Positions 1 to 64,000 of a stretch of 64,000 nt of DNA are shown here, piece by piece. The notes below the pieces were generated by a model, which saw nothing but the letters and a program-made list of their open reading frames with translations, was not told the DNA's origin and searched no databases. The position numbers and the translations under genes are program-made. The stretch comes from Sphingomonadaceae bacterium (GTDB taxonomy: Bacteria; Pseudomonadota; Alphaproteobacteria; Sphingomonadales; Sphingomonadaceae). The DNA is taken from positions 186,001 to 250,000 of the forward strand of contig RFPL01000002.1 of the NCBI GenBank assembly GCA_009926135.1, given 5' to 3'. Every line of letters starts with the position of its first letter. Position 1 is the first letter of the stretch.

Positions 1-1991
1 GCGCCGACGTTGACGTGCTGGTCGATCCGGATGCCCGGCCCTGGTGGCGGTTCGCGAAGTTCTGGGCGATGCCGATTGTCTGGTTCCTGCTGTCGCGCCC
101 GGGCAACGTCGTTACGCAAAGCGTTGCACCGGAGACGCGCGGCGAGGTGCGGGCCAAGCTTTCCCGCCTGATCCGTTCGCGCTGGTTCGAACCGCCCTTC
201 TCCGGTCTCGGCTTCTCGCGCCTGCTGGCCGAAGCACTCGACATCATGGCCAAGGGACCGGCTGATATGCCGCTGCTTCCACCGGGCCACCCGCTCGACC
301 TCTTCGTCACGGCAACCGACTTCAAGGGGCATCCCCAGCCCCTGCGCCTCAACAGTCCGGCAGAGGCCGAGGAAAGCGAGCATCGCCTCTCGATCGGTTT
401 TCGCAGCAAGACGCCGGTCAGTGGTTCGCATCCGCTGGCACCGACGTCCGAGCTGGTCTTTGCCGCGCGTGCCACCGCCAGCTTCCCCGGCGCCTTTCCC
501 GCGCTCCAGCCTGCGGAGATCGACGCGCTGGTGAGCGAGCGCGGCGAAGAATGGCACAGCCGCACGGCCTTCTTCACCCGGATCATGCCCAATCACAGCA
601 AGCTGGGTGATCTGGCCGGAGTGTCGCTGATCGATGGGTCGGTGCTGGTCAACGCCCCCTTTGCCGAGGCAATGGGCGTGCTGCGCGATCGGCCCGCCCA
701 ACGCGAGGTCGACCGCCGCTTCGTCTATGTCGATCCGCACCCGGACCGCGTCGGGGGCATGCGCCGCAACGATCCGCGCCCGCCAGGGTTCTTTTCGGTG
801 ATTTTCGGTTCGCTTTCCTCGATCCCTCGTGAACAGCCAGTGCGCGACAACCTGGAAGCCATTGCCGAACGGTCGCACGAACTGGATGAACTGAAGCGCG
901 TGGTTGAAACGCTGCGACCCGATGTCGAAGCCGAGGTTGAGCGGTTGTTCGGGCGTACGCTGCTGTTCGAATGGCCAAGCCAGCGGCGGCTGACGTCATG
1001 GCGCAAGAAGGCGCAGGCTGCTGCGGCGAAGGGGGTCGGCTATGCCTATCACGGCTATGGCCAGGTCAAGCTGCGGGCAATCGTGCAGGATCTGGCCCAA
1101 ACGATCCACGCTGCCGCACCCGATCTGGCTGGCGGCCCTGATGCGATCGAGCGCCATCTTGGCACCTGGCTCAGCACAATCGGCTTCGATCATCTCGCGC
1201 TGCTGAAAGGCGGTGCTTCGGCCGAGGCCGTGGCATTCTTCCGCGATCATGATCTGGGTTACCGCATTCGGCGTCTGCGGCACCTGGCGCGGCGCCTGTC
1301 GGAAGACTGGGACGATATCGACCGCGAGTATCCCCATGCCCGCGAGGATGCCCGCGATGCGGTCTACCGCGCACTGGGCATTCATTTCGAGCGCGAGGCC
1401 GCGGCGTTCCTCGGCCAGGACTTTTCTGCGCTGGCGCGCGGTGTGGTGGAAGACCCCGGTGCTGTCCTTGCCGCCATGGCCGAGCGGCGCGCGCTTGCCG
1501 AACTGGACCCGCAGGTCGATGCGATTCTGGTCGAAGCCTTGAAGCCCCTGCCTCGCGAACTGCGGCGGCGGATCCTGCTGACCTATCTTGGCTTCCCGTT
1601 CTACGACACCGTTACCTTGCCGCTGCTGCGCGGCGAAAACATCAACGAACTCGACCCCGCCAAGGTTGACCGGATCTCCCCCGACGATTGCCCGGCAATC
1701 CGGTCAGGTGGGGCTGCCGAGACGTTGCGCGGCGTCGAATTCTACAACTTCGGAGCCTTCTTCAGCCGCGCTTACCGCGAGAACGACTACCTGTGGGGCC
1801 GGCTGCATGGGGCTGAGCGGATGATCGACCTCGTCGCTTCGGCGCTCCCGGCCGGAAGCATAGTTGATCCACAGGAACTGGCCGCGCTGAAGCGCGAGGC
1901 TTTCCTGACGATCCTGGATGAAGAAGAACCGCGCCTCCGCGCCGATCCGGGCCTGGTGCCGCGGATCAGGGCCGAGGTGATGGCGTCCTGA
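1..1991 (+). CDS. Patatin-like protein (DUF3376-type), 5' end outside window
   Basis: ORF open to the left edge; contains the patatin DG dyad-like motif (SLIDGSVLVNAPF) and a long C-terminal region; the nucleophile GxSxG part is not visible and presumably lies upstream. Confidence 0.7.
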   Translation, partial: ADVDVLVDPDARPWWRFAKFWAMPIVWFLLSRPGNVVTQSVAPETRGEVRAKLSRLIRSRWFEPPFSGLGFSRLLAEALDIMAKGPADMPLLPPGHPLDLFVTATDFKGHPQPLRLNSPAEAEESEHRLSIGFRSKTPVSGSHPLAPTSELVFAARATASFPGAFPALQPAEIDALVSERGEEWHSRTAFFTRIMPNHSKLGDLAGVSLIDGSVLVNAPFAEAMGVLRDRPAQREVDRRFVYVDPHPDRVGGMRRNDPRPPGFFSVIFGSLSSIPREQPVRDNLEAIAERSHELDELKRVVETLRPDVEAEVERLFGRTLLFEWPSQRRLTSWRKKAQAAAAKGVGYAYHGYGQVKLRAIVQDLAQTIHAAAPDLAGGPDAIERHLGTWLSTIGFDHLALLKGGASAEAVAFFRDHDLGYRIRRLRHLARRLSEDWDDIDREYPHAREDARDAVYRALGIHFEREAAAFLGQDFSALARGVVEDPGAVLAAMAERRALAELDPQVDAILVEALKPLPRELRRRILLTYLGFPFYDTVTLPLLRGENINELDPAKVDRISPDDCPAIRSGGAAETLRGVEFYNFGAFFSRAYRENDYLWGRLHGAERMIDLVASALPAGSIVDPQELAALKREAFLTILDEEEPRLRADPGLVPRIRAEVMAS

Positions 1992-1994
1992 CGA

Positions 1995-3128
1995 TTACTC
2001 GGTCAGGTCGTTCCAGGCTTCCTTGAGCTTATCGAAAAACCCCTTCGAGCCGGGGCATTCCTCACCAGTCTCGGTCTCCTGCAGCTCGCGCAGCAGTTCC
2101 TTCTGGCGGGCGGTCAACTTGCTGGGGGTTTCGACCGTGATTTCCATCACCAGATCACCGCGTCCGCGCCCTTGCAGCACGGGCATGCCGGCACCGCGGC
2201 GGCGCAGCTGCTTGCCGGACTGGATCCCGGCCGGGATCGGCACGGTGTGGCGTTCGCCATCGATACCGGGCAGCTCGATCTCGCCGCCCAACGCCGCCGT
2301 CGTGAAAGTGATCGGCACGCGGGTCAGCAGCGTGGTACCATCGCGCTCGAACACCGCGTGGCGGCGGACGTGCACGAAAATGTAGAGGTCGCCAGCCGGA
2401 GCGCCAAACGGCCCGGCCTCGCCCTTGCCGCCCAAGCGGATGCGGGTGCCGGTATCAACGCCGGGCGGAATGGTGACATCGAGCGTCTGCGGGCGATCCA
2501 CCCGCCCTTCCCCGCCACACTTGCGGCAGGGCTTCTCGATCACTTCGCCGCGACCGTGGCAGGTCGGGCAGGTCCGTTCGACCATGAAGAAGCCCTGCTG
2601 GGCGCGAACCTGGCCGTGGCCGCCGCACAGATTGCAGCGGCGGGTGCCAGTGCCGGGTTCTGCGCCCGAGCCATCGCAAGGCTCGCAGGCCGCAGCGACC
2701 TCGATCTCGATCTGGGCCTGCTTGCCGTGGAACGCCTCCTCCAGGCTGACTTCCATGTCATAACGCAGGTCGGCACCGCGGCGGGCCTGTTGCCGCCCGC
2801 CACCGCCGCCAAAGGCGCTGCCGAAAATGGTCTCGAAAATGTCACCCAGGTCGGAAAAGCCGCCGCCGGGTCCGCCCGCGCCGCCGCCCATCCCACCGTT
2901 CTGGAACGCCGCATGGCCGAACCGGTCATAGGCTGCGCGCTTCTGCGGGTCCTTCAGGCAATCGTAGGCTTCGCTGATCGCCTTGAACCGGGCCTCGGCC
3001 TCGGCATCACCGGGGTTCTTGTCCGGGTGCCAGCGCATCGCAAGCTTGCGGTACGAGGACTTGATCGCCGCGTCATCCGCGCCGCGCTCAACCTCGAGCA
3101 ACTCGTAATAGTCGATTTCTACTGACAT
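1995..3128 (-). CDS. dnaJ: Molecular chaperone DnaJ
   Basis: J domain with HPD ([10 protein letters not shown]), G/F-rich region, four CxxCxGxG-type zinc motifs; start taken at [11 protein letters not shown]. Confidence 0.98.
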
Positions 3129-3148
3129 CGCCCCACCCCGATGCAGCA

Positions 3149-3180
3149 CCCACCACCGCGCTGGTCAGCACGGTGGTGGG
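3149..3180 (-). other. Perfect 10-bp stem-loop in the dnaK-dnaJ intergenic region
   Basis: CCCACCACCG (3149-3158) / CGGTGGTGGG (3171-3180) with a 12-nt loop; no T-tract on either side. Confidence 0.75.
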
Positions 3181-3197
3181 CATCATGCATGGCTTGC

Positions 3198-5117
<1,920 letters not shown>

Positions 5118-5207
5118 ATTACTGCCCATCCTTGGTCATATTTTGGACACCGCCTCTACACCTTCCCAGTCCCGGCAAAGGTGCCCTGCGGCTCGTTGAC
5201 GAAGGCG

Positions 5208-5235
5208 ATATAGGTGTGGTTTCGCTTGGCACAAG
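5208..5235 (-). promoter_or_regulatory. Candidate RpoH (sigma32) promoter for dnaK
   Basis: Minus strand CTTG-N17-CCTATAT (CTTGTGCCAAGCGAAACCACACCTATAT), about 90 nt upstream of the dnaK ATG; resembles the alphaproteobacterial RpoH form CTTG-N17-CYTATNT. Confidence 0.6.
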
Positions 5236-5290
5236 GGCAGCGCGGGATTAGTCAGCGCTGCAATTTCAACCCCCTGATCCGAGGTTCCCG

Positions 5291-5800
5291 ATGAAGCGTC
5301 TTGCCCCCCTGTTCCTGGCCGTTTCGATCGCCGCGCTCTCCGCCTGCGGCCAGCAGCCAGCCAAGGACGATGCAGCCAGCACTGCCCCCGATGCCAAGCC
5401 AGGCCTTGCGCTGAGCGAAGGCGTGCTGGTTCTTCCTGCGGTCAAGGGCAATCCGGCGGGCGGCTATTTCACGCTGGTCAACAATGGTGACAAGGCCGTT
5501 ACCCTGTCTGCCGTCAGCGTGACCGGCGCCGCGCGGGCCGAAATGCACGAGACCACTGGCGAGAGCATGGCCGCGCTGCCCAGCCTCCAAATCAAGCCGG
5601 GCGAAACGGTGAAGTTCGAACGCGGCGGCAAGCACGTCATGGCCTTTGAACTCGATCCGGCACTGACCGCTGGCAACACTGGCGAGATTACCCTGACCTT
5701 TGCGGATGGCGACAAGGTTTCCGCGCCACTCAAGCTGGAAGCACCCGGCGGCGGCATGGACGATATGGCCGGAATGGATCACTCGGAGCATTCCAACTGA
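5291..5800 (+). CDS. PCu(A)C family copper chaperone, lipoprotein
   Basis: Lipobox-like LSAC; MHETTG...M...GGKHVM copper-site pattern; Met/His-rich tail MDDMAGMDHSEHSN. Confidence 0.9.
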   Translation: MKRLAPLFLAVSIAALSACGQQPAKDDAASTAPDAKPGLALSEGVLVLPAVKGNPAGGYFTLVNNGDKAVTLSAVSVTGAARAEMHETTGESMAALPSLQIKPGETVKFERGGKHVMAFELDPALTAGNTGEITLTFADGDKVSAPLKLEAPGGGMDDMAGMDHSEHSN

Positions 5801-6294
5801 GCGACCTTGGCGCAACCCCCGGCTGTCCGGTCGGCGGCGAGCGGCCACTGACGGCGGGCGAGGTTGCTTTGGTGCAGTCGGTCTTCGGTAGCGCGATCGA
5901 CTGCACGAAGGTCCGCATCCGCCGCCGCCGCTGGTTCCCGTTCCAGCCCCGCAAGGTCACGATGGCACCCATGGGGCACCTGCACTTCCACCCGGCATCA
6001 GATAGCTACTGCGATGATTTTGCGGCCGCGGACCTGCACCGCCAAGGGCACTTCATCCACGAGATGGTGCACGTCTGGCAGGTTCAGACCAGAGGCCGCT
6101 GGCACCTCGTCCTGCGCCGGCATCCACTGTGCCGCTATGACTATGCCCTTAAACCAGGTTGGCCGCTGGAACGATACGGGCTGGAACAGCAGGCCGAGAT
6201 CGTGCGGCATGCTTTTCTGCTGCGGAACGGAGCCAAAGTGCCCGGAGCAAGCGGCCCCGGCGCCTATGCCACCCTGGTGAATTTTGCGGGTTAA
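5797..6294 (+). CDS. HExxH-containing hypothetical protein (often annotated 'vgr related protein' in sphingomonads); start uncertain
   Basis: Motif HEMVHVWQ; ORF track starts at TTG 5869, but the in-frame N-terminal segment PLTAGEVA lies upstream and the only upstream candidate near the previous stop is CTG at 5797. Confidence 0.7.
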   Translation: MSDLGATPGCPVGGERPLTAGEVALVQSVFGSAIDCTKVRIRRRRWFPFQPRKVTMAPMGHLHFHPASDSYCDDFAAADLHRQGHFIHEMVHVWQVQTRGRWHLVLRRHPLCRYDYALKPGWPLERYGLEQQAEIVRHAFLLRNGAKVPGASGPGAYATLVNFAG

Positions 6295-6857
6295 TCCGGC
6301 TTCTTCGCCACCGCCACCATTGCCGGACGCAGCAGGCGGTCCTTGATCATGTAACCGGCCTGCAGTTCCTGGATGATCGTGCCTGGCTCGGCATCGGCCG
6401 AAGGCACTTCGATCATGGCCTGGTGCTGGTTCGGGTCAAGCGGCAGGCCCATCGCAGCGATGCGGCTGATGCCGTGGGCGGCAAAGGCCTTGTCGATCTC
6501 ACGCCCGGTGGCTTCGATCCCGGCGACGAGGTTCTTCAGCTTGTCGTCTTCGCGCAGTTCCGCGGGAATGGAATCGAGCGCGCGGGCCAGGTTATCCGAA
6601 ACCGAGAGGATATCGCGGGCAAAGCCGGTTGCGGCATAGGCGCGCGCATCCTGGATATCCTTTTCCAGCCGGCGGCGCACGTTCTGCGTCTCAGCCTTGG
6701 CGTAGAGGACTTCCTGCTTTGCCGCATCAAGGTCCTCGCGCAGCCGGTCGAGCGCCTCGCCCAGCTTGTCGGATTCCTTGTCCAGCAGTTCTTCGGGAAC
6801 GCCAGCCAGTTCGGCTTCCACCGCGGGATCACCGTGCGGCTTGGTATCGTCAGTCAT
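6291..6857 (-). CDS. grpE: Nucleotide exchange factor GrpE
   Basis: Coiled-coil followed by conserved GrpE C-terminus (AVDSIP..., GMxLDPNQHQAM). Confidence 0.95.
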   Translation of the reverse strand: MTDDTKPHGDPAVEAELAGVPEELLDKESDKLGEALDRLREDLDAAKQEVLYAKAETQNVRRRLEKDIQDARAYAATGFARDILSVSDNLARALDSIPAELREDDKLKNLVAGIEATGREIDKAFAAHGISRIAAMGLPLDPNQHQAMIEVPSADAEPGTIIQELQAGYMIKDRLLRPAMVAVAKKPD

Positions 6858-6877
6858 TTCAAAACCTGTCTATCGGA

Positions 6878-7930
6878 TCAGTTGGTCCCCAACCCCCATC
6901 TTGAAAGGGTCTGGGCTGTGAAATCCACCATGGGGACTAGGCGCGCATAATTCAACCGCGTCGGGCCGATAACCCCCACCACGCCGACCACTCGCCCGTC
7001 GCGATCGCGATAGGGCGAAGCGATCACGGCCGAGCCCGATAACGAGAATAACCGGTTCTCCGCACCGATGAAGATCCGCGTCGATTCGGCTTCGCGGGCG
7101 GCATCCAGCAGGTCGGCCACCGACTGGCGGTTTTCGAGATCATCGAGCAATTGCCGGACGCGCTCGATGTCCGTCAGCGCCCCTTCATCCAGCAGGTTGG
7201 CCTGCCCGCGCACGATCAGGACAGAACGCTGCGTCGCATCCTCGCTCCACACGGCCAGGCCGCGTTCAACCAGATCGCGGCTGGCGGCATCCAGCGCCGA
7301 GCGCCCTGCCGCAAGTTCGGCCCGCATGGCCCGCGCCGCCTCGGCCAGGGTCCGTCCGGCCAGGTGCGCCGTGATATAGTTTGAAGCCTGCTCCAGTGCG
7401 CCTGGAGCCAGCCCGAGCGGCAATTCGACCACCCGGTTCTCGACCGCACCATCAACGCCCACCAGCACCGCGAGCGCGCGGCCCGGCGCCAGTGGCACCA
7501 GTTGAAGATGCTGGAGGCGTGGTTCGCGCCGCGGGACCATCACTACGCCTGCGGCTGCGGAGAGCTCCGACAGGATCGCACTGGTTGCTGTCAACGCGGC
7601 TTCGATCGGACCGGGCTGCCCGACGCGGCTTTCGATCGCGGCGCGCTCTTCCGCGGTCGGTTCGGCTACCTGCATCATACCATCGACAAACAGTCGCAGG
7701 CCCTGGTCGGTCGGCATTCGCCCGGCGCTGGTATGCGGCGCGGCGAGCAGGCCGAGCATCTCCAACTCATGCAGCACCGAGCGGATCGAGGCAGGCGAGA
7801 GGTTCACGCCGCCCGGCCCCGCCAGGGTCTTGGATCCGACCGGTTGCCCGGACGTGAGGTAACCTTCCACCACCAGGCGGAAAATATCCCGGGCGCGAGA
7901 GGTCAATTCGGTGATCGGCGCAGTGGACAT
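6878..7930 (-). CDS. hrcA: Heat-inducible transcription repressor HrcA
   Basis: [28 protein letters not shown] and C-terminal [24 protein letters not shown]. Confidence 0.97.
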
Positions 7931-8011
7931 GGCAGGCCTAATGTAAAGGCTGGGCTTGCAGCCTCAAGCCCATTGCGCCTAACGCCGCGCGAAACCAAGC
8001 GAGGATTATTT

Positions 8012-8728
8012 ATGCGACCTTCCGGCCGTGCGCCCGACGAGATGCGTGCCATCAGTTTCGAACCGCACTTCACCAAGCACGCCGAAGGATCGGTGCTGGT
8101 TAGTTTCGGACACACCAAGGTGATTTGCACCGCCTCGATCGAGGAACGCCTGCCGCCATGGCTGCGCGGCAAGGGCGAAGGCTGGGTGACGGCTGAATAT
8201 TCGATGTTGCCCCGCGCCACGCACACCCGCGGCAGCCGTGAAGCGGCCAAGGGCAAGCAATCTGGCCGCACCCAGGAAATCCAGCGGCTGATCGGTCGCA
8301 GCCTGCGCTCGGTTACCGACCTCAAGGCACTGGGCGAGCGTCAGATCACGCTCGATTGCGATGTGATCCAGGCCGATGGCGGTACCCGCACCGCCGCGAT
8401 CTCTGGCGCCTGGGTGGCTCTGCGCCTGGCGATTGATGGCTTGAAGAAGCAGGGCCTGATTACCGGCGATCCCCTGCCCCGCAAGGTCGCGGCAGTCAGC
8501 TGCGGCATCTATCAGGGCAACCCGGTTCTCGATCTAGACTATGACGAGGATTCCTCGGCCGATGCCGATGCCAACTTCGTGCTGATCGAAGGCGGCCAGA
8601 TTGCCGAGGTCCAGGCGACCGCCGAAGGCGCAACCTACGACGAAGAAGGCCTGCTGCGCCTGCTCCGCCTTGCCCGGATCGGCTGCAACGCGATCTTTGC
8701 CGCGCAGGACAAGGCTGTCGGCCAATGA
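8012..8728 (+). CDS. rph: Ribonuclease PH
   Basis: [42 protein letters not shown]; start chosen inside the longer ORF. Confidence 0.97.
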
Positions 8729-9354
8729 CCCAGCGGCTGGGCGGCGGAACCCTGGTGATTGCCACGCACAACGCAGGCAAGCTCAAGGAAATCGGCGCCC
8801 TGCTCGATCCTTATGGGATGAACTGCATCTCCGCCGGCTCGCTCGGGCTGGCGGAGCCCGCCGAGACCGGCAAGACCTTTGCCGAGAACGCCCTGATCAA
8901 GGCGCGGGCCGCAGCGGAGGCTTCTGGTCTGCCTGCCCTGGCTGACGATTCCGGCCTTTGTGTCGCAGCCCTGGGCGGACGGCCCGGCGTCTACACTGCC
9001 GACTGGGCCGAACGGCAGTGGTTCGAAGGTCCGCCCGGACGCGACTGGTTCATGGCCATGGGCAAGGTCGAAGGACTGCTCTGCGAACTTGGTCCAGATG
9101 TCGACCGGTCATGCCATTTTGCTTGTGTCCTCGCGATTGCCTGGCCGGACGGCGAAAGTGCGGTCTATGAGGGCCGCGCCAATGGCACCCTGACCTGGCC
9201 GCCGCGCGGCACGCTGGGCTTCGGTTATGATCCGGTGTTCGTGCCGCTTGGCGATAGCCGCACCTTTGCCGAACACGACCCTGCTGAGAAGCACGCGATC
9301 AGCCACCGCGCCGATGCCTTTGCCAAGCTGGTCGCGGAGCAGTTTGGCGCGTAA
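8725..9354 (+). CDS. rdgB: RdgB/HAM1 family non-canonical purine NTP pyrophosphatase
   Basis: [45 protein letters not shown]; overlaps rph by 4 bp. Confidence 0.96.
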
Positions 9355-9363
9355 GACGTCGCC

Positions 9364-10515
9364 ATGGCCCGCTCTCTCTACATCCATTGGCCATTCTGCC
9401 TCGCAAAGTGCCCCTATTGCGACTTCAACAGCCATGTCCGCGACAGCGTGGACCATGCCGTGTGGGAAGCTGCGCTGCTCGCAGACATGCGGCACGAGGC
9501 GGGGCTGGCGAGCGGTGAGCCGCTGGACAGCATTTTCTTTGGCGGCGGCACCCCGTCACTGATGCCGCCGGCGCTGGTCGCGTGGCTGCTGGCAGAGGCG
9601 GAACGGCTGTGGAGCTTCGCGCCGGGCATCGAGATCACGCTGGAAGGCAACCCATCATCGGTTGAGGCTGCCAACTATGCCGACCTGGCCGCGGCCGGGG
9701 TCAATCGCGCTTCGCTGGGGTTGCAGGCACTCGATGACCAGACGCTCCACTTCCTTGGGCGGCTGCACAACGCGGCTGAAGGCCTGAAGGCGGTGGAAAC
9801 GGCACAAGCGGTTTTCGGCCGCGTCTCGATCGACCTGATCTATGCGCGTCCTGGTCAGACCATCGCGGACTGGCAGGCCGAACTGGCCCAAGCCATCGCC
9901 CTCGGCACCTCGCACATGTCGCTCTATCAGCTGACCATCGAGCCCGGCACGCGGTTCGAAACGCTGGTCCGCAAGGGAGACTTCATCCCGCTGGATGACG
10001 ATGCCTGCGCTGATCTGTTCACGCTCACCCGCGAGCAGACCGCCGCAGCCGGCCTCCCCGCTTACGAGATCAGCAATCACGCCCGGCCGGGTGAGGAAAG
10101 CCGCCACAACCTGACCTATTGGCGCTATCAGGACTATGTCGGGATCGGTCCCGGCGCGCACGGGCGGCGCGGCGGTGAGGCAACTGTTCGCCACAAGAAG
10201 CCGGAGAACTGGCTGGCTGCCGTTGGCGCCACGGGTCACGGCATCATGGAGACGCGCCCGCTGGGCCTGCGCGAACAGGCTGCCGAAGCGATGCTGATGG
10301 GTCTGCGGCTCCGCGAAGGGATTGACCTGTCAGCAAAGGCCAGGCGCTTTGCCCTGGCCGAGGCCGACTTGCTCAATCCAGCCAAGGTCGCTCTGTTCGA
10401 AGAGCAAGGGCTGGTCTGGCGCAATGGCGAGCTGCTTGGAGTGACAGAGGCGGGCATGCCGCTGCTGGATGCATTGCTGGGCGAGCTGGTTCCTGCCGAG
10501 CTGGTCGAGGCATGA
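9364..10515 (+). CDS. hemW: Radical SAM heme chaperone HemW
   Basis: YIHWPFCLAKCPYCDFNSHV (CxxxCxxC), GGGTPSLM, YQLTIEPGT. Confidence 0.95.
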   Translation: MARSLYIHWPFCLAKCPYCDFNSHVRDSVDHAVWEAALLADMRHEAGLASGEPLDSIFFGGGTPSLMPPALVAWLLAEAERLWSFAPGIEITLEGNPSSVEAANYADLAAAGVNRASLGLQALDDQTLHFLGRLHNAAEGLKAVETAQAVFGRVSIDLIYARPGQTIADWQAELAQAIALGTSHMSLYQLTIEPGTRFETLVRKGDFIPLDDDACADLFTLTREQTAAAGLPAYEISNHARPGEESRHNLTYWRYQDYVGIGPGAHGRRGGEATVRHKKPENWLAAVGATGHGIMETRPLGLREQAAEAMLMGLRLREGIDLSAKARRFALAEADLLNPAKVALFEEQGLVWRNGELLGVTEAGMPLLDALLGELVPAELVEA

Positions 10516-11411
10516 GCGCCAGCGCGGTCCTCAACGCCTGGCATGATCATTTGGCCCAGAGCCGCCGCCGCTCCCCGCACACCGTCCGCGCCTATGTCGC
10601 CACGGCCGAACGGCTGATCGAAGCCACCGGCCTGACTGACTGGGCCGCCCTCGCCCGGATCGATGCCAGTGCGCTGCGCCAGCAATTGGCTCGCCGCCGG
10701 GCCGATGGGTTGGGCAATGCGTCAACTGCGCGGGAACTCTCTGCGCTGAAGGGCTTCATCGCCTTCGCTCGTGCCCAGGCCGGCATGGCCGATCCCTCCG
10801 CGCCGCGGATGCGCGGGCCGCGAATCAAGAAGGGCCTCCCGCGCCCCGTTACGCCGGATGAAGCGGTCAACCTCGCCGCCGGGGTCGAAGAGAACGCCGC
10901 AATCGAGTGGATCGGCGCACGCGACCGGGCTGTGCTCCTGTTGCTCTATGGCGCGGGCCTGCGCATCGCCGAGGCACTTTCGCTGACCGGTGCTGCATTG
11001 CCGCTGGGCGAAGTGCTGACTGTCACGGGCAAAGGCGGCAAGCAGCGCGCGGTGCCGATCCTGCCACTCGTCGCCGAGGCGGTAGCGGACTATGCCGGCA
11101 AGTGCCCCTGGCCGCTGGAGCGCGACAAGCCGCTGTTTCGCGGAGCACGCGGCGGTGTGCTTGCCCAAGGTATGGTGCAAAAGGCCATGGCCCGCGCGCG
11201 GACAGCACTGGGACTGCCCGCCACGGCCACGCCGCACGCGTTGCGCCACTCCTTTGCCACCCACCTGCTAAGCGCGGGGGCAGACTTGCGCAGCCTGCAG
11301 GAACTGCTGGGACACGCCAGCCTTGGGTCGACCCAGATCTACACCAAGGTAGATGCCGCGGTGCTGCTGGACGTCTATCGCCATGCTCACCCGCGTGAAC
11401 ACGGCGATTGA
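10512..11411 (+). CDS. xerC: Tyrosine recombinase, XerC/XerD type
   Basis: Catalytic pattern GAGLRIAE...K...TPHALRHSFATHLL...LGHASLGSTQIYTKV; overlaps hemW stop (ATGA). Confidence 0.88.
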   Translation: MSASAVLNAWHDHLAQSRRRSPHTVRAYVATAERLIEATGLTDWAALARIDASALRQQLARRRADGLGNASTARELSALKGFIAFARAQAGMADPSAPRMRGPRIKKGLPRPVTPDEAVNLAAGVEENAAIEWIGARDRAVLLLLYGAGLRIAEALSLTGAALPLGEVLTVTGKGGKQRAVPILPLVAEAVADYAGKCPWPLERDKPLFRGARGGVLAQGMVQKAMARARTALGLPATATPHALRHSFATHLLSAGADLRSLQELLGHASLGSTQIYTKVDAAVLLDVYRHAHPREHGD

Positions 11412-11420
11412 GTGAGCGCC

Positions 11421-11882
11421 TCAATGGTGGTGTTCAGAATGCTCCACCAGTTCGGCGTTAACCGGCCCTTCAAAAGCAATAAACAGCAGGCAGGGCTTCT
11501 TGCTTTGACAGGTTGCAACGTGCGGAGATCCAGCAGGGCCATAAGCATAGTTCGTGGGATTGAGGATCGCGGCTGGCGCTCCGTCGTACTTGACCATCAA
11601 GCGCCCAGTCAGCAGAATCATGCGCTCCGCTGAACTGTGCTTGTGTCTGGGCAAGGTCGTCTGCGGGCCAATGCGCAAGACCACATCGCAATTCGGCTTG
11701 GCCGGATCGCCCTGCAAGACAGTCATGGCGCAGGCCCCCGGAAAGATCGGCGGGCAAGCGCCCCATTGCACTCCGGGGCCCGAAACATCGATTGCCAGCG
11801 GGGCAACCGGCGCTTGCGCCACACCTGGTGCCGCCACTGCCCAAGCGAGTGCAACAAGCGGGATCATCGTCAATCTACTCAT
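11421..11882 (-). CDS. Exported cupin-domain protein
   Basis: Signal peptide MSRLTMIPLVALAWAVAAPGVAQA; cupin-like LPRHKHSSAERMILLTGRLMVKYDG; C-terminal VEHSEHHH. Confidence 0.7.
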   Translation of the reverse strand: MSRLTMIPLVALAWAVAAPGVAQAPVAPLAIDVSGPGVQWGACPPIFPGACAMTVLQGDPAKPNCDVVLRIGPQTTLPRHKHSSAERMILLTGRLMVKYDGAPAAILNPTNYAYGPAGSPHVATCQSKKPCLLFIAFEGPVNAELVEHSEHHH

Positions 11883-11982
11883 CTGCAGAGCTCCTTGGCG
11901 ACCCATGCCGGAGCAATTTGCCCGGTGTAATCTGCTAAGCTCTTTGCCGGGGATGTTCCACAGCAATCGCGTCGCCAGACTG

Positions 11983-12582
11983 CTACCCCTTCGGCCGCCA
12001 GGTCAGCACCCGCCAGAGATAGGTCAGCGCAATTAACGCGAACACACCATTCGAAAGCGGCCCAAGCCAGGCTTCAACCTCGCCGAACTGCGAACCCAGG
12101 AAATAGCCGGCCCCGGCCAGGGCCGCACTCCATCCCAGGGTGCCGATGGTCGAGAAGATCAGGAACCGCCCTAGAGATAGCTTGAACAGTCCGGCGGGAA
12201 CCGAAATCAGCGAACGCAGCGTGGGGATCATCCGCGCTACCAGCACGATGATCGCGCCGTGCCGGTCGAACAGCCGCTCACCGCGCTCAACCTCGTCCCA
12301 GTCGAGCGTCAGCCACCGGCTATACTTGTCGATGAACACGTGCATCCGCGCTTCCCCGAACTTGATCGCCAGCCAGTACCAGAACCAGTTGCCCATCATG
12401 GCACCGGCGGTCCCAGCCAGAATGGTCCCTTCCAGCGTCATGTTGCCGCGCGCAGCAGAGACGCCGGCCACGGTCATGATCACTTCCGATGGCACCGGCG
12501 GAAACACCGTTTCGAGCAGCATCAACAAGGCGACGCCCCAGTAGCCGGCCCATTCGACCAGCTGGATGATCCAGTCTTCCAT
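11983..12582 (-). CDS. DedA family membrane protein
   Basis: ETVFPPVPSEVIMTVAG, GTAGAMMGNWFWYWLA, FxRxIPTLRSLISVPAG. Confidence 0.93.
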   Translation of the reverse strand: MEDWIIQLVEWAGYWGVALLMLLETVFPPVPSEVIMTVAGVSAARGNMTLEGTILAGTAGAMMGNWFWYWLAIKFGEARMHVFIDKYSRWLTLDWDEVERGERLFDRHGAIIVLVARMIPTLRSLISVPAGLFKLSLGRFLIFSTIGTLGWSAALAGAGYFLGSQFGEVEAWLGPLSNGVFALIALTYLWRVLTWRPKG

Positions 12583-12588
12583 GATGGT

Positions 12589-13554
12589 CTAACCCGCTGT
12601 GCGCGCCGCCAGTCGGGCCTCGATGGCATCCCAGATCTTGCCCGGCGTATCGGTACCATTGAAGCGGTCGATCGCCAGGATGCCGGTGGGCGAAGTGACG
12701 TTGATTTCGGTCAGCCACTGGCCGCCGATCACATCGATCCCGACGAAGATCAGGCCCAGACGCTTGAGCTCCGGCCCCATCGCGGCGCAGATTTCCAGTT
12801 CCCGGGCCGTTAGCTCGGTTGCCTCGGCGCTGCCGCCAACGGCCAGGTTGGAGCGGAACTCGCCCTCGCCAGGCTTGCGGTTGATCGCGCCGGCCACTTC
12901 GCCGTCGATCAGCACGATCCGCTTGTCGCCCTGAGCCACTTCAGGAAGGAACGGCTGGACCATGTGCGGTTCGGGCCAGGTCTGGTTGAACACCTCGAAC
13001 AGCGCGGAAAGATTGTCACCCTCGGCTGGCACGCGGAAGATCGCCTTGCCGCCGTTGCCGTGGATCGGCTTGACGACGACGGCGCCATGCTGCGCCTGGA
13101 ACGCCTTCACTTCATCGACCGAGCGGGTCACCAGCGTCGGCGGCATGAAGCGGCGATAGTCCAGCACCATGACCTTTTCGGGCGCATTGCGGACCGAACG
13201 CGGATTGTTGACCACCAGTGTCTCATGCTCGATCCGTTCGAGCAGGTGCGTGGCAGTGATATAGCCCATGTGGAACGGCGGATCCTGACGCATCAACACC
13301 ACGTCGATATCACGGCCCAGGTCGAGCCGGACGGGATCACCCTTCGTGAAATGGTCGCCGGGCACGCGTTGCACCGTTACCGGATGGGCAACCGCCGTCA
13401 GCCGGTCATCAGCGTCGAGCGTCAAGGCGTTGACGTCGTAATGCCAAACCCGATGACCCCGTATCTGGGCGGCCAGCATCAGCGCAAAGCTGGAATCGCC
13501 GTTGATATTGATCGTTTCGATTGGGTCCATCTGGACCGCGACACGCAGGGTCAT
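12589..13554 (-). CDS. gshB: Glutathione synthase
   Basis: VAVQMDPIETINIDGDS-like N-terminus, ATP-grasp motifs, INVTSPTGI. Confidence 0.96.
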   Translation of the reverse strand: MTLRVAVQMDPIETININGDSSFALMLAAQIRGHRVWHYDVNALTLDADDRLTAVAHPVTVQRVPGDHFTKGDPVRLDLGRDIDVVLMRQDPPFHMGYITATHLLERIEHETLVVNNPRSVRNAPEKVMVLDYRRFMPPTLVTRSVDEVKAFQAQHGAVVVKPIHGNGGKAIFRVPAEGDNLSALFEVFNQTWPEPHMVQPFLPEVAQGDKRIVLIDGEVAGAINRKPGEGEFRSNLAVGGSAEATELTARELEICAAMGPELKRLGLIFVGIDVIGGQWLTEINVTSPTGILAIDRFNGTDTPGKIWDAIEARLAARTAG

Positions 13555-13563
13555 GCAATTTCC

Positions 13564-13917
13564 TCAAGGCGCCAAGGCATTCTCCAGATGGCGCGGGAAG
13601 CGCCAAGGCGCAAGCAGGAGTACGTCGATCCGGACGATATCGTTCGCCCCAGCATGGCGATGAGCAACCGCCTCGGCCGCCGCCGCAACGCGCCGCAACC
13701 GCCAGGGATCAATCGCCTGCTCCAGCAATTCGGCGGAACGACGCCACTTCACCTCGACAAAGATCACGGTCCGGCCGCGCCGGGCAATTATATCAATTTC
13801 GCCGCGCGGGGTCTTCAGGCGCCGGGCAAGGATGCGCCACCCCGTAAGGCGGAGGTACCAGGCCGCGAGCGCTTCGCCGCGCCGCCCCTGCGCCTCGCGC
13901 CGGGCCCGCTGGTTCAT
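13564..13917 (-). CDS. YraN family (UPF0102) endonuclease-like protein
   Basis: GRRGEALAAWYLRLTGWRILARRLKTPRGEIDIIARRGRTVIFVEVKWR. Confidence 0.92.
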   Translation of the reverse strand: MNQRARREAQGRRGEALAAWYLRLTGWRILARRLKTPRGEIDIIARRGRTVIFVEVKWRRSAELLEQAIDPWRLRRVAAAAEAVAHRHAGANDIVRIDVLLLAPWRFPRHLENALAP

Positions 13918-14741
13918 TTGAGCTCCATCGCCCGGGTATAAAGCACCTTGCGATCAAGCCCGGTAGCCTTGGCTACGGCGGCGACCGCCTGTGATGCCTT
14001 GTCCGTTGCCAGCGCGGCGCGCAGCAGGGCGTCGACATCATGCTCCACCGCTGGCGCATCGCCCGGCGGGGCGATCACCAGCACAATTTCGCCTCTGGGC
14101 GGGCTGGCCGAGTAGTGCGTGATCAGCTCTGCCGGAGAGCCGGTGCGGCATTCCTCGAACCGCTTGGTCAATTCGCGCGCCACGGCCACTTCGCGCCCGG
14201 CAAGCTCCTCGCCAATCGCGGTCAGGGCATCGGTCAAGCGGGGCGATGTTTCATAAAACACCAGCGTCGCATTGACGGCCCCCAGTTCGCGCAGCACATC
14301 GCGCCGCGCCTTGTCCTTGTTGGGCAGGAAGCCCGCGAACAAGAAGCGGTCGCTGGGTAGGCCCGCCAGGGTCAGCGCCATGATCGCCGCGCTTGGACCA
14401 GGCAGGCTGAACACCGCCACGCCGCGTTCCCGCGCCGCGCGAACCAGCTTGAACCCGGGATCCGAAATCAAGGGTGTGCCCGCATCACTGACCAGCGCGA
14501 CCGGCTGTTCGGCCGCCATCGCCAGGATGTGATCCCGTGTCGCTTCGCTGGCGTGATCATCGTAGCGGATCAGCCGCTGTTTTATTTCGAGGTGATGCAA
14601 CAATTTGCCGGTGACCCGGGTATCCTCACAGGCTACCGCAGCCACGCCACGCAACGTCGTTATGGCCCGCAGGGTGATATCACCCAGATTGCCAATCGGC
14701 GTAGCGACAATGTAAAGTCCAGGAGAAAGCGGCGCGTCCAT
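13914..14741 (-). CDS. rsmI: 16S rRNA (cytidine-2'-O)-methyltransferase RsmI
   Basis: LYIVATPIGNLGDITLRA, CEDTRVTGKLL, SDAGTPLISDPG. Confidence 0.97.
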   Translation of the reverse strand: MDAPLSPGLYIVATPIGNLGDITLRAITTLRGVAAVACEDTRVTGKLLHHLEIKQRLIRYDDHASEATRDHILAMAAEQPVALVSDAGTPLISDPGFKLVRAARERGVAVFSLPGPSAAIMALTLAGLPSDRFLFAGFLPNKDKARRDVLRELGAVNATLVFYETSPRLTDALTAIGEELAGREVAVARELTKRFEECRTGSPAELITHYSASPPRGEIVLVIAPPGDAPAVEHDVDALLRAALATDKASQAVAAVAKATGLDRKVLYTRAMELK

Positions 14742-14779
14742 AACCGGTTAATGGACCGCCTCGAAGGGAGCGGCAAGGT

Positions 14780-15925
14780 ATGACCTTCAATCGGCGCAAC
14801 GTCGTCATGATCGGCGCCATCGTGCTGCTGGCTGGCTGCAAGGTCATCCCCAAGGGCGTTCCGACCCCCACCCCGCCGCCGGAGGACCGCCCGACCGATG
14901 CCCTGCCGGCGGATCAGCTGCGCCACCGCGTCGCCCTGCTGGTGCCGATGAGCGGGCCGAATGCCGATGTCGGCCAGTCGATCGCCAATGCCACGACCAT
15001 GGCGCTGCTCGATACCAATGCGCAGAACCTGCGGATCACAACCTACGACACCTCGGCCGGCTCTGCCGCTGCTGCCACCAAGGCGATCCAGGATGGCAAC
15101 AAGCTGATCCTGGGCCCGGTGCAGGGCGACGAGGTTCCGACTGTTGCCACGGTGGCGCGCGCGGCGCGGATTCCGCTGATCTCCTATGCGGGCGACACCG
15201 GGGCCGGGTCCCGCGATGTCTTCGCCATGGGTACGGCCCCGGTCAATTCGATTGGCCGCACGGTTGCCTTCGCCAGGAGCCGAGGGATTGCCCGGTTCGC
15301 ACTGCTGGTTCCCAATGGCGATTATGGCGCGCGGGTTCGCGTGGCTTACGATCAAGCCGTCAAGGTGACCGGCGGAAACCTGGTGGCGGCGGAATCCTAT
15401 GACCGCTCAAACCCTTCGATCGTCAGTGCGGCGCGGCGCCTGCGGACGCGGGGCGGGTTTGATGCCGTGCTGATTGCCGATGGCGCGCGCTTTGCCGCGC
15501 TGGCCGCACCGCAGCTCAAGACTCCCGGCGCGGCAAGCCCGCGGATCCTGGGAACCGAACTGTGGAGCGGAGAAAGCGTGATCAGCTCTACACCGGCCCT
15601 GCGCGGCGCGTGGTTCTCGGCGATTGCCGACACGCGCTTCAAGACCTTTGCCGACAGCTATCAGAGCCGCTTCGGCTCCAAACCTTTCCGCGTGGCCACC
15701 CAGGGCTATGACTCTGTTCTGCTGACGATCCGGATCGCGCGCGATTGGCGCCCCGGCACCCCCTTCCCCACCGCACGGCTGGCCGATGCGGGCGGTTTCC
15801 TGGGCCTGGACGGAGCTTTCCGCTTTGCCCCGTCGGGCCAGATCGAGCGGGCGCTGGAAGTGCGCGAGGCGCGGGCCGGCAACATTGCGGTGGTCAGTCC
15901 GGCGCCAGACAAGTTCGCGAACTGA
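14780..15925 (+). CDS. Penicillin-binding protein activator (LpoA/YraM-like) lipoprotein
   Basis: Lipobox LLAGC; periplasmic binding fold HRVALLVPMSGPNADVGQSIANAT; divergent from rsmI-yraN. Confidence 0.85.
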   Translation: MTFNRRNVVMIGAIVLLAGCKVIPKGVPTPTPPPEDRPTDALPADQLRHRVALLVPMSGPNADVGQSIANATTMALLDTNAQNLRITTYDTSAGSAAAATKAIQDGNKLILGPVQGDEVPTVATVARAARIPLISYAGDTGAGSRDVFAMGTAPVNSIGRTVAFARSRGIARFALLVPNGDYGARVRVAYDQAVKVTGGNLVAAESYDRSNPSIVSAARRLRTRGGFDAVLIADGARFAALAAPQLKTPGAASPRILGTELWSGESVISSTPALRGAWFSAIADTRFKTFADSYQSRFGSKPFRVATQGYDSVLLTIRIARDWRPGTPFPTARLADAGGFLGLDGAFRFAPSGQIERALEVREARAGNIAVVSPAPDKFAN

Positions 15926-15994
15926 CCGCTCCGGATAGGAAAACCCCCACCACCGCCTTGCTTAGCGGAATCCACGCGTTCTATAGCCGCGCGC

Positions 15995-17992
<1,998 letters not shown>

Positions 17993-17996
17993 TCGG

Positions 17997-18935
17997 TCAG
18001 CCCGCGGTCCTCAAGCGCATTTCGCAGCGCAGACCCTGCGGAGCGAAAATGACATTGGATGGCCCAAGCACCGGGTGCGCAAGCAGAGCGCTCCCCAGCC
18101 CCTCGTGCGCAGGAGGAACGACCGGTGGGCCGCCATCTTCCTGCCAGCGCAGCCCAGCGCCATGACCGCTATCGGTAATCAGCTCAATCGTGACAGAGCC
18201 ATCCGGCACCGAAAATGCGCCATATTTGACCGCGTTTGTGCACAGTTCATGGATCGCCAGCACCAGCGGAATACAGCTATCAGCGGGTAGCATCGCGCTC
18301 GGCCCTGCGATCCGGATCCGGTCCTCGTGAATGAACGGCCGGCACGCCTGATCAACCGTTTCGCGCAGGTCGCACAGCTCTCCCCCTTGCCGCGACAGCA
18401 GCTCCAGCCCACCCGCCAAGGCAGACATCCGCTTGGAAAAGACAGCCGAAAAGTTCGTCGGCTCGGCATCAAAGGTAAGTGCCGCCAGTGAATTGACGAC
18501 CGTCAGCGAGTTGCGCACCCGGTGCAGCAGTTCCTGGTTGAGGTATTCCGCCCGGTCGGTTGCGGTCTGCAGTCTGGCAACTGTGGTGCGCAGCGCCTGG
18601 GCAATCGCCACCAGCAAGCCGCAAGACACCATGAACAGAGCCAGCATCGCGGCGCTTTTCCAGTTCTCTGTGGCCCCGAACGAGTGGTCAAGGAACACCA
18701 CGTTCACAGCGGTTATCGCCACAAACATGCTCGCCACACCGGCGCGCCATCCGGCCAGCAGCGTGCAGATGACGATGGCCGGATAATAGGTGACGAAAGG
18801 AACCAGATCAGCCGCCGATCCCAGCATCCAGCGCACGGCTGTGGCGATGCCGATCGTGACAGAAACTACGGCAATGCTGTTGCTAACACCGGGCGGGCGC
18901 AGCAGTCTCGCTCGAACGACGTCTAGCCGCACCAT
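17997..18935 (-). CDS. Sensor histidine kinase, HWE/HisKA_2 type with DUF4118-like membrane domain
   Basis: LLHRVRNSLTVVNSLAAL phosphoacceptor region, HELCTNAVKYGAFS, GLRWQEDGGP. Confidence 0.82.
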   Translation of the reverse strand: MVRLDVVRARLLRPPGVSNSIAVVSVTIGIATAVRWMLGSAADLVPFVTYYPAIVICTLLAGWRAGVASMFVAITAVNVVFLDHSFGATENWKSAAMLALFMVSCGLLVAIAQALRTTVARLQTATDRAEYLNQELLHRVRNSLTVVNSLAALTFDAEPTNFSAVFSKRMSALAGGLELLSRQGGELCDLRETVDQACRPFIHEDRIRIAGPSAMLPADSCIPLVLAIHELCTNAVKYGAFSVPDGSVTIELITDSGHGAGLRWQEDGGPPVVPPAHEGLGSALLAHPVLGPSNVIFAPQGLRCEMRLRTAG

Positions 18936-19094
18936 ACTGGCCTCCCCAACAGCGTGGAGATACCGCCTGGATGCATGACCTGGCAATCACTTTGACGGCT
19001 ATCGACACGCTGATTTGGGCGAAGCAGGGGGCGACCTGCGCGAACGATGTGAGCCCCCCATTTTTGTTGCTTGCCTCACCCTGCTGGTCTGCCT

Positions 19095-19115
19095 ATCGTT
19101 TAACCGAACGATTAA
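19095..19115. promoter_or_regulatory. Inverted repeat upstream of the MoxR gene, candidate operator
   Basis: ATCGTT-TAACCG-AACGAT (19095-19112), overlapping near-palindrome TTAACCGAACGATTAA (19100-19115). Confidence 0.45.
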
Positions 19116-19136
19116 TGACCGGGGATGACCAGTTCC

Positions 19137-19982
19137 ATGCAGCGCTTCGAAGGTACTTCCAATTACGTCGCCACCGATGACCTCAAGGTCGCGGTCAATG
19201 CTGCGGTGCTGCTGCGCCGTCCGCTGCTGGTGAAGGGTGAACCGGGCACCGGCAAGACCGTGCTGGCCCACGAAATCGCCAAGGCCGTGAATGCCCCGCT
19301 GATCGAGTGGAACATCAAGTCAACCACCAAGGCCCAGCAGGGACTTTACGAGTACGACGCCGTGGCCCGCCTGCGCGATGGCCAGCTGGGTGACGAGCGG
19401 GTTCACGACATCGCCAACTACATCAAGAAGGGCAAGCTGTGGGAGGCCTTCACCTCGTCCCAGCTCCCCGTGCTGCTGATCGACGAGATCGACAAGGCCG
19501 ACATCGAGTTTCCGAACGACCTTCTCCAGGAACTCGACCGGATGAGCTTCGACGTTTACGAAACGAAGGAGCGGATCGCGGCGCAGGAACGCCCGATCGT
19601 CGTGATCACCTCGAACAACGAGAAGGAACTGCCCGACGCCTTCCTGCGCCGCTGCTTCTTCCACTACATCAAGTTCCCCGATCGCGAGACGATGCAGGCG
19701 ATCATCGACGTCCACTTCCCCGGCATCCAGAAGACCCTTGTCTCCAAGGCGATGGAAATCTTCTACGAAGTCCGCGAAGTGCCAGGCCTCAAGAAGAAGC
19801 CGAGCACCAGCGAACTGCTCGACTGGCTCAAGCTGCTGCTGAACGAGGACATGCCGCTCGACGTGCTGCAGAACCGCGATCCGGCCAAGGCAATCCCGCC
19901 GCTTCACGGCGCGCTGCTCAAGAACGAGCAGGACGTGATGCTGTTCGAACGCCTTGCCTTCATGGCCCGCCGCCAGAGCTGA
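19137..19982 (+). CDS. MoxR-family AAA+ ATPase
   Basis: Walker A KGEPGTGKTVLA, Walker B LLIDEIDKAD; ATG 19137 preceded by GGGGATGA. Confidence 0.93.
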   Translation: MQRFEGTSNYVATDDLKVAVNAAVLLRRPLLVKGEPGTGKTVLAHEIAKAVNAPLIEWNIKSTTKAQQGLYEYDAVARLRDGQLGDERVHDIANYIKKGKLWEAFTSSQLPVLLIDEIDKADIEFPNDLLQELDRMSFDVYETKERIAAQERPIVVITSNNEKELPDAFLRRCFFHYIKFPDRETMQAIIDVHFPGIQKTLVSKAMEIFYEVREVPGLKKKPSTSELLDWLKLLLNEDMPLDVLQNRDPAKAIPPLHGALLKNEQDVMLFERLAFMARRQS

Positions 19983-19992
19983 TCCGGGATCA

Positions 19993-20862
19993 ATGAGCCA
20001 GCCGCCTGACCGGACGGAGCACACGCGCTTCGCCGCCGTTCGCGCGCGGCTGGAAGCGTATGAGCCTCGTCCCGGCTGGCAAGCGTGGGTTTTTGAATTT
20101 CTGCTGTTCGGGTTCAAGCAAGGCTGGGCCTGCCTGTTCGGTGGGTTGATGCTGGCCCTGCTGCTCGGGACGCATCTGTTCTACCCACTCGATGCCCCAG
20201 TGGCGCGCTATGATTTCCTGACGCTGGGCGCTCTTGCGATCCAGGCCGGGATGCTCGCCTTTCGGCTGGAAACGCTTGAGGAGGCCAAGGTTATCCTGGC
20301 CTTTCACCTGGTGGGCACCGTGATGGAGCTGTTCAAGACCCATTTTGGATCTTGGCTTTACCCAGAGCCCAGCCTGTTGCGGATCGGCGGCGTGCCGCTG
20401 TTTTCAGGTTTCATGTACGCGGCGGTAGGCAGCTATCTCGCCAGGGTCAGCCGGATCTTCGACTTCAGGTTTTCGCATTACCCCAATCCGCTGCTGGCCG
20501 GATTTCTTGCCGTGGCGATCTACGTCAACTTCTTTGCCCACCACTGGCTCCCCGACCTCCGCCTCGCACTGTTTGCGGCGTTGGGTCTGCTGTTCTTGCG
20601 GACGCGGGTGTGGTTTCGCGTCTGGCGCGAGGATCGCTGGATGCCGCTGCTGCTCGGCTGGCTGCTGGTCGCGCTGTTTATCTGGTTTGCCGAAAACATT
20701 GGCACCTACAGCCGCGCCTGGCTGTACCCCAGCCAGCGGCTGGGCTGGGCGATGGTTAGCCCGGCCAAGCTCGGAGCTTGGTATCTTCTGATGTATATCT
20801 CGTTCATTCTCGTCGCAGCGGTGCGCCAACCGCTCAGCTACGTGAGACCGGAAAAGGCCTGA
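19993..20862 (+). CDS. DUF817 family integral membrane protein
   Basis: Multi-TM; FELLLFGFKQGWACLFGGLMLALLL-type start, HHWLPDLR, ENIGTYSRAWLYPSQ. Confidence 0.85.
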   Translation: MSQPPDRTEHTRFAAVRARLEAYEPRPGWQAWVFEFLLFGFKQGWACLFGGLMLALLLGTHLFYPLDAPVARYDFLTLGALAIQAGMLAFRLETLEEAKVILAFHLVGTVMELFKTHFGSWLYPEPSLLRIGGVPLFSGFMYAAVGSYLARVSRIFDFRFSHYPNPLLAGFLAVAIYVNFFAHHWLPDLRLALFAALGLLFLRTRVWFRVWREDRWMPLLLGWLLVALFIWFAENIGTYSRAWLYPSQRLGWAMVSPAKLGAWYLLMYISFILVAAVRQPLSYVRPEKA

Positions 20863-20866
20863 TCCG

Positions 20867-22048
20867 ATGTTCTTCAACTTCATCGACGAACTGCGCAGTG
20901 CAGGCATCCAGGCGAGCTTCAAGGAGCACTTGGTGCTGCTCGAAGCGCTCGACAAGGATGTGATCGAGCAGACGCCCGAGCAGTTCTATTACCTGTCGCG
21001 CGCCATTTTCGTGAAGGATGAAGGCCTGCTCGACAAGTTCGACCAGGTCTTCAACAAGGTTTTCAAGGGCATCCTGACGGACTACGGCCAGAACCCGGTC
21101 GACATTCCCGAGGACTGGCTGAAGGCCGTCGCGGAGAAGTTCCTGACCCCCGAGGAAATGGAAGCGATCAAGTCCCTCGGGTCCTGGGAAGAGATCATGG
21201 AGACGCTCAAGAAGCGGCTCGAGGAACAGCAAAAGCGGCACCAGGGCGGCAACAAGTGGGTCGGCACGGGTGGGACCAGCCCTTATGGCAATGCCGGCTA
21301 CAACCCCGAAGGTGTGCGGATCGGCGGCGAAAGCAAGCACAAGCGCGCGCTGAAGGTCTGGGAAAAGCGCGAGTTCCAGAACCTCGACAACACCCGTGAA
21401 CTGGGCACCCGCAACATCAAGGTCGCCCTGCGCCGGCTGCGCCGCTTTGCGCGCGAGGGCAATCCGGACGAGCTGGACCTTGAAGGCACGATCGAGGGCA
21501 CGGCCAAGCAGGGCTGGCTCGACATCCGGATGCGCGCCGAACGCAAGAACGCGGTCAAGGTCCTGCTGTTCCTGGACGTTGGCGGATCGATGGACCCGTT
21601 CATCAAGCTGGTCGAAGAGCTGTTCAGCGCGGCGACAACCGAGTTCAAGAACCTGGAGTTCTTCTACTTCCACAACTGCCTGTACGAAGGCGTCTGGAAG
21701 GACAACAAGCGGCGCTGGTCAGAGCGGACCAATACCTGGGATATCCTCCACAAGTACGGCCACGACTACAAGGTGATCTTCGTCGGCGATGCGGCGATGA
21801 GCCCTTACGAAATCACCCATCCGGGTGGCTCGGTCGAACACTTCAACGAGGAAGCCGGTGCAGTCTGGCTGCAGCGCATGGCGCACGTCTATCCGGCCAC
21901 CGTCTGGCTCAACCCGGTGCCTGAAAAGCAGTGGGGCTATTCGCAGAGCACCAAGGTGATCAAGGAAATGGTCGGCGGCAACATGTTCCCGCTGACGCTG
22001 GACGGCCTGGACGGCGCAATGCGCGAGTTGACCCGCAAGAAGCACTAG
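20867..22048 (+). CDS. VWA (CoxE-like) domain protein
   Basis: MIDAS-like VLLFLDVGGSMDPF, N-terminal region typical of CoxE/VWA partners of MoxR ATPases. Confidence 0.88.
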   Translation: MFFNFIDELRSAGIQASFKEHLVLLEALDKDVIEQTPEQFYYLSRAIFVKDEGLLDKFDQVFNKVFKGILTDYGQNPVDIPEDWLKAVAEKFLTPEEMEAIKSLGSWEEIMETLKKRLEEQQKRHQGGNKWVGTGGTSPYGNAGYNPEGVRIGGESKHKRALKVWEKREFQNLDNTRELGTRNIKVALRRLRRFAREGNPDELDLEGTIEGTAKQGWLDIRMRAERKNAVKVLLFLDVGGSMDPFIKLVEELFSAATTEFKNLEFFYFHNCLYEGVWKDNKRRWSERTNTWDILHKYGHDYKVIFVGDAAMSPYEITHPGGSVEHFNEEAGAVWLQRMAHVYPATVWLNPVPEKQWGYSQSTKVIKEMVGGNMFPLTLDGLDGAMRELTRKKH

Positions 22049-22065
22049 GCCGGTAGCGGTAAGCT

Positions 22066-22665
22066 CTACCGGCGCTGGTCAAGACAGCCGACCAGCGGAT
22101 CCGCTTCCTCGTAGTCCCTGATCTGGGATAGCTGCGCAGCAAGCGTCCGGCGCTCCTCGGGGGTCCATTCGGAGATTTCCCGGATCAGCACCGCGGTGAG
22201 CTCGGCGCGGCTGAAGGTCGGGGCCTTCTGCTCACGCCGGATGGCTTGCCGGACAAAGGTGATCGCGAAGTAGCCGCCGACGGCTGCGGCAAAATAGCCA
22301 AGCCAGACAAGCACCCAGCGCAGGTTGCGGGAGAACACCGCCTCGGTGCGATTGTCGACCAGCAGATCATAGCCGACGCGGAACGCCAGCAGGGCAAGTA
22401 TGCCCGCACCCGCCACCCACGCCACCGCCAGCAGCCGCTCAGGCCAGCCTCTTGCCGGAACGCGGGCCGCGCGGCCGACCGCAAGGATAAAGAACCCTGC
22501 GCCCGCGCTGGTAGCGATAAAGCGCTGAAGGCTGAACAGGTCGCCCGGGTTCGCCGGGTCGAGCACGGCGCGAAGCGAAAACACCAGATAGGTCGCAACC
22601 AGCAGTCCTGCGCCAATTAGCAGGGCGATCTGGCGATCATGCTGGAATCGGTTTGCGGCAAGCAT
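22066..22665 (-). CDS. Hypothetical membrane protein
   Basis: Start at MLAANRFQHDRQIALLIGAGLL; about four hydrophobic segments. Confidence 0.7.
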   Translation of the reverse strand: MLAANRFQHDRQIALLIGAGLLVATYLVFSLRAVLDPANPGDLFSLQRFIATSAGAGFFILAVGRAARVPARGWPERLLAVAWVAGAGILALLAFRVGYDLLVDNRTEAVFSRNLRWVLVWLGYFAAAVGGYFAITFVRQAIRREQKAPTFSRAELTAVLIREISEWTPEERRTLAAQLSQIRDYEEADPLVGCLDQRR

Positions 22666-22845
22666 TGGTCGGGAGACTCCTGTAAGAACTTGCAGGCCGC
22701 TTGGCGGGTCTTGCCCCAGCCCGCCAAGCCCTTTTCGACGGACGGCAGGTACAGCAGGGATGAACCCCCGCGACGCCGCTTCGGGTTTCGGCGGCCAAAG
22801 AAAAGCTTGGCTTGATTGCGCAGCCACCGGGTCCATCTAGAACCC

Positions 22846-23640
22846 ATGATAAACCGCCTCCCCACCCTGTTCCTTGGTCACGGCTCACCGATGACCGTGA
22901 TTACCGATGGCCCAGAACGCCGCGCCTGGCAGGCACTGGGTCAATCCCTGCCTCGTCCCAAGGCAATTCTGGTGATCTCGGCGCATTGGGAGACGCAGGG
23001 CAAGACCCACCTGACTGCCGGCCCTGCTCCGCGGACGATCCATGACTTCGGTGGCTTTCCGGATGAACTCTATGCGATCCAGTATCCGGCACCTGGCTCG
23101 CCCGAACTGGTCGACCGGATCATCGAATTGCTGGGCGCGGACCGAGCGACTGCCGACGATACCTGGGGCTTCGATCACGGGGCCTGGGGGGTGGTGCAGC
23201 CAATGTACCCGGCGGCCGATGTTCCGCTGGTGGTAATGAGCCTCGACCGCGCGCTGTCGCCGGAGCAGCACCTTGAAGTGGCCAGGTCGCTCGCTCCGCT
23301 GCGGGATGAAGGCGTGCTGATCATCGGCAGCGGCAATGTGGTTCATAACCTGCGCCTGTGGCGGCAATTCGCCGGCACTGTGCCGGATTGGGCCCGCGCT
23401 TTTCAGGACAGGATCAACGCAGCGGTCGGCAATGCGGACCATGCGGCCCTAACCACATTTGCGGCAGACGATCAGGCTGCCAGCGCCGCGATCAACAGCG
23501 GCGAACACTATCTGCCTTTGCTCTATGCGGTCGGAGCGCGGCTGCCGGGTGACGGTACGGCGGCATTCAGCGACTCGATCGATGGCGCGCTCTCCATGAC
23601 CAGCTACCTGATCGGTGACACTGCGCTGCTGTCGACCTGA
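22846..23640 (+). CDS. Class III extradiol ring-cleavage dioxygenase (4,5-DOPA dioxygenase type)
   Basis: PTLFLGHGSPM, ISAHWETQGKTHLTAGPAPRTIHDFGGFPDELY, GSGNVVHNLR. Confidence 0.93.
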   Translation: MINRLPTLFLGHGSPMTVITDGPERRAWQALGQSLPRPKAILVISAHWETQGKTHLTAGPAPRTIHDFGGFPDELYAIQYPAPGSPELVDRIIELLGADRATADDTWGFDHGAWGVVQPMYPAADVPLVVMSLDRALSPEQHLEVARSLAPLRDEGVLIIGSGNVVHNLRLWRQFAGTVPDWARAFQDRINAAVGNADHAALTTFAADDQAASAAINSGEHYLPLLYAVGARLPGDGTAAFSDSIDGALSMTSYLIGDTALLST

Positions 23641-23705
23641 TCCGAAACTGTGGACCGAACCCGGCGCTGCTGGCCGCGGCGCGGCGCGCGGGCTAACAGG
23701 CAGTC

Positions 23706-24509
23706 ATGGACAGCCAACTGCTTATCATCTGCCTGCTCACGGCGGCGATCAACCTCATCGGCACCCTGGCTTATGCCGCGCGGATCGCCGGCGTGCGGAC
23801 GCGCCGGATCGCGATGAGCTTTGCCCTGTTCAACATCCTGGTCCTGGTCAGCCGCACCTCTAATTCGTTCCTCGGGCCGTTCCTGGCCAAGCGGATCGAA
23901 CTGCGCATCTCGCAGGGCGGCGGCGAAGCCCTGCTGTTCGATTTCCACCTCGTGCTGACTTCCGCATCGCTGGCGGTACTGATCGGGATCCTGCTGGTGC
24001 CGACCGGACAGCGCCTGTTCGCTTCGGCCATTGCCTATTTTCAGGAGCATCGCTCCACCACGCGGATGCTGCTGCGCACCGCGACCCCGGCGGGCCTCAG
24101 CACCCTGCGCCGCGCGCTGACCCCGCCCAGCCCGAAGGTGCTGCGCGAGCTGGTCAAGAAGCGCGGCGTCGGCTGGGGCGTACTGCTGGCCAATTGCCTG
24201 GCCCAGGCACTTATCACGGTGGGCGTGGTCGCCTCGCTTTACGCCGGATACTTGAACCCCGAATTCCGCGTGACAGCCTCGCAGCTATCGGCCGTGGTCA
24301 ACGGGTTCGCGACGATCCTGCTGTTCGCACTGATCGATCCGCAGCTTTCGGTGATGACCGACGACGTGGTCGAAGGACGGGTCAGCGAGGCGCTGTTCCG
24401 CCGCACGATCGTCTGGATCAGCCTCAGCCGGCTGGCGGGTACCGTGCTGGCACAACTGCTGTTCCTGCCGGCCGCCCAGGCCGTCGCCTGGATCGCCAAC
24501 TACGTCTGA
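23706..24509 (+). CDS. Amj-type lipid II flippase family (DUF2837) membrane protein
   Basis: LTAAINLIGTLAYAARIAGVRTRRIAMSFALFNILVLVSRTSNSF, multi-TM. Confidence 0.82.
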   Translation: MDSQLLIICLLTAAINLIGTLAYAARIAGVRTRRIAMSFALFNILVLVSRTSNSFLGPFLAKRIELRISQGGGEALLFDFHLVLTSASLAVLIGILLVPTGQRLFASAIAYFQEHRSTTRMLLRTATPAGLSTLRRALTPPSPKVLRELVKKRGVGWGVLLANCLAQALITVGVVASLYAGYLNPEFRVTASQLSAVVNGFATILLFALIDPQLSVMTDDVVEGRVSEALFRRTIVWISLSRLAGTVLAQLLFLPAAQAVAWIANYV

Positions 24510-24513
24510 AGCC

Positions 24514-25815
24514 TCAGCCCTTCTGGTCAAGCTCCGCATTCAGCCGCAGGCTGCAGCGCCAGAAGAAGAAAGCCGGGATCAGCCCCAGCCAGGCTGCGCC
24601 GAACAAGACGTAGCGCACGGAGTCTGCCCCGTATTCCGGCTTCAGCCATTGCGAGATCATCCCGAAGAACAACGGCCCCAAGCCCAGCCCGATCAGGTTC
24701 TGGCAGAACAACATCAAGGCTGCGGCAATCGCCCGCGCCCGCATCGGCACCAGGCCCTGGGTGCTGGAATAGCACGGACCATAATAGAGCGAATTGAGCA
24801 CGGTCGGGATCATCAGCATCAGCAAGGCGATGCGCCAGTCGGTCATGAAATAGGCAGTAAAGGCCATCGGCGCGGCGACGACCATGCCAATCGCCGGCGC
24901 TGTCATCACATGACGGCGATTGATCTTACCGAACCGGTCGGCCAGCCAGCCACCGAGCCAGGTGCCGAATGCGCCGGCCACCCCGCCCCACAGCCCGAAC
25001 CAGAAGCCAACCTCGCCGGGGGTCAGGCCGTGGCTGCGCTGGAAGAAGATCGTGGTCCAGGTCGCCTTGCCATAGGACAGGAACGCCGCCGACGAGCCGG
25101 CCGCGACCAGCAGCACATAGGCGCGCGAAGACAGGATGCTTTTCAGCGCTTCGCGCGTATCCAGCGTCGGCGCCGTTGATCCTAGATTGAGCGAGGTTCC
25201 GTCCTGCCGCGGCTCCTTGAGCAGCAGCAGCACCACCAGTGCCAGCAGCAGGCCGGGAACGCCCACCCAGATGAACGCCCCGCGCCAGCCCACCGTATCG
25301 GCCAGCACGCCGCCGATCAGCATGCCCAGCAGGCCGCCCAGCGGAATGCCGAGCGAATAGAACGCCAATGCCGATGCCCGGCGTTCAGGCGGAACCTTGT
25401 CAGCAATCAGCGAGTGCGCCGCCGGGGTGCAGCCCGCTTCGCCGACGCCCACGCCGATGCGCGCCAGCAGCAGATGAGCATAGGTAGTTGCCAGCCCACA
25501 CAGCGCCGTCATGCCTGACCACAAGGCCAGGGCCCCGGCGATCAAGCGGCCGCGATGGGTAGTGGGCTTGTCGGCATAGCGGGCAATCGGCAAGCCCAGC
25601 ACGGTATAGAACAGCGCAAAGGCGATCCCGGTCATCAACCCGATCTGGGTATCGGACAGGTCCAGATCCTTGGCGATCGGTTCTGCCAGGATGTTGACGA
25701 TCTGCCGGTCGATGAAATTGAAGATGTAGACGATCAAGAGAAGCCACATGGTCAGCCGGATCGAATCTCCGGCAGCCACGGCCGTGCGGGGTTGCCCCGC
25801 CAAGGCATCACTCAT
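24514..25815 (-). CDS. MFS transporter (spinster-like)
   Basis: FNFIDRQIVNILAEPIAKDLDLSDTQIGLMTGIAFALFY, ARIGVGVGEAGCTPAAHSLIAD. Confidence 0.92.
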   Translation of the reverse strand: MSDALAGQPRTAVAAGDSIRLTMWLLLIVYIFNFIDRQIVNILAEPIAKDLDLSDTQIGLMTGIAFALFYTVLGLPIARYADKPTTHRGRLIAGALALWSGMTALCGLATTYAHLLLARIGVGVGEAGCTPAAHSLIADKVPPERRASALAFYSLGIPLGGLLGMLIGGVLADTVGWRGAFIWVGVPGLLLALVVLLLLKEPRQDGTSLNLGSTAPTLDTREALKSILSSRAYVLLVAAGSSAAFLSYGKATWTTIFFQRSHGLTPGEVGFWFGLWGGVAGAFGTWLGGWLADRFGKINRRHVMTAPAIGMVVAAPMAFTAYFMTDWRIALLMLMIPTVLNSLYYGPCYSSTQGLVPMRARAIAAALMLFCQNLIGLGLGPLFFGMISQWLKPEYGADSVRYVLFGAAWLGLIPAFFFWRCSLRLNAELDQKG

Positions 25816-25915
25816 CGATAATCCTCTCAACCAGGCGATCTTGTGCCGCCGCGAATCCCATCGGTGGCCAAGGTGACGAGCCAGACTGGCGGGGTCAACC
25901 CTGCCATGCAGTCAG

Positions 25916-26938
25916 TCAGGTTGCGTCCACCACCCGGAACAGCGTTTCGATCTGCTGCTGTTCAACCTCGCTCACTTCGGGCCGCCAGACGTCGAAGATC
26001 AGCACCATCCGGTCATGGTCGCTGTCGTTCCAGGCTTCATGCTCGACGGAGTCATCGAAGACCATCAGTTCCCCGACCTTCCACTCACGAGTCTCCTCGC
26101 CAACCCGGAACCCGCAGCCCGGCGGCACCACCAGCGGCAAGTGGCAGATGAAGCGGGCATTGATCATGCCGGTATGTGCCGGAATCCGCGAATGCGGCCG
26201 CAGCAGCGAGAACATTGGCGTCGGCGCGCGGTTGGGGATGCGGCACAGCGGCACCTGACCCTCCAGCGCGGCATGGGTCTGCGGCGTGCGCGCCGTCCGC
26301 TCGGGCAGCGGCGCGCCCTTGTCCGTCAGCTCCCAGGTGCTCCAGTCGGCATTGCCGAGCAGGCCGTGGACATCGCCCTGCGGCCGCCCTTCCTGCAACT
26401 TGGCATAGGGCGTGAACGCTTGCTGATCGGCCAGCAGGTTTAGTGCCTCGGCCAGGATTGTGTCGGTCTTGGCTTCCAGCCCTTCGCGCCAGGGGTAGTC
26501 CGCCGGATCGGCGAACTGCACGTAGGGCATATCGGGATAGTAGTAGGTCTGCGGCAATTGCGGGTATTTGCCGCCATCGCTGGCGCGGGCCCGCTCGCCC
26601 AGCATGATTTCCAGCGATTGCTGGAAGCGCGGATGACGCTCGGCCCTTGTCAGCCCGGCTTGGTCGAGCCCTTCAAGCAGCAACTGGCGTTGACGCCGGC
26701 CGATCCATTCGACGGCAGCCTCAGCCTTGGCCCGCTCACCAAACGAGACCGCGCGACCTTCGAAAGCAAGGTTCACCACACCGCGATACCAGGCCCCTGC
26801 CCCGCGCAGATCGCCCGCCAGCAGCAGGTGATCGGCCTTGGCCAGCATGGCGGCGGAATCGGTCCGGTTGCGGTCGAGGCGGCGCTCGGTCTCGGCCAGG
26901 TCAAAGCGGGGTTCGGGGCGGTCAGGGGTCATCGTCAA
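25916..26938 (-). CDS. Aspartyl/asparaginyl beta-hydroxylase domain protein
   Basis: INARFICHLPLVVPPGCGFRVGEETREWKVGELMVFDDSVEHEAWNDSDHDRMVLIFDVWRPE. Confidence 0.9.
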   Translation of the reverse strand: MTMTPDRPEPRFDLAETERRLDRNRTDSAAMLAKADHLLLAGDLRGAGAWYRGVVNLAFEGRAVSFGERAKAEAAVEWIGRRQRQLLLEGLDQAGLTRAERHPRFQQSLEIMLGERARASDGGKYPQLPQTYYYPDMPYVQFADPADYPWREGLEAKTDTILAEALNLLADQQAFTPYAKLQEGRPQGDVHGLLGNADWSTWELTDKGAPLPERTARTPQTHAALEGQVPLCRIPNRAPTPMFSLLRPHSRIPAHTGMINARFICHLPLVVPPGCGFRVGEETREWKVGELMVFDDSVEHEAWNDSDHDRMVLIFDVWRPEVSEVEQQQIETLFRVVDAT

Positions 26939-28140
26939 TAGAGCCTGAAAGGTGCGGAGGTTTCGATCCAGCTGGTCTCATCCCGGCCAGCCAGGTGTTC
27001 CAGGTCCCCGGCTTCGGCACTGGCGTCATCGACCCAGTCGCGCAAGGCAGGGCCGCCGTTGATCACGTCGATTGCCAGACGGTCGAACTCGTACTCATAG
27101 GGAAAGTCGCGCCACAGCGCGTATTCGGGATAGATCTGCCGGATCGCCTTGAAGGCCAGCGCCTGCAGCCGCCAGGGCCGGAAGGCGTGATGACCATAGA
27201 AATCGCCCTCAGCATGGATCATCAACCCGTTGCAAAGCGTCTTGGCGTGCTTGTGGAAGGTTGGCTCGAACCACACTTCGCGCACGGCACAGCCTGCCAG
27301 CCACTGCGGGGCCAGTCGCCGCATTTCCGCATGGACCGCTTTGGCATCCACGTCCGGCGCGCCGAACAGCACTTCAAGCGGGCGGGTCGTGCCGCGCCCT
27401 TCGGACAGGGTCGCACCTTCCAGCATCACAGTCCCGGCATAGGCACGGGCCATGTTGAGGCTGGCTGCATTCGGGCTGGGATTGATCCAGATCCGGCTTT
27501 CGGGCCAGCCCCAGCCCGGTCCAGCTTCCGGCATCCAGCCCTGCATGGTGATGACGCGGTACGGCACGTCGAGCTTGTTCTCGGCAATGAACCACTGCCC
27601 CATCTCGCCCAGCGTCAGCCCGTGGCGCATCGGCATTGGTCCGGCGCCGACAAAGCTTTCCTGCCCTGGCACCAGCAGCGTACCTTCCACCGGACGACCG
27701 GCGGGATTGGGCCGATCGAGCACCCAGACTTCCTTGCCGGTGCCCGCGGCGGCTTCCAGCAGGTACAGCAATGTCGTGACGAAAGTGTAGATCCGGCAGC
27801 CCAGGTCCTGCAGATCAAACAGGAAGACATCGGCAGTCGACATCATCTGCCCGCTCGGGCGGCGCACTTCGCCATAAAGGCTGAACACCGGGATATTGTA
27901 GTGCGGGTCAAGCTCGTCGGCGCTCTCGACCATGTTGTCCTGCTTGTCGCCCTTCAGGCCGTGCTGCGGGCCGAAGGCGGCCGTGACGTTGATCCCGGCT
28001 GCGATCAGGGCATCGAGCGAATGGGTCAGATCAGCGGTGACGCTGGCCGGGTGCGCCACCAGCGCCACCCGCTTGCCCGCCAGCGGCGCGCGCAGTTCCG
28101 GTTCGGCCAGCAGGCGGTCGATTCCGAACAGCACGCTCAT
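26935..28140 (-). CDS. DUF1343 / NamZ-like exo-beta-N-acetylmuramidase family protein
   Basis: VALVAHPASVTADLTHSLDAL, FGPQHGLKGDKQDNMVES, SLYGEVRRPSGQMM, DLQDLGCRIYTFV, SEGRGTTRPLE. Confidence 0.92.
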   Translation of the reverse strand: MSVLFGIDRLLAEPELRAPLAGKRVALVAHPASVTADLTHSLDALIAAGINVTAAFGPQHGLKGDKQDNMVESADELDPHYNIPVFSLYGEVRRPSGQMMSTADVFLFDLQDLGCRIYTFVTTLLYLLEAAAGTGKEVWVLDRPNPAGRPVEGTLLVPGQESFVGAGPMPMRHGLTLGEMGQWFIAENKLDVPYRVITMQGWMPEAGPGWGWPESRIWINPSPNAASLNMARAYAGTVMLEGATLSEGRGTTRPLEVLFGAPDVDAKAVHAEMRRLAPQWLAGCAVREVWFEPTFHKHAKTLCNGLMIHAEGDFYGHHAFRPWRLQALAFKAIRQIYPEYALWRDFPYEYEFDRLAIDVINGGPALRDWVDDASAEAGDLEHLAGRDETSWIETSAPFRLY

Positions 28141-28646
28141 GCCGCCAGCTCCACCGCGCGGCATTCACTGGCGTGGAATTCGGGTGCGCCCGGGCGGAAG
28201 GCCAGCGCCCAGAAGCGGTTTACACCGTCCTCGTCCTCGATGATCCCGTTCAGCGCGACAGTCGCCGGCAGTTGCAGGCCTGAGCGGATGTCGGCAACGA
28301 GGCGCAGTTCGGTGTCGCTGACTTCGATCGTGATCCCCACTTCGGCCGGGGCATCGCGCATCCCTTCGCGAAAAGCGTCGAAATCGTAGCAGGCCCAGCG
28401 GGTTGACGGCGAAAGGTTGAACTCGCGGTAGCTGGTGCCATCATGGCTCCAGAAGATCTCGAAGCAGGTCGTCTTCCAGAGATTGTCATAACGGCCCGGC
28501 GCGGCAATTGTCGGCACGGCAATCTTCGCAATATCGCCGCGCGCCACGAAAGTGGCGCGGCAGCCATCGGCGGTGGAGACGATCTCCGCTTCGATCGTAT
28601 GGATCGAACCGGGCGCGCAATCGGGGTGGAGGACAAGGCTGTGCAT
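28137..28646 (-). CDS. DOMON-like domain protein
   Basis: [43 protein letters not shown]; overlaps DUF1343 gene by 4 bp. Confidence 0.85.
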
Positions 28647-28738
28647 CGCCGCCTAATGCCCGCTGCCCTATCCGGCATCAAGCGGCACGTCATGCGGCAC
28701 TTGGGCTTGTCCGCAAGCGCTGCTATGGGCGCGGCGCA

Positions 28739-29959
28739 ATGACTTACCAATCCAGCCTCCTGCGCCTGCTCGATGAGCGTGGCTACGTCCACCAGATGAC
28801 CGATCCCGCGGGCCTTGATGCGCTCGCCGCCAGGCAGGTCGTCCCCGGTTATATCGGCTTTGATGCGACCGCACCGTCGCTCCACGTCGGCAGCCTCGTC
28901 CAGATCATGCTGCTGCGGCGCCTGCAACAGGCCGGTCACAAGCCGGTGGTGCTGATGGGCGGCGGAACGACCAGGATCGGCGATCCCACGGGCCGCGACG
29001 AAAGCCGCAAGATGCTGAGCGATGCGGTGATCGAAGCCAACATCGCTTCGATCCGCACGATCTTCGAACGTTTCCTGACTTTCGGCGACGGACCGACTGA
29101 CGCGATCATGGTCAACAACCACGATTGGTTGGGCCAGCTGGGCTACATCCAGCTGCTGCAGGAAGTGGGCACGCACTTCACGGTCAACCGGATGCTGACC
29201 TTTGATTCGGTCAAGCTGCGGCTGGAGCGCGAGCAGCCGATGACCTTCCTGGAATTCAACTACATGATCCTCCAGGGTTATGACTTCCGCCATCTGGCCA
29301 AGAATGACGGTGTACGCCTCCAAATGGGCGGCAGCGACCAGTGGGGCAATATCGTCAACGGGATCGAGCTGTCGCGCCGGATGGATGGTACCGAGGTGTT
29401 CGGTGTCACCACCCCGCTGCTGACCACGGCCGATGGGGCCAAGATGGGCAAGACGGCGGCAGGTGCCGTGTGGCTCAACGACGACGCCCTGCCGGCCTAC
29501 GATTTCTGGCAATACTGGCGCAACGCCGATGACCGCGACGTCGGCAAGTTCCTGCGCCTGTTCACGGATCTCCCGCTGGACGAGATTGCCCGGCTAGAGA
29601 CGCTGGAAGGTGCCGAGATCAACCAGGCCAAGATCGTGCTGGCCAACGAAGTGACCCGGTTGTGCCGCGGCGAGGAAGCCGCAGCCGCTGCCGAAGCGAC
29701 TGCCGCTGCCACTTTCGCGGGTGGCGGCGTCGGCGAGGACCTGCCCGAACTGACCTTGCCGGGCGATGGCATCAGCCTGGTCGACGCACTGGTCGGGATC
29801 GGCTTTGCGGCCAGCCGGGGTGAGGCCAAGCGGCTGATCACCGGTGGCGGCGCCCGGTTGGACGGTGAATCCGTTACCGATGAAGCGCATCATATTACGG
29901 GTGGTTCCGAGGTACGGATTTCAGCCGGAAAAAAGAAGCATGGGGTGCTCCGTCCATAG
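28739..29959 (+). CDS. tyrS: Tyrosyl-tRNA synthetase
   Basis: [18 protein letters not shown] (class I HIGH region), [12 protein letters not shown] (KMSKS), C-terminal S4 domain. Confidence 0.98.
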
Positions 29960-30057
29960 TAACCGGCTGCGATATAGTAGTTTTTACCAGTTTACCCTTT
30001 ATTTGCCCATTGCCTGCACAATAGCATCAGTTTCAACCTGATGGAGGCGCGCCGAGC

Positions 30058-30399
30058 ATGGCTTCGGGAGCACAACTGACCGTTACCGATCTGCGCCGGG
30101 CGACCCGGCATCCGGTCGATCACAAGGTCATCGGCGAACATCGCCGCCTCGGCGACGTGCATCTGCACATCGTCAACCTGTCGGCTCATGGCTTCATGAC
30201 CGAAGGCGAACTGGGGTTGGAGCGCGGCGAACGCGTTGTCATCCGCCTGCCGCAGGTCGGCCGGATCGAGGCGCACATGATCTGGTCCTCGGGCGATCGC
30301 GCCGGGTTCCAGTTCGAACGCATCATCCGTCTCGAGGACTTCATGCAGATGATCGACACGCTGCAGCCCAACCCCCGGTTGCGACCAACCCGCCGCTAG
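30058..30399 (+). CDS. PilZ domain protein
   Basis: RRATRHPVDHKVIGEHRRLGDVHLHIVNLSAHGFMTEGE (RxxxR...N/DxSxxG). Confidence 0.88.
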   Translation: MASGAQLTVTDLRRATRHPVDHKVIGEHRRLGDVHLHIVNLSAHGFMTEGELGLERGERVVIRLPQVGRIEAHMIWSSGDRAGFQFERIIRLEDFMQMIDTLQPNPRLRPTRR

Positions 30400-30450
30400 G
30401 CCGCGCCGACCAACTGCGTCGCCCCATCGACCAGCGGCGCAGTAGCGACT

Positions 30451-30465
30451 TGATATAGTATAACA
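30451..30465. promoter_or_regulatory. Candidate Zur box
   Basis: TGATATAGTATAACA; two mismatches to the palindrome TGTTATAATATAACA; 21 bp upstream of the receptor start (ATG 30486). Confidence 0.6.
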
Positions 30466-30485
30466 TGGCGTTTAGAGGGCGCGTC

Positions 30486-32591
30486 ATGTTGAAGCACACG
30501 CTGAGCCTTGCGGCACTCGCCATCGCCCTCCTCCCCACCGCCGCCTTTGCCAACGAAGAGCAAGGCGATGATGCCCAAGCCAAGTCGCATGACGAGGGCG
30601 AAGGCATCGTCGTCGTCGGCCACCCGCCGGTCGACTTCAACCTTCTCAACAGCACCAGCACGATCGAGGGTGACAAGCTGGAGGTCAGCCTGCGCGGTCA
30701 GCTGGGCGAGACCCTTGCGAGCCTCCCGGGCGTTTCCGCCACTTCGTTTACTCCCGGCGCGTCACGCCCGGTCCTGCGCGGCTTCGATGGTGACCGGATT
30801 CGCGTGCTGACTGACGGGATTGGCGCGATCGACGCCTCCAGCGTCTCAGCCGACCATGCCGTAGTCTTCGATGCGCTGACGGTTGATCATATCGACGTGC
30901 TGCACGGCCCCGCGGTCCTGATCTTCGGTGGCCAGGCGATTGGCGGCGCGGTCAATGCACTCGACAAGCGGATTCCGCGCAATGTGCCGGACGGGATCAA
31001 GCTCGATGTTCTGACCTCCTATGGCTCCGCCGCGAACGAACGCGCCGCCTCAGGCGCGGCGCAATTCCGCCTCGGCGATCGCTGGGCTGCCAGCATCGAT
31101 GCCGGCTGGCGCAAGAGCGACGACCTCAAGGTTCCGGGCTTCGTCAATTCTCCGACCTTGCGGGCCGACCTGCTGGCCGATGCCGCCAGCTACCGCGCAG
31201 CGGGCGAAGCCGCCGAGGCTGACGAGTTCGAGGCGCTCGCCAATCTGACGGGCAAGGTTCCCAATACCGCCGCGCGCAGCACCACCTTCGGCGCGGGCGT
31301 GGCCTTCATCGATGCTGGGGGCAATCTGGGCCTGTCCGTCCAGCGTCAGGACATGCGCTATGGCCTGCCTTCGCGGCCCGGTGCGGGCGATCACAGCAGC
31401 GGCGGCGGCAGCCATGCCGCAGAGGATGTGTCGATCAAGCTGGGCCAGACCCGGGTCGATCTGCGCGGCGCGGTTGAACTCGGCGACGGGCTGTTCGATT
31501 CGCTCCAGGTCCGCGGTGCCTTTGGCGATTACCAGCACATCGAGTTTGAAGGCGACGCCGTTGGCACCACCTTCACCGGACGCGGGGTCGAGGCGCGCGC
31601 CGACCTGGTCCAGAACAGCCGCGGCGGCTGGCGCGGCCGCAGCGGGGTGCAATACTTCACCCGCAACCTCTCGATCATCGGTGACGAGGCCTTCGCCCCT
31701 TCGAACGACGTGACCCGCTTTGGCGTGTTCACGCTGCAATCCTACCGCTTCGGGCCGTTCGAAATCGAAGGTGCGGGCCGATATGAGCGCGCGACTGTCC
31801 GCGCCAACAGTGTCGGCTTCCAACAGGCCTACGACCTGTGGAGCGGCGCTGCTGGGGCAACCTGGCGCTTCGCCCCGGGCTGGAAGCTGGGCGCAAGCTA
31901 CATCCGCGGTGCCCGCGCCCCGGCGCCTGAAGAGTTGCTGTCCGATGGTCTCCACGTGGCCACCCAGTCCTATGAACTGGGGAACGACACCTTCCGGCCG
32001 GAAACCAGCAACGGCGGCGAAGTGTTCGTGCGGTATGACGGGGGACGCTATACCCTGGCCGTCACCGGCTACGTGACCGATTTCAAGAGCTTCATTGCGG
32101 CCCTGCCCAATGGCGCTGAACTGGATGGCTTCCCGGTCTTCGAATACAGCCAGAGCCCGGCGCGGTTCCAGGGCTTTGAAGCCGCGGCCAGCGCCAAGGC
32201 CATTGAATGGGCTGACGGCGGCCTGACGCTTGATGCCCAGGCCGACTATACCCACGCTGAACTGAAGGGCATCGGCCCGGTCCCGCGCATTCCGCCGCTC
32301 CGCGTGCGCGGCGGGGCAGAGTTCGAATTCGGCCCGCTGCACCTGCGCGGCGAAGTCGAATGGAACGATCGCCAGGATCGCGTCGCCAGCTTCGAAACGC
32401 CGGTCGACGCCTTCACGCTGGTGAACTTGTCCGCCGTCTGGCACCCGATGGGCGATGAAGGCCCGCTGACGCTGAGCCTTGCCGCCAACAACCTGCTCAA
32501 CGTCTCGGCGCGGCGGGCCGCATCGTTCACGCGTGACTTCGTGCCGCTGGCCGGCCGCGACATCCGGGTCAGCGCAAAGCTATCCTTCTGA
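30486..32591 (+). CDS. TonB-dependent outer-membrane receptor, ZnuD-like
   Basis: Signal peptide, plug domain SRPVLRGFDGDRIRVLTDGIGAIDASSVSADHAV, internal DHSSGGGSHAAED segment, terminal aromatic F. Confidence 0.88.
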   Translation: MLKHTLSLAALAIALLPTAAFANEEQGDDAQAKSHDEGEGIVVVGHPPVDFNLLNSTSTIEGDKLEVSLRGQLGETLASLPGVSATSFTPGASRPVLRGFDGDRIRVLTDGIGAIDASSVSADHAVVFDALTVDHIDVLHGPAVLIFGGQAIGGAVNALDKRIPRNVPDGIKLDVLTSYGSAANERAASGAAQFRLGDRWAASIDAGWRKSDDLKVPGFVNSPTLRADLLADAASYRAAGEAAEADEFEALANLTGKVPNTAARSTTFGAGVAFIDAGGNLGLSVQRQDMRYGLPSRPGAGDHSSGGGSHAAEDVSIKLGQTRVDLRGAVELGDGLFDSLQVRGAFGDYQHIEFEGDAVGTTFTGRGVEARADLVQNSRGGWRGRSGVQYFTRNLSIIGDEAFAPSNDVTRFGVFTLQSYRFGPFEIEGAGRYERATVRANSVGFQQAYDLWSGAAGATWRFAPGWKLGASYIRGARAPAPEELLSDGLHVATQSYELGNDTFRPETSNGGEVFVRYDGGRYTLAVTGYVTDFKSFIAALPNGAELDGFPVFEYSQSPARFQGFEAAASAKAIEWADGGLTLDAQADYTHAELKGIGPVPRIPPLRVRGGAEFEFGPLHLRGEVEWNDRQDRVASFETPVDAFTLVNLSAVWHPMGDEGPLTLSLAANNLLNVSARRAASFTRDFVPLAGRDIRVSAKLSF

Positions 32592-32646
32592 GGAAAGAAG
32601 CAGGTCTCGGCTTGGCAAGCGTCATTGGCGCTGCCATGCCGGGACC

Positions 32647-33924
32647 GTGAGCACACCGACCCACCCGCTGCAGATCCGCGACTATCGCCTGGTCTGGCTG
32701 GCGCGGTTCGCATCGGTCGCCGCCACGACTGCCATGGTCGTGGTTGTCGCGGCCCAGACCTACCAGATTGCGCGGACCGATTACGGTTACGATACCAAGC
32801 AGGCCGCTTTCCTGATCGGCACCCTTGGGCTGGCGCAATTCATTCCATTCCTGGTGCTGACCCCGGTGGCCGGGCTGGTTGCCGACCGGATGGATCGGCG
32901 GTTTGTCGGCGCGGCCTCGTCGCTGCTCGACCTGCTGGTCGCGCTGACCCTGGTTGCCGCCAACACGGTGGGGCTGGTCAGTCTGCCGCTGCTGTTCGTC
33001 ATGGCCGCACTCCACGGGGCCGCGCGCGTCTTCATCGGCCCGGCGATCAGTTCCATCGTGCCAAACGTCGTCCCGGCCGATATCCTGCCCAAGGCGGTAG
33101 CAACCGGGTCGATTGCCTGGCAGAGCGCTTCGGTACTTGGCCCGGCGCTGGGCGGGTTCCTGCTCGCCCGCGGCGATGCCCTGCCCTACATCTGGTCGGC
33201 GGTCCTGCTGTCGATCGGAACCACCGCGCTGCTGTTCATCAAGCCGCTGCCAATCAAACCCAAAAGCGCTGAGCCGCCCTTGCGCCAGATGGCCGAGGGC
33301 GCGCGCTTCGTCTGGCGTGAGCGGTTTCTGCTCGGTTGCGTTTCCCTTGATCTGTTCGCTGTGCTGCTGGGCGGAGCGACCGCCATGCTGCCGGCTTTTG
33401 CCTATGACGTGCTACACGTCGGCGATGAAGGGCTGGGCCTGTTGCGCGCCGCCCCGGCGCTGGGCGCGGCGCTGGTCGCGTTGTTCCTCGCCTTCTTCCC
33501 GCTATCCCGGAACGTCGGGCCGAAAATGCTCTGGGCAGTCGTCGTGTTCGGCGCGGCCACGATGGCGTTCGGCCTGTCGACCAGCTTCCCCTTCTCGCTC
33601 GCCATGCTGGCGCTGCTGGGGGGTGCCGATCAGGTTTCGGTCTTCGTGCGCGGCACTTTGGTGCAGCTCAACACGCCTGACGAGATGCGGGGCCGGGTCT
33701 CCTCGATCTCAGGCCTCGCCATCTCGGCCTCGAACGAGCTGGGCGAGATGCAATCCGGCCTGGCGGCCGGCCTGTTCGGCGCGGTCTGGGCGGTTGCGCT
33801 CGGCGGCGTGGGTGCCATTGTGGTAACGGCTGCTTGGGCTGTGCTATTTCCCGAACTGCGCCGCGCAAAGACATTTGCACCGCAGTATCGTCATGCCCCT
33901 CGAAAGGAAGGACCTGCGCCATGA
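32647..33924 (+). CDS. MFS transporter (MFS_3 / enterobactin-exporter-like)
   Basis: GTG start [28 protein letters not shown]; 10-12 TM. Confidence 0.9.
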
Positions 33925-34838
33925 AGGCTGATTCCGTTCTCGCCACCATCGGCAACACCCCGCACATCCGCCTGGCGCGGATGTTCCCGGACCATGAGGT
34001 CTGGATCAAGTCCGAACGGGCCAACCCCGGCGGCTCGATCAAGGATCGCATCGGCTTGGCCATGATCGAAGCAGCTGAAGCTGATGGCAGCCTGAAGCCC
34101 GGCGGCACGATTATCGAACCGACCAGCGGCAACACCGGCATCGGCCTGGCCATGACCGCCGCGGTAAAGGGCTACAAGCTGGTGCTGGTCATGCCGGAAT
34201 CGATGTCGGTTGAGCGTCGCCGCCTGATGCTGGCCTATGGCGCGACCTTTGACCTGACCCCGCGCGAAAAGGGCATGAAGGGCGCAATTGAACGCGCGCA
34301 TGAACTGGTCGCCAGCACTGCCGGGGCCTGGATGCCGCAGCAGTTCGAAAACCCCGCCAACATCGCGGTCCACGTGCGCACCACCGCGCAGGAAATCCTC
34401 GCCGATTTTGCCGATACGCCGATTGACGCGCTGATCACCGGAGTCGGCACTGGGGGGCACCTGACCGGCTGCGCCGAAGCGCTCAAGATCAAGTGGCCGG
34501 CAATGACGGCCTGGGCGGTGGAGCCAACCTTGTCTCCGGTGATCTCCGGCGGCCAGCCCTCACCCCACCCGATCCAGGGGATCGGCGCGGGCTTCATCCC
34601 GGCCAACCTGCACACCCAGGCGATCGACGGCGCGATCCAGGTCGATCCGGCCGATGCCAAGGAAATGGCCCGCCGCTGCGCGCGCGAGGAAGGCATGCTG
34701 GTCGGCATCAGCTCCGGCGCGACGCTGGCTGCGATTGCCCAGAAGCTGTCCGACCTGCCAACTGGCAGCCGCGTGCTGGGCTTCAATTACGATACCGGTG
34801 AGCGTTACCTTTCGGTGCCGGACTTCCTGCCGGAATGA
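33921..34838 (+). CDS. cysK: Cysteine synthase A
   Basis: [31 protein letters not shown] (PLP Lys), [12 protein letters not shown]. Confidence 0.95.
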
Positions 34839-35533
34839 CCGCGCTGGAGCGGATCGAATACTCAGACGGCGAGACAGCCCTGACCGGCTGGCTCGCCCGT
34901 CCCGGCAACACACCGCGCGCGGCCGTGGCCGTGTTTCCAACCTTCATGAATACGACGCCCGCCGTCGAGGCGAAGGCGCGCGCGCTGGCGAGCGCGGGGT
35001 ATCTGGCGCTCGTCGCTGATTTCTATGGCCCCGATACGCCGCATGACATGGTTGGTGCCAATGCCGCCATGACCCGGCTGCGCGCCGATCCAGCGGCCAT
35101 GCGAACGCGGCTAAGGGCAACCTTGACCGCGCTGGCGGGTCTGGCCCCCGGCATTCCGAAGGTCGCAATCGGCTTCTGTCTTGGCGGCATGGCCGTGCTG
35201 GAACTGGCCCGCGATGGCGCGGACCTGGTGCTGGTCGCCAGCTTTCACGGTCTGCTGCAATCGCCGCTCCCGGCAACAGCGCCAATCAAGCCGCGCATCC
35301 TTGTCTGCCACGGCGATATCGACTTCCTGGTGCCGCGCAGCCACGTGGCCGCTTTCTGGGAGGAAATGGATGGCGTGGGCGCGAACTGGCACTTTCACAG
35401 CTATGCCGGGGTCGATCACGGCTTCACCAACCCGCTGACGCCGACCGGCCAACCCAATCCAACCTACAATGCCAGCGCCGATCGGCAGTCATGGAGCGCC
35501 TTGCTCAGTCTGCTGGACGAGGTGCTGGGCTAG
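34835..35533 (+). CDS. Dienelactone hydrolase family protein
   Basis: [16 protein letters not shown] (GxCxG), C-terminal DHGF. Confidence 0.93.
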
Positions 35534-35799
35534 GTTCAGCCGGCCAATTGCAGACCGATCTGCCTACAGCGTTTTCCTACACGGCAGCCGCCTGATAAAC
35601 GCGCCGCTGCTCTTTCCAATCGTTGACCCAGACCGCAGGCTGACCGGCCACGCCTTGCTGCTCGTTTTTTATTCGCCCAGTTCTGCACTCACCGCAACTA
35701 TGAGCCAAAGGCGCACAATTCCGCCAATTCCGGCCTGTTGGAAGAAGCGGACTCAGTGTCAACTGTGTCAAGTCCAGCGCGGCGCTGCCCACGCCGGAA

Positions 35800-37602
35800 T
35801 CAGGCCGTGGCAAAGGCCTCCACCGGCAGCGCCATCACGGCTTCGCTACCCGCCTCGATCTTGCGGCGCAGGGCTGCCGCATCGGGGCAGAAGCGTTCGC
35901 CGAAGTACCGCGCGGTGGTCAGCTTGGCCTCGTAGAACGCCTTGTCGACAGCACCCCCGGCCAGGGCCGAAAGCGCCGCAGTGCCCATCCGCAGCCACTG
36001 GGAACCAAGCGCGACGACGCCCATGATGTGCATGTAGTGGTGCGCGCCGGCCCCGACCTGGTTGGGATTGGCCATGCCGTTGGCCATGAACCACATGGTC
36101 GCCGCCTTGAGCTCGCCATTGGCCGCTTCGACCGCCGCCGCCAGGCCGGCCAGTTCGGGCTTGTCCTTCGCCGCCGCGCATTCGGCATCGACGATGGCAA
36201 AGAAGGCTTGCACTGCCCGCCCGCCGTTCTGGGCAAGCTTGCGGCCGACGAGATCCATCGCCTGGACCCCGTTGGCGCCTTCATAGATCATGGCGATGCG
36301 GGCATCGCGCACGAACTGGCTCATGCCCCATTCCTCGATGTAGCCATGTCCGCCGAAGACCTGCTGCATGTTGGTGGCAACGTCATAGCCCTTGTCGGTG
36401 CCATAGCCCTTGATGACCGGAGTCAGCAGGCTGATCAGGTCGTCAGCCGTTTGGCGCTCTTCCTCGGTTGCGGCCTTGTGGCTGAGATCGACCTGAAGCG
36501 CGCCCCACAGGCACAGTGCACGCATCCCCTCGGTAAAGGCCTTGGCGTCCATCAGCATCCGGCGCACGTCAGGGTGGACGAACAGGGTGTCGGCCTTCTC
36601 TGCCGGTTCCGCCGCGCCGGTCAGCGCGCGGCCCTGGCGGCGCTCGCCGGCATACTTGACCGCGTTCTGATAGGCGGCTTCGGCCTGGGCCAGGCCCTGG
36701 ATGCCGACGCCAAGCCGGGCTGCGTTCATCATGATGAACATCGCGGCCAGGCCCTTGTTCTCCTCGCCCACGAGGAAGCCGGTCGCACCATCATAGTTCA
36801 TCACGCAGGTGGCATTGCCGTGAATGCCCATCTTGTGTTCGATCGAACCGCAGGAAACGGCATTACGCGCGCCGAGCGAGCCATCGTCGTTCACCAGGAT
36901 CTTCGGCACGATGAACAGCGAGATGCCCTTGGTCGAATCCGGGGCATCTGGCAGCTTGGCCAGTACCAGATGAATGATGTTCTCGGTCAGGTCGTGCTCG
37001 CCCGATGAGATGAAGATCTTGGTGCCGGTGATCGCGTGGCTGCCATCGGCCTGCGGCACGGCCCGTGTCCGGATCAGGCCCAGGTCGGTACCGCACTGCG
37101 GCTCGGTCAGGTTCATCGTGCCAAGCCACTCGCAAGTGACCATCTTGGGCACGTATTTGGCCTTCTGCTCCGGCGAACCCTTCGCGAGGATCGCCGAGAT
37201 CGCTCCGGCGGTAAGACCCGGATACATCGAGAAGGCCTGGTTGGCGGAAGACATGAACTCTTCCATCAGCATGCCCAGCACGTGCGGCAGCCCCTGCCCG
37301 CCAAACTCCTCGGGCACCGAAAGCGTCGACCAGCCCGCCTCGCGCAACTGCGCAAAGGCCGGCTTGTAGACCGCAGGTACAGTCACCGAACCATCGGCAT
37401 GGCGGGTGCAGCCCGCCTGATCGCCCGCCAGGTTGATCGGCGCGAGCACCTCGGAACAGAACTTGCCGGCCTCCGTAACCACTGCTTCGACCATGTCCGG
37501 CGTCGCGCCCTCAAAGCCGGGCAGCGCCGCATAGTCCTGCAACCGCAGGACTTCGTTGATCAGGAAAAGGGCGTCACCGGTCGGTGCCTTGTAAACGGGC
37601 AT
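35800..37602 (-). CDS. Acyl-CoA dehydrogenase with extended C-terminal domain
   Basis: NLTEPQCGTDLGLIRTRA, KIFISSGEHDLTENIIHLVLA, MQQVFGGHGYIEEWGM. Confidence 0.95.
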   Translation of the reverse strand: MPVYKAPTGDALFLINEVLRLQDYAALPGFEGATPDMVEAVVTEAGKFCSEVLAPINLAGDQAGCTRHADGSVTVPAVYKPAFAQLREAGWSTLSVPEEFGGQGLPHVLGMLMEEFMSSANQAFSMYPGLTAGAISAILAKGSPEQKAKYVPKMVTCEWLGTMNLTEPQCGTDLGLIRTRAVPQADGSHAITGTKIFISSGEHDLTENIIHLVLAKLPDAPDSTKGISLFIVPKILVNDDGSLGARNAVSCGSIEHKMGIHGNATCVMNYDGATGFLVGEENKGLAAMFIMMNAARLGVGIQGLAQAEAAYQNAVKYAGERRQGRALTGAAEPAEKADTLFVHPDVRRMLMDAKAFTEGMRALCLWGALQVDLSHKAATEEERQTADDLISLLTPVIKGYGTDKGYDVATNMQQVFGGHGYIEEWGMSQFVRDARIAMIYEGANGVQAMDLVGRKLAQNGGRAVQAFFAIVDAECAAAKDKPELAGLAAAVEAANGELKAATMWFMANGMANPNQVGAGAHHYMHIMGVVALGSQWLRMGTAALSALAGGAVDKAFYEAKLTTARYFGERFCPDAAALRRKIEAGSEAVMALPVEAFATA

Positions 37603-37626
37603 GGATTCCTCACTGCAATCGGCGGA

Positions 37627-38073
37627 TCAGGCGCGGGGCGCGCGATCGATGTTTTCGACAAGCGTGATGAAGTCGTTCAGTTCCTTGATCGCCGCATCGA
37701 TATCGGCGCGCTGGGCCTGCATCCGTTCCACCTGCTGCTTGCAGCGCGCCACAGTCACTCGGCGCTGCTCAACCCGACCATCCCCCAGGTCGTAAAGGTC
37801 GATCATTTCCTTGATCTCGGTCAGGCTGAAACCGACGTTCTTGGCCCGCATGATCCAGGCAAGCCGGGCGCGGTCGCGCTTCGAATAGACCCGGCTGAGC
37901 CCCTGCCGGGCCGGAGCGATCAGGCCCTCGTCCTCATAGAAGCGCAGCGCCCGGGCGGTCAGCCCGAACTCGGCGGTAAGATCGGAAATGGTGAAGTGCT
38001 CGCGCGCCAAGGCATCCGGACGCTCAAGGTGAGCGCCGTCATGGGCGGGAGGTGCAGAAACCGGCGAGTCCAT
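37627..38073 (-). CDS. MerR family transcriptional regulator
   Basis: FTISDLTAEFGLTARALRFYEDEGLIAPARQGLSRVYSKRDRARL. Confidence 0.93.
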   Translation of the reverse strand: MDSPVSAPPAHDGAHLERPDALAREHFTISDLTAEFGLTARALRFYEDEGLIAPARQGLSRVYSKRDRARLAWIMRAKNVGFSLTEIKEMIDLYDLGDGRVEQRRVTVARCKQQVERMQAQRADIDAAIKELNDFITLVENIDRAPRA

Positions 38074-38106
38074 CGCCGCTCCCTCTAGGTTCCCCTTACG
38101 TAAGCG

Positions 38107-38478
38107 TCAATCGTCGATGCGGGTCAGCGACTCACCGTCGAGCTTGCGGTAAAAACAGCTCGGCGCGCCCGTATGGCAAGCAGGACCTGCTGGCCGCACG
38201 ACCAGGACCAGCGCGTCCTGATCGCAATCAACCCGAATTTCCTCAACGCGGAGGACGTGCCCCGAAGTCTCCCCCTTCATCCACAGCCGCCCGCGCGAGC
38301 GTGAATGAAAGTGGGCAAGACCCGTCGCCCGCGTCTGCGCCAGCGCTTCGGCATCCATATGGGCTAGCATCAGGATTTCACGGCTGTCAGCATCGACCGC
38401 TACTGCAGTCAGCAGACCGTTGGCGTCAAAACGGGGTTGGAACACTGTGCCCTGCTCGCGGTCGTCAATCTCGGTCAT
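38107..38478 (-). CDS. hisI: Phosphoribosyl-AMP cyclohydrolase
   Basis: [43 protein letters not shown]. Confidence 0.97.
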
Positions 38479-38539
38479 GGTGCTCCCTTGTTGCACGATA
38501 ACCACATGTGTCGACCAAAATCTGCACGGCTCCAGCTTC

Positions 38540-38750
38540 GCCCTTTGCAGCGCGTCATTCTTCGGAGAAAGAAGTGCTGCGGAAAAGCAAACGGCCCAGG
38601 TTCAGGGACCAAGGCCGGCTCCCCGGATAGGTGAGCCACCGCATGAGGGATTGGCGAGGTGGTCAAAGGGGGACTGCCTAATCGCGCAAGCGGCGCCTAA
38701 AAGTTTCGTCACGAGGACGCCCGGAGCCCAGCTCCGGGCGTTTTCGTTTT
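38540..38750 (+). ncRNA. Candidate structured small RNA, family not recognised; 5' end approximate
   Basis: Intergenic between two minus-strand genes; consecutive hairpins including CGGCC-CA-GGT-TCAGGG-ACC-AA-GGCCG, GGCTC..GAGCC and CCACC..GGTGG, ending in a plus-strand intrinsic terminator. Confidence 0.6.
38718..38750 (+). terminator. Rho-independent terminator on the + strand
   Basis: CGCCCGGAGC-CCA-GCTCCGGGCG followed by TTTTCGTTTT; no T-tract in the minus-strand direction. Confidence 0.85.
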
Positions 38751-39490
38751 CAGACAAGGTCGAGGGCTTCGTCCAGAACGCGGGCAAAGCAAGCAATCTG
38801 GACCTTGGCTGCGCCGGCCCGTTTCAGCGCCTTTACGCAGGTCTCGCTGGTGGAGCCACTGGTCAGCACATCGTCGATCAGCAGGACCGACTTACCCTTG
38901 ATTTGCGCCGCCCGTGAGGGATTGATCGCGATTGCCCCGCTCAACGCCCGCATTCGCGCCGCGCGGCCCAGACCGCCAAGCATCGGGGTTGCCTTGCGGC
39001 GGACCAACCCATCGACGAGCAGCGTGGCACCGGTGGCCCGGGCAATCTCGCGCCCCAGCAAGGCCGACTGGTTGAAACCACGCCGCCACAGCCGCCAACG
39101 GTGCAATGGCACCGGGACGATCACCCAATTCGCATCCACCGCAGGCAATTTGGCGGCAATCAGTCTTGCAAGCAGCGGCGCCAAGGCGATGCGGCGACCA
39201 TGCTTGAAGGCCAGGACCAAGCGGCGCGAGCCTTCGGTATATAGCGTTGCCGCCGCGATCCCGTCATGCGCGGGCGGATTTGCCAGACAAGGCGCGCACA
39301 GCATATCGTCTGGCGCGCCCTCCCCGAATGGCCGCTGGCACGCAGAGCAGCAGGGCTCCCCCGGGATGGCTAGTTCTGACCAGCAGCTAGAACAGAGCCC
39401 GCCCTGACTGGCCAGCGCCTCGCCGCACAAGGGGCAGCGCGGCGGAAAAACGAGGTCGACGAGCGGAGCAAGGGCGGCAGGGACCTGCAT
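38750..39490 (-). CDS. ComF family protein (phosphoribosyltransferase fold)
   Basis: Zinc-ribbon CPLCGEAL..CSSCW..CSACQRPF..CAPC; PRPP motif VLLIDDVLTSGSTSE. Confidence 0.94.
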   Translation of the reverse strand: MQVPAALAPLVDLVFPPRCPLCGEALASQGGLCSSCWSELAIPGEPCCSACQRPFGEGAPDDMLCAPCLANPPAHDGIAAATLYTEGSRRLVLAFKHGRRIALAPLLARLIAAKLPAVDANWVIVPVPLHRWRLWRRGFNQSALLGREIARATGATLLVDGLVRRKATPMLGGLGRAARMRALSGAIAINPSRAAQIKGKSVLLIDDVLTSGSTSETCVKALKRAGAAKVQIACFARVLDEALDLV

Positions 39491-39541
39491 GGGCTGCGAC
39501 TATCGCTTGCGCCTACAGCGAGCGCAAGGCAGTGCGGCCGC

Positions 39542-40265
39542 GTGACAACCCAGCCCCCTCCCCAGATATTCTCGCCGGCTCGCCGGCTCGCGGTCCGCCG
39601 CAGGGCCTTGTCTTTGCAGGCCCGGCCGGGCGCGGCCAAATACCTGGCCGATGACATGACCGAGGATCTGATTGAGCGGCTGGCTTTCCTGCGCCACGAG
39701 CCAAGGCGCGTGCTGCTGATCGGCATGGTTCCGGATAGCTTGCACGGCGGCCTTGAAGCGCAGGGGGCCACCGTCACCCGCGCCGAGCCTGCGTCCGGGT
39801 TCAGCGATGAGCAGCCCTTTCCCGAGACCGGGTTCGACCTGATCGGCAGTTTCGGCACGCTCGACGCGGTCAATGATCTGCCCGGCGCGCTGATTCACAT
39901 CCGCAATGCACTAGCCCCCGGCGGTCTGGCGATTGCCAGCTTTGTCGGCGCAGGCAGTCTGCCAGCCCTGCGCGCCGCCATGCTGGAGGCGGACGGCGAC
40001 CGCCCCGCGCCGCGGCTTCACCCTGCGGTGGACGTCCGCGCCGGCGGGCAACTGCTGCAACGTGCCGGTTGGGCCGATCCGGTGATCGACAGCCGCCCGC
40101 TCGACGTGCGCTTCAGCAACCTGTCGAGCCTGCTGGCCGATCTCCGTTCACAGGCACTGACCAACGTGCTTTCGCAGTCTGGCCCGGCACTAACCCGCAA
40201 GCAATATTCTATTGTGAAAGAGCTGTTTGGCTCGGGAACCTTGGAGCGTTTCGAAATTCTGACCC

Positions 40266-40285
<20 letters not shown>
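39542..40285 (+). CDS. SAM-dependent methyltransferase (BioC/NDUFAF5-like)
   Basis: YLADDMTEDLIERLAFL, FDLIGSFGTLDAVNDLPGALIHIRNALAPGGL. Confidence 0.8.
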
Positions 40286-42941
<2,656 letters not shown>

Positions 42942-42992
42942 GGAAATCTGCCGATCAGGAACCGGCGATTCGGGTGCCGGTGTGGGTCCGCC

Positions 42993-45092
42993 CTAACCTT
43001 CGATGCGCGAGAAGTCAGCCACTTTGTGCACCGCAGCACGGAAAGACGCCAACAGGCCCAAACGGGCCGACCGCTTGGCCGGATCGGCATCGTTGACGGT
43101 TACCGCATCGAAGAAGGCATCGATCGGTGCGCGCAAGGAGGCCAGCGCTGCCATCGCGGCGGCGAAGTCCTCAGCCGCTACGGCCCGTGCCGCCGCAGGA
43201 CCGGCCTCGTCGAGCGCATCGATCAGCGCCTTTTCTGCCGGTTCGGGGGGGTAGGAAAGCGCATTCTGCACCGCGATCCGCTCACGCATGGCATGCGCGA
43301 CATCGGGATCATCGACCATGGCGAAAGGATCCTCCTCGCCATCGCGCGGGATTGGCGTGCCGCTAGCGGCATCGTCCCAATTTTCCTTCTTCAGGATATT
43401 GGCAGCACGCTTGTAGCCCGCCAGCAAGTTCGCGCCGTCCTCGGTGCCGACAAAGGCCTGGAGCGCGTGGACGCGGGCAAGCAGGCGGACGAGGTCATCC
43501 TCGCCGCCAAGCGCAAAGACAGCGTCAATCAGGTCATGGCGAACACCGGCTTCGCGCTGCTGAACCTTCAGGCGGTCGGCAAAGAAGCCGAGGACATCGC
43601 CTTCGCCAACGCCGAAGCGCAAGCCATTCACCGTAACGATCTGGATGATGCCAAGCGCTGCACGGCGCAGCGCAAATGGATCCTTCGAGCCAGTTGGCTT
43701 CTCATCGATCCCGAAAAAGCTGCGGACGGTATCGAGCTTATCCGCCAGCGCCACAGCCACGGTCACCGGCGCAGTCGGCACATCGTCGCCCTGCCCAACC
43801 GGCTTGTAATGATCGCGGATGGCGTCGGCGACGGCATCGCTCAGCCCTTCGGCGCGGGCGTAGTAGCCGCCCATCAGCCCCTGGAGCTCGGGGAATTCAC
43901 CGACCATTTCGGTGACGAGGTCCGCTTTGCACAGCTGCGCGGCGAGTTCTGCCTCGTCGGCGCTGGCGTCCTTGACGATCCCCTCCTCCACCAGCCAGCG
44001 GGCCAGCTTGGCGACGCGCTCGACCTTGTCGGCGAGACTGCCGAGCTTTTCGTGGAAGGTGATCCGCTCCAGCTTCTTACCATGGTCGGACAGCGCGGTC
44101 TTGCGGTCCTGCTCCCAGAAGAAGCGGGCATCGGAGAGACGCGCAGCGAGGACCTTGCGGTTGCCGGCAACAATCGCCGCGCCGCCATCGACCGCGGCGA
44201 TATTGGCGGTGCAGACGAAGGCATTGGCCAGCCTGCCCGCGGAGTCTTCGCAGACGAAGTACTTCTGGTTGGTCCGCGCAGTCAGCTGGATCACTTCGGG
44301 CGGGACTTCGAGGAACTGCTCGTCAAACCGGCCCAGCAGCGGGACCGGCCATTCGGTCAGGCCGGCGTTCTCGATCACCAAGCCTTCGTCTTCGACCAGC
44401 GTGAAGCCCGCAGCCGCTGCTGCTTCGCGGGCCTTAGTGCGGATCAGGTCTCGCCGCTCGGCATGGTCGACGATGACCTGGGCGGCGCGCAGCTTGGCGG
44501 CATAGTCATCAACGCCATCGATGCTGATATCGCCGCTGGAATGGAAGCGGTGGCCCTTGGTCAGTCGGCCAGCCTTGATGCCACCCACTTCGCAATCGAC
44601 GACTTCGCCATCGAACAGCGCGACGATCGCGGAGAGCGGGCGGACCCAGCGCAGGCTTTCGGTGCTGATCGAAGCAGTGCCCCAGCGCTGGCTCTTGGTC
44701 CAGGGGAAGGCGCGGACGATCGCGGGGATCGCTTCGGCCAGAACCTCGGCGGTGGCGCGGCCCGGCTTTTCGGTAATCGCGAACAGCACGCCATCGCGCT
44801 CGACCAACTGGTCTTCGGCCAGCCCGGTCTTGCGCAGGAACCCTTCCAGCGCTTGCGGCGGCGCGCCGACGCGCGGGCCCTTCACTTCCTCCGAAACAGC
44901 CGCTGTCGCCGCCGGCAGTCCGCGTGCGATCAGCGCCAGGCGGCGCGGGGTCGACCAGACGGTGACTTCGCCCACGGCGACGCCAGCCGCATCCATTTCC
45001 TTGCGGAACAGCTTTTCCAGATCGGCGCGGGCGCCGGCCTGCATCCGCGCGGGGATTTCCTCGGAGCGAAGCTCAAGCAGGAAGTCGCTCAT
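42993..45092 (-). CDS. glyS: Glycyl-tRNA synthetase beta subunit
   Basis: [35 protein letters not shown]. Confidence 0.97.
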
Positions 45093-45991
45093 ACAGTCCA
45101 CCCCGGGTACTTCGCTTCCCATTCGGCCTTGTTCTTCTCGATCCAGGCTGCACACGATCCCTTGGCGAGATCGCGGACCCGGCCGATGTAGCTGGCGCGT
45201 TCCTGCACCGAGATCACGCCGCGCGCCTGGAGCAGGTTGAACAGGTGGCTGGCCTCGATCGCCTGGTCATAGGCCGCCAGCGGTACCTCGGCACCGATGC
45301 AGCGCTGGCATTCCGCCTCGGCGTGCTGAAAGCCCTTGAACAGCTGTTCTGTGTCGGCCACCTCGAAGTTGTACTTCGATAGCTCCTGCTCGTTCTTCAG
45401 GAACACGTCGCCATAGCTGACGCCTTCGGCATTGAACGCCAAGTCATAGACGTTGTCGACGCCCTGGATATACATGGCGAGGCGCTCAAGCCCATAGGTC
45501 AGCTCGCCGGCAACCGGCTTGCAGTCGAACCCGCCGACCTGCTGGAAATAGGTGAACTGGGTAACTTCCATCCCGTCGCACCAGACTTCCCAGCCCAGGC
45601 CCCAGGCGCCCAGCGTCGGGCTTTCCCAGTCATCCTCGACGAAGCGGATGTCATGGGCGAGCGGATCGACGCCGATCTCGGCCAGCGATTGCAGGTACAG
45701 TTCTTGCAGGTTCTCCGGGTTTGGCTTCAGGATCACCTGATACTGGTAATAGTGCTGTAGCCGGTTCGGGTTCTCGCCATAGCGGCCATCCGTGGGTCGG
45801 CGGCTGGGCTGGACATAGGCGGCCTTCCACGGCTCCGGCCCCAGCGCGCGCAGCGTGGTGGCGGGGTGGAAGGTGCCAGCGCCCATGCGCATGTCATAGG
45901 GCTGCAGGATCAGGCAGCCCTGCGCGCTCCAGAACGCATGGAGCCGCAGGATCATCTCCTGGAACGAGAGCGGGCGAGTATTGTCCGACAT
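45089..45991 (-). CDS. glyQ: Glycyl-tRNA synthetase alpha subunit
   Basis: [48 protein letters not shown]. Confidence 0.98.
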
Positions 45992-46098
45992 GGTCGAGGC
46001 CTTTGGCGGATGGGCCGTTTCCGGTCAACCGGCGAGGCAAGGTTACGGCAACCCTGATCATTCATCGACGCGCCCGAAAGCTGCGCTATATCGTTACC

Positions 46099-47007
46099 AT
46101 GATCGCTCGCATCCTAACGCCCCTCGCCCTGCTGATGGCCACTGCCGCCCCGGCCCAGCAAACCCTGCCAACGCCGCAGCCAGTCGTCGCTGAACCGGTT
46201 CCGGCGGAGGCCCACCCGGCATTGTGGAAAGTCAGCGATGCTGACACGACAATCTACCTGTTCGGTACAATCCACCTGCTTCCCAAAGGCCTCGACTGGT
46301 TCAAAGGTCCGCTCGCACAGGCTTTTGCCGGCGCTGACGAACTGGTGACGGAAATTCCGGAAATCGATCCGCAGACCAGCCAAGGCGTGCTGATCAAGCG
46401 CGGCATCCTGCCCACCGGGCAAAGCTTGCGTGATCAGATGTCTCCGAAGGAGCGCGCAAAGTTCGAGCAGACGCTGACCGGTTTCGGCCTGCCGGTGGCG
46501 GCGTTTGACCGGTTCAAGCCCTGGTATGCCGCAGTCGTGCTGGCCACCTTGCCCTTGCAGCGCACCGGTTATTCCCTCGCCAACGGGGTTGAGACCGATC
46601 TGGCCGCACGCAATGTGACCCTCGGTCGGCCGCGGACCGGACTGGAGACGCTGGATTACCAACTGTCCCTGTTCGATGGATTCTCACCAAAGGTGCAGCG
46701 CCGCTACCTGTTCGAAGTGATCGCCGCCCTGCCTGACATCGAAAAGGATGTCGGCGGAATGGTCGAGGCCTGGCGGATCGGCGATGCGGCCAAGCTTGCC
46801 GCCCTGATGAATGCCGATGAGGATGATCCAGCCATGATTGCCGCCCTGTTGACCAACCGCAACAAGGCGTGGGCGACGTGGATCAAGGTCCGGCTCGATC
46901 GGCCCGGAACGGTGTTCCTCGCCGTCGGCGCCGGTCATCTCGGCGGCAAGGGATCGGTCCAGGACCAGCTTGAGGGGCTGGGGGTGAAGTCCGCTCGTGT
47001 TCAATAG
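46099..47007 (+). CDS. TraB/GumN family protein, exported
   Basis: Signal peptide; LWKVSDADTTIYLFGTIHLLPKGLDWF, AVGAGHLGGKGSV. Confidence 0.92.
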   Translation: MIARILTPLALLMATAAPAQQTLPTPQPVVAEPVPAEAHPALWKVSDADTTIYLFGTIHLLPKGLDWFKGPLAQAFAGADELVTEIPEIDPQTSQGVLIKRGILPTGQSLRDQMSPKERAKFEQTLTGFGLPVAAFDRFKPWYAAVVLATLPLQRTGYSLANGVETDLAARNVTLGRPRTGLETLDYQLSLFDGFSPKVQRRYLFEVIAALPDIEKDVGGMVEAWRIGDAAKLAALMNADEDDPAMIAALLTNRNKAWATWIKVRLDRPGTVFLAVGAGHLGGKGSVQDQLEGLGVKSARVQ

Positions 47008-47863
47008 GTTCATTGCAGCGCTGCTTGCGCTGCTGCTCGCCGCCTGCCAGCAAAAGGAGGAGGCGCGGCCAGCACTGTGGCAAGTGGACGGCCCCAATGG
47101 GGAACGCGCCTGGCTGCTTGGCACAATCCACGCCCTGCCGCGACCAATCACTCTTGAGGGTCCGGCCTTTGCCCGCGCGACAAGCCAGGCCAGCCAGCTG
47201 CTGGTCGAAGTTGCCGCACTGGAAGACGATCAACATACCGCCCTCGCCTTTCACAAGCTTTCGGCCGTGCCTTCCGCCCCGCCGATCGCTGCGCGGGCCA
47301 GCGAGGCCGACCGATCTACCCTGACCAAACTGCTCGCCGACGAAAAGATTTCGCCGGACCGCTTCAACCAGATGGACACCTGGGCGGCGGCATTAGCGCT
47401 TGGTCAGGCCATCTCTGCCCGCAGCGGCGATGATAGCGGCAATGGGGCCGATCGGCTCGTCCTGCGCGAAATGAAGGGCAAGCCGTTGGCTGAGTTCGAG
47501 GGTGCCGAGCGACAGCTCGCGATATTCGACGCGTTGCCCGAAGCAGAACAGCGCGATCTGCTGTCCGCCGTGATCCGTTCCGCACCGACCGCGAGAGAAG
47601 ACGCAAGACGCCTTCAGCAGGCCTGGCTGCGCGGTGACGTCGAGGAGCTGGCTGCGCTCGATCATCAAGGGCTGCTGGCCGACCCGGAACTCCGCGAGGC
47701 ACTGCTGGTTCGCCGCAACGAGGCCTGGATCAGTCAGTTGGTGCCATTGCTGAACCGCGGCGATAAGCCACTGGTGGCAGTCGGCGCGCTCCATCTCGTC
47801 GGCCGCGACGGCCTCGTTGCCCGGCTCGAAGCGCAGGGGTTCAAGGTTACCCGGCTGCAGTAG
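46997..47863 (+). CDS. TraB/GumN family lipoprotein
   Basis: GTG start overlapping the previous gene; lipobox LLAAC; LWQVDGPNGERAWLLGTIHALPRPIT, AVGALHLVGRDGL. Confidence 0.9.
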   Translation: MFNRFIAALLALLLAACQQKEEARPALWQVDGPNGERAWLLGTIHALPRPITLEGPAFARATSQASQLLVEVAALEDDQHTALAFHKLSAVPSAPPIAARASEADRSTLTKLLADEKISPDRFNQMDTWAAALALGQAISARSGDDSGNGADRLVLREMKGKPLAEFEGAERQLAIFDALPEAEQRDLLSAVIRSAPTAREDARRLQQAWLRGDVEELAALDHQGLLADPELREALLVRRNEAWISQLVPLLNRGDKPLVAVGALHLVGRDGLVARLEAQGFKVTRLQ

Positions 47864-47971
47864 CCTTGCATTTCCGGCGTATTGCCGCTAACGGCGCCGG
47901 CTTCCCGTCATGGTCATCCCTGGAGGCGTGACGGAGAAGTACTGTAATCCAGAGTTTTGAAAGGCAATGCA

Positions 47972-48586
47972 ATGAGCGATACGCTGCACCTGCCGGCCGA
48001 GACGCGCGAACGGGCTGGCAAGGGAGCCTCCCGTGCACTGCGTCGTGAAGGCCGCGTCCCCGCCGTCGTCTATGGTGGCAATGAAGAGCCCCTGGCGATC
48101 CACGTCGAAGAAAAGCTGCTGCGCAAGCAGCTTGGCACCGGTCACTTCCTGAATTCGATCGTCGAGATCGAAATCGGCGGCAAGACCGTGCGCACGCTTC
48201 CCAAGGACGTTGCCTTCCACCCCGTCAACGATCGTCCGCTGCACGCTGACTTCCTGCGCCTGTCGAAGGACGCGACTGTCCACGTCAACGTGCCGGTGAT
48301 CTTCGCCAACGAAGAAGCCTCGCCGGGTCTCAAGCGCGGCGCTGTGCTGAACATCGTCCGTCACGAACTGGAACTGGTCTGCCCGGCAGACAAGATCCCT
48401 GATGACATCTCGATCGACGTGACCGGCCTCGATATCGGCGCTTCGATCCACATCAGCCATGTGAAGCTGCCGGCTGGCGTCAAGAGCGCCATCACCGACC
48501 GCGACTTCACCATCGCCACCATCGTTGCCCCTTCGGGCCTGCGCAGCGAAGAAGGCGATAACGCAAAGACCGACGCGGCTTCCTAA
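47972..48586 (+). CDS. rplY: 50S ribosomal protein L25/general stress protein Ctc
   Basis: [34 protein letters not shown]. Confidence 0.96.
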
Positions 48587-48629
48587 GCCCTTCAGGTTGA
48601 CCGGGGCAGCCCGCCTGCCCCATCAGAAG

Positions 48630-48661
48630 CCGGACCGCAGCGATGCGGTCCGGTTTTTTTT
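48630..48661 (+). terminator. Rho-independent terminator after rplY
   Basis: CCGGACCGCA-GCGA-TGCGGTCCGG followed by eight T. Confidence 0.93.
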
Positions 48662-48687
48662 GAGCGAACCAGATTGGGAGGACGCGC

Positions 48688-49257
48688 GTGCAGCTTTGGG
48701 TCGGCCTTGGCAATCCGGGTCCGCAATATGCCCTGCACCGGCATAATGTGGGCTTCATGGCGCTCGACACCATTGCCGAAGTGCATCGCTTTGGTCCCGA
48801 AACGAAGAAGTTCCAGGGTTGGCTCTGCGAAGGTCGGATCGGCGGACAAAAGATCCTGTTGCTCAAGCCCGCGACCTTCATGAATGAAAGCGGCCGTTCG
48901 GTGAGCGAGGCTTTGCGCTTCTACAAGCTGGGCGTCGAAGCGCTGACTGTCTTTCATGACGAGCTCGATCTCGCACCCTTCAAGGTGAAGGTGCGGATGG
49001 GCGGTGGCCTTGCTGGCCACAACGGACTGCGTTCGATCGACCAGCACCTCGGCCCTGACTTCCGGCGGGTGCGGATCGGGATCGGCCATCCGGGACACAA
49101 GGACCGGGTGACCGGCCATGTGCTTGGGAATTATGCCAAGGCTGAGCAGGACGATCTGGTGGCCATGCTGGGCGGCATCGCGGCCGAAGCCGAATGGTTG
49201 GCCAGCGGCGACGATGCCCGGTTCATGAGCGATCTTGCCCTTCGCCTGCAAGACTGA
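48688..49257 (+). CDS. pth: Peptidyl-tRNA hydrolase
   Basis: [53 protein letters not shown]. Confidence 0.97.
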
Positions 49258-49262
49258 GCTGC

Positions 49263-49799
49263 GTGCAACGGGTCCTCGTCATTGGCTCGCCGGGTGCGGG
49301 CAAGTCCACCCTGTCGCACGAACTGGCGGCGCGTACAGGATTACCGCTGTTCCATCTCGACAAGCTGTTCTGGCGGCCCGGATGGGTTGAGCGCGATCGC
49401 GATGAGGGCTGCGCCGAACTGGCGCAGGTTCTGGCTGGAGAGCGTTGGATTATCGACGGAAACTATGGCTCGACCATGCCGATGCGCCTGGCCCGCGCTG
49501 ATACCGTTGTGTGGCTCGATTACCCAACTTCGCTGTGCCTGGCGCGAGTGTTCCGGCGCTGATGGCAATTTCGCGGCAAAACCCGTCCCGACATGACCCA
49601 GGACTGCCAGGAAAATCTCAATCTCGAATTCCTGGTTTATGTCCTGAACTTCAGGAGCGCCTGGCAGCATCGCAACGCTGCAGCGCTGGCTGGTTTTGCC
49701 GGAACGCTCCATCGCTTCACTCGGTCCGGCGATACTTCACGGTGGCTGGAAATACTGTCGGTTTCACTTACAAACCTGACACTTGATCACCGACGTTAA
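49263..49799 (+). pseudogene. FlaR/adenylate-kinase-like P-loop gene interrupted by an in-frame TGA
   Basis: [38 protein letters not shown]...VFRR-stop(49560-49562)-WQFRGKTRPDMTQDCQENLNLEFLVYVLNFRSAWQHR; both halves share one frame. Confidence 0.8.
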
Positions 49800-49826
49800 C
49801 CACCGCCTACCCTGACTTTCCTGACT

Positions 49827-49842
49827 TGGCACGACCATTGCG
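49827..49842 (+). promoter_or_regulatory. Candidate sigma54 (-24/-12) promoter
   Basis: TTGGCACG-ACCA-TTGC, matches YTGGCACG-N4-TTGC; 38 nt before the ATG at 49881. Confidence 0.82.
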
Positions 49843-49880
49843 AGCTTGGACGTCAACCATTTGGTTTGCAGGGGGTTTCG

Positions 49881-50594
49881 ATGCGTATTGCCCATCAGAT
49901 TTCGAAGCTGGCCGTGATTGCCAGCCTGGTCTTTGCCAGCGCTCCGGCCCTGGCTGACGCCATTACGCTTGATTCCAGCGACGTCGGGCAAAGCTGGGAT
50001 TTTGCTTTTGACGGCTATTCCGGCAGCACCACGGTGGCTGGGCTAACCTCGACCGGCAAGTTCACGCTGACCGGCGTTACTTCGAACAGCTACACCTTCA
50101 GCTACAGCATGGCGAACACGACCAGCGATCCGGTCAATTCCCGTCTGTCGGGCTTTGCCTTCAACACCGATCCCAACATCTCGAGCGCCAGTTCGACGGG
50201 GGCATTCAGCTACACGACAATTGGCGGAAGCTACCCGAACGGCATCGGCAGCGTTGACGTGTGCTTCAAGGATGCCTCGACCGGCGCTTGCTCGGGCGGC
50301 GGCAGTGGTGGCCTGCTCGATGGCGAGACAGGCGCCGGCAGCTTCACGCTCAACTTTGCACAGCCGCTGACCTCGCTGACGCTCAGCGACTTCTTCGTTC
50401 GCTATCAGTCGATCACCGGTGCGGGCAATGTCTCATCGGCCAGCGGCACGGGCACCCTCACCAGCAGCGGCAGCACCAGCACGGGCGGAACTCCGGTTCC
50501 CGAGCCGGGCATGATTGGTCTGCTCGGCGGCGCACTCGCCGGCCTGGCCTTTGCCCGACGCCGCCGCAGCCAGCAGCGTCTCGCGCTGGCCTAA
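49881..50594 (+). CDS. PEP-CTERM sorting domain-containing exported protein
   Basis: Signal peptide MRIAHQISKLAVIASLVFASAPALA; low-complexity Ser/Thr/Gly; C-terminal VPEPGMIGLLGGALAGLAFARRRR. Confidence 0.9.
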   Translation: MRIAHQISKLAVIASLVFASAPALADAITLDSSDVGQSWDFAFDGYSGSTTVAGLTSTGKFTLTGVTSNSYTFSYSMANTTSDPVNSRLSGFAFNTDPNISSASSTGAFSYTTIGGSYPNGIGSVDVCFKDASTGACSGGGSGGLLDGETGAGSFTLNFAQPLTSLTLSDFFVRYQSITGAGNVSSASGTGTLTSSGSTSTGGTPVPEPGMIGLLGGALAGLAFARRRRSQQRLALA

Positions 50595-50597
50595 GCC

Positions 50598-52112
50598 TTA
50601 CCCGCCAGTGCGCGTGGCTTCGGCCAGGTGCATCTGGATGGTCTTGTTCTGAGGCGCCTGTTCTGCCGCACGGCGGAGCAGGCGTTTCGCATTTTCGAGG
50701 TCCTGCCCGGCCCGGAAGCGAACCCAGCCCGCCGTATCGAGTACCGAGGCATTGTCGGGCATCCGCTTAAGCGCCTGGTCGGCATAACGCAGCGCCGCAG
50801 CGTGGTTGCCCAGCATCAACTGGGCATAGGCCATGTTGTTCAGCACCAGCGGGTTGCCACCCTTGGTCACAGCCAGGATCCGTTCATAGGCAAGTGCCGC
50901 CTTGGCCCAATCGCCACGCTTGATTGCGGCATCGGCCTCGGCCAGATCGCCGCCCACCACTTGCGGAGAGGGGCTTTTGGCGCGGCGGTCATAACCATCT
51001 GCGCGCGAATCACCGGCGGCCTTGGCAGCGCGGGCCATCATGGCCAGCTCTTCCGGGCGCGCCTGGGGGCTATCAGCAATCGCCTGGAGCGCGGCCATGG
51101 CGCCCTTGGCATCCTTCCCGGTCAGCCGGGCTTCGGCCAGCAGTAGTGCAACCTGGCGGTTGCCGGGCTGAGCCCGCACGATTGGCGTCAACTGCGCGGC
51201 GGCCAGTTCGCTCCGGTCAAGCCTGAGCAGGGCTTCGGCATAGAGCGCCCGCAGGGGGTGAATCGCCGGCAGTTCTGCTTCCAGTGGCTGGACTGTCGCA
51301 CGGACGAGATCCCAGTTCTTCATCGCCACGCCCGCCCGGGCGCGCAGGTAGGCGACTTGCAGGTTGCGCGGGGCCACTTCCGCCGCCGTGTCCGCCACGG
51401 CCATCATCTCCTTATAGCGACCCAGATCGCCCAGTGCCGCTGCCTCCCCGGTTAGCGCCGCCAGACTGGTGGGATAGCGCTTGGCCGCATTGCTGTAGGT
51501 ATCGAGCGCGACTTTCAGATCGCCCTTCGTCAACGCGATCTGGCCCTTGATCAGCAGGGTATCGATCCCCTGCGGCGCAAGCGCTGCCGCCTGGTCGGCC
51601 AGCTGCGATGCAGTCGCCACATCGCGCTCCATCAGCCGCAAACGCGCCAGATCGGCAAAGGCGCGGGCATTGTCTCCCACCGCAACGGCCTTGGCAAAGA
51701 ACCCGGCGGCCGCCGCGGTGTCACCGTCCTGGATCGCAGCCAGCCCGCGCAGCCGGTCGGCTTCGGACGAAGTGCTGGCCGCGAGGGCATCGCGCGCCAC
51801 TTGCGGCGCATTGCGAAGCAGTGCCGCCTCGGCCGTCAATTCAGCCTGGTCCGGCACACCGCCACTTGTCGCCAGTTTCTGCAAAGTGGCTCCCGCTCCG
51901 GCACCATCGCCCAGCGCCAGCAGGCTCCTGGCCTGGAGCAGCAGCAACTCCTTGTTCCCAGGCATGGCTTCCAACGCCGAGGCGGCAAGTATGCGCGCCT
52001 TGGCATAGTCATTGGCGGCAAAGGCGGCGCGCGCATCGGCGGCCTGTTCTTCCGGTGAGGCAGAGCAGGCGGCAAGCGCCAGCAGGGCGGGCAGGATGAT
52101 GATCTTGCGCAT
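50598..52112 (-). CDS. Tetratricopeptide repeat lipoprotein
   Basis: Lipobox LLALAAC; repeated TPR-like units; PDNASVLDTAGWVRFRAGQ. Confidence 0.88.
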   Translation of the reverse strand: MRKIIILPALLALAACSASPEEQAADARAAFAANDYAKARILAASALEAMPGNKELLLLQARSLLALGDGAGAGATLQKLATSGGVPDQAELTAEAALLRNAPQVARDALAASTSSEADRLRGLAAIQDGDTAAAAGFFAKAVAVGDNARAFADLARLRLMERDVATASQLADQAAALAPQGIDTLLIKGQIALTKGDLKVALDTYSNAAKRYPTSLAALTGEAAALGDLGRYKEMMAVADTAAEVAPRNLQVAYLRARAGVAMKNWDLVRATVQPLEAELPAIHPLRALYAEALLRLDRSELAAAQLTPIVRAQPGNRQVALLLAEARLTGKDAKGAMAALQAIADSPQARPEELAMMARAAKAAGDSRADGYDRRAKSPSPQVVGGDLAEADAAIKRGDWAKAALAYERILAVTKGGNPLVLNNMAYAQLMLGNHAAALRYADQALKRMPDNASVLDTAGWVRFRAGQDLENAKRLLRRAAEQAPQNKTIQMHLAEATRTGG

Positions 52113-52234
52113 CGGGCATAAATGCCACCAACCCCTGAAAATTCGGTGAAACGCCCCTGCCATCCCGCCGCAACTGGTCAAACCCGCCCTGCCCCGCTAT
52201 GGGCCGCCGCGCATCAGTTCGATCGGAGTATGAA

Positions 52235-53335
52235 ATGGGTTTTCGTTGCGGAATCGTCGGTCTGCCCAATGTCGGCAAGTCGACCCTGTTCAATGCGCTG
52301 ACCGAGACCCAGGCCGCCCAGGCCGCTAATTATCCGTTCTGCACGATCGAACCGAACGTCGGCAATGTCGGCGTGCCCGATCCCCGGCTCGACAAGCTGG
52401 CCAAAATCGCCGGCAGCCAGAAGATCATCCCGACCCAGCTGGGCTTTGTCGACATTGCCGGCCTGGTGCGCGGCGCCAGCAAGGGCGAAGGCCTGGGCAA
52501 CCAGTTCCTGGGCAACATTCGCGAGGTTGATGCCATCGTCCACGTGCTGCGCTGCTTCGAAAACGATGACATCCAGCACGTCGATAACCGCGTCGATCCC
52601 GTGTCCGACGCCGACACGGTCGAGACCGAACTGATGCTGTCCGACCTCGAAAGCCTCGAGAAGCGTGTCCCGGCCGCGCAGAAGAAGGCCGCCCAGGGCG
52701 ACAAGGAAGCCAAGCTGGTCGCCGCTGTCCTCACCCCGGCGCTTGAGCTGCTGCGCGATGGCAAGCCCGCCCGGCTCGCCCGTCCGGAAGGCGAGGATGA
52801 ATTGCGCGTGTTCAACCAGGCCCAGCTGTTGACCGCCAAGCCGGTGCTATACGTCTGCAACGTCGAGGAAGAGAGCGCCGCCAATGGCAACGCCTTCTCT
52901 GCCGCCGTGTTCGAAAAGGCCAAGGCCGAAGGCGCCAATGCTGTAATCGTCTCGGCCGCGATCGAAAGTGAGCTGGTTGGTATGGCCCCGGATGAACGCC
53001 TCGTCTTCCTGGAAGAAATGGGCCTCCACGAAACCGGCCTCGCCCGCGTGATCCGCTCGGGCTACGATCTGCTGCACCTGATCACCTTCTTCACCGTCGG
53101 CCCCAAGGAAGCCCGCGCCTGGACCGTGCATCGCGGAGCCAAGGCCCCGGACGCCGCCGGCGAGATCCACTCCGACATGCAGCGCGGCTTCATCCGGGCT
53201 GAAACCATCGCTTATGACGATTACATCACCCTGGGCGGCGAAGGTCCGTGCAAGGACGCCGGCAAGCTGCGCCAGGAAGGCAAGGAATACGTCATCCAGG
53301 ATGGCGACGTGCTGCACTTCAAGTTCAACGTGTGA
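52235..53335 (+). CDS. ychF: Redox-regulated ATPase YchF
   Basis: MGFRCGIVGLPNVGKSTLFNALTETQAAQAANYPFCTIEPNVG. Confidence 0.98.
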   Translation: MGFRCGIVGLPNVGKSTLFNALTETQAAQAANYPFCTIEPNVGNVGVPDPRLDKLAKIAGSQKIIPTQLGFVDIAGLVRGASKGEGLGNQFLGNIREVDAIVHVLRCFENDDIQHVDNRVDPVSDADTVETELMLSDLESLEKRVPAAQKKAAQGDKEAKLVAAVLTPALELLRDGKPARLARPEGEDELRVFNQAQLLTAKPVLYVCNVEEESAANGNAFSAAVFEKAKAEGANAVIVSAAIESELVGMAPDERLVFLEEMGLHETGLARVIRSGYDLLHLITFFTVGPKEARAWTVHRGAKAPDAAGEIHSDMQRGFIRAETIAYDDYITLGGEGPCKDAGKLRQEGKEYVIQDGDVLHFKFNV

Positions 53336-53342
53336 GGGGGCG

Positions 53343-53813
53343 ATGAGCGACGACCTACTCTACTTCGAAGACCTGGTGGTAGGCACCAAGGCCAGCTTTG
53401 GCCGCTACGAAGTGACGCGTGAGGAAGTGCTGGAATTCGCGGCCAAGTACGATCCCCAGCCCTTCCACCTCAGCGATGAGGCCGCCGCCCAGACCCATTT
53501 CGGTCGCATCTCCGCCAGCGGCTGGCACACCTGCGCCATGACCATGGCCATGCTGGTCGAAAACCTGAAGAACAACCGGCAGGCCGGACTGGGTTCACCA
53601 GGGCAGGACGAACTGCGCTGGCACCACCCGGTCTATCCCGGCGATGTGCTGCGGGTTGAAACCGAACTGCTGGAAACGAAGCGCAGTCGATCGCGCCCGG
53701 AAATGGGATCGCTGCGCTCGGCGATCCGGGTTTACAATCAGAACGACCGGATGGTGATGAGCATGACCGGTATCGGCCTGATCGCGGTGCGGGAGCCGGA
53801 AAGGCGGGACTAA
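53343..53813 (+). CDS. MaoC family dehydratase
   Basis: YFEDLVVGTKASFGRYEVTREEVLEFAAKYDPQPFHLSDEAA. Confidence 0.93.
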   Translation: MSDDLLYFEDLVVGTKASFGRYEVTREEVLEFAAKYDPQPFHLSDEAAAQTHFGRISASGWHTCAMTMAMLVENLKNNRQAGLGSPGQDELRWHHPVYPGDVLRVETELLETKRSRSRPEMGSLRSAIRVYNQNDRMVMSMTGIGLIAVREPERRD

Positions 53814-55603
53814 CGCCTCCCGAACAGCTTCTCGACATCGCCCAGCGCCAGCTTCACCCAGGTTGGCCGACCGTGGTTGCACTGGCCGGAGCGCGGCGTG
53901 CGTTCCATTTCGCGCAGCAAGGCGTTCATTTCTGCCACGGACAGCGTCCGCCCCGCCCGGACCGAGCCGTGGCAGGCCATGGTCGCCAGGACGTGGTCGA
54001 GCCGCTCACCCAGCAGCAGGGCAACGCCATTGTGGGCAAGGTCGTCAGCAATGTCGCGGACCAATGCTTGCACATCACCGCCCGCCAGAGCGGCGGGCAC
54101 GGCGCGGACCAGCATGGCGTCTGGGCCAAAGCGTTCGAGCGCAAGACCGTGTTCGGCGAGTTGCGCGGCGGCTTCAGCCAGGCGGTCACAGTCCGGTTCG
54201 TCCAGTTCGACCACCTCGGGGATCAGCAGCGCCTGTGATGCGGCCATGGTTCCTTGGGCACCCGCGGCTTTCAAGCGTTCGAGCACGAGCCGTTCATGCG
54301 CGGCGTGCTGGTCGACGATCACCAGTCCATCTTCGGCCTCGGCGACGATGTAAGTGTTCGCCACTTGCCCGCGCGCCACGCCGAGCGGGTGCGACGCCGC
54401 CGGTTCAGGAGCAGTCTCGGCCATTTCGGCCCGTGCCGCCGGGGTCAGCACTGACGCTTCGTAACCGCGCCACGCCTGCCCAGCATCGCGCACAATGCCG
54501 GGTTCGGGTTGGCGCGCAAACAGCGAACCGAGCCCTGGGGCAGCCTCGACCCGCGAGATCGGCTCTGACTGCCAGTTGGCCATGGCCGGAGCAGCCGGAC
54601 CCTGGGCCGAACGCTGCCCTGCCCCCTCCAGCGCGTGACGCAATCCTGAAACGATGAAGCCGCGCACAAAAGCCGGATCGCGGAAGCGAACCTCGGTCTT
54701 GGCCGGGTGGACGTTCACGTCTACTTCCTCGGGCGGCAGGTCCAGGAACAGCGCCAGCACAGCGTGGCGATCGCGCGCCAGCATATCGGCATAGGCCCCG
54801 CGCACCGCGCCGACGAGCAGCCGGTCCTTCACCGGCCGGCCATTGACGAACAGGTACTGGTGATCGGCCACGCCGCGATTAAAGGTCGGAAGGCCGGCCA
54901 CCCCGGTCAGGCGGACCGGGCCGCGCGCCAGATCGATCACGACGCCATCCTCGGCCAGCTCACGGGCAATCAGTTGCGCAACCCGGGCAGCCAGCGTCTG
55001 CCTGCCCTGCACCGCCAGCACCCGCCGGCCATCATGCTCAAGCGTTACCCCGATTTCGGGCCGCGCCATGGCGAGGCGGCGGACGACATCGAGACAGGCG
55101 GCATATTCGCTGCGCGGTGAGCGCAGGAACTTGCGCCGGGCCGGCACTTTGCCGAACAGGTCCTCGACCCGGATCCGGGTGCCAGGCGGCAGCGCCGCCG
55201 GCCCCTCGGCAATCGCCTGGCCATGGTCGACCACCACTTGCCAACCACTTTCCGCGCCGCGCACCCGGCTCTCCATCGTCAACCGCGCGACACTGGCAAT
55301 CGAAGGCAGTGCCTCGCCCCTGAAGCCCAGGGTGGCAACCAGCTCGATGGCCTCGTCCGGTAGCTTGGAGGTGGCGTGTCGTTCCAGCGCCAGGGCCATG
55401 TCGCCGCGGGTCATGCCGCAGCCATCGTCGGTCACCTCGATCAGGCCGAGTCCGCCCTCGCCAAGGCGCACCGCGATACTGGTGGAAGCGGCATCGATTG
55501 CGTTTTCGACCAGTTCCTTAAGCGCAGCCGCCGGCCGTTCCACCACCTCGCCAGCGGCAATGCGGTTAACCAGGGTCTCGGGCAGGCGGCGGATCACGGG
55601 CAT
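53810..55603 (-). CDS. mutL: DNA mismatch repair endonuclease MutL
   Basis: IRRLPETLVNRIAAGEVVERPAAALKELVENAIDA, DDGCGM, C-terminal DQHAAHERLVLE. Confidence 0.98.
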   Translation of the reverse strand: MPVIRRLPETLVNRIAAGEVVERPAAALKELVENAIDAASTSIAVRLGEGGLGLIEVTDDGCGMTRGDMALALERHATSKLPDEAIELVATLGFRGEALPSIASVARLTMESRVRGAESGWQVVVDHGQAIAEGPAALPPGTRIRVEDLFGKVPARRKFLRSPRSEYAACLDVVRRLAMARPEIGVTLEHDGRRVLAVQGRQTLAARVAQLIARELAEDGVVIDLARGPVRLTGVAGLPTFNRGVADHQYLFVNGRPVKDRLLVGAVRGAYADMLARDRHAVLALFLDLPPEEVDVNVHPAKTEVRFRDPAFVRGFIVSGLRHALEGAGQRSAQGPAAPAMANWQSEPISRVEAAPGLGSLFARQPEPGIVRDAGQAWRGYEASVLTPAARAEMAETAPEPAASHPLGVARGQVANTYIVAEAEDGLVIVDQHAAHERLVLERLKAAGAQGTMAASQALLIPEVVELDEPDCDRLAEAAAQLAEHGLALERFGPDAMLVRAVPAALAGGDVQALVRDIADDLAHNGVALLLGERLDHVLATMACHGSVRAGRTLSVAEMNALLREMERTPRSGQCNHGRPTWVKLALGDVEKLFGRR

Positions 55604-55765
55604 CTGTTCCCGACCCTAGCGGTGAAGCGCGCCGAATTCGAGACGGAAGCGCACCGGCAATCCCCCACTTTCGGACAATTTTTTGGCCTTTGTTGGCCCC
55701 TTGCGTTAATGAGCCGCGATTCATGCCAACCTACCGGCTTTTGACTTCTGCAGACTTTGCAGTAA

Positions 55766-56842
<1,077 letters not shown>

Positions 56843-56861
56843 ACAAGGGAGAAGGCACCGC

Positions 56862-57752
56862 ATGGCGCCGTCGTCGAACCGGCGCCCCGGCAGTTCCCGC
56901 AGGGCGCAGTACTCGACATTTATGGGCTACGTGATCGCCTTTGCGGGCGTGATCGCTGGCGTCGCCGTGCTGCTCTTTTCGACGAGCAACGCCGGTGCCT
57001 TTGCCGCGCTGCGCGGCGGGGCAGCTGATGCCGTGGCGCCTGCCGCCGAAGCCGCAGCCGCAAGTCGCAGCGAAAGCCAAGGGGTCTGGGCGGCCCTTCA
57101 AGGCTACTTCACCTATGGCGTCCAGGTTGCCCGAAACGAACAGGAACTGGCCGAGGCCCGCGTCCGCCTGACCGAGGCGGCGGCCCTGCGGCAAGAGAAC
57201 CAGCGGCTGAAGGCGCTGCTCGACCTGCGCGAAAGCGAGCCCAAGCCGGTCGCCATGGCACGCCTGATCGGCTCGACCTCCACCAGCACCAGGCGCTTTG
57301 CGCTGCTCGGGGCCGGCCGCAATCACGGCGTTACGATCGGCATGCCGGTCCGCTCCCCGCTCGGCCTGGTCGGCCGTGTGCTTGAAACCGGAGATCGCAC
57401 CGCACGCGTACTGCTGATCACCGATACGGTAAGCGTCGTGCCGGTTCGCCGCGCTGCCGATGGCCTGCCGGCCTTTGCCACCGGGCGGGGCGATGGCACG
57501 CTCCAGCTGCGCCTGATCAACATTGGCACCAACCCGTTGCGGGTTGGGGATGCCTTCGTCACTTCCGGTTCGGGCGGACTATACTGGCCCAACACGGCGA
57601 TTGCCGTCGTGACCCGGCTGACGCGCGATGGTGCGATTGCCCGGGCACTGAGCGACCCCGGTACGACCGAGTTCGTCCAGGTCCAGCCGCTGTGGGACGA
57701 GGGCAAGGCTGCCCAGGAATTATCGGCACCGCCTGCCGCCGGAGCGAAATGA
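56862..57752 (+). CDS. mreC: Rod shape-determining protein MreC
   Basis: N-terminal TM, coiled coil LRQENQRLKALLDL, GRNHGVTIGMPVRSPLGLVGRV. Confidence 0.95.
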   Translation: MAPSSNRRPGSSRRAQYSTFMGYVIAFAGVIAGVAVLLFSTSNAGAFAALRGGAADAVAPAAEAAAASRSESQGVWAALQGYFTYGVQVARNEQELAEARVRLTEAAALRQENQRLKALLDLRESEPKPVAMARLIGSTSTSTRRFALLGAGRNHGVTIGMPVRSPLGLVGRVLETGDRTARVLLITDTVSVVPVRRAADGLPAFATGRGDGTLQLRLINIGTNPLRVGDAFVTSGSGGLYWPNTAIAVVTRLTRDGAIARALSDPGTTEFVQVQPLWDEGKAAQELSAPPAAGAK

Positions 57753-58303
57753 TGCCCGTTCCGATCCCGGAACAGCTCAAGGACCTTACGCGCCCGCGCA
57801 TCAATCGTGCGCCCTCGCCGCTGCTGGCGATATCGTTGCCGTGGATCCTGGTGATGCTGGGCAGCCTTAGCCCTGCATGGCCGATCATTTCATCCGCGCC
57901 GGTCATGCCGCCGCTCGGCTTTCTGTTCCTGCTCGGCTGGCTGCATCTGCGCCCCAGCCTGTTCCCGGTCTGGGCCGGTCTGCCGCTGGGCCTGTTTGAC
58001 GATCTTTACAGCGGCCAGCCAATGGGCTCGGCCATCCTGTTGTGGTCTCTGGCCACTATCGCGATGGACTATGTCGAAGCCCGGTTCCCCTGGCGGGGCT
58101 TTGTCCAGAACTGGGTCGTCGCCTCGGCAGTGATTGCGGGTTACCTATTTGTTTCTGCCTGGTTTGCCGGGGTCCAACGCCAACCTGACCTGTTGCTGGC
58201 GATGCTTCCGCAGATTGCCTTGTCGATTCTGGTCTATCCGATCGCGGCACAGATTGTCGGGCTGGTCGACCGGCTGCGGCTGATTCCGGTGCGGGAAGTG
58301 TAA
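57749..58303 (+). CDS. mreD: Rod shape-determining protein MreD
   Basis: Small multi-TM protein between mreC and mrdA; 4-bp overlap with mreC; PLGLFDDLYSGQPMGSAI. Confidence 0.88.
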   Translation: MMPVPIPEQLKDLTRPRINRAPSPLLAISLPWILVMLGSLSPAWPIISSAPVMPPLGFLFLLGWLHLRPSLFPVWAGLPLGLFDDLYSGQPMGSAILLWSLATIAMDYVEARFPWRGFVQNWVVASAVIAGYLFVSAWFAGVQRQPDLLLAMLPQIALSILVYPIAAQIVGLVDRLRLIPVREV

Positions 58304-60378
58304 TGCTGAGCGGATCGGCACCACACGTCAGCTCGGGCACGCTCAAGAACGCTTACGATCGCCGCTCGCTGGTAATCGGCGGGCTGCAGGCAGCGGTCGG
58401 GATGCTGCTGGCCGGACGGGTGGCCTGGATCAGCCTTGCCCAGAACGAAAAATACACGCTCGCGTCCGAAAGCAACCGCGTCAATCTTACCCTCATCTCG
58501 CCGCGCCGGGGTGCGATCCTCGACCGCAATGGCGCACCGATTGCCGCCAACCGCGCCGACTTCCGCGTCGACCTGATCCCGGACCGGCTGGTGGATGCGG
58601 ATCGCACCCTGGGCGAGCTGCGCAGGCTGCTCAAACTCAGCGACGTGCGGATCAAGGACCTCAAGGACAAGCTCGACAAAGCCCACGGCTTTCAGCCAGT
58701 CGAAGTCGCCGCCGGATTGGATTGGGACAGCTTCGCGGCAATCTCGGTCCGCCTGCCGGACCTGCCCGGCGTGTTGGCCCAGCGCAGCTTCTCGCGCTGG
58801 TATCCAACCGGCCCGTCGGTCGGCCACCTGATCGGCTATGTCGGCCCGGCATCGGCTGAGGATTACGAAAAAGAACGCAACCCGCTGCTGGTGACCCCGG
58901 GCTTCAAAATCGGTAAGGATGGCCTGGAGAAGCGTTTCGAAACCAACCTGCGCGGTACGCCGGGTGCCCGCCGGGTCGAGGTTACCGCGAGCGGCAAGGT
59001 CGTCCGCGACCTTGAAATGCGCGAGGATATTCCCGGCCAACCCTTGCGCCTGACGATCAACGCACCCCTGCAGGACTATGCCGCGCGCCGCCTCGGCGTG
59101 GAATCGGGGGCGGTGGTGGTGATCGACTGCCTGACGGGCGATATCCTGACCATGGCGTCGATGCCCAGCTACGATCCCAACAGCTTTTCCGACGGGATTG
59201 GCCGCATCGAATGGAAGATGCTGTCAGAAGATGACCATGTCCCGCTGCGCAACAAGGTGTTGCGTGGGCTCTATCCCCCGGGCTCGACCGTCAAGCCGAT
59301 GGTCGCAATGTCGTTCCTCGAAGCCGGGCTCGATCCCGATGAAAGCGTGTTCTGCGGCGGCGGCCTGCGCGTTGGCAACCGCGTGTTCGGCTGCTGGAAC
59401 CGGCGTGGGCATGGCACGGTCAACATGGCCAAGGGTATCTACCAGAGCTGCGACGTCTATTTCTATCACTTCGCCCAGCGGATCGGGATGGACCCGATCG
59501 CAGCCATGGCCAGGCGTCTGGGCCTGGGACAGAAGTTCAACCTGCCAGTGGTCGGCCAGTCCTATGGCACGGTCCCCGATGCCGCCTGGAAGCAGCGCAA
59601 ATATGGCAAGCCCTGGGCCGTTTTCGACACGGTGAATGCCACGATCGGTCAGGGCTACATGCTGGTAAACCCGTTGCAGCAAGCCGTGATGGCGGCGCGG
59701 ATCGCCAGTGGCAAGCTGCTGCAGCCCCGGCTGATGCTGGACCAGAAAGCAACCAACGTGCCCAGCATGGGCTTCAGCCAGGAGCACCTGGCCTATGTCC
59801 ACAAGGCGATGTTCGACGTGGTCAACGGCCCGGGCACCGCCGGCCGGGCGCGCCTGCCCTTTCCGGACATCCAGATCTCGGGCAAGACAGGGACGGCCCA
59901 GGTGGTTGGCTTGAACATTTCCAACGGCAAATCCGGCCCGTGGAAATATCGCGACCACGGCCACTTCATCTCCTTCGCCCCCTTCGACAACCCGCGCTAC
60001 GCCTGTGCAGTGGTGATCGAACATGGTGGTGGCTCGTCAGCCGCCTATCCCGTTGCGCGCGACGTCATGACCTTCCTGTTCGATCCGGCCAAGGCGATGG
60101 AAGTCCTGCTGGAGATGGAGAAAGGCTGGGGCGGAACGCCGCAACAACGCATGGCGACGCGTTACAACGAGTATGAAGCGCGCTATGGCACCAGCGCGCC
60201 GAAAGCTGCCGACGACAACCCGGTGGCCAGCGCGGATGCCGTGGCCGAAGCTGCCGGAGCCCGGCCGCAGCCCGAACAGACCGAAGCTGCGGCACCCCGG
60301 CCCGAAGACAGCACCAGCACTGCACCTACGGCCAATCCAACGGCTTCGACGCCTGCTACAGCGAGCCCGCCACAATGA
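58303..60378 (+). CDS. mrdA: Penicillin-binding protein 2
   Basis: YPPGSTVKPM (SxxK), SGKTGTAQV (KTG), Ala/Pro/Thr-rich C-terminal extension. Confidence 0.96.
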   Translation: MLSGSAPHVSSGTLKNAYDRRSLVIGGLQAAVGMLLAGRVAWISLAQNEKYTLASESNRVNLTLISPRRGAILDRNGAPIAANRADFRVDLIPDRLVDADRTLGELRRLLKLSDVRIKDLKDKLDKAHGFQPVEVAAGLDWDSFAAISVRLPDLPGVLAQRSFSRWYPTGPSVGHLIGYVGPASAEDYEKERNPLLVTPGFKIGKDGLEKRFETNLRGTPGARRVEVTASGKVVRDLEMREDIPGQPLRLTINAPLQDYAARRLGVESGAVVVIDCLTGDILTMASMPSYDPNSFSDGIGRIEWKMLSEDDHVPLRNKVLRGLYPPGSTVKPMVAMSFLEAGLDPDESVFCGGGLRVGNRVFGCWNRRGHGTVNMAKGIYQSCDVYFYHFAQRIGMDPIAAMARRLGLGQKFNLPVVGQSYGTVPDAAWKQRKYGKPWAVFDTVNATIGQGYMLVNPLQQAVMAARIASGKLLQPRLMLDQKATNVPSMGFSQEHLAYVHKAMFDVVNGPGTAGRARLPFPDIQISGKTGTAQVVGLNISNGKSGPWKYRDHGHFISFAPFDNPRYACAVVIEHGGGSSAAYPVARDVMTFLFDPAKAMEVLLEMEKGWGGTPQQRMATRYNEYEARYGTSAPKAADDNPVASADAVAEAAGARPQPEQTEAAAPRPEDSTSTAPTANPTASTPATASPPQ

Positions 60379-61490
60379 GGGCCGGCGTCATCCCGGCCGC
60401 GATTGCCCGGCAACCATGGGGCATCATCCTGCCGCTGAGCGTGCTGACCACCTTTGGGTCCGCAGTGCTGTATTCCGCCGCTGGCGGAAGTTTCCAACCC
60501 TGGGCCTTGCAGCACCTGGTCCGGTTCCTCGTCTTCCTGAGCATGGCGATGGTGATCGCCCGCCTGCCCCAATCGCTGTTCAAGCTGGCCGCATACCCAG
60601 CCTATGCTGCGTTGGTCGTCTTGTTGATGCTGGTCGACCTGATTGGCGCGGTTGGCGGTGGCAGCCAGCGCTGGCTGAACCTGGGCTTCATGCAATTGCA
60701 GCCATCCGAGATGATGAAGCCCGCGATTGTCCTCGCCTACGCCCGCTTCTACGATACCCTGCCGCCGGCGATGACCCAGAACTGGCGCTCGTTGATCCCG
60801 GCAATGGGCTTGCTTGGCGTTCCTGCGCTGCTGGTCATGCTCCAGCCCGATCTGGGAACTGGACTGGCTATCACGTTTGGCGCCGTCGCGGTGATGTTCC
60901 TGGCTGGCCTGCCGATGAAGTGGTTCCTGGGCGCCGGGGCCGCCGGAATTGTCGCTGCCCCTGCCGCCTTCTTTACCCTGCTGCACGATTACCAGCGCAA
61001 GCGCGTGCTGGTATTCCTTGATCCGGAGGGTGATCCGCTGGGTTCCGGTTACCACATTTCACAATCGAAGATCGCCATCGGGTCGGGCGGATTGTTTGGG
61101 AAGGGTTTCGGCAACGGTTCGCAGAGCCACCTTGAATACCTGCCCGAAGCCCACACCGACTTCATCTTTGCCACGATGGGCGAGGAATGGGGCCTGCTGG
61201 GCGCACTATTCGTGCTGTTTGTCTTCATGCTCGTCCTGCGGTGGGGCTGGAGAGTGGCGCAGAACGCGCCAGATCGCTTTTCCCGCCTGCTGGCTGCCGG
61301 GATGACCTGCACCGTGTTCTTCTATGTCGCAATCAACCTGCTGATGGTTGTCGGCCTTGCCCCGGTGGTTGGAATTCCCTTGCCGTTCATGAGCCATGGG
61401 GGATCATCGATGATGACCAACATGATTTGCCTGGGCACGATCATGGCGGTGGATCGCTGGAGCCGGCGCAGCGACGGCATCGCTCGCTAG
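60375..61490 (+). CDS. rodA: Rod shape-determining protein RodA (SEDS glycosyltransferase)
   Basis: LNLGFMQLQPSEMMKPAIVLAYARF, LLMLQPDLGTGL-like, GIPLPFMSHGGSSMM. Confidence 0.96.
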   Translation: MRAGVIPAAIARQPWGIILPLSVLTTFGSAVLYSAAGGSFQPWALQHLVRFLVFLSMAMVIARLPQSLFKLAAYPAYAALVVLLMLVDLIGAVGGGSQRWLNLGFMQLQPSEMMKPAIVLAYARFYDTLPPAMTQNWRSLIPAMGLLGVPALLVMLQPDLGTGLAITFGAVAVMFLAGLPMKWFLGAGAAGIVAAPAAFFTLLHDYQRKRVLVFLDPEGDPLGSGYHISQSKIAIGSGGLFGKGFGNGSQSHLEYLPEAHTDFIFATMGEEWGLLGALFVLFVFMLVLRWGWRVAQNAPDRFSRLLAAGMTCTVFFYVAINLLMVVGLAPVVGIPLPFMSHGGSSMMTNMICLGTIMAVDRWSRRSDGIAR

Positions 61491-61580
61491 AAAAACGCGA
61501 CTTGCCCCTTTTCACCGGCGAAACAGTCGCTATAGGGGGCGCTCCCGACGATTCGGGACCTCGCGGAGTACCGCCCGTGT

Positions 61581-61656
<76 letters not shown>

Positions 61657-61918
61657 AACCCTTCTCGGCATTCGTGACCTGACCGGCCTGCCCCTCGGCG
61701 AGTCCAATTCGCATGCGGCGCCATTGCAGGGGGCTTTTGGTACTACGGCCCCCCGCCTTCCGCACGATCGACCAGTTCCAAATAACCTGACGCGTCTTGG
61801 CGTGCTGGCTCGTGATCGGTCTCAACCTGTCCAGCCGCTTATTTTTTCCAGGCCATGCATCCAGTCGGCAATCGGCCCCGTATCTCCCCTGCAATTGCGC
61901 AAACAGGGAGTAGAAATC

Positions 61919-62926
61919 ATGCGACGAAAGGACGGCGTCCGCTTCGGACTAAGCCTGATGGCAGCATTGGCGGGAATTTGTCCCGCGGTGGCAATCGCCG
62001 AGGATTCGAGCAATACCGAGAGCAATGCAGCGAATAGCGCGGCGGAGCCAGACACTGAAAGTGCCAGCCTGACCGATGGCGGCTCTGCGGAGCGATCCTT
62101 CCTGGATGGCGGTGGCCGGCTGCTGTTGACTGGCGGGGTCTCCACAATTGAAGGCGCAGGCGGCGGCGGTCTCGTCCCCTGGGCACTGATTGGCGGCTAT
62201 GGCACCCGCGACGAGATCGGCCTGCAGGCCTTTGCCACTGGCGTCGACAGTCAGGACTTCACCCTCGCCTCCTACGGTGGCGCGGTGAACCTTTACAACC
62301 GGGTCGAACTCTCGATTGCCCGGCAGAACTTCAACCTGCGGGAAGTGGGTAACGCCCTGGGACTGGGGAACCGTTACACAATCAGCCAGACCATCATCGG
62401 CGCCAAGGTACGCCTGTTCGGCAATGCCGTGCTCGATCAGGACACGATCCTGCCGCAAGTCTCGGTCGGTGCGCAGTACAAGATCAACAACAACGCGCTG
62501 GTGGTCGGAACAGTCCTGGGTCTCAAGCGCAAGAACGTCGACTTCTATGCCGCGGCAACCAAGGTAATCCTGTCGCAGAGCCTGCTGCTCAACGGCACTG
62601 TCCGCCTGACCCGCGCCAATCAGTATGGCATCCTGGGCTTCGGCGGCCTTGGCGGCAAGGACCAAGGCTACAAGGCCCAGTTCGAGGGATCGGCAGCACT
62701 GCTGCTGACCCGCAAGTTCGCGGTGGGCGGCGAATACCGCACTAAGTCGAACCGGCTTGAAGGCGCACTGGGTGGCTCGACCTTCCGTGAGGAAAACGCG
62801 TGGGATCTCTTTGCGGCCTTCGCCCCGAGCCGGAATGTCTCGATCACCGTGGCCTATGCCCGGCTCGGCCAAATCGCCTTGCGCCGGCAGAACGCCGCCT
62901 ATGTTTCGCTTCAGATCGGGTACTGA
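61919..62926 (+). CDS. DUF3034 family outer-membrane beta-barrel-like protein
   Basis: Signal peptide; GGRLLLTGGVSTIEGAGGGGLVPWALIGGYGTRDEIG; terminal aromatic SLQIGY. Confidence 0.85.
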   Translation: MRRKDGVRFGLSLMAALAGICPAVAIAEDSSNTESNAANSAAEPDTESASLTDGGSAERSFLDGGGRLLLTGGVSTIEGAGGGGLVPWALIGGYGTRDEIGLQAFATGVDSQDFTLASYGGAVNLYNRVELSIARQNFNLREVGNALGLGNRYTISQTIIGAKVRLFGNAVLDQDTILPQVSVGAQYKINNNALVVGTVLGLKRKNVDFYAAATKVILSQSLLLNGTVRLTRANQYGILGFGGLGGKDQGYKAQFEGSAALLLTRKFAVGGEYRTKSNRLEGALGGSTFREENAWDLFAAFAPSRNVSITVAYARLGQIALRRQNAAYVSLQIGY

Positions 62927-62948
62927 ACCCAAGTCAGGGAATACAACA

Positions 62949-63440
62949 ATGCGAACACCAACCCTTTTCTTGCTGCTGGCGGTCCTTGCCGCGCCGCTGC
63001 CCGCTCTTGCCGCCCCGGCGGAACCAACCGTTTCGGATCCCTCCATCAAGCCCAAGGCACCGACCTTGCCGGTCATTACCGATGACGAAAGCCTTTACCA
63101 AACCTTCGGGGAACGTGAAGGTCTGGTGCAGATCATGGATGACGTGATGGTCCGCTGGCTGGCCAATCCGCGCACCCGCCCGTTCTTCGAAGGGGCCGAC
63201 CAGGCGCGGCTCAAGAACCATCTGGTCGAGCAGTTCTGCGTGATCATGAAAGGGCCGTGCACTTACACTGGCCGGACGATGGCAGAATCCCACATGGGTA
63301 TGAACGTCAACGAAGGCAGCTTCTACGCTCTGGTCGAAGAGCTGCAGAAGACGCTCAACGCCAGGAACGTCCCGTTCCGTGCCCAGAACCGCTTGCTTGC
63401 GGCCCTGGCGCCGATGCACCGCGACATCATCGGCAAGTGA
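62949..63440 (+). CDS. Group 1 truncated hemoglobin with N-terminal signal peptide
   Basis: MRTPTLFLLLAVLAAPLPALA signal; globin core LYQTFGEREGLVQIMDDVM...CTYTGRTMAESHMGMNVNEGSFYALVEEL with the proximal His. Confidence 0.9.
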   Translation: MRTPTLFLLLAVLAAPLPALAAPAEPTVSDPSIKPKAPTLPVITDDESLYQTFGEREGLVQIMDDVMVRWLANPRTRPFFEGADQARLKNHLVEQFCVIMKGPCTYTGRTMAESHMGMNVNEGSFYALVEELQKTLNARNVPFRAQNRLLAALAPMHRDIIGK

Positions 63441-63445
63441 TCCCG

Positions 63446-63823
63446 ATGCTGGCCCGATTATTACTCCCCATCTCGCTGATCGGGCTGGCATTGGCGAAGC
63501 CTGCAGGGGCCTCTTCGCCTCCCGGGGCCCCTGCAGTCGACCCCGCAACCATCTACCGGTCACGCTGCGGGTCATGCCATGCGCCTGATCAGAACCGGGT
63601 TGGACCAAAGCACCGCGGTGTAGTCGGTCGCAAAAGCGGCAGCGTGCCGGGTTACGCCTACTCCCCTGCCCTAAAGGCTGCCGGGATCGTGTGGAGCCGC
63701 GAGGAACTCGACAAATGGCTGCAGGGTCCACGCAAACGCGTTGCGGGCACTCGCATGGTCACAGCCGTTGCCGATCCCACTGATCGTAGGGCAATCATCG
63801 ATTACCTCGAAACCCTGCGTTAA
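63446..63823 (+). CDS. Class I cytochrome c, exported
   Basis: Signal peptide; CGSCH heme motif; VGPKHRGVVGRKSGSVPGYAYSPAL; distal Met in GTRM. Confidence 0.94.
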   Translation: MLARLLLPISLIGLALAKPAGASSPPGAPAVDPATIYRSRCGSCHAPDQNRVGPKHRGVVGRKSGSVPGYAYSPALKAAGIVWSREELDKWLQGPRKRVAGTRMVTAVADPTDRRAIIDYLETLR

Positions 63824-63916
63824 TGTTGCCGCATTAGCTCCGCACTGGTCCCTGCATTCGGTGGTCTTGTACTATGTTCTTGTCGCGCCGATTTAGCGGC
63901 TTATTGCTTCGCAATC

Positions 63917-64000
63917 ATGCTTGATCCCGATCCTCATGCGGCCAATCGTGCCCGTCTGGTTGCGGCGCTTTCGCGCACGTCGGGCGGCGATCGCTCCGCG
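63917..64000 (+). CDS. Probable ECF-type RNA polymerase sigma factor, partial at window edge
   Basis: Only 28 codons visible: MLDPDPHAANRARLVAALSRTSGGDRSA; resembles ECF sigma N-termini. Confidence 0.4.
   Translation, partial: MLDPDPHAANRARLVAALSRTSGGDRSA

Follow-up and report, generated by a model that had tools for sequence, protein, structure and literature searches.

A conserved structured RNA gene between hisI and comF of sphingomonads and its candidate partnership with suhB/MmgR-type small RNAs

The question raised by the locus studied here is whether the region between hisI and comF, in a 64,000-nucleotide stretch of sphingomonad DNA (the window), encodes an RNA of its own and, if so, what such an RNA would act upon. 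According to the ORF list of the window, the gap spans positions 38479-38749 and both flanking genes lie on the minus strand, which is what the original prediction stated and what the sequence and gene calls bear out. The plus-facing terminator claimed for this gap is real: the sequence CGCCCGGAGC-CCA-GCTCCGGGCG-TTTTCGTTTT runs up to 38750 and has its U-tract toward the plus strand. It was absent from the list given by a simple terminator scan of the window, probably because the U-tract pairs with ACGAGGACG and is swallowed by the stem. The gap folds better than each of 200 dinucleotide shuffles (200/200; z -3.8 for 245 nt and -3.7 for 171 nt), and its conservation far exceeds chance. The other part of the original proposal, a non-coding RNA of about 200 nt on the plus strand, is supported by a conserved terminator and strong compensatory covariation, as well as by a position kept in two unrelated gene contexts and the lack of a conserved ORF or an Rfam match. 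Judged from sequence, the gap almost certainly contains a real, structured and previously uncatalogued RNA gene conserved across sphingomonads, representing a new structured RNA family. The elements of the locus are as follows.

38107-38478, minus strand: hisI (start codon complementary to 38476-38478); divergent neighbour, conserved context, outside the RNA
38750-39490, minus strand: comF; convergent neighbour, conserved context, outside the RNA
38523-38748, plus strand: putative RNA gene, proposed from conservation, structure and terminator; the 5' end is placed only approximately, at 38520-38570, and the 3' end coincides with the U-tract

The original prediction could not assign the RNA by eye to SRP, 6S, RNase P or tmRNA. 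A scan with all families of Rfam 15, among them SRP, tmRNA and the alphaproteobacterial ar families, gave nothing over the gathering cut-off, whether for the gap, for 20 homologs or for 20 proS-type loci (see below), with the one exception of a tRNA neighbouring a proS-type locus. The best weak scores, those of sX6 (12.7 of 40 bits) and SorX (29.1 of 46.6), were driven by the terminator. The sole Rfam match in the window was a tRNA gene at 61581-61653. 6S RNA (RF00013) resembles the window RNA in being structured, conserved and about 180-200 nt long, but it was rejected: the gap had no match at E up to 5, nor did the homologs at E up to 10, and the 6S candidate of this genome lies elsewhere (C2:31711-31878, minus strand, equivalent to L031 1501-1668; 37.4 bits against a cut-off of 46.4). 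That candidate is flanked by zapA and the gene for 5-formyl-THF cyclo-ligase, as is classical for 6S RNA, and the Rfam 6S model may under-detect sphingomonads. RNase P RNA (RF00010) was likewise ruled out, the copy of this genome being located at C35:1356-1782 (299 bits). A literature search on a hisI-comF RNA or on Sphingomonas sRNAs returned nothing relevant. As an independent gene with its own predicted terminator and no conserved reading frame, the RNA has the sequence characters of a trans-encoded bacterial sRNA.

Two conserved stretches were recognised within the gap, an upstream block and a 3' core. A DNA search of 150 relatives matched the core in 74 genomes, all of the same genus as the window, which we judge to be Novosphingobium from the named records sharing the block. 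The order hisI-RNA-comF was kept in all 28 loci (28/28) with both neighbours in reach. The core comprises the following features.

38641-38748, plus strand: 3' core of about 110 nt, located by covariance model
38643-38651, plus strand: conserved ATGAGGGAT motif preceding the junction, from the core alignment
38653-38698, plus strand: three-way junction in which P2 encloses hairpins P3 and P4
38653-38656 with 38694-38698, plus strand: P2, two-sided compensatory change in 5/5 pairs
38658-38664 with 38672-38678, plus strand: P3, with the G-rich loop AAAGGGG, two-sided change in 6/6 pairs
38682-38685 with 38690-38693, plus strand: P4, with a GCAA loop, two-sided change in 4/4 pairs
38704-38713, plus strand: near-invariant TTTCGTCACG, directly 5' of the terminator
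38715-38750, plus strand: intrinsic terminator, stem ACGCCCGGAGC/GCTCCGGGCGT, prolonged into the U-tract

In the genus-level alignment A1 (29 cores), the three-way junction has AGGGGG in the P3 loop and an often GNRA-like P4 loop, and is followed by TTTCGTCACG and then by the terminator. In this alignment 93.6% of cells pair, compared to 41-48% when the partners are slid, and two-sided changes occur in 15/28 pairs. In an alignment of 48 sequences from many genera, 97.1% of cells pair (∼96% for P2, P3 and P4), two-sided changes are seen in 24/28 pairs, including all those listed above for P2, P3 and P4, and the covariation score reaches 0.597, versus 0.209 for shuffles and at most 0.110 for slid controls. 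It should be noted that the 48-sequence alignment was fitted to model R1 and A1 was not; therefore, the figure of 15/28 is the more independent one. Compensatory change in the hisI-comF gap of relatives, the check proposed with the original prediction, is thus strong in both alignments. From the hairpin set proposed at that time the terminator is the sole conserved member; GGCTC/GAGCC, CCACC/GGTGG and GGCC/GGCC are unconserved and fall in variable parts of the sequence, and the GGTGG strand is part of the covarying helix P3 rather than of a CCACC/GGTGG hairpin. In three loci (L039, L050 and L055) P4 is missing and the junction is reduced to a simple stem, with P2 and P3 kept. In predicted folds, the unpaired fraction is 0.46 for G-runs and 0.23, half as much, for other Gs.

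The second conserved stretch lies upstream.

38488-38522, plus strand: conserved block TTGTTGCA-C-GATAACCACA-N9-CAAAATC, taken as the promoter or control region of the RNA
38543-38546, plus strand: CTTT, a fixed 20 nt after CAAAATC; control-region element or near the 5' end of the RNA

In the block, TGTTGCA is followed by GATAACCACA; nine variable positions then separate GATAACCACA from CAAAATC, and a further twenty separate CAAAATC from CTTT, all at fixed spacing. In 54 loci TGTTGCA is invariant (first T in 89%), with zero indels through to the CTTT 20 nt downstream. The block pattern was found in at least 119 records, nearly all of the named ones belonging to Novosphingobium and Erythrobacteraceae genera; in 115/119 TCGTCACG lies no more than 420 nt further downstream, and 110/119 contain both hisI and comF. 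Only one perfect copy is present in this genome (the 59-bp region 38488-38546, with its rigid spacing and invariant heptamer), on which ground a regulon motif was rejected. A similar block was also found at proS-type loci. The block was assigned to the RNA because its position follows that of the RNA, not that of hisI: it accompanies the RNA to proS and other sites, and the idea of a hisI promoter was therefore rejected. A sigma-70 promoter, with TTGNNN and TANNNN as -35/-10 elements 17 bp apart, was not detected on either strand, and the block does not fit the sphingomonad sigma-A consensus used for comparison (PMC7566282). We take it as a putative control region, from which the RNA would be transcribed, matching no recognisable sigma factor consensus or promoter class. 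The original prediction had the RNA initiate near the start of hisI, and the location of the conserved block (38488-38546) would fit this.

The distribution of the RNA was followed with covariance models. The core was located at the hisI-RNA-comF site in all Novosphingobium and Erythrobacteraceae loci checked. Of 401 genomes from the GTDB family of the window, 318 had a match to model R1 at E up to 0.1 and about 145 (hand count) at E < 1e-8. The best 30 R1 loci all lie between hisI and comF (30/30), while among 20 weaker matches nine are divergent from proS and two are at hisI/comF. The proS-type homologs carry a block of the same kind, G-rich loops, CGTCACG and a terminator. Five homologs from further genera (L193, L195, L196, L203 and L205) were observed at neither hisI/comF nor the tested proS; at a different location, these show a block of similar type together with G-rich loops and TCGTCACG, suggesting at least one additional genomic site. 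Two matches, L202 and L207, look like chance terminators; R1 matches outside the GTDB family are weak, and the inspected one (L202) is of this kind. Second, minus-strand R1 matches were rejected as RNA copies, since they represent the palindromic terminator. As most of the inspected weak in-family matches are real, the RNA is family-wide and occupies at least two genomic contexts. The block and the RNA travel together between these sites. In the clade with the hisI-type arrangement (Novosphingobium/Erythrobacteraceae) we observed only weak matches to the proS-adjacent, alphaproteobacterial-type ProS, suggesting that this enzyme is absent there and that a different prolyl-tRNA synthetase is used; the context change of the RNA may go with the change of ProS.

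One proS-type homolog may correspond to an RNA that has been studied experimentally. The homolog of Zymomonas mobilis lies at L198:1343-1603, between proS and pyrG-secG-tpiA, and has neither the hisI context nor the Novosphingobium junction. The Pdc protein of the homolog-bearing genome is 100% identical to the query Pdc sequence, whose gene we take to be ZMO1360. The tpi gene is ZMO0465 (PMC13224032, PMC6989614), and the cloning primers of the tpi paper (PMC13224032/PMC6989614) match the region of the homolog. Scaling from tpi and pdc places the homolog near 445-480 kb of ZM4, on the plus strand. The sRNA Zms6 is located at 454669-454972, plus strand (PMC6970203); it was detected by Northern blotting, is induced by ethanol and binds the sRNAs Zms4 and Zms16 (PMC7064620). 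From its position and strand the Zymomonas homolog may well be Zms6; if so, the homolog is a validated sRNA that binds Zms4 and Zms16.

In other Alphaproteobacteria, a scan of the regions upstream of proS detected suhB/MmgR RNA, and for this reason suhB was tested as a pairing partner. suhB/MmgR (RF00519) is an alphaproteobacterial sRNA present in the same genomes: it was over the cut-off in 39 of 43 sphingomonad genomes, with two copies in the genome of the window (G000). It differs from the window RNA in its C-rich, opposite motif, its 77 nt model and its structure, and the window RNA has no RF00519 match.

Complementarity was found in two proS-type lineages, over a stretch of ∼20 nt. In a family of the same order (f5), the proS-divergent intergene contains GTGGCCCACGCTCAGGGAGGAA or a near variant, and the majority of loci read there also have a terminator; GTGGCCCACGCTCAGGGAGGAA resembles GTGGCCCAGGTTCGGGGA and GCGGCCCAGGTTCAGGGA of Novosphingobium. 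The f5 suhB sequence TTCCTCCCTGAGCCTGGGCCAC is complementary to GTGGCCCACGCTCAGGGAGGAA of its own RNA at 21 of 22 positions, with duplex energies of -35 to -46 kcal/mol (z -4.4 to -8.4). In the genus g107 (G386), suhB CATCCTCTCCTGAACTTCCGGCC is largely complementary to GGCCGGAAGTCCGGGGAGGA of its own RNA (z -3.3 to -5.6 across the genus). Own-genome pairs beat shuffled controls in all nine f5 and g107 genomes (9/9; z -3.3 to -8.4), which makes suhB/MmgR a likely partner in these sister lineages. Since suhB differs between f5 and g107 and the RNA differs alongside, the result argues for real pairing, although matched pairs in g107 were not systematically better than swapped ones. Significant own-suhB complementarity was not found in the proS-type Zymomonas, g83, g104, g50 and g115.

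In the lineage of the window the corresponding site is the following.

38599-38608, plus strand: motif GGTTCAGGGA, whose matching place in other sphingomonad lineages is antisense to suhB RNA

The sequence GGTTCAGGG was found in 43 of 60 loci. With suhB CATCCTCTCCCAAAACTT and RNA AGGTTCAGGGA, a duplex of UCCC/GGGA and AACUU/AGGUU is possible around a 2×2 mismatch. The predicted energies were not above those of shuffled sequence (mean z -0.22, 20 pairs), the window RNA pairs better with suhB of other families (-28 to -33 kcal/mol) than with its own (-16 kcal/mol), and a longer suhB region including the hairpin gave no signal against hisI-type RNAs. Several Novosphingobium genomes have at least two suhB/MmgR copies, with neighbouring copies in G437 C3 and G324 C23 (also L288 and L296). 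The clade-specific suhB core of Novosphingobium, CATCCTCTCCCAAAACTT, replaces the CCTCCCT of other Alphaproteobacteria.

As the RNA keeps a stretch complementary to suhB/MmgR in sister lineages, pairing with small RNAs is its probable mode of action. In the proposed model, the gap would encode a stand-alone, plus-strand, non-coding RNA with a regulatory role, about 200 nt long and equipped with a control block and a terminator of its own. The RNA would act in trans, base-pairing through its conserved G-rich motifs GGUUCAGGGA, AUGAGGGA and AAAGGGG; its partners would be C-rich small RNAs of the suhB/MmgR type, for which it would serve as a sponge or an antagonist. The best explanation, one we favour by a modest measure, is therefore a Sphingomonadales RNA family outside Rfam acting as a trans-acting sponge of such sRNAs. 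Since the energies in the lineage of the window do not exceed those of shuffles, pairing with C-rich sRNAs is claimed here with moderate confidence only, and whether the window copy would still be a sponge or partner of suhB-type RNAs we regard as evenly balanced.

The most serious rival accepts a trans-acting sRNA and differs in its targets: the G-rich loops would pair with C-rich mRNA stretches, the ancestral suhB pairing having been lost and replaced in the hisI-linked lineage. The 20 hisI-type pairs without significant own-suhB pairing agree with such a change, as do the frequently unpaired G-runs and the three-way junction, which exposes a G-rich loop in this lineage. However, GGTTCAGGGA, the suhB-pairing site in other families, is kept in most hisI-type loci, and the hisI-type genomes still have suhB copies; on this evidence we consider a switch to mRNA targets rather unlikely. 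The exposed G-rich loops could also be read as sites for a protein, as in CsrB/RsmZ, where repeated GGGA loops bind and sequester a regulator. Repeated G-rich loops are common to both, several of them in the RNA studied here contain GGA/GGG, and the AGGGA of the window copy fits ANGGA. A CsrA protein (PF02599) was nevertheless not found in this genome, in which control profiles were detected, and what is kept across genera is the G-run and not the ANGGA form, so the motif of the family is not that of CsrA. Protein sequestration of this type is very improbable.

The site beside hisI and comF is kept throughout the clade, as would be expected of a cis-acting element or an antisense RNA for these genes, such as a leader or the by-product of a divergent promoter. 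Against this, homologs with a like block are found next to proS, and some genomes have them at neither of the two sites; moreover, the terminator is directed away from hisI and reaches no further than the end of comF, and overlap with either coding sequence amounts to the last bases at most. We give this explanation hardly more than marginal weight. Short plus-strand frames are present as well, and the transcript might be an mRNA for a small protein; but the longest frames differ in place and length among homologs, the spacings between motifs are spread over all three frames (13/26/21), and the variation pattern is that of paired bases, which leaves a small ORF with next to no probability.

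With the sponge of suhB/MmgR-type sRNAs as the preferred reading, a parallel is offered by sRNA sponges such as SroC, which acts on GcvB: the window RNA would likewise pair with and sequester another sRNA. SroC is an mRNA fragment, whereas the window RNA is an independent gene conserved across an order. The two are unrelated, SroC being an RNA of Enterobacteria (PMC7064620). We also put forward, tentatively and as the less probable version, an order-wide RNA family dedicated to antagonising suhB/MmgR, which would be mobile together with its control block and would co-change with its target. The Novosphingobium/Erythrobacteraceae form would then have been remodelled to a three-way junction with new partners, and Zms6 would be the sole experimentally known member.

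Degradation and biofuel work makes wide use of sphingomonads, yet little is known about their regulatory RNAs. The analysis has brought to light a family-wide RNA with a defined structure and a conserved putative control region of no recognised promoter class. Its candidate direct partner, suhB/MmgR, is present in nearly every genome checked, and through Zms6 the RNA family has a candidate link to an ethanol-tolerance sRNA.
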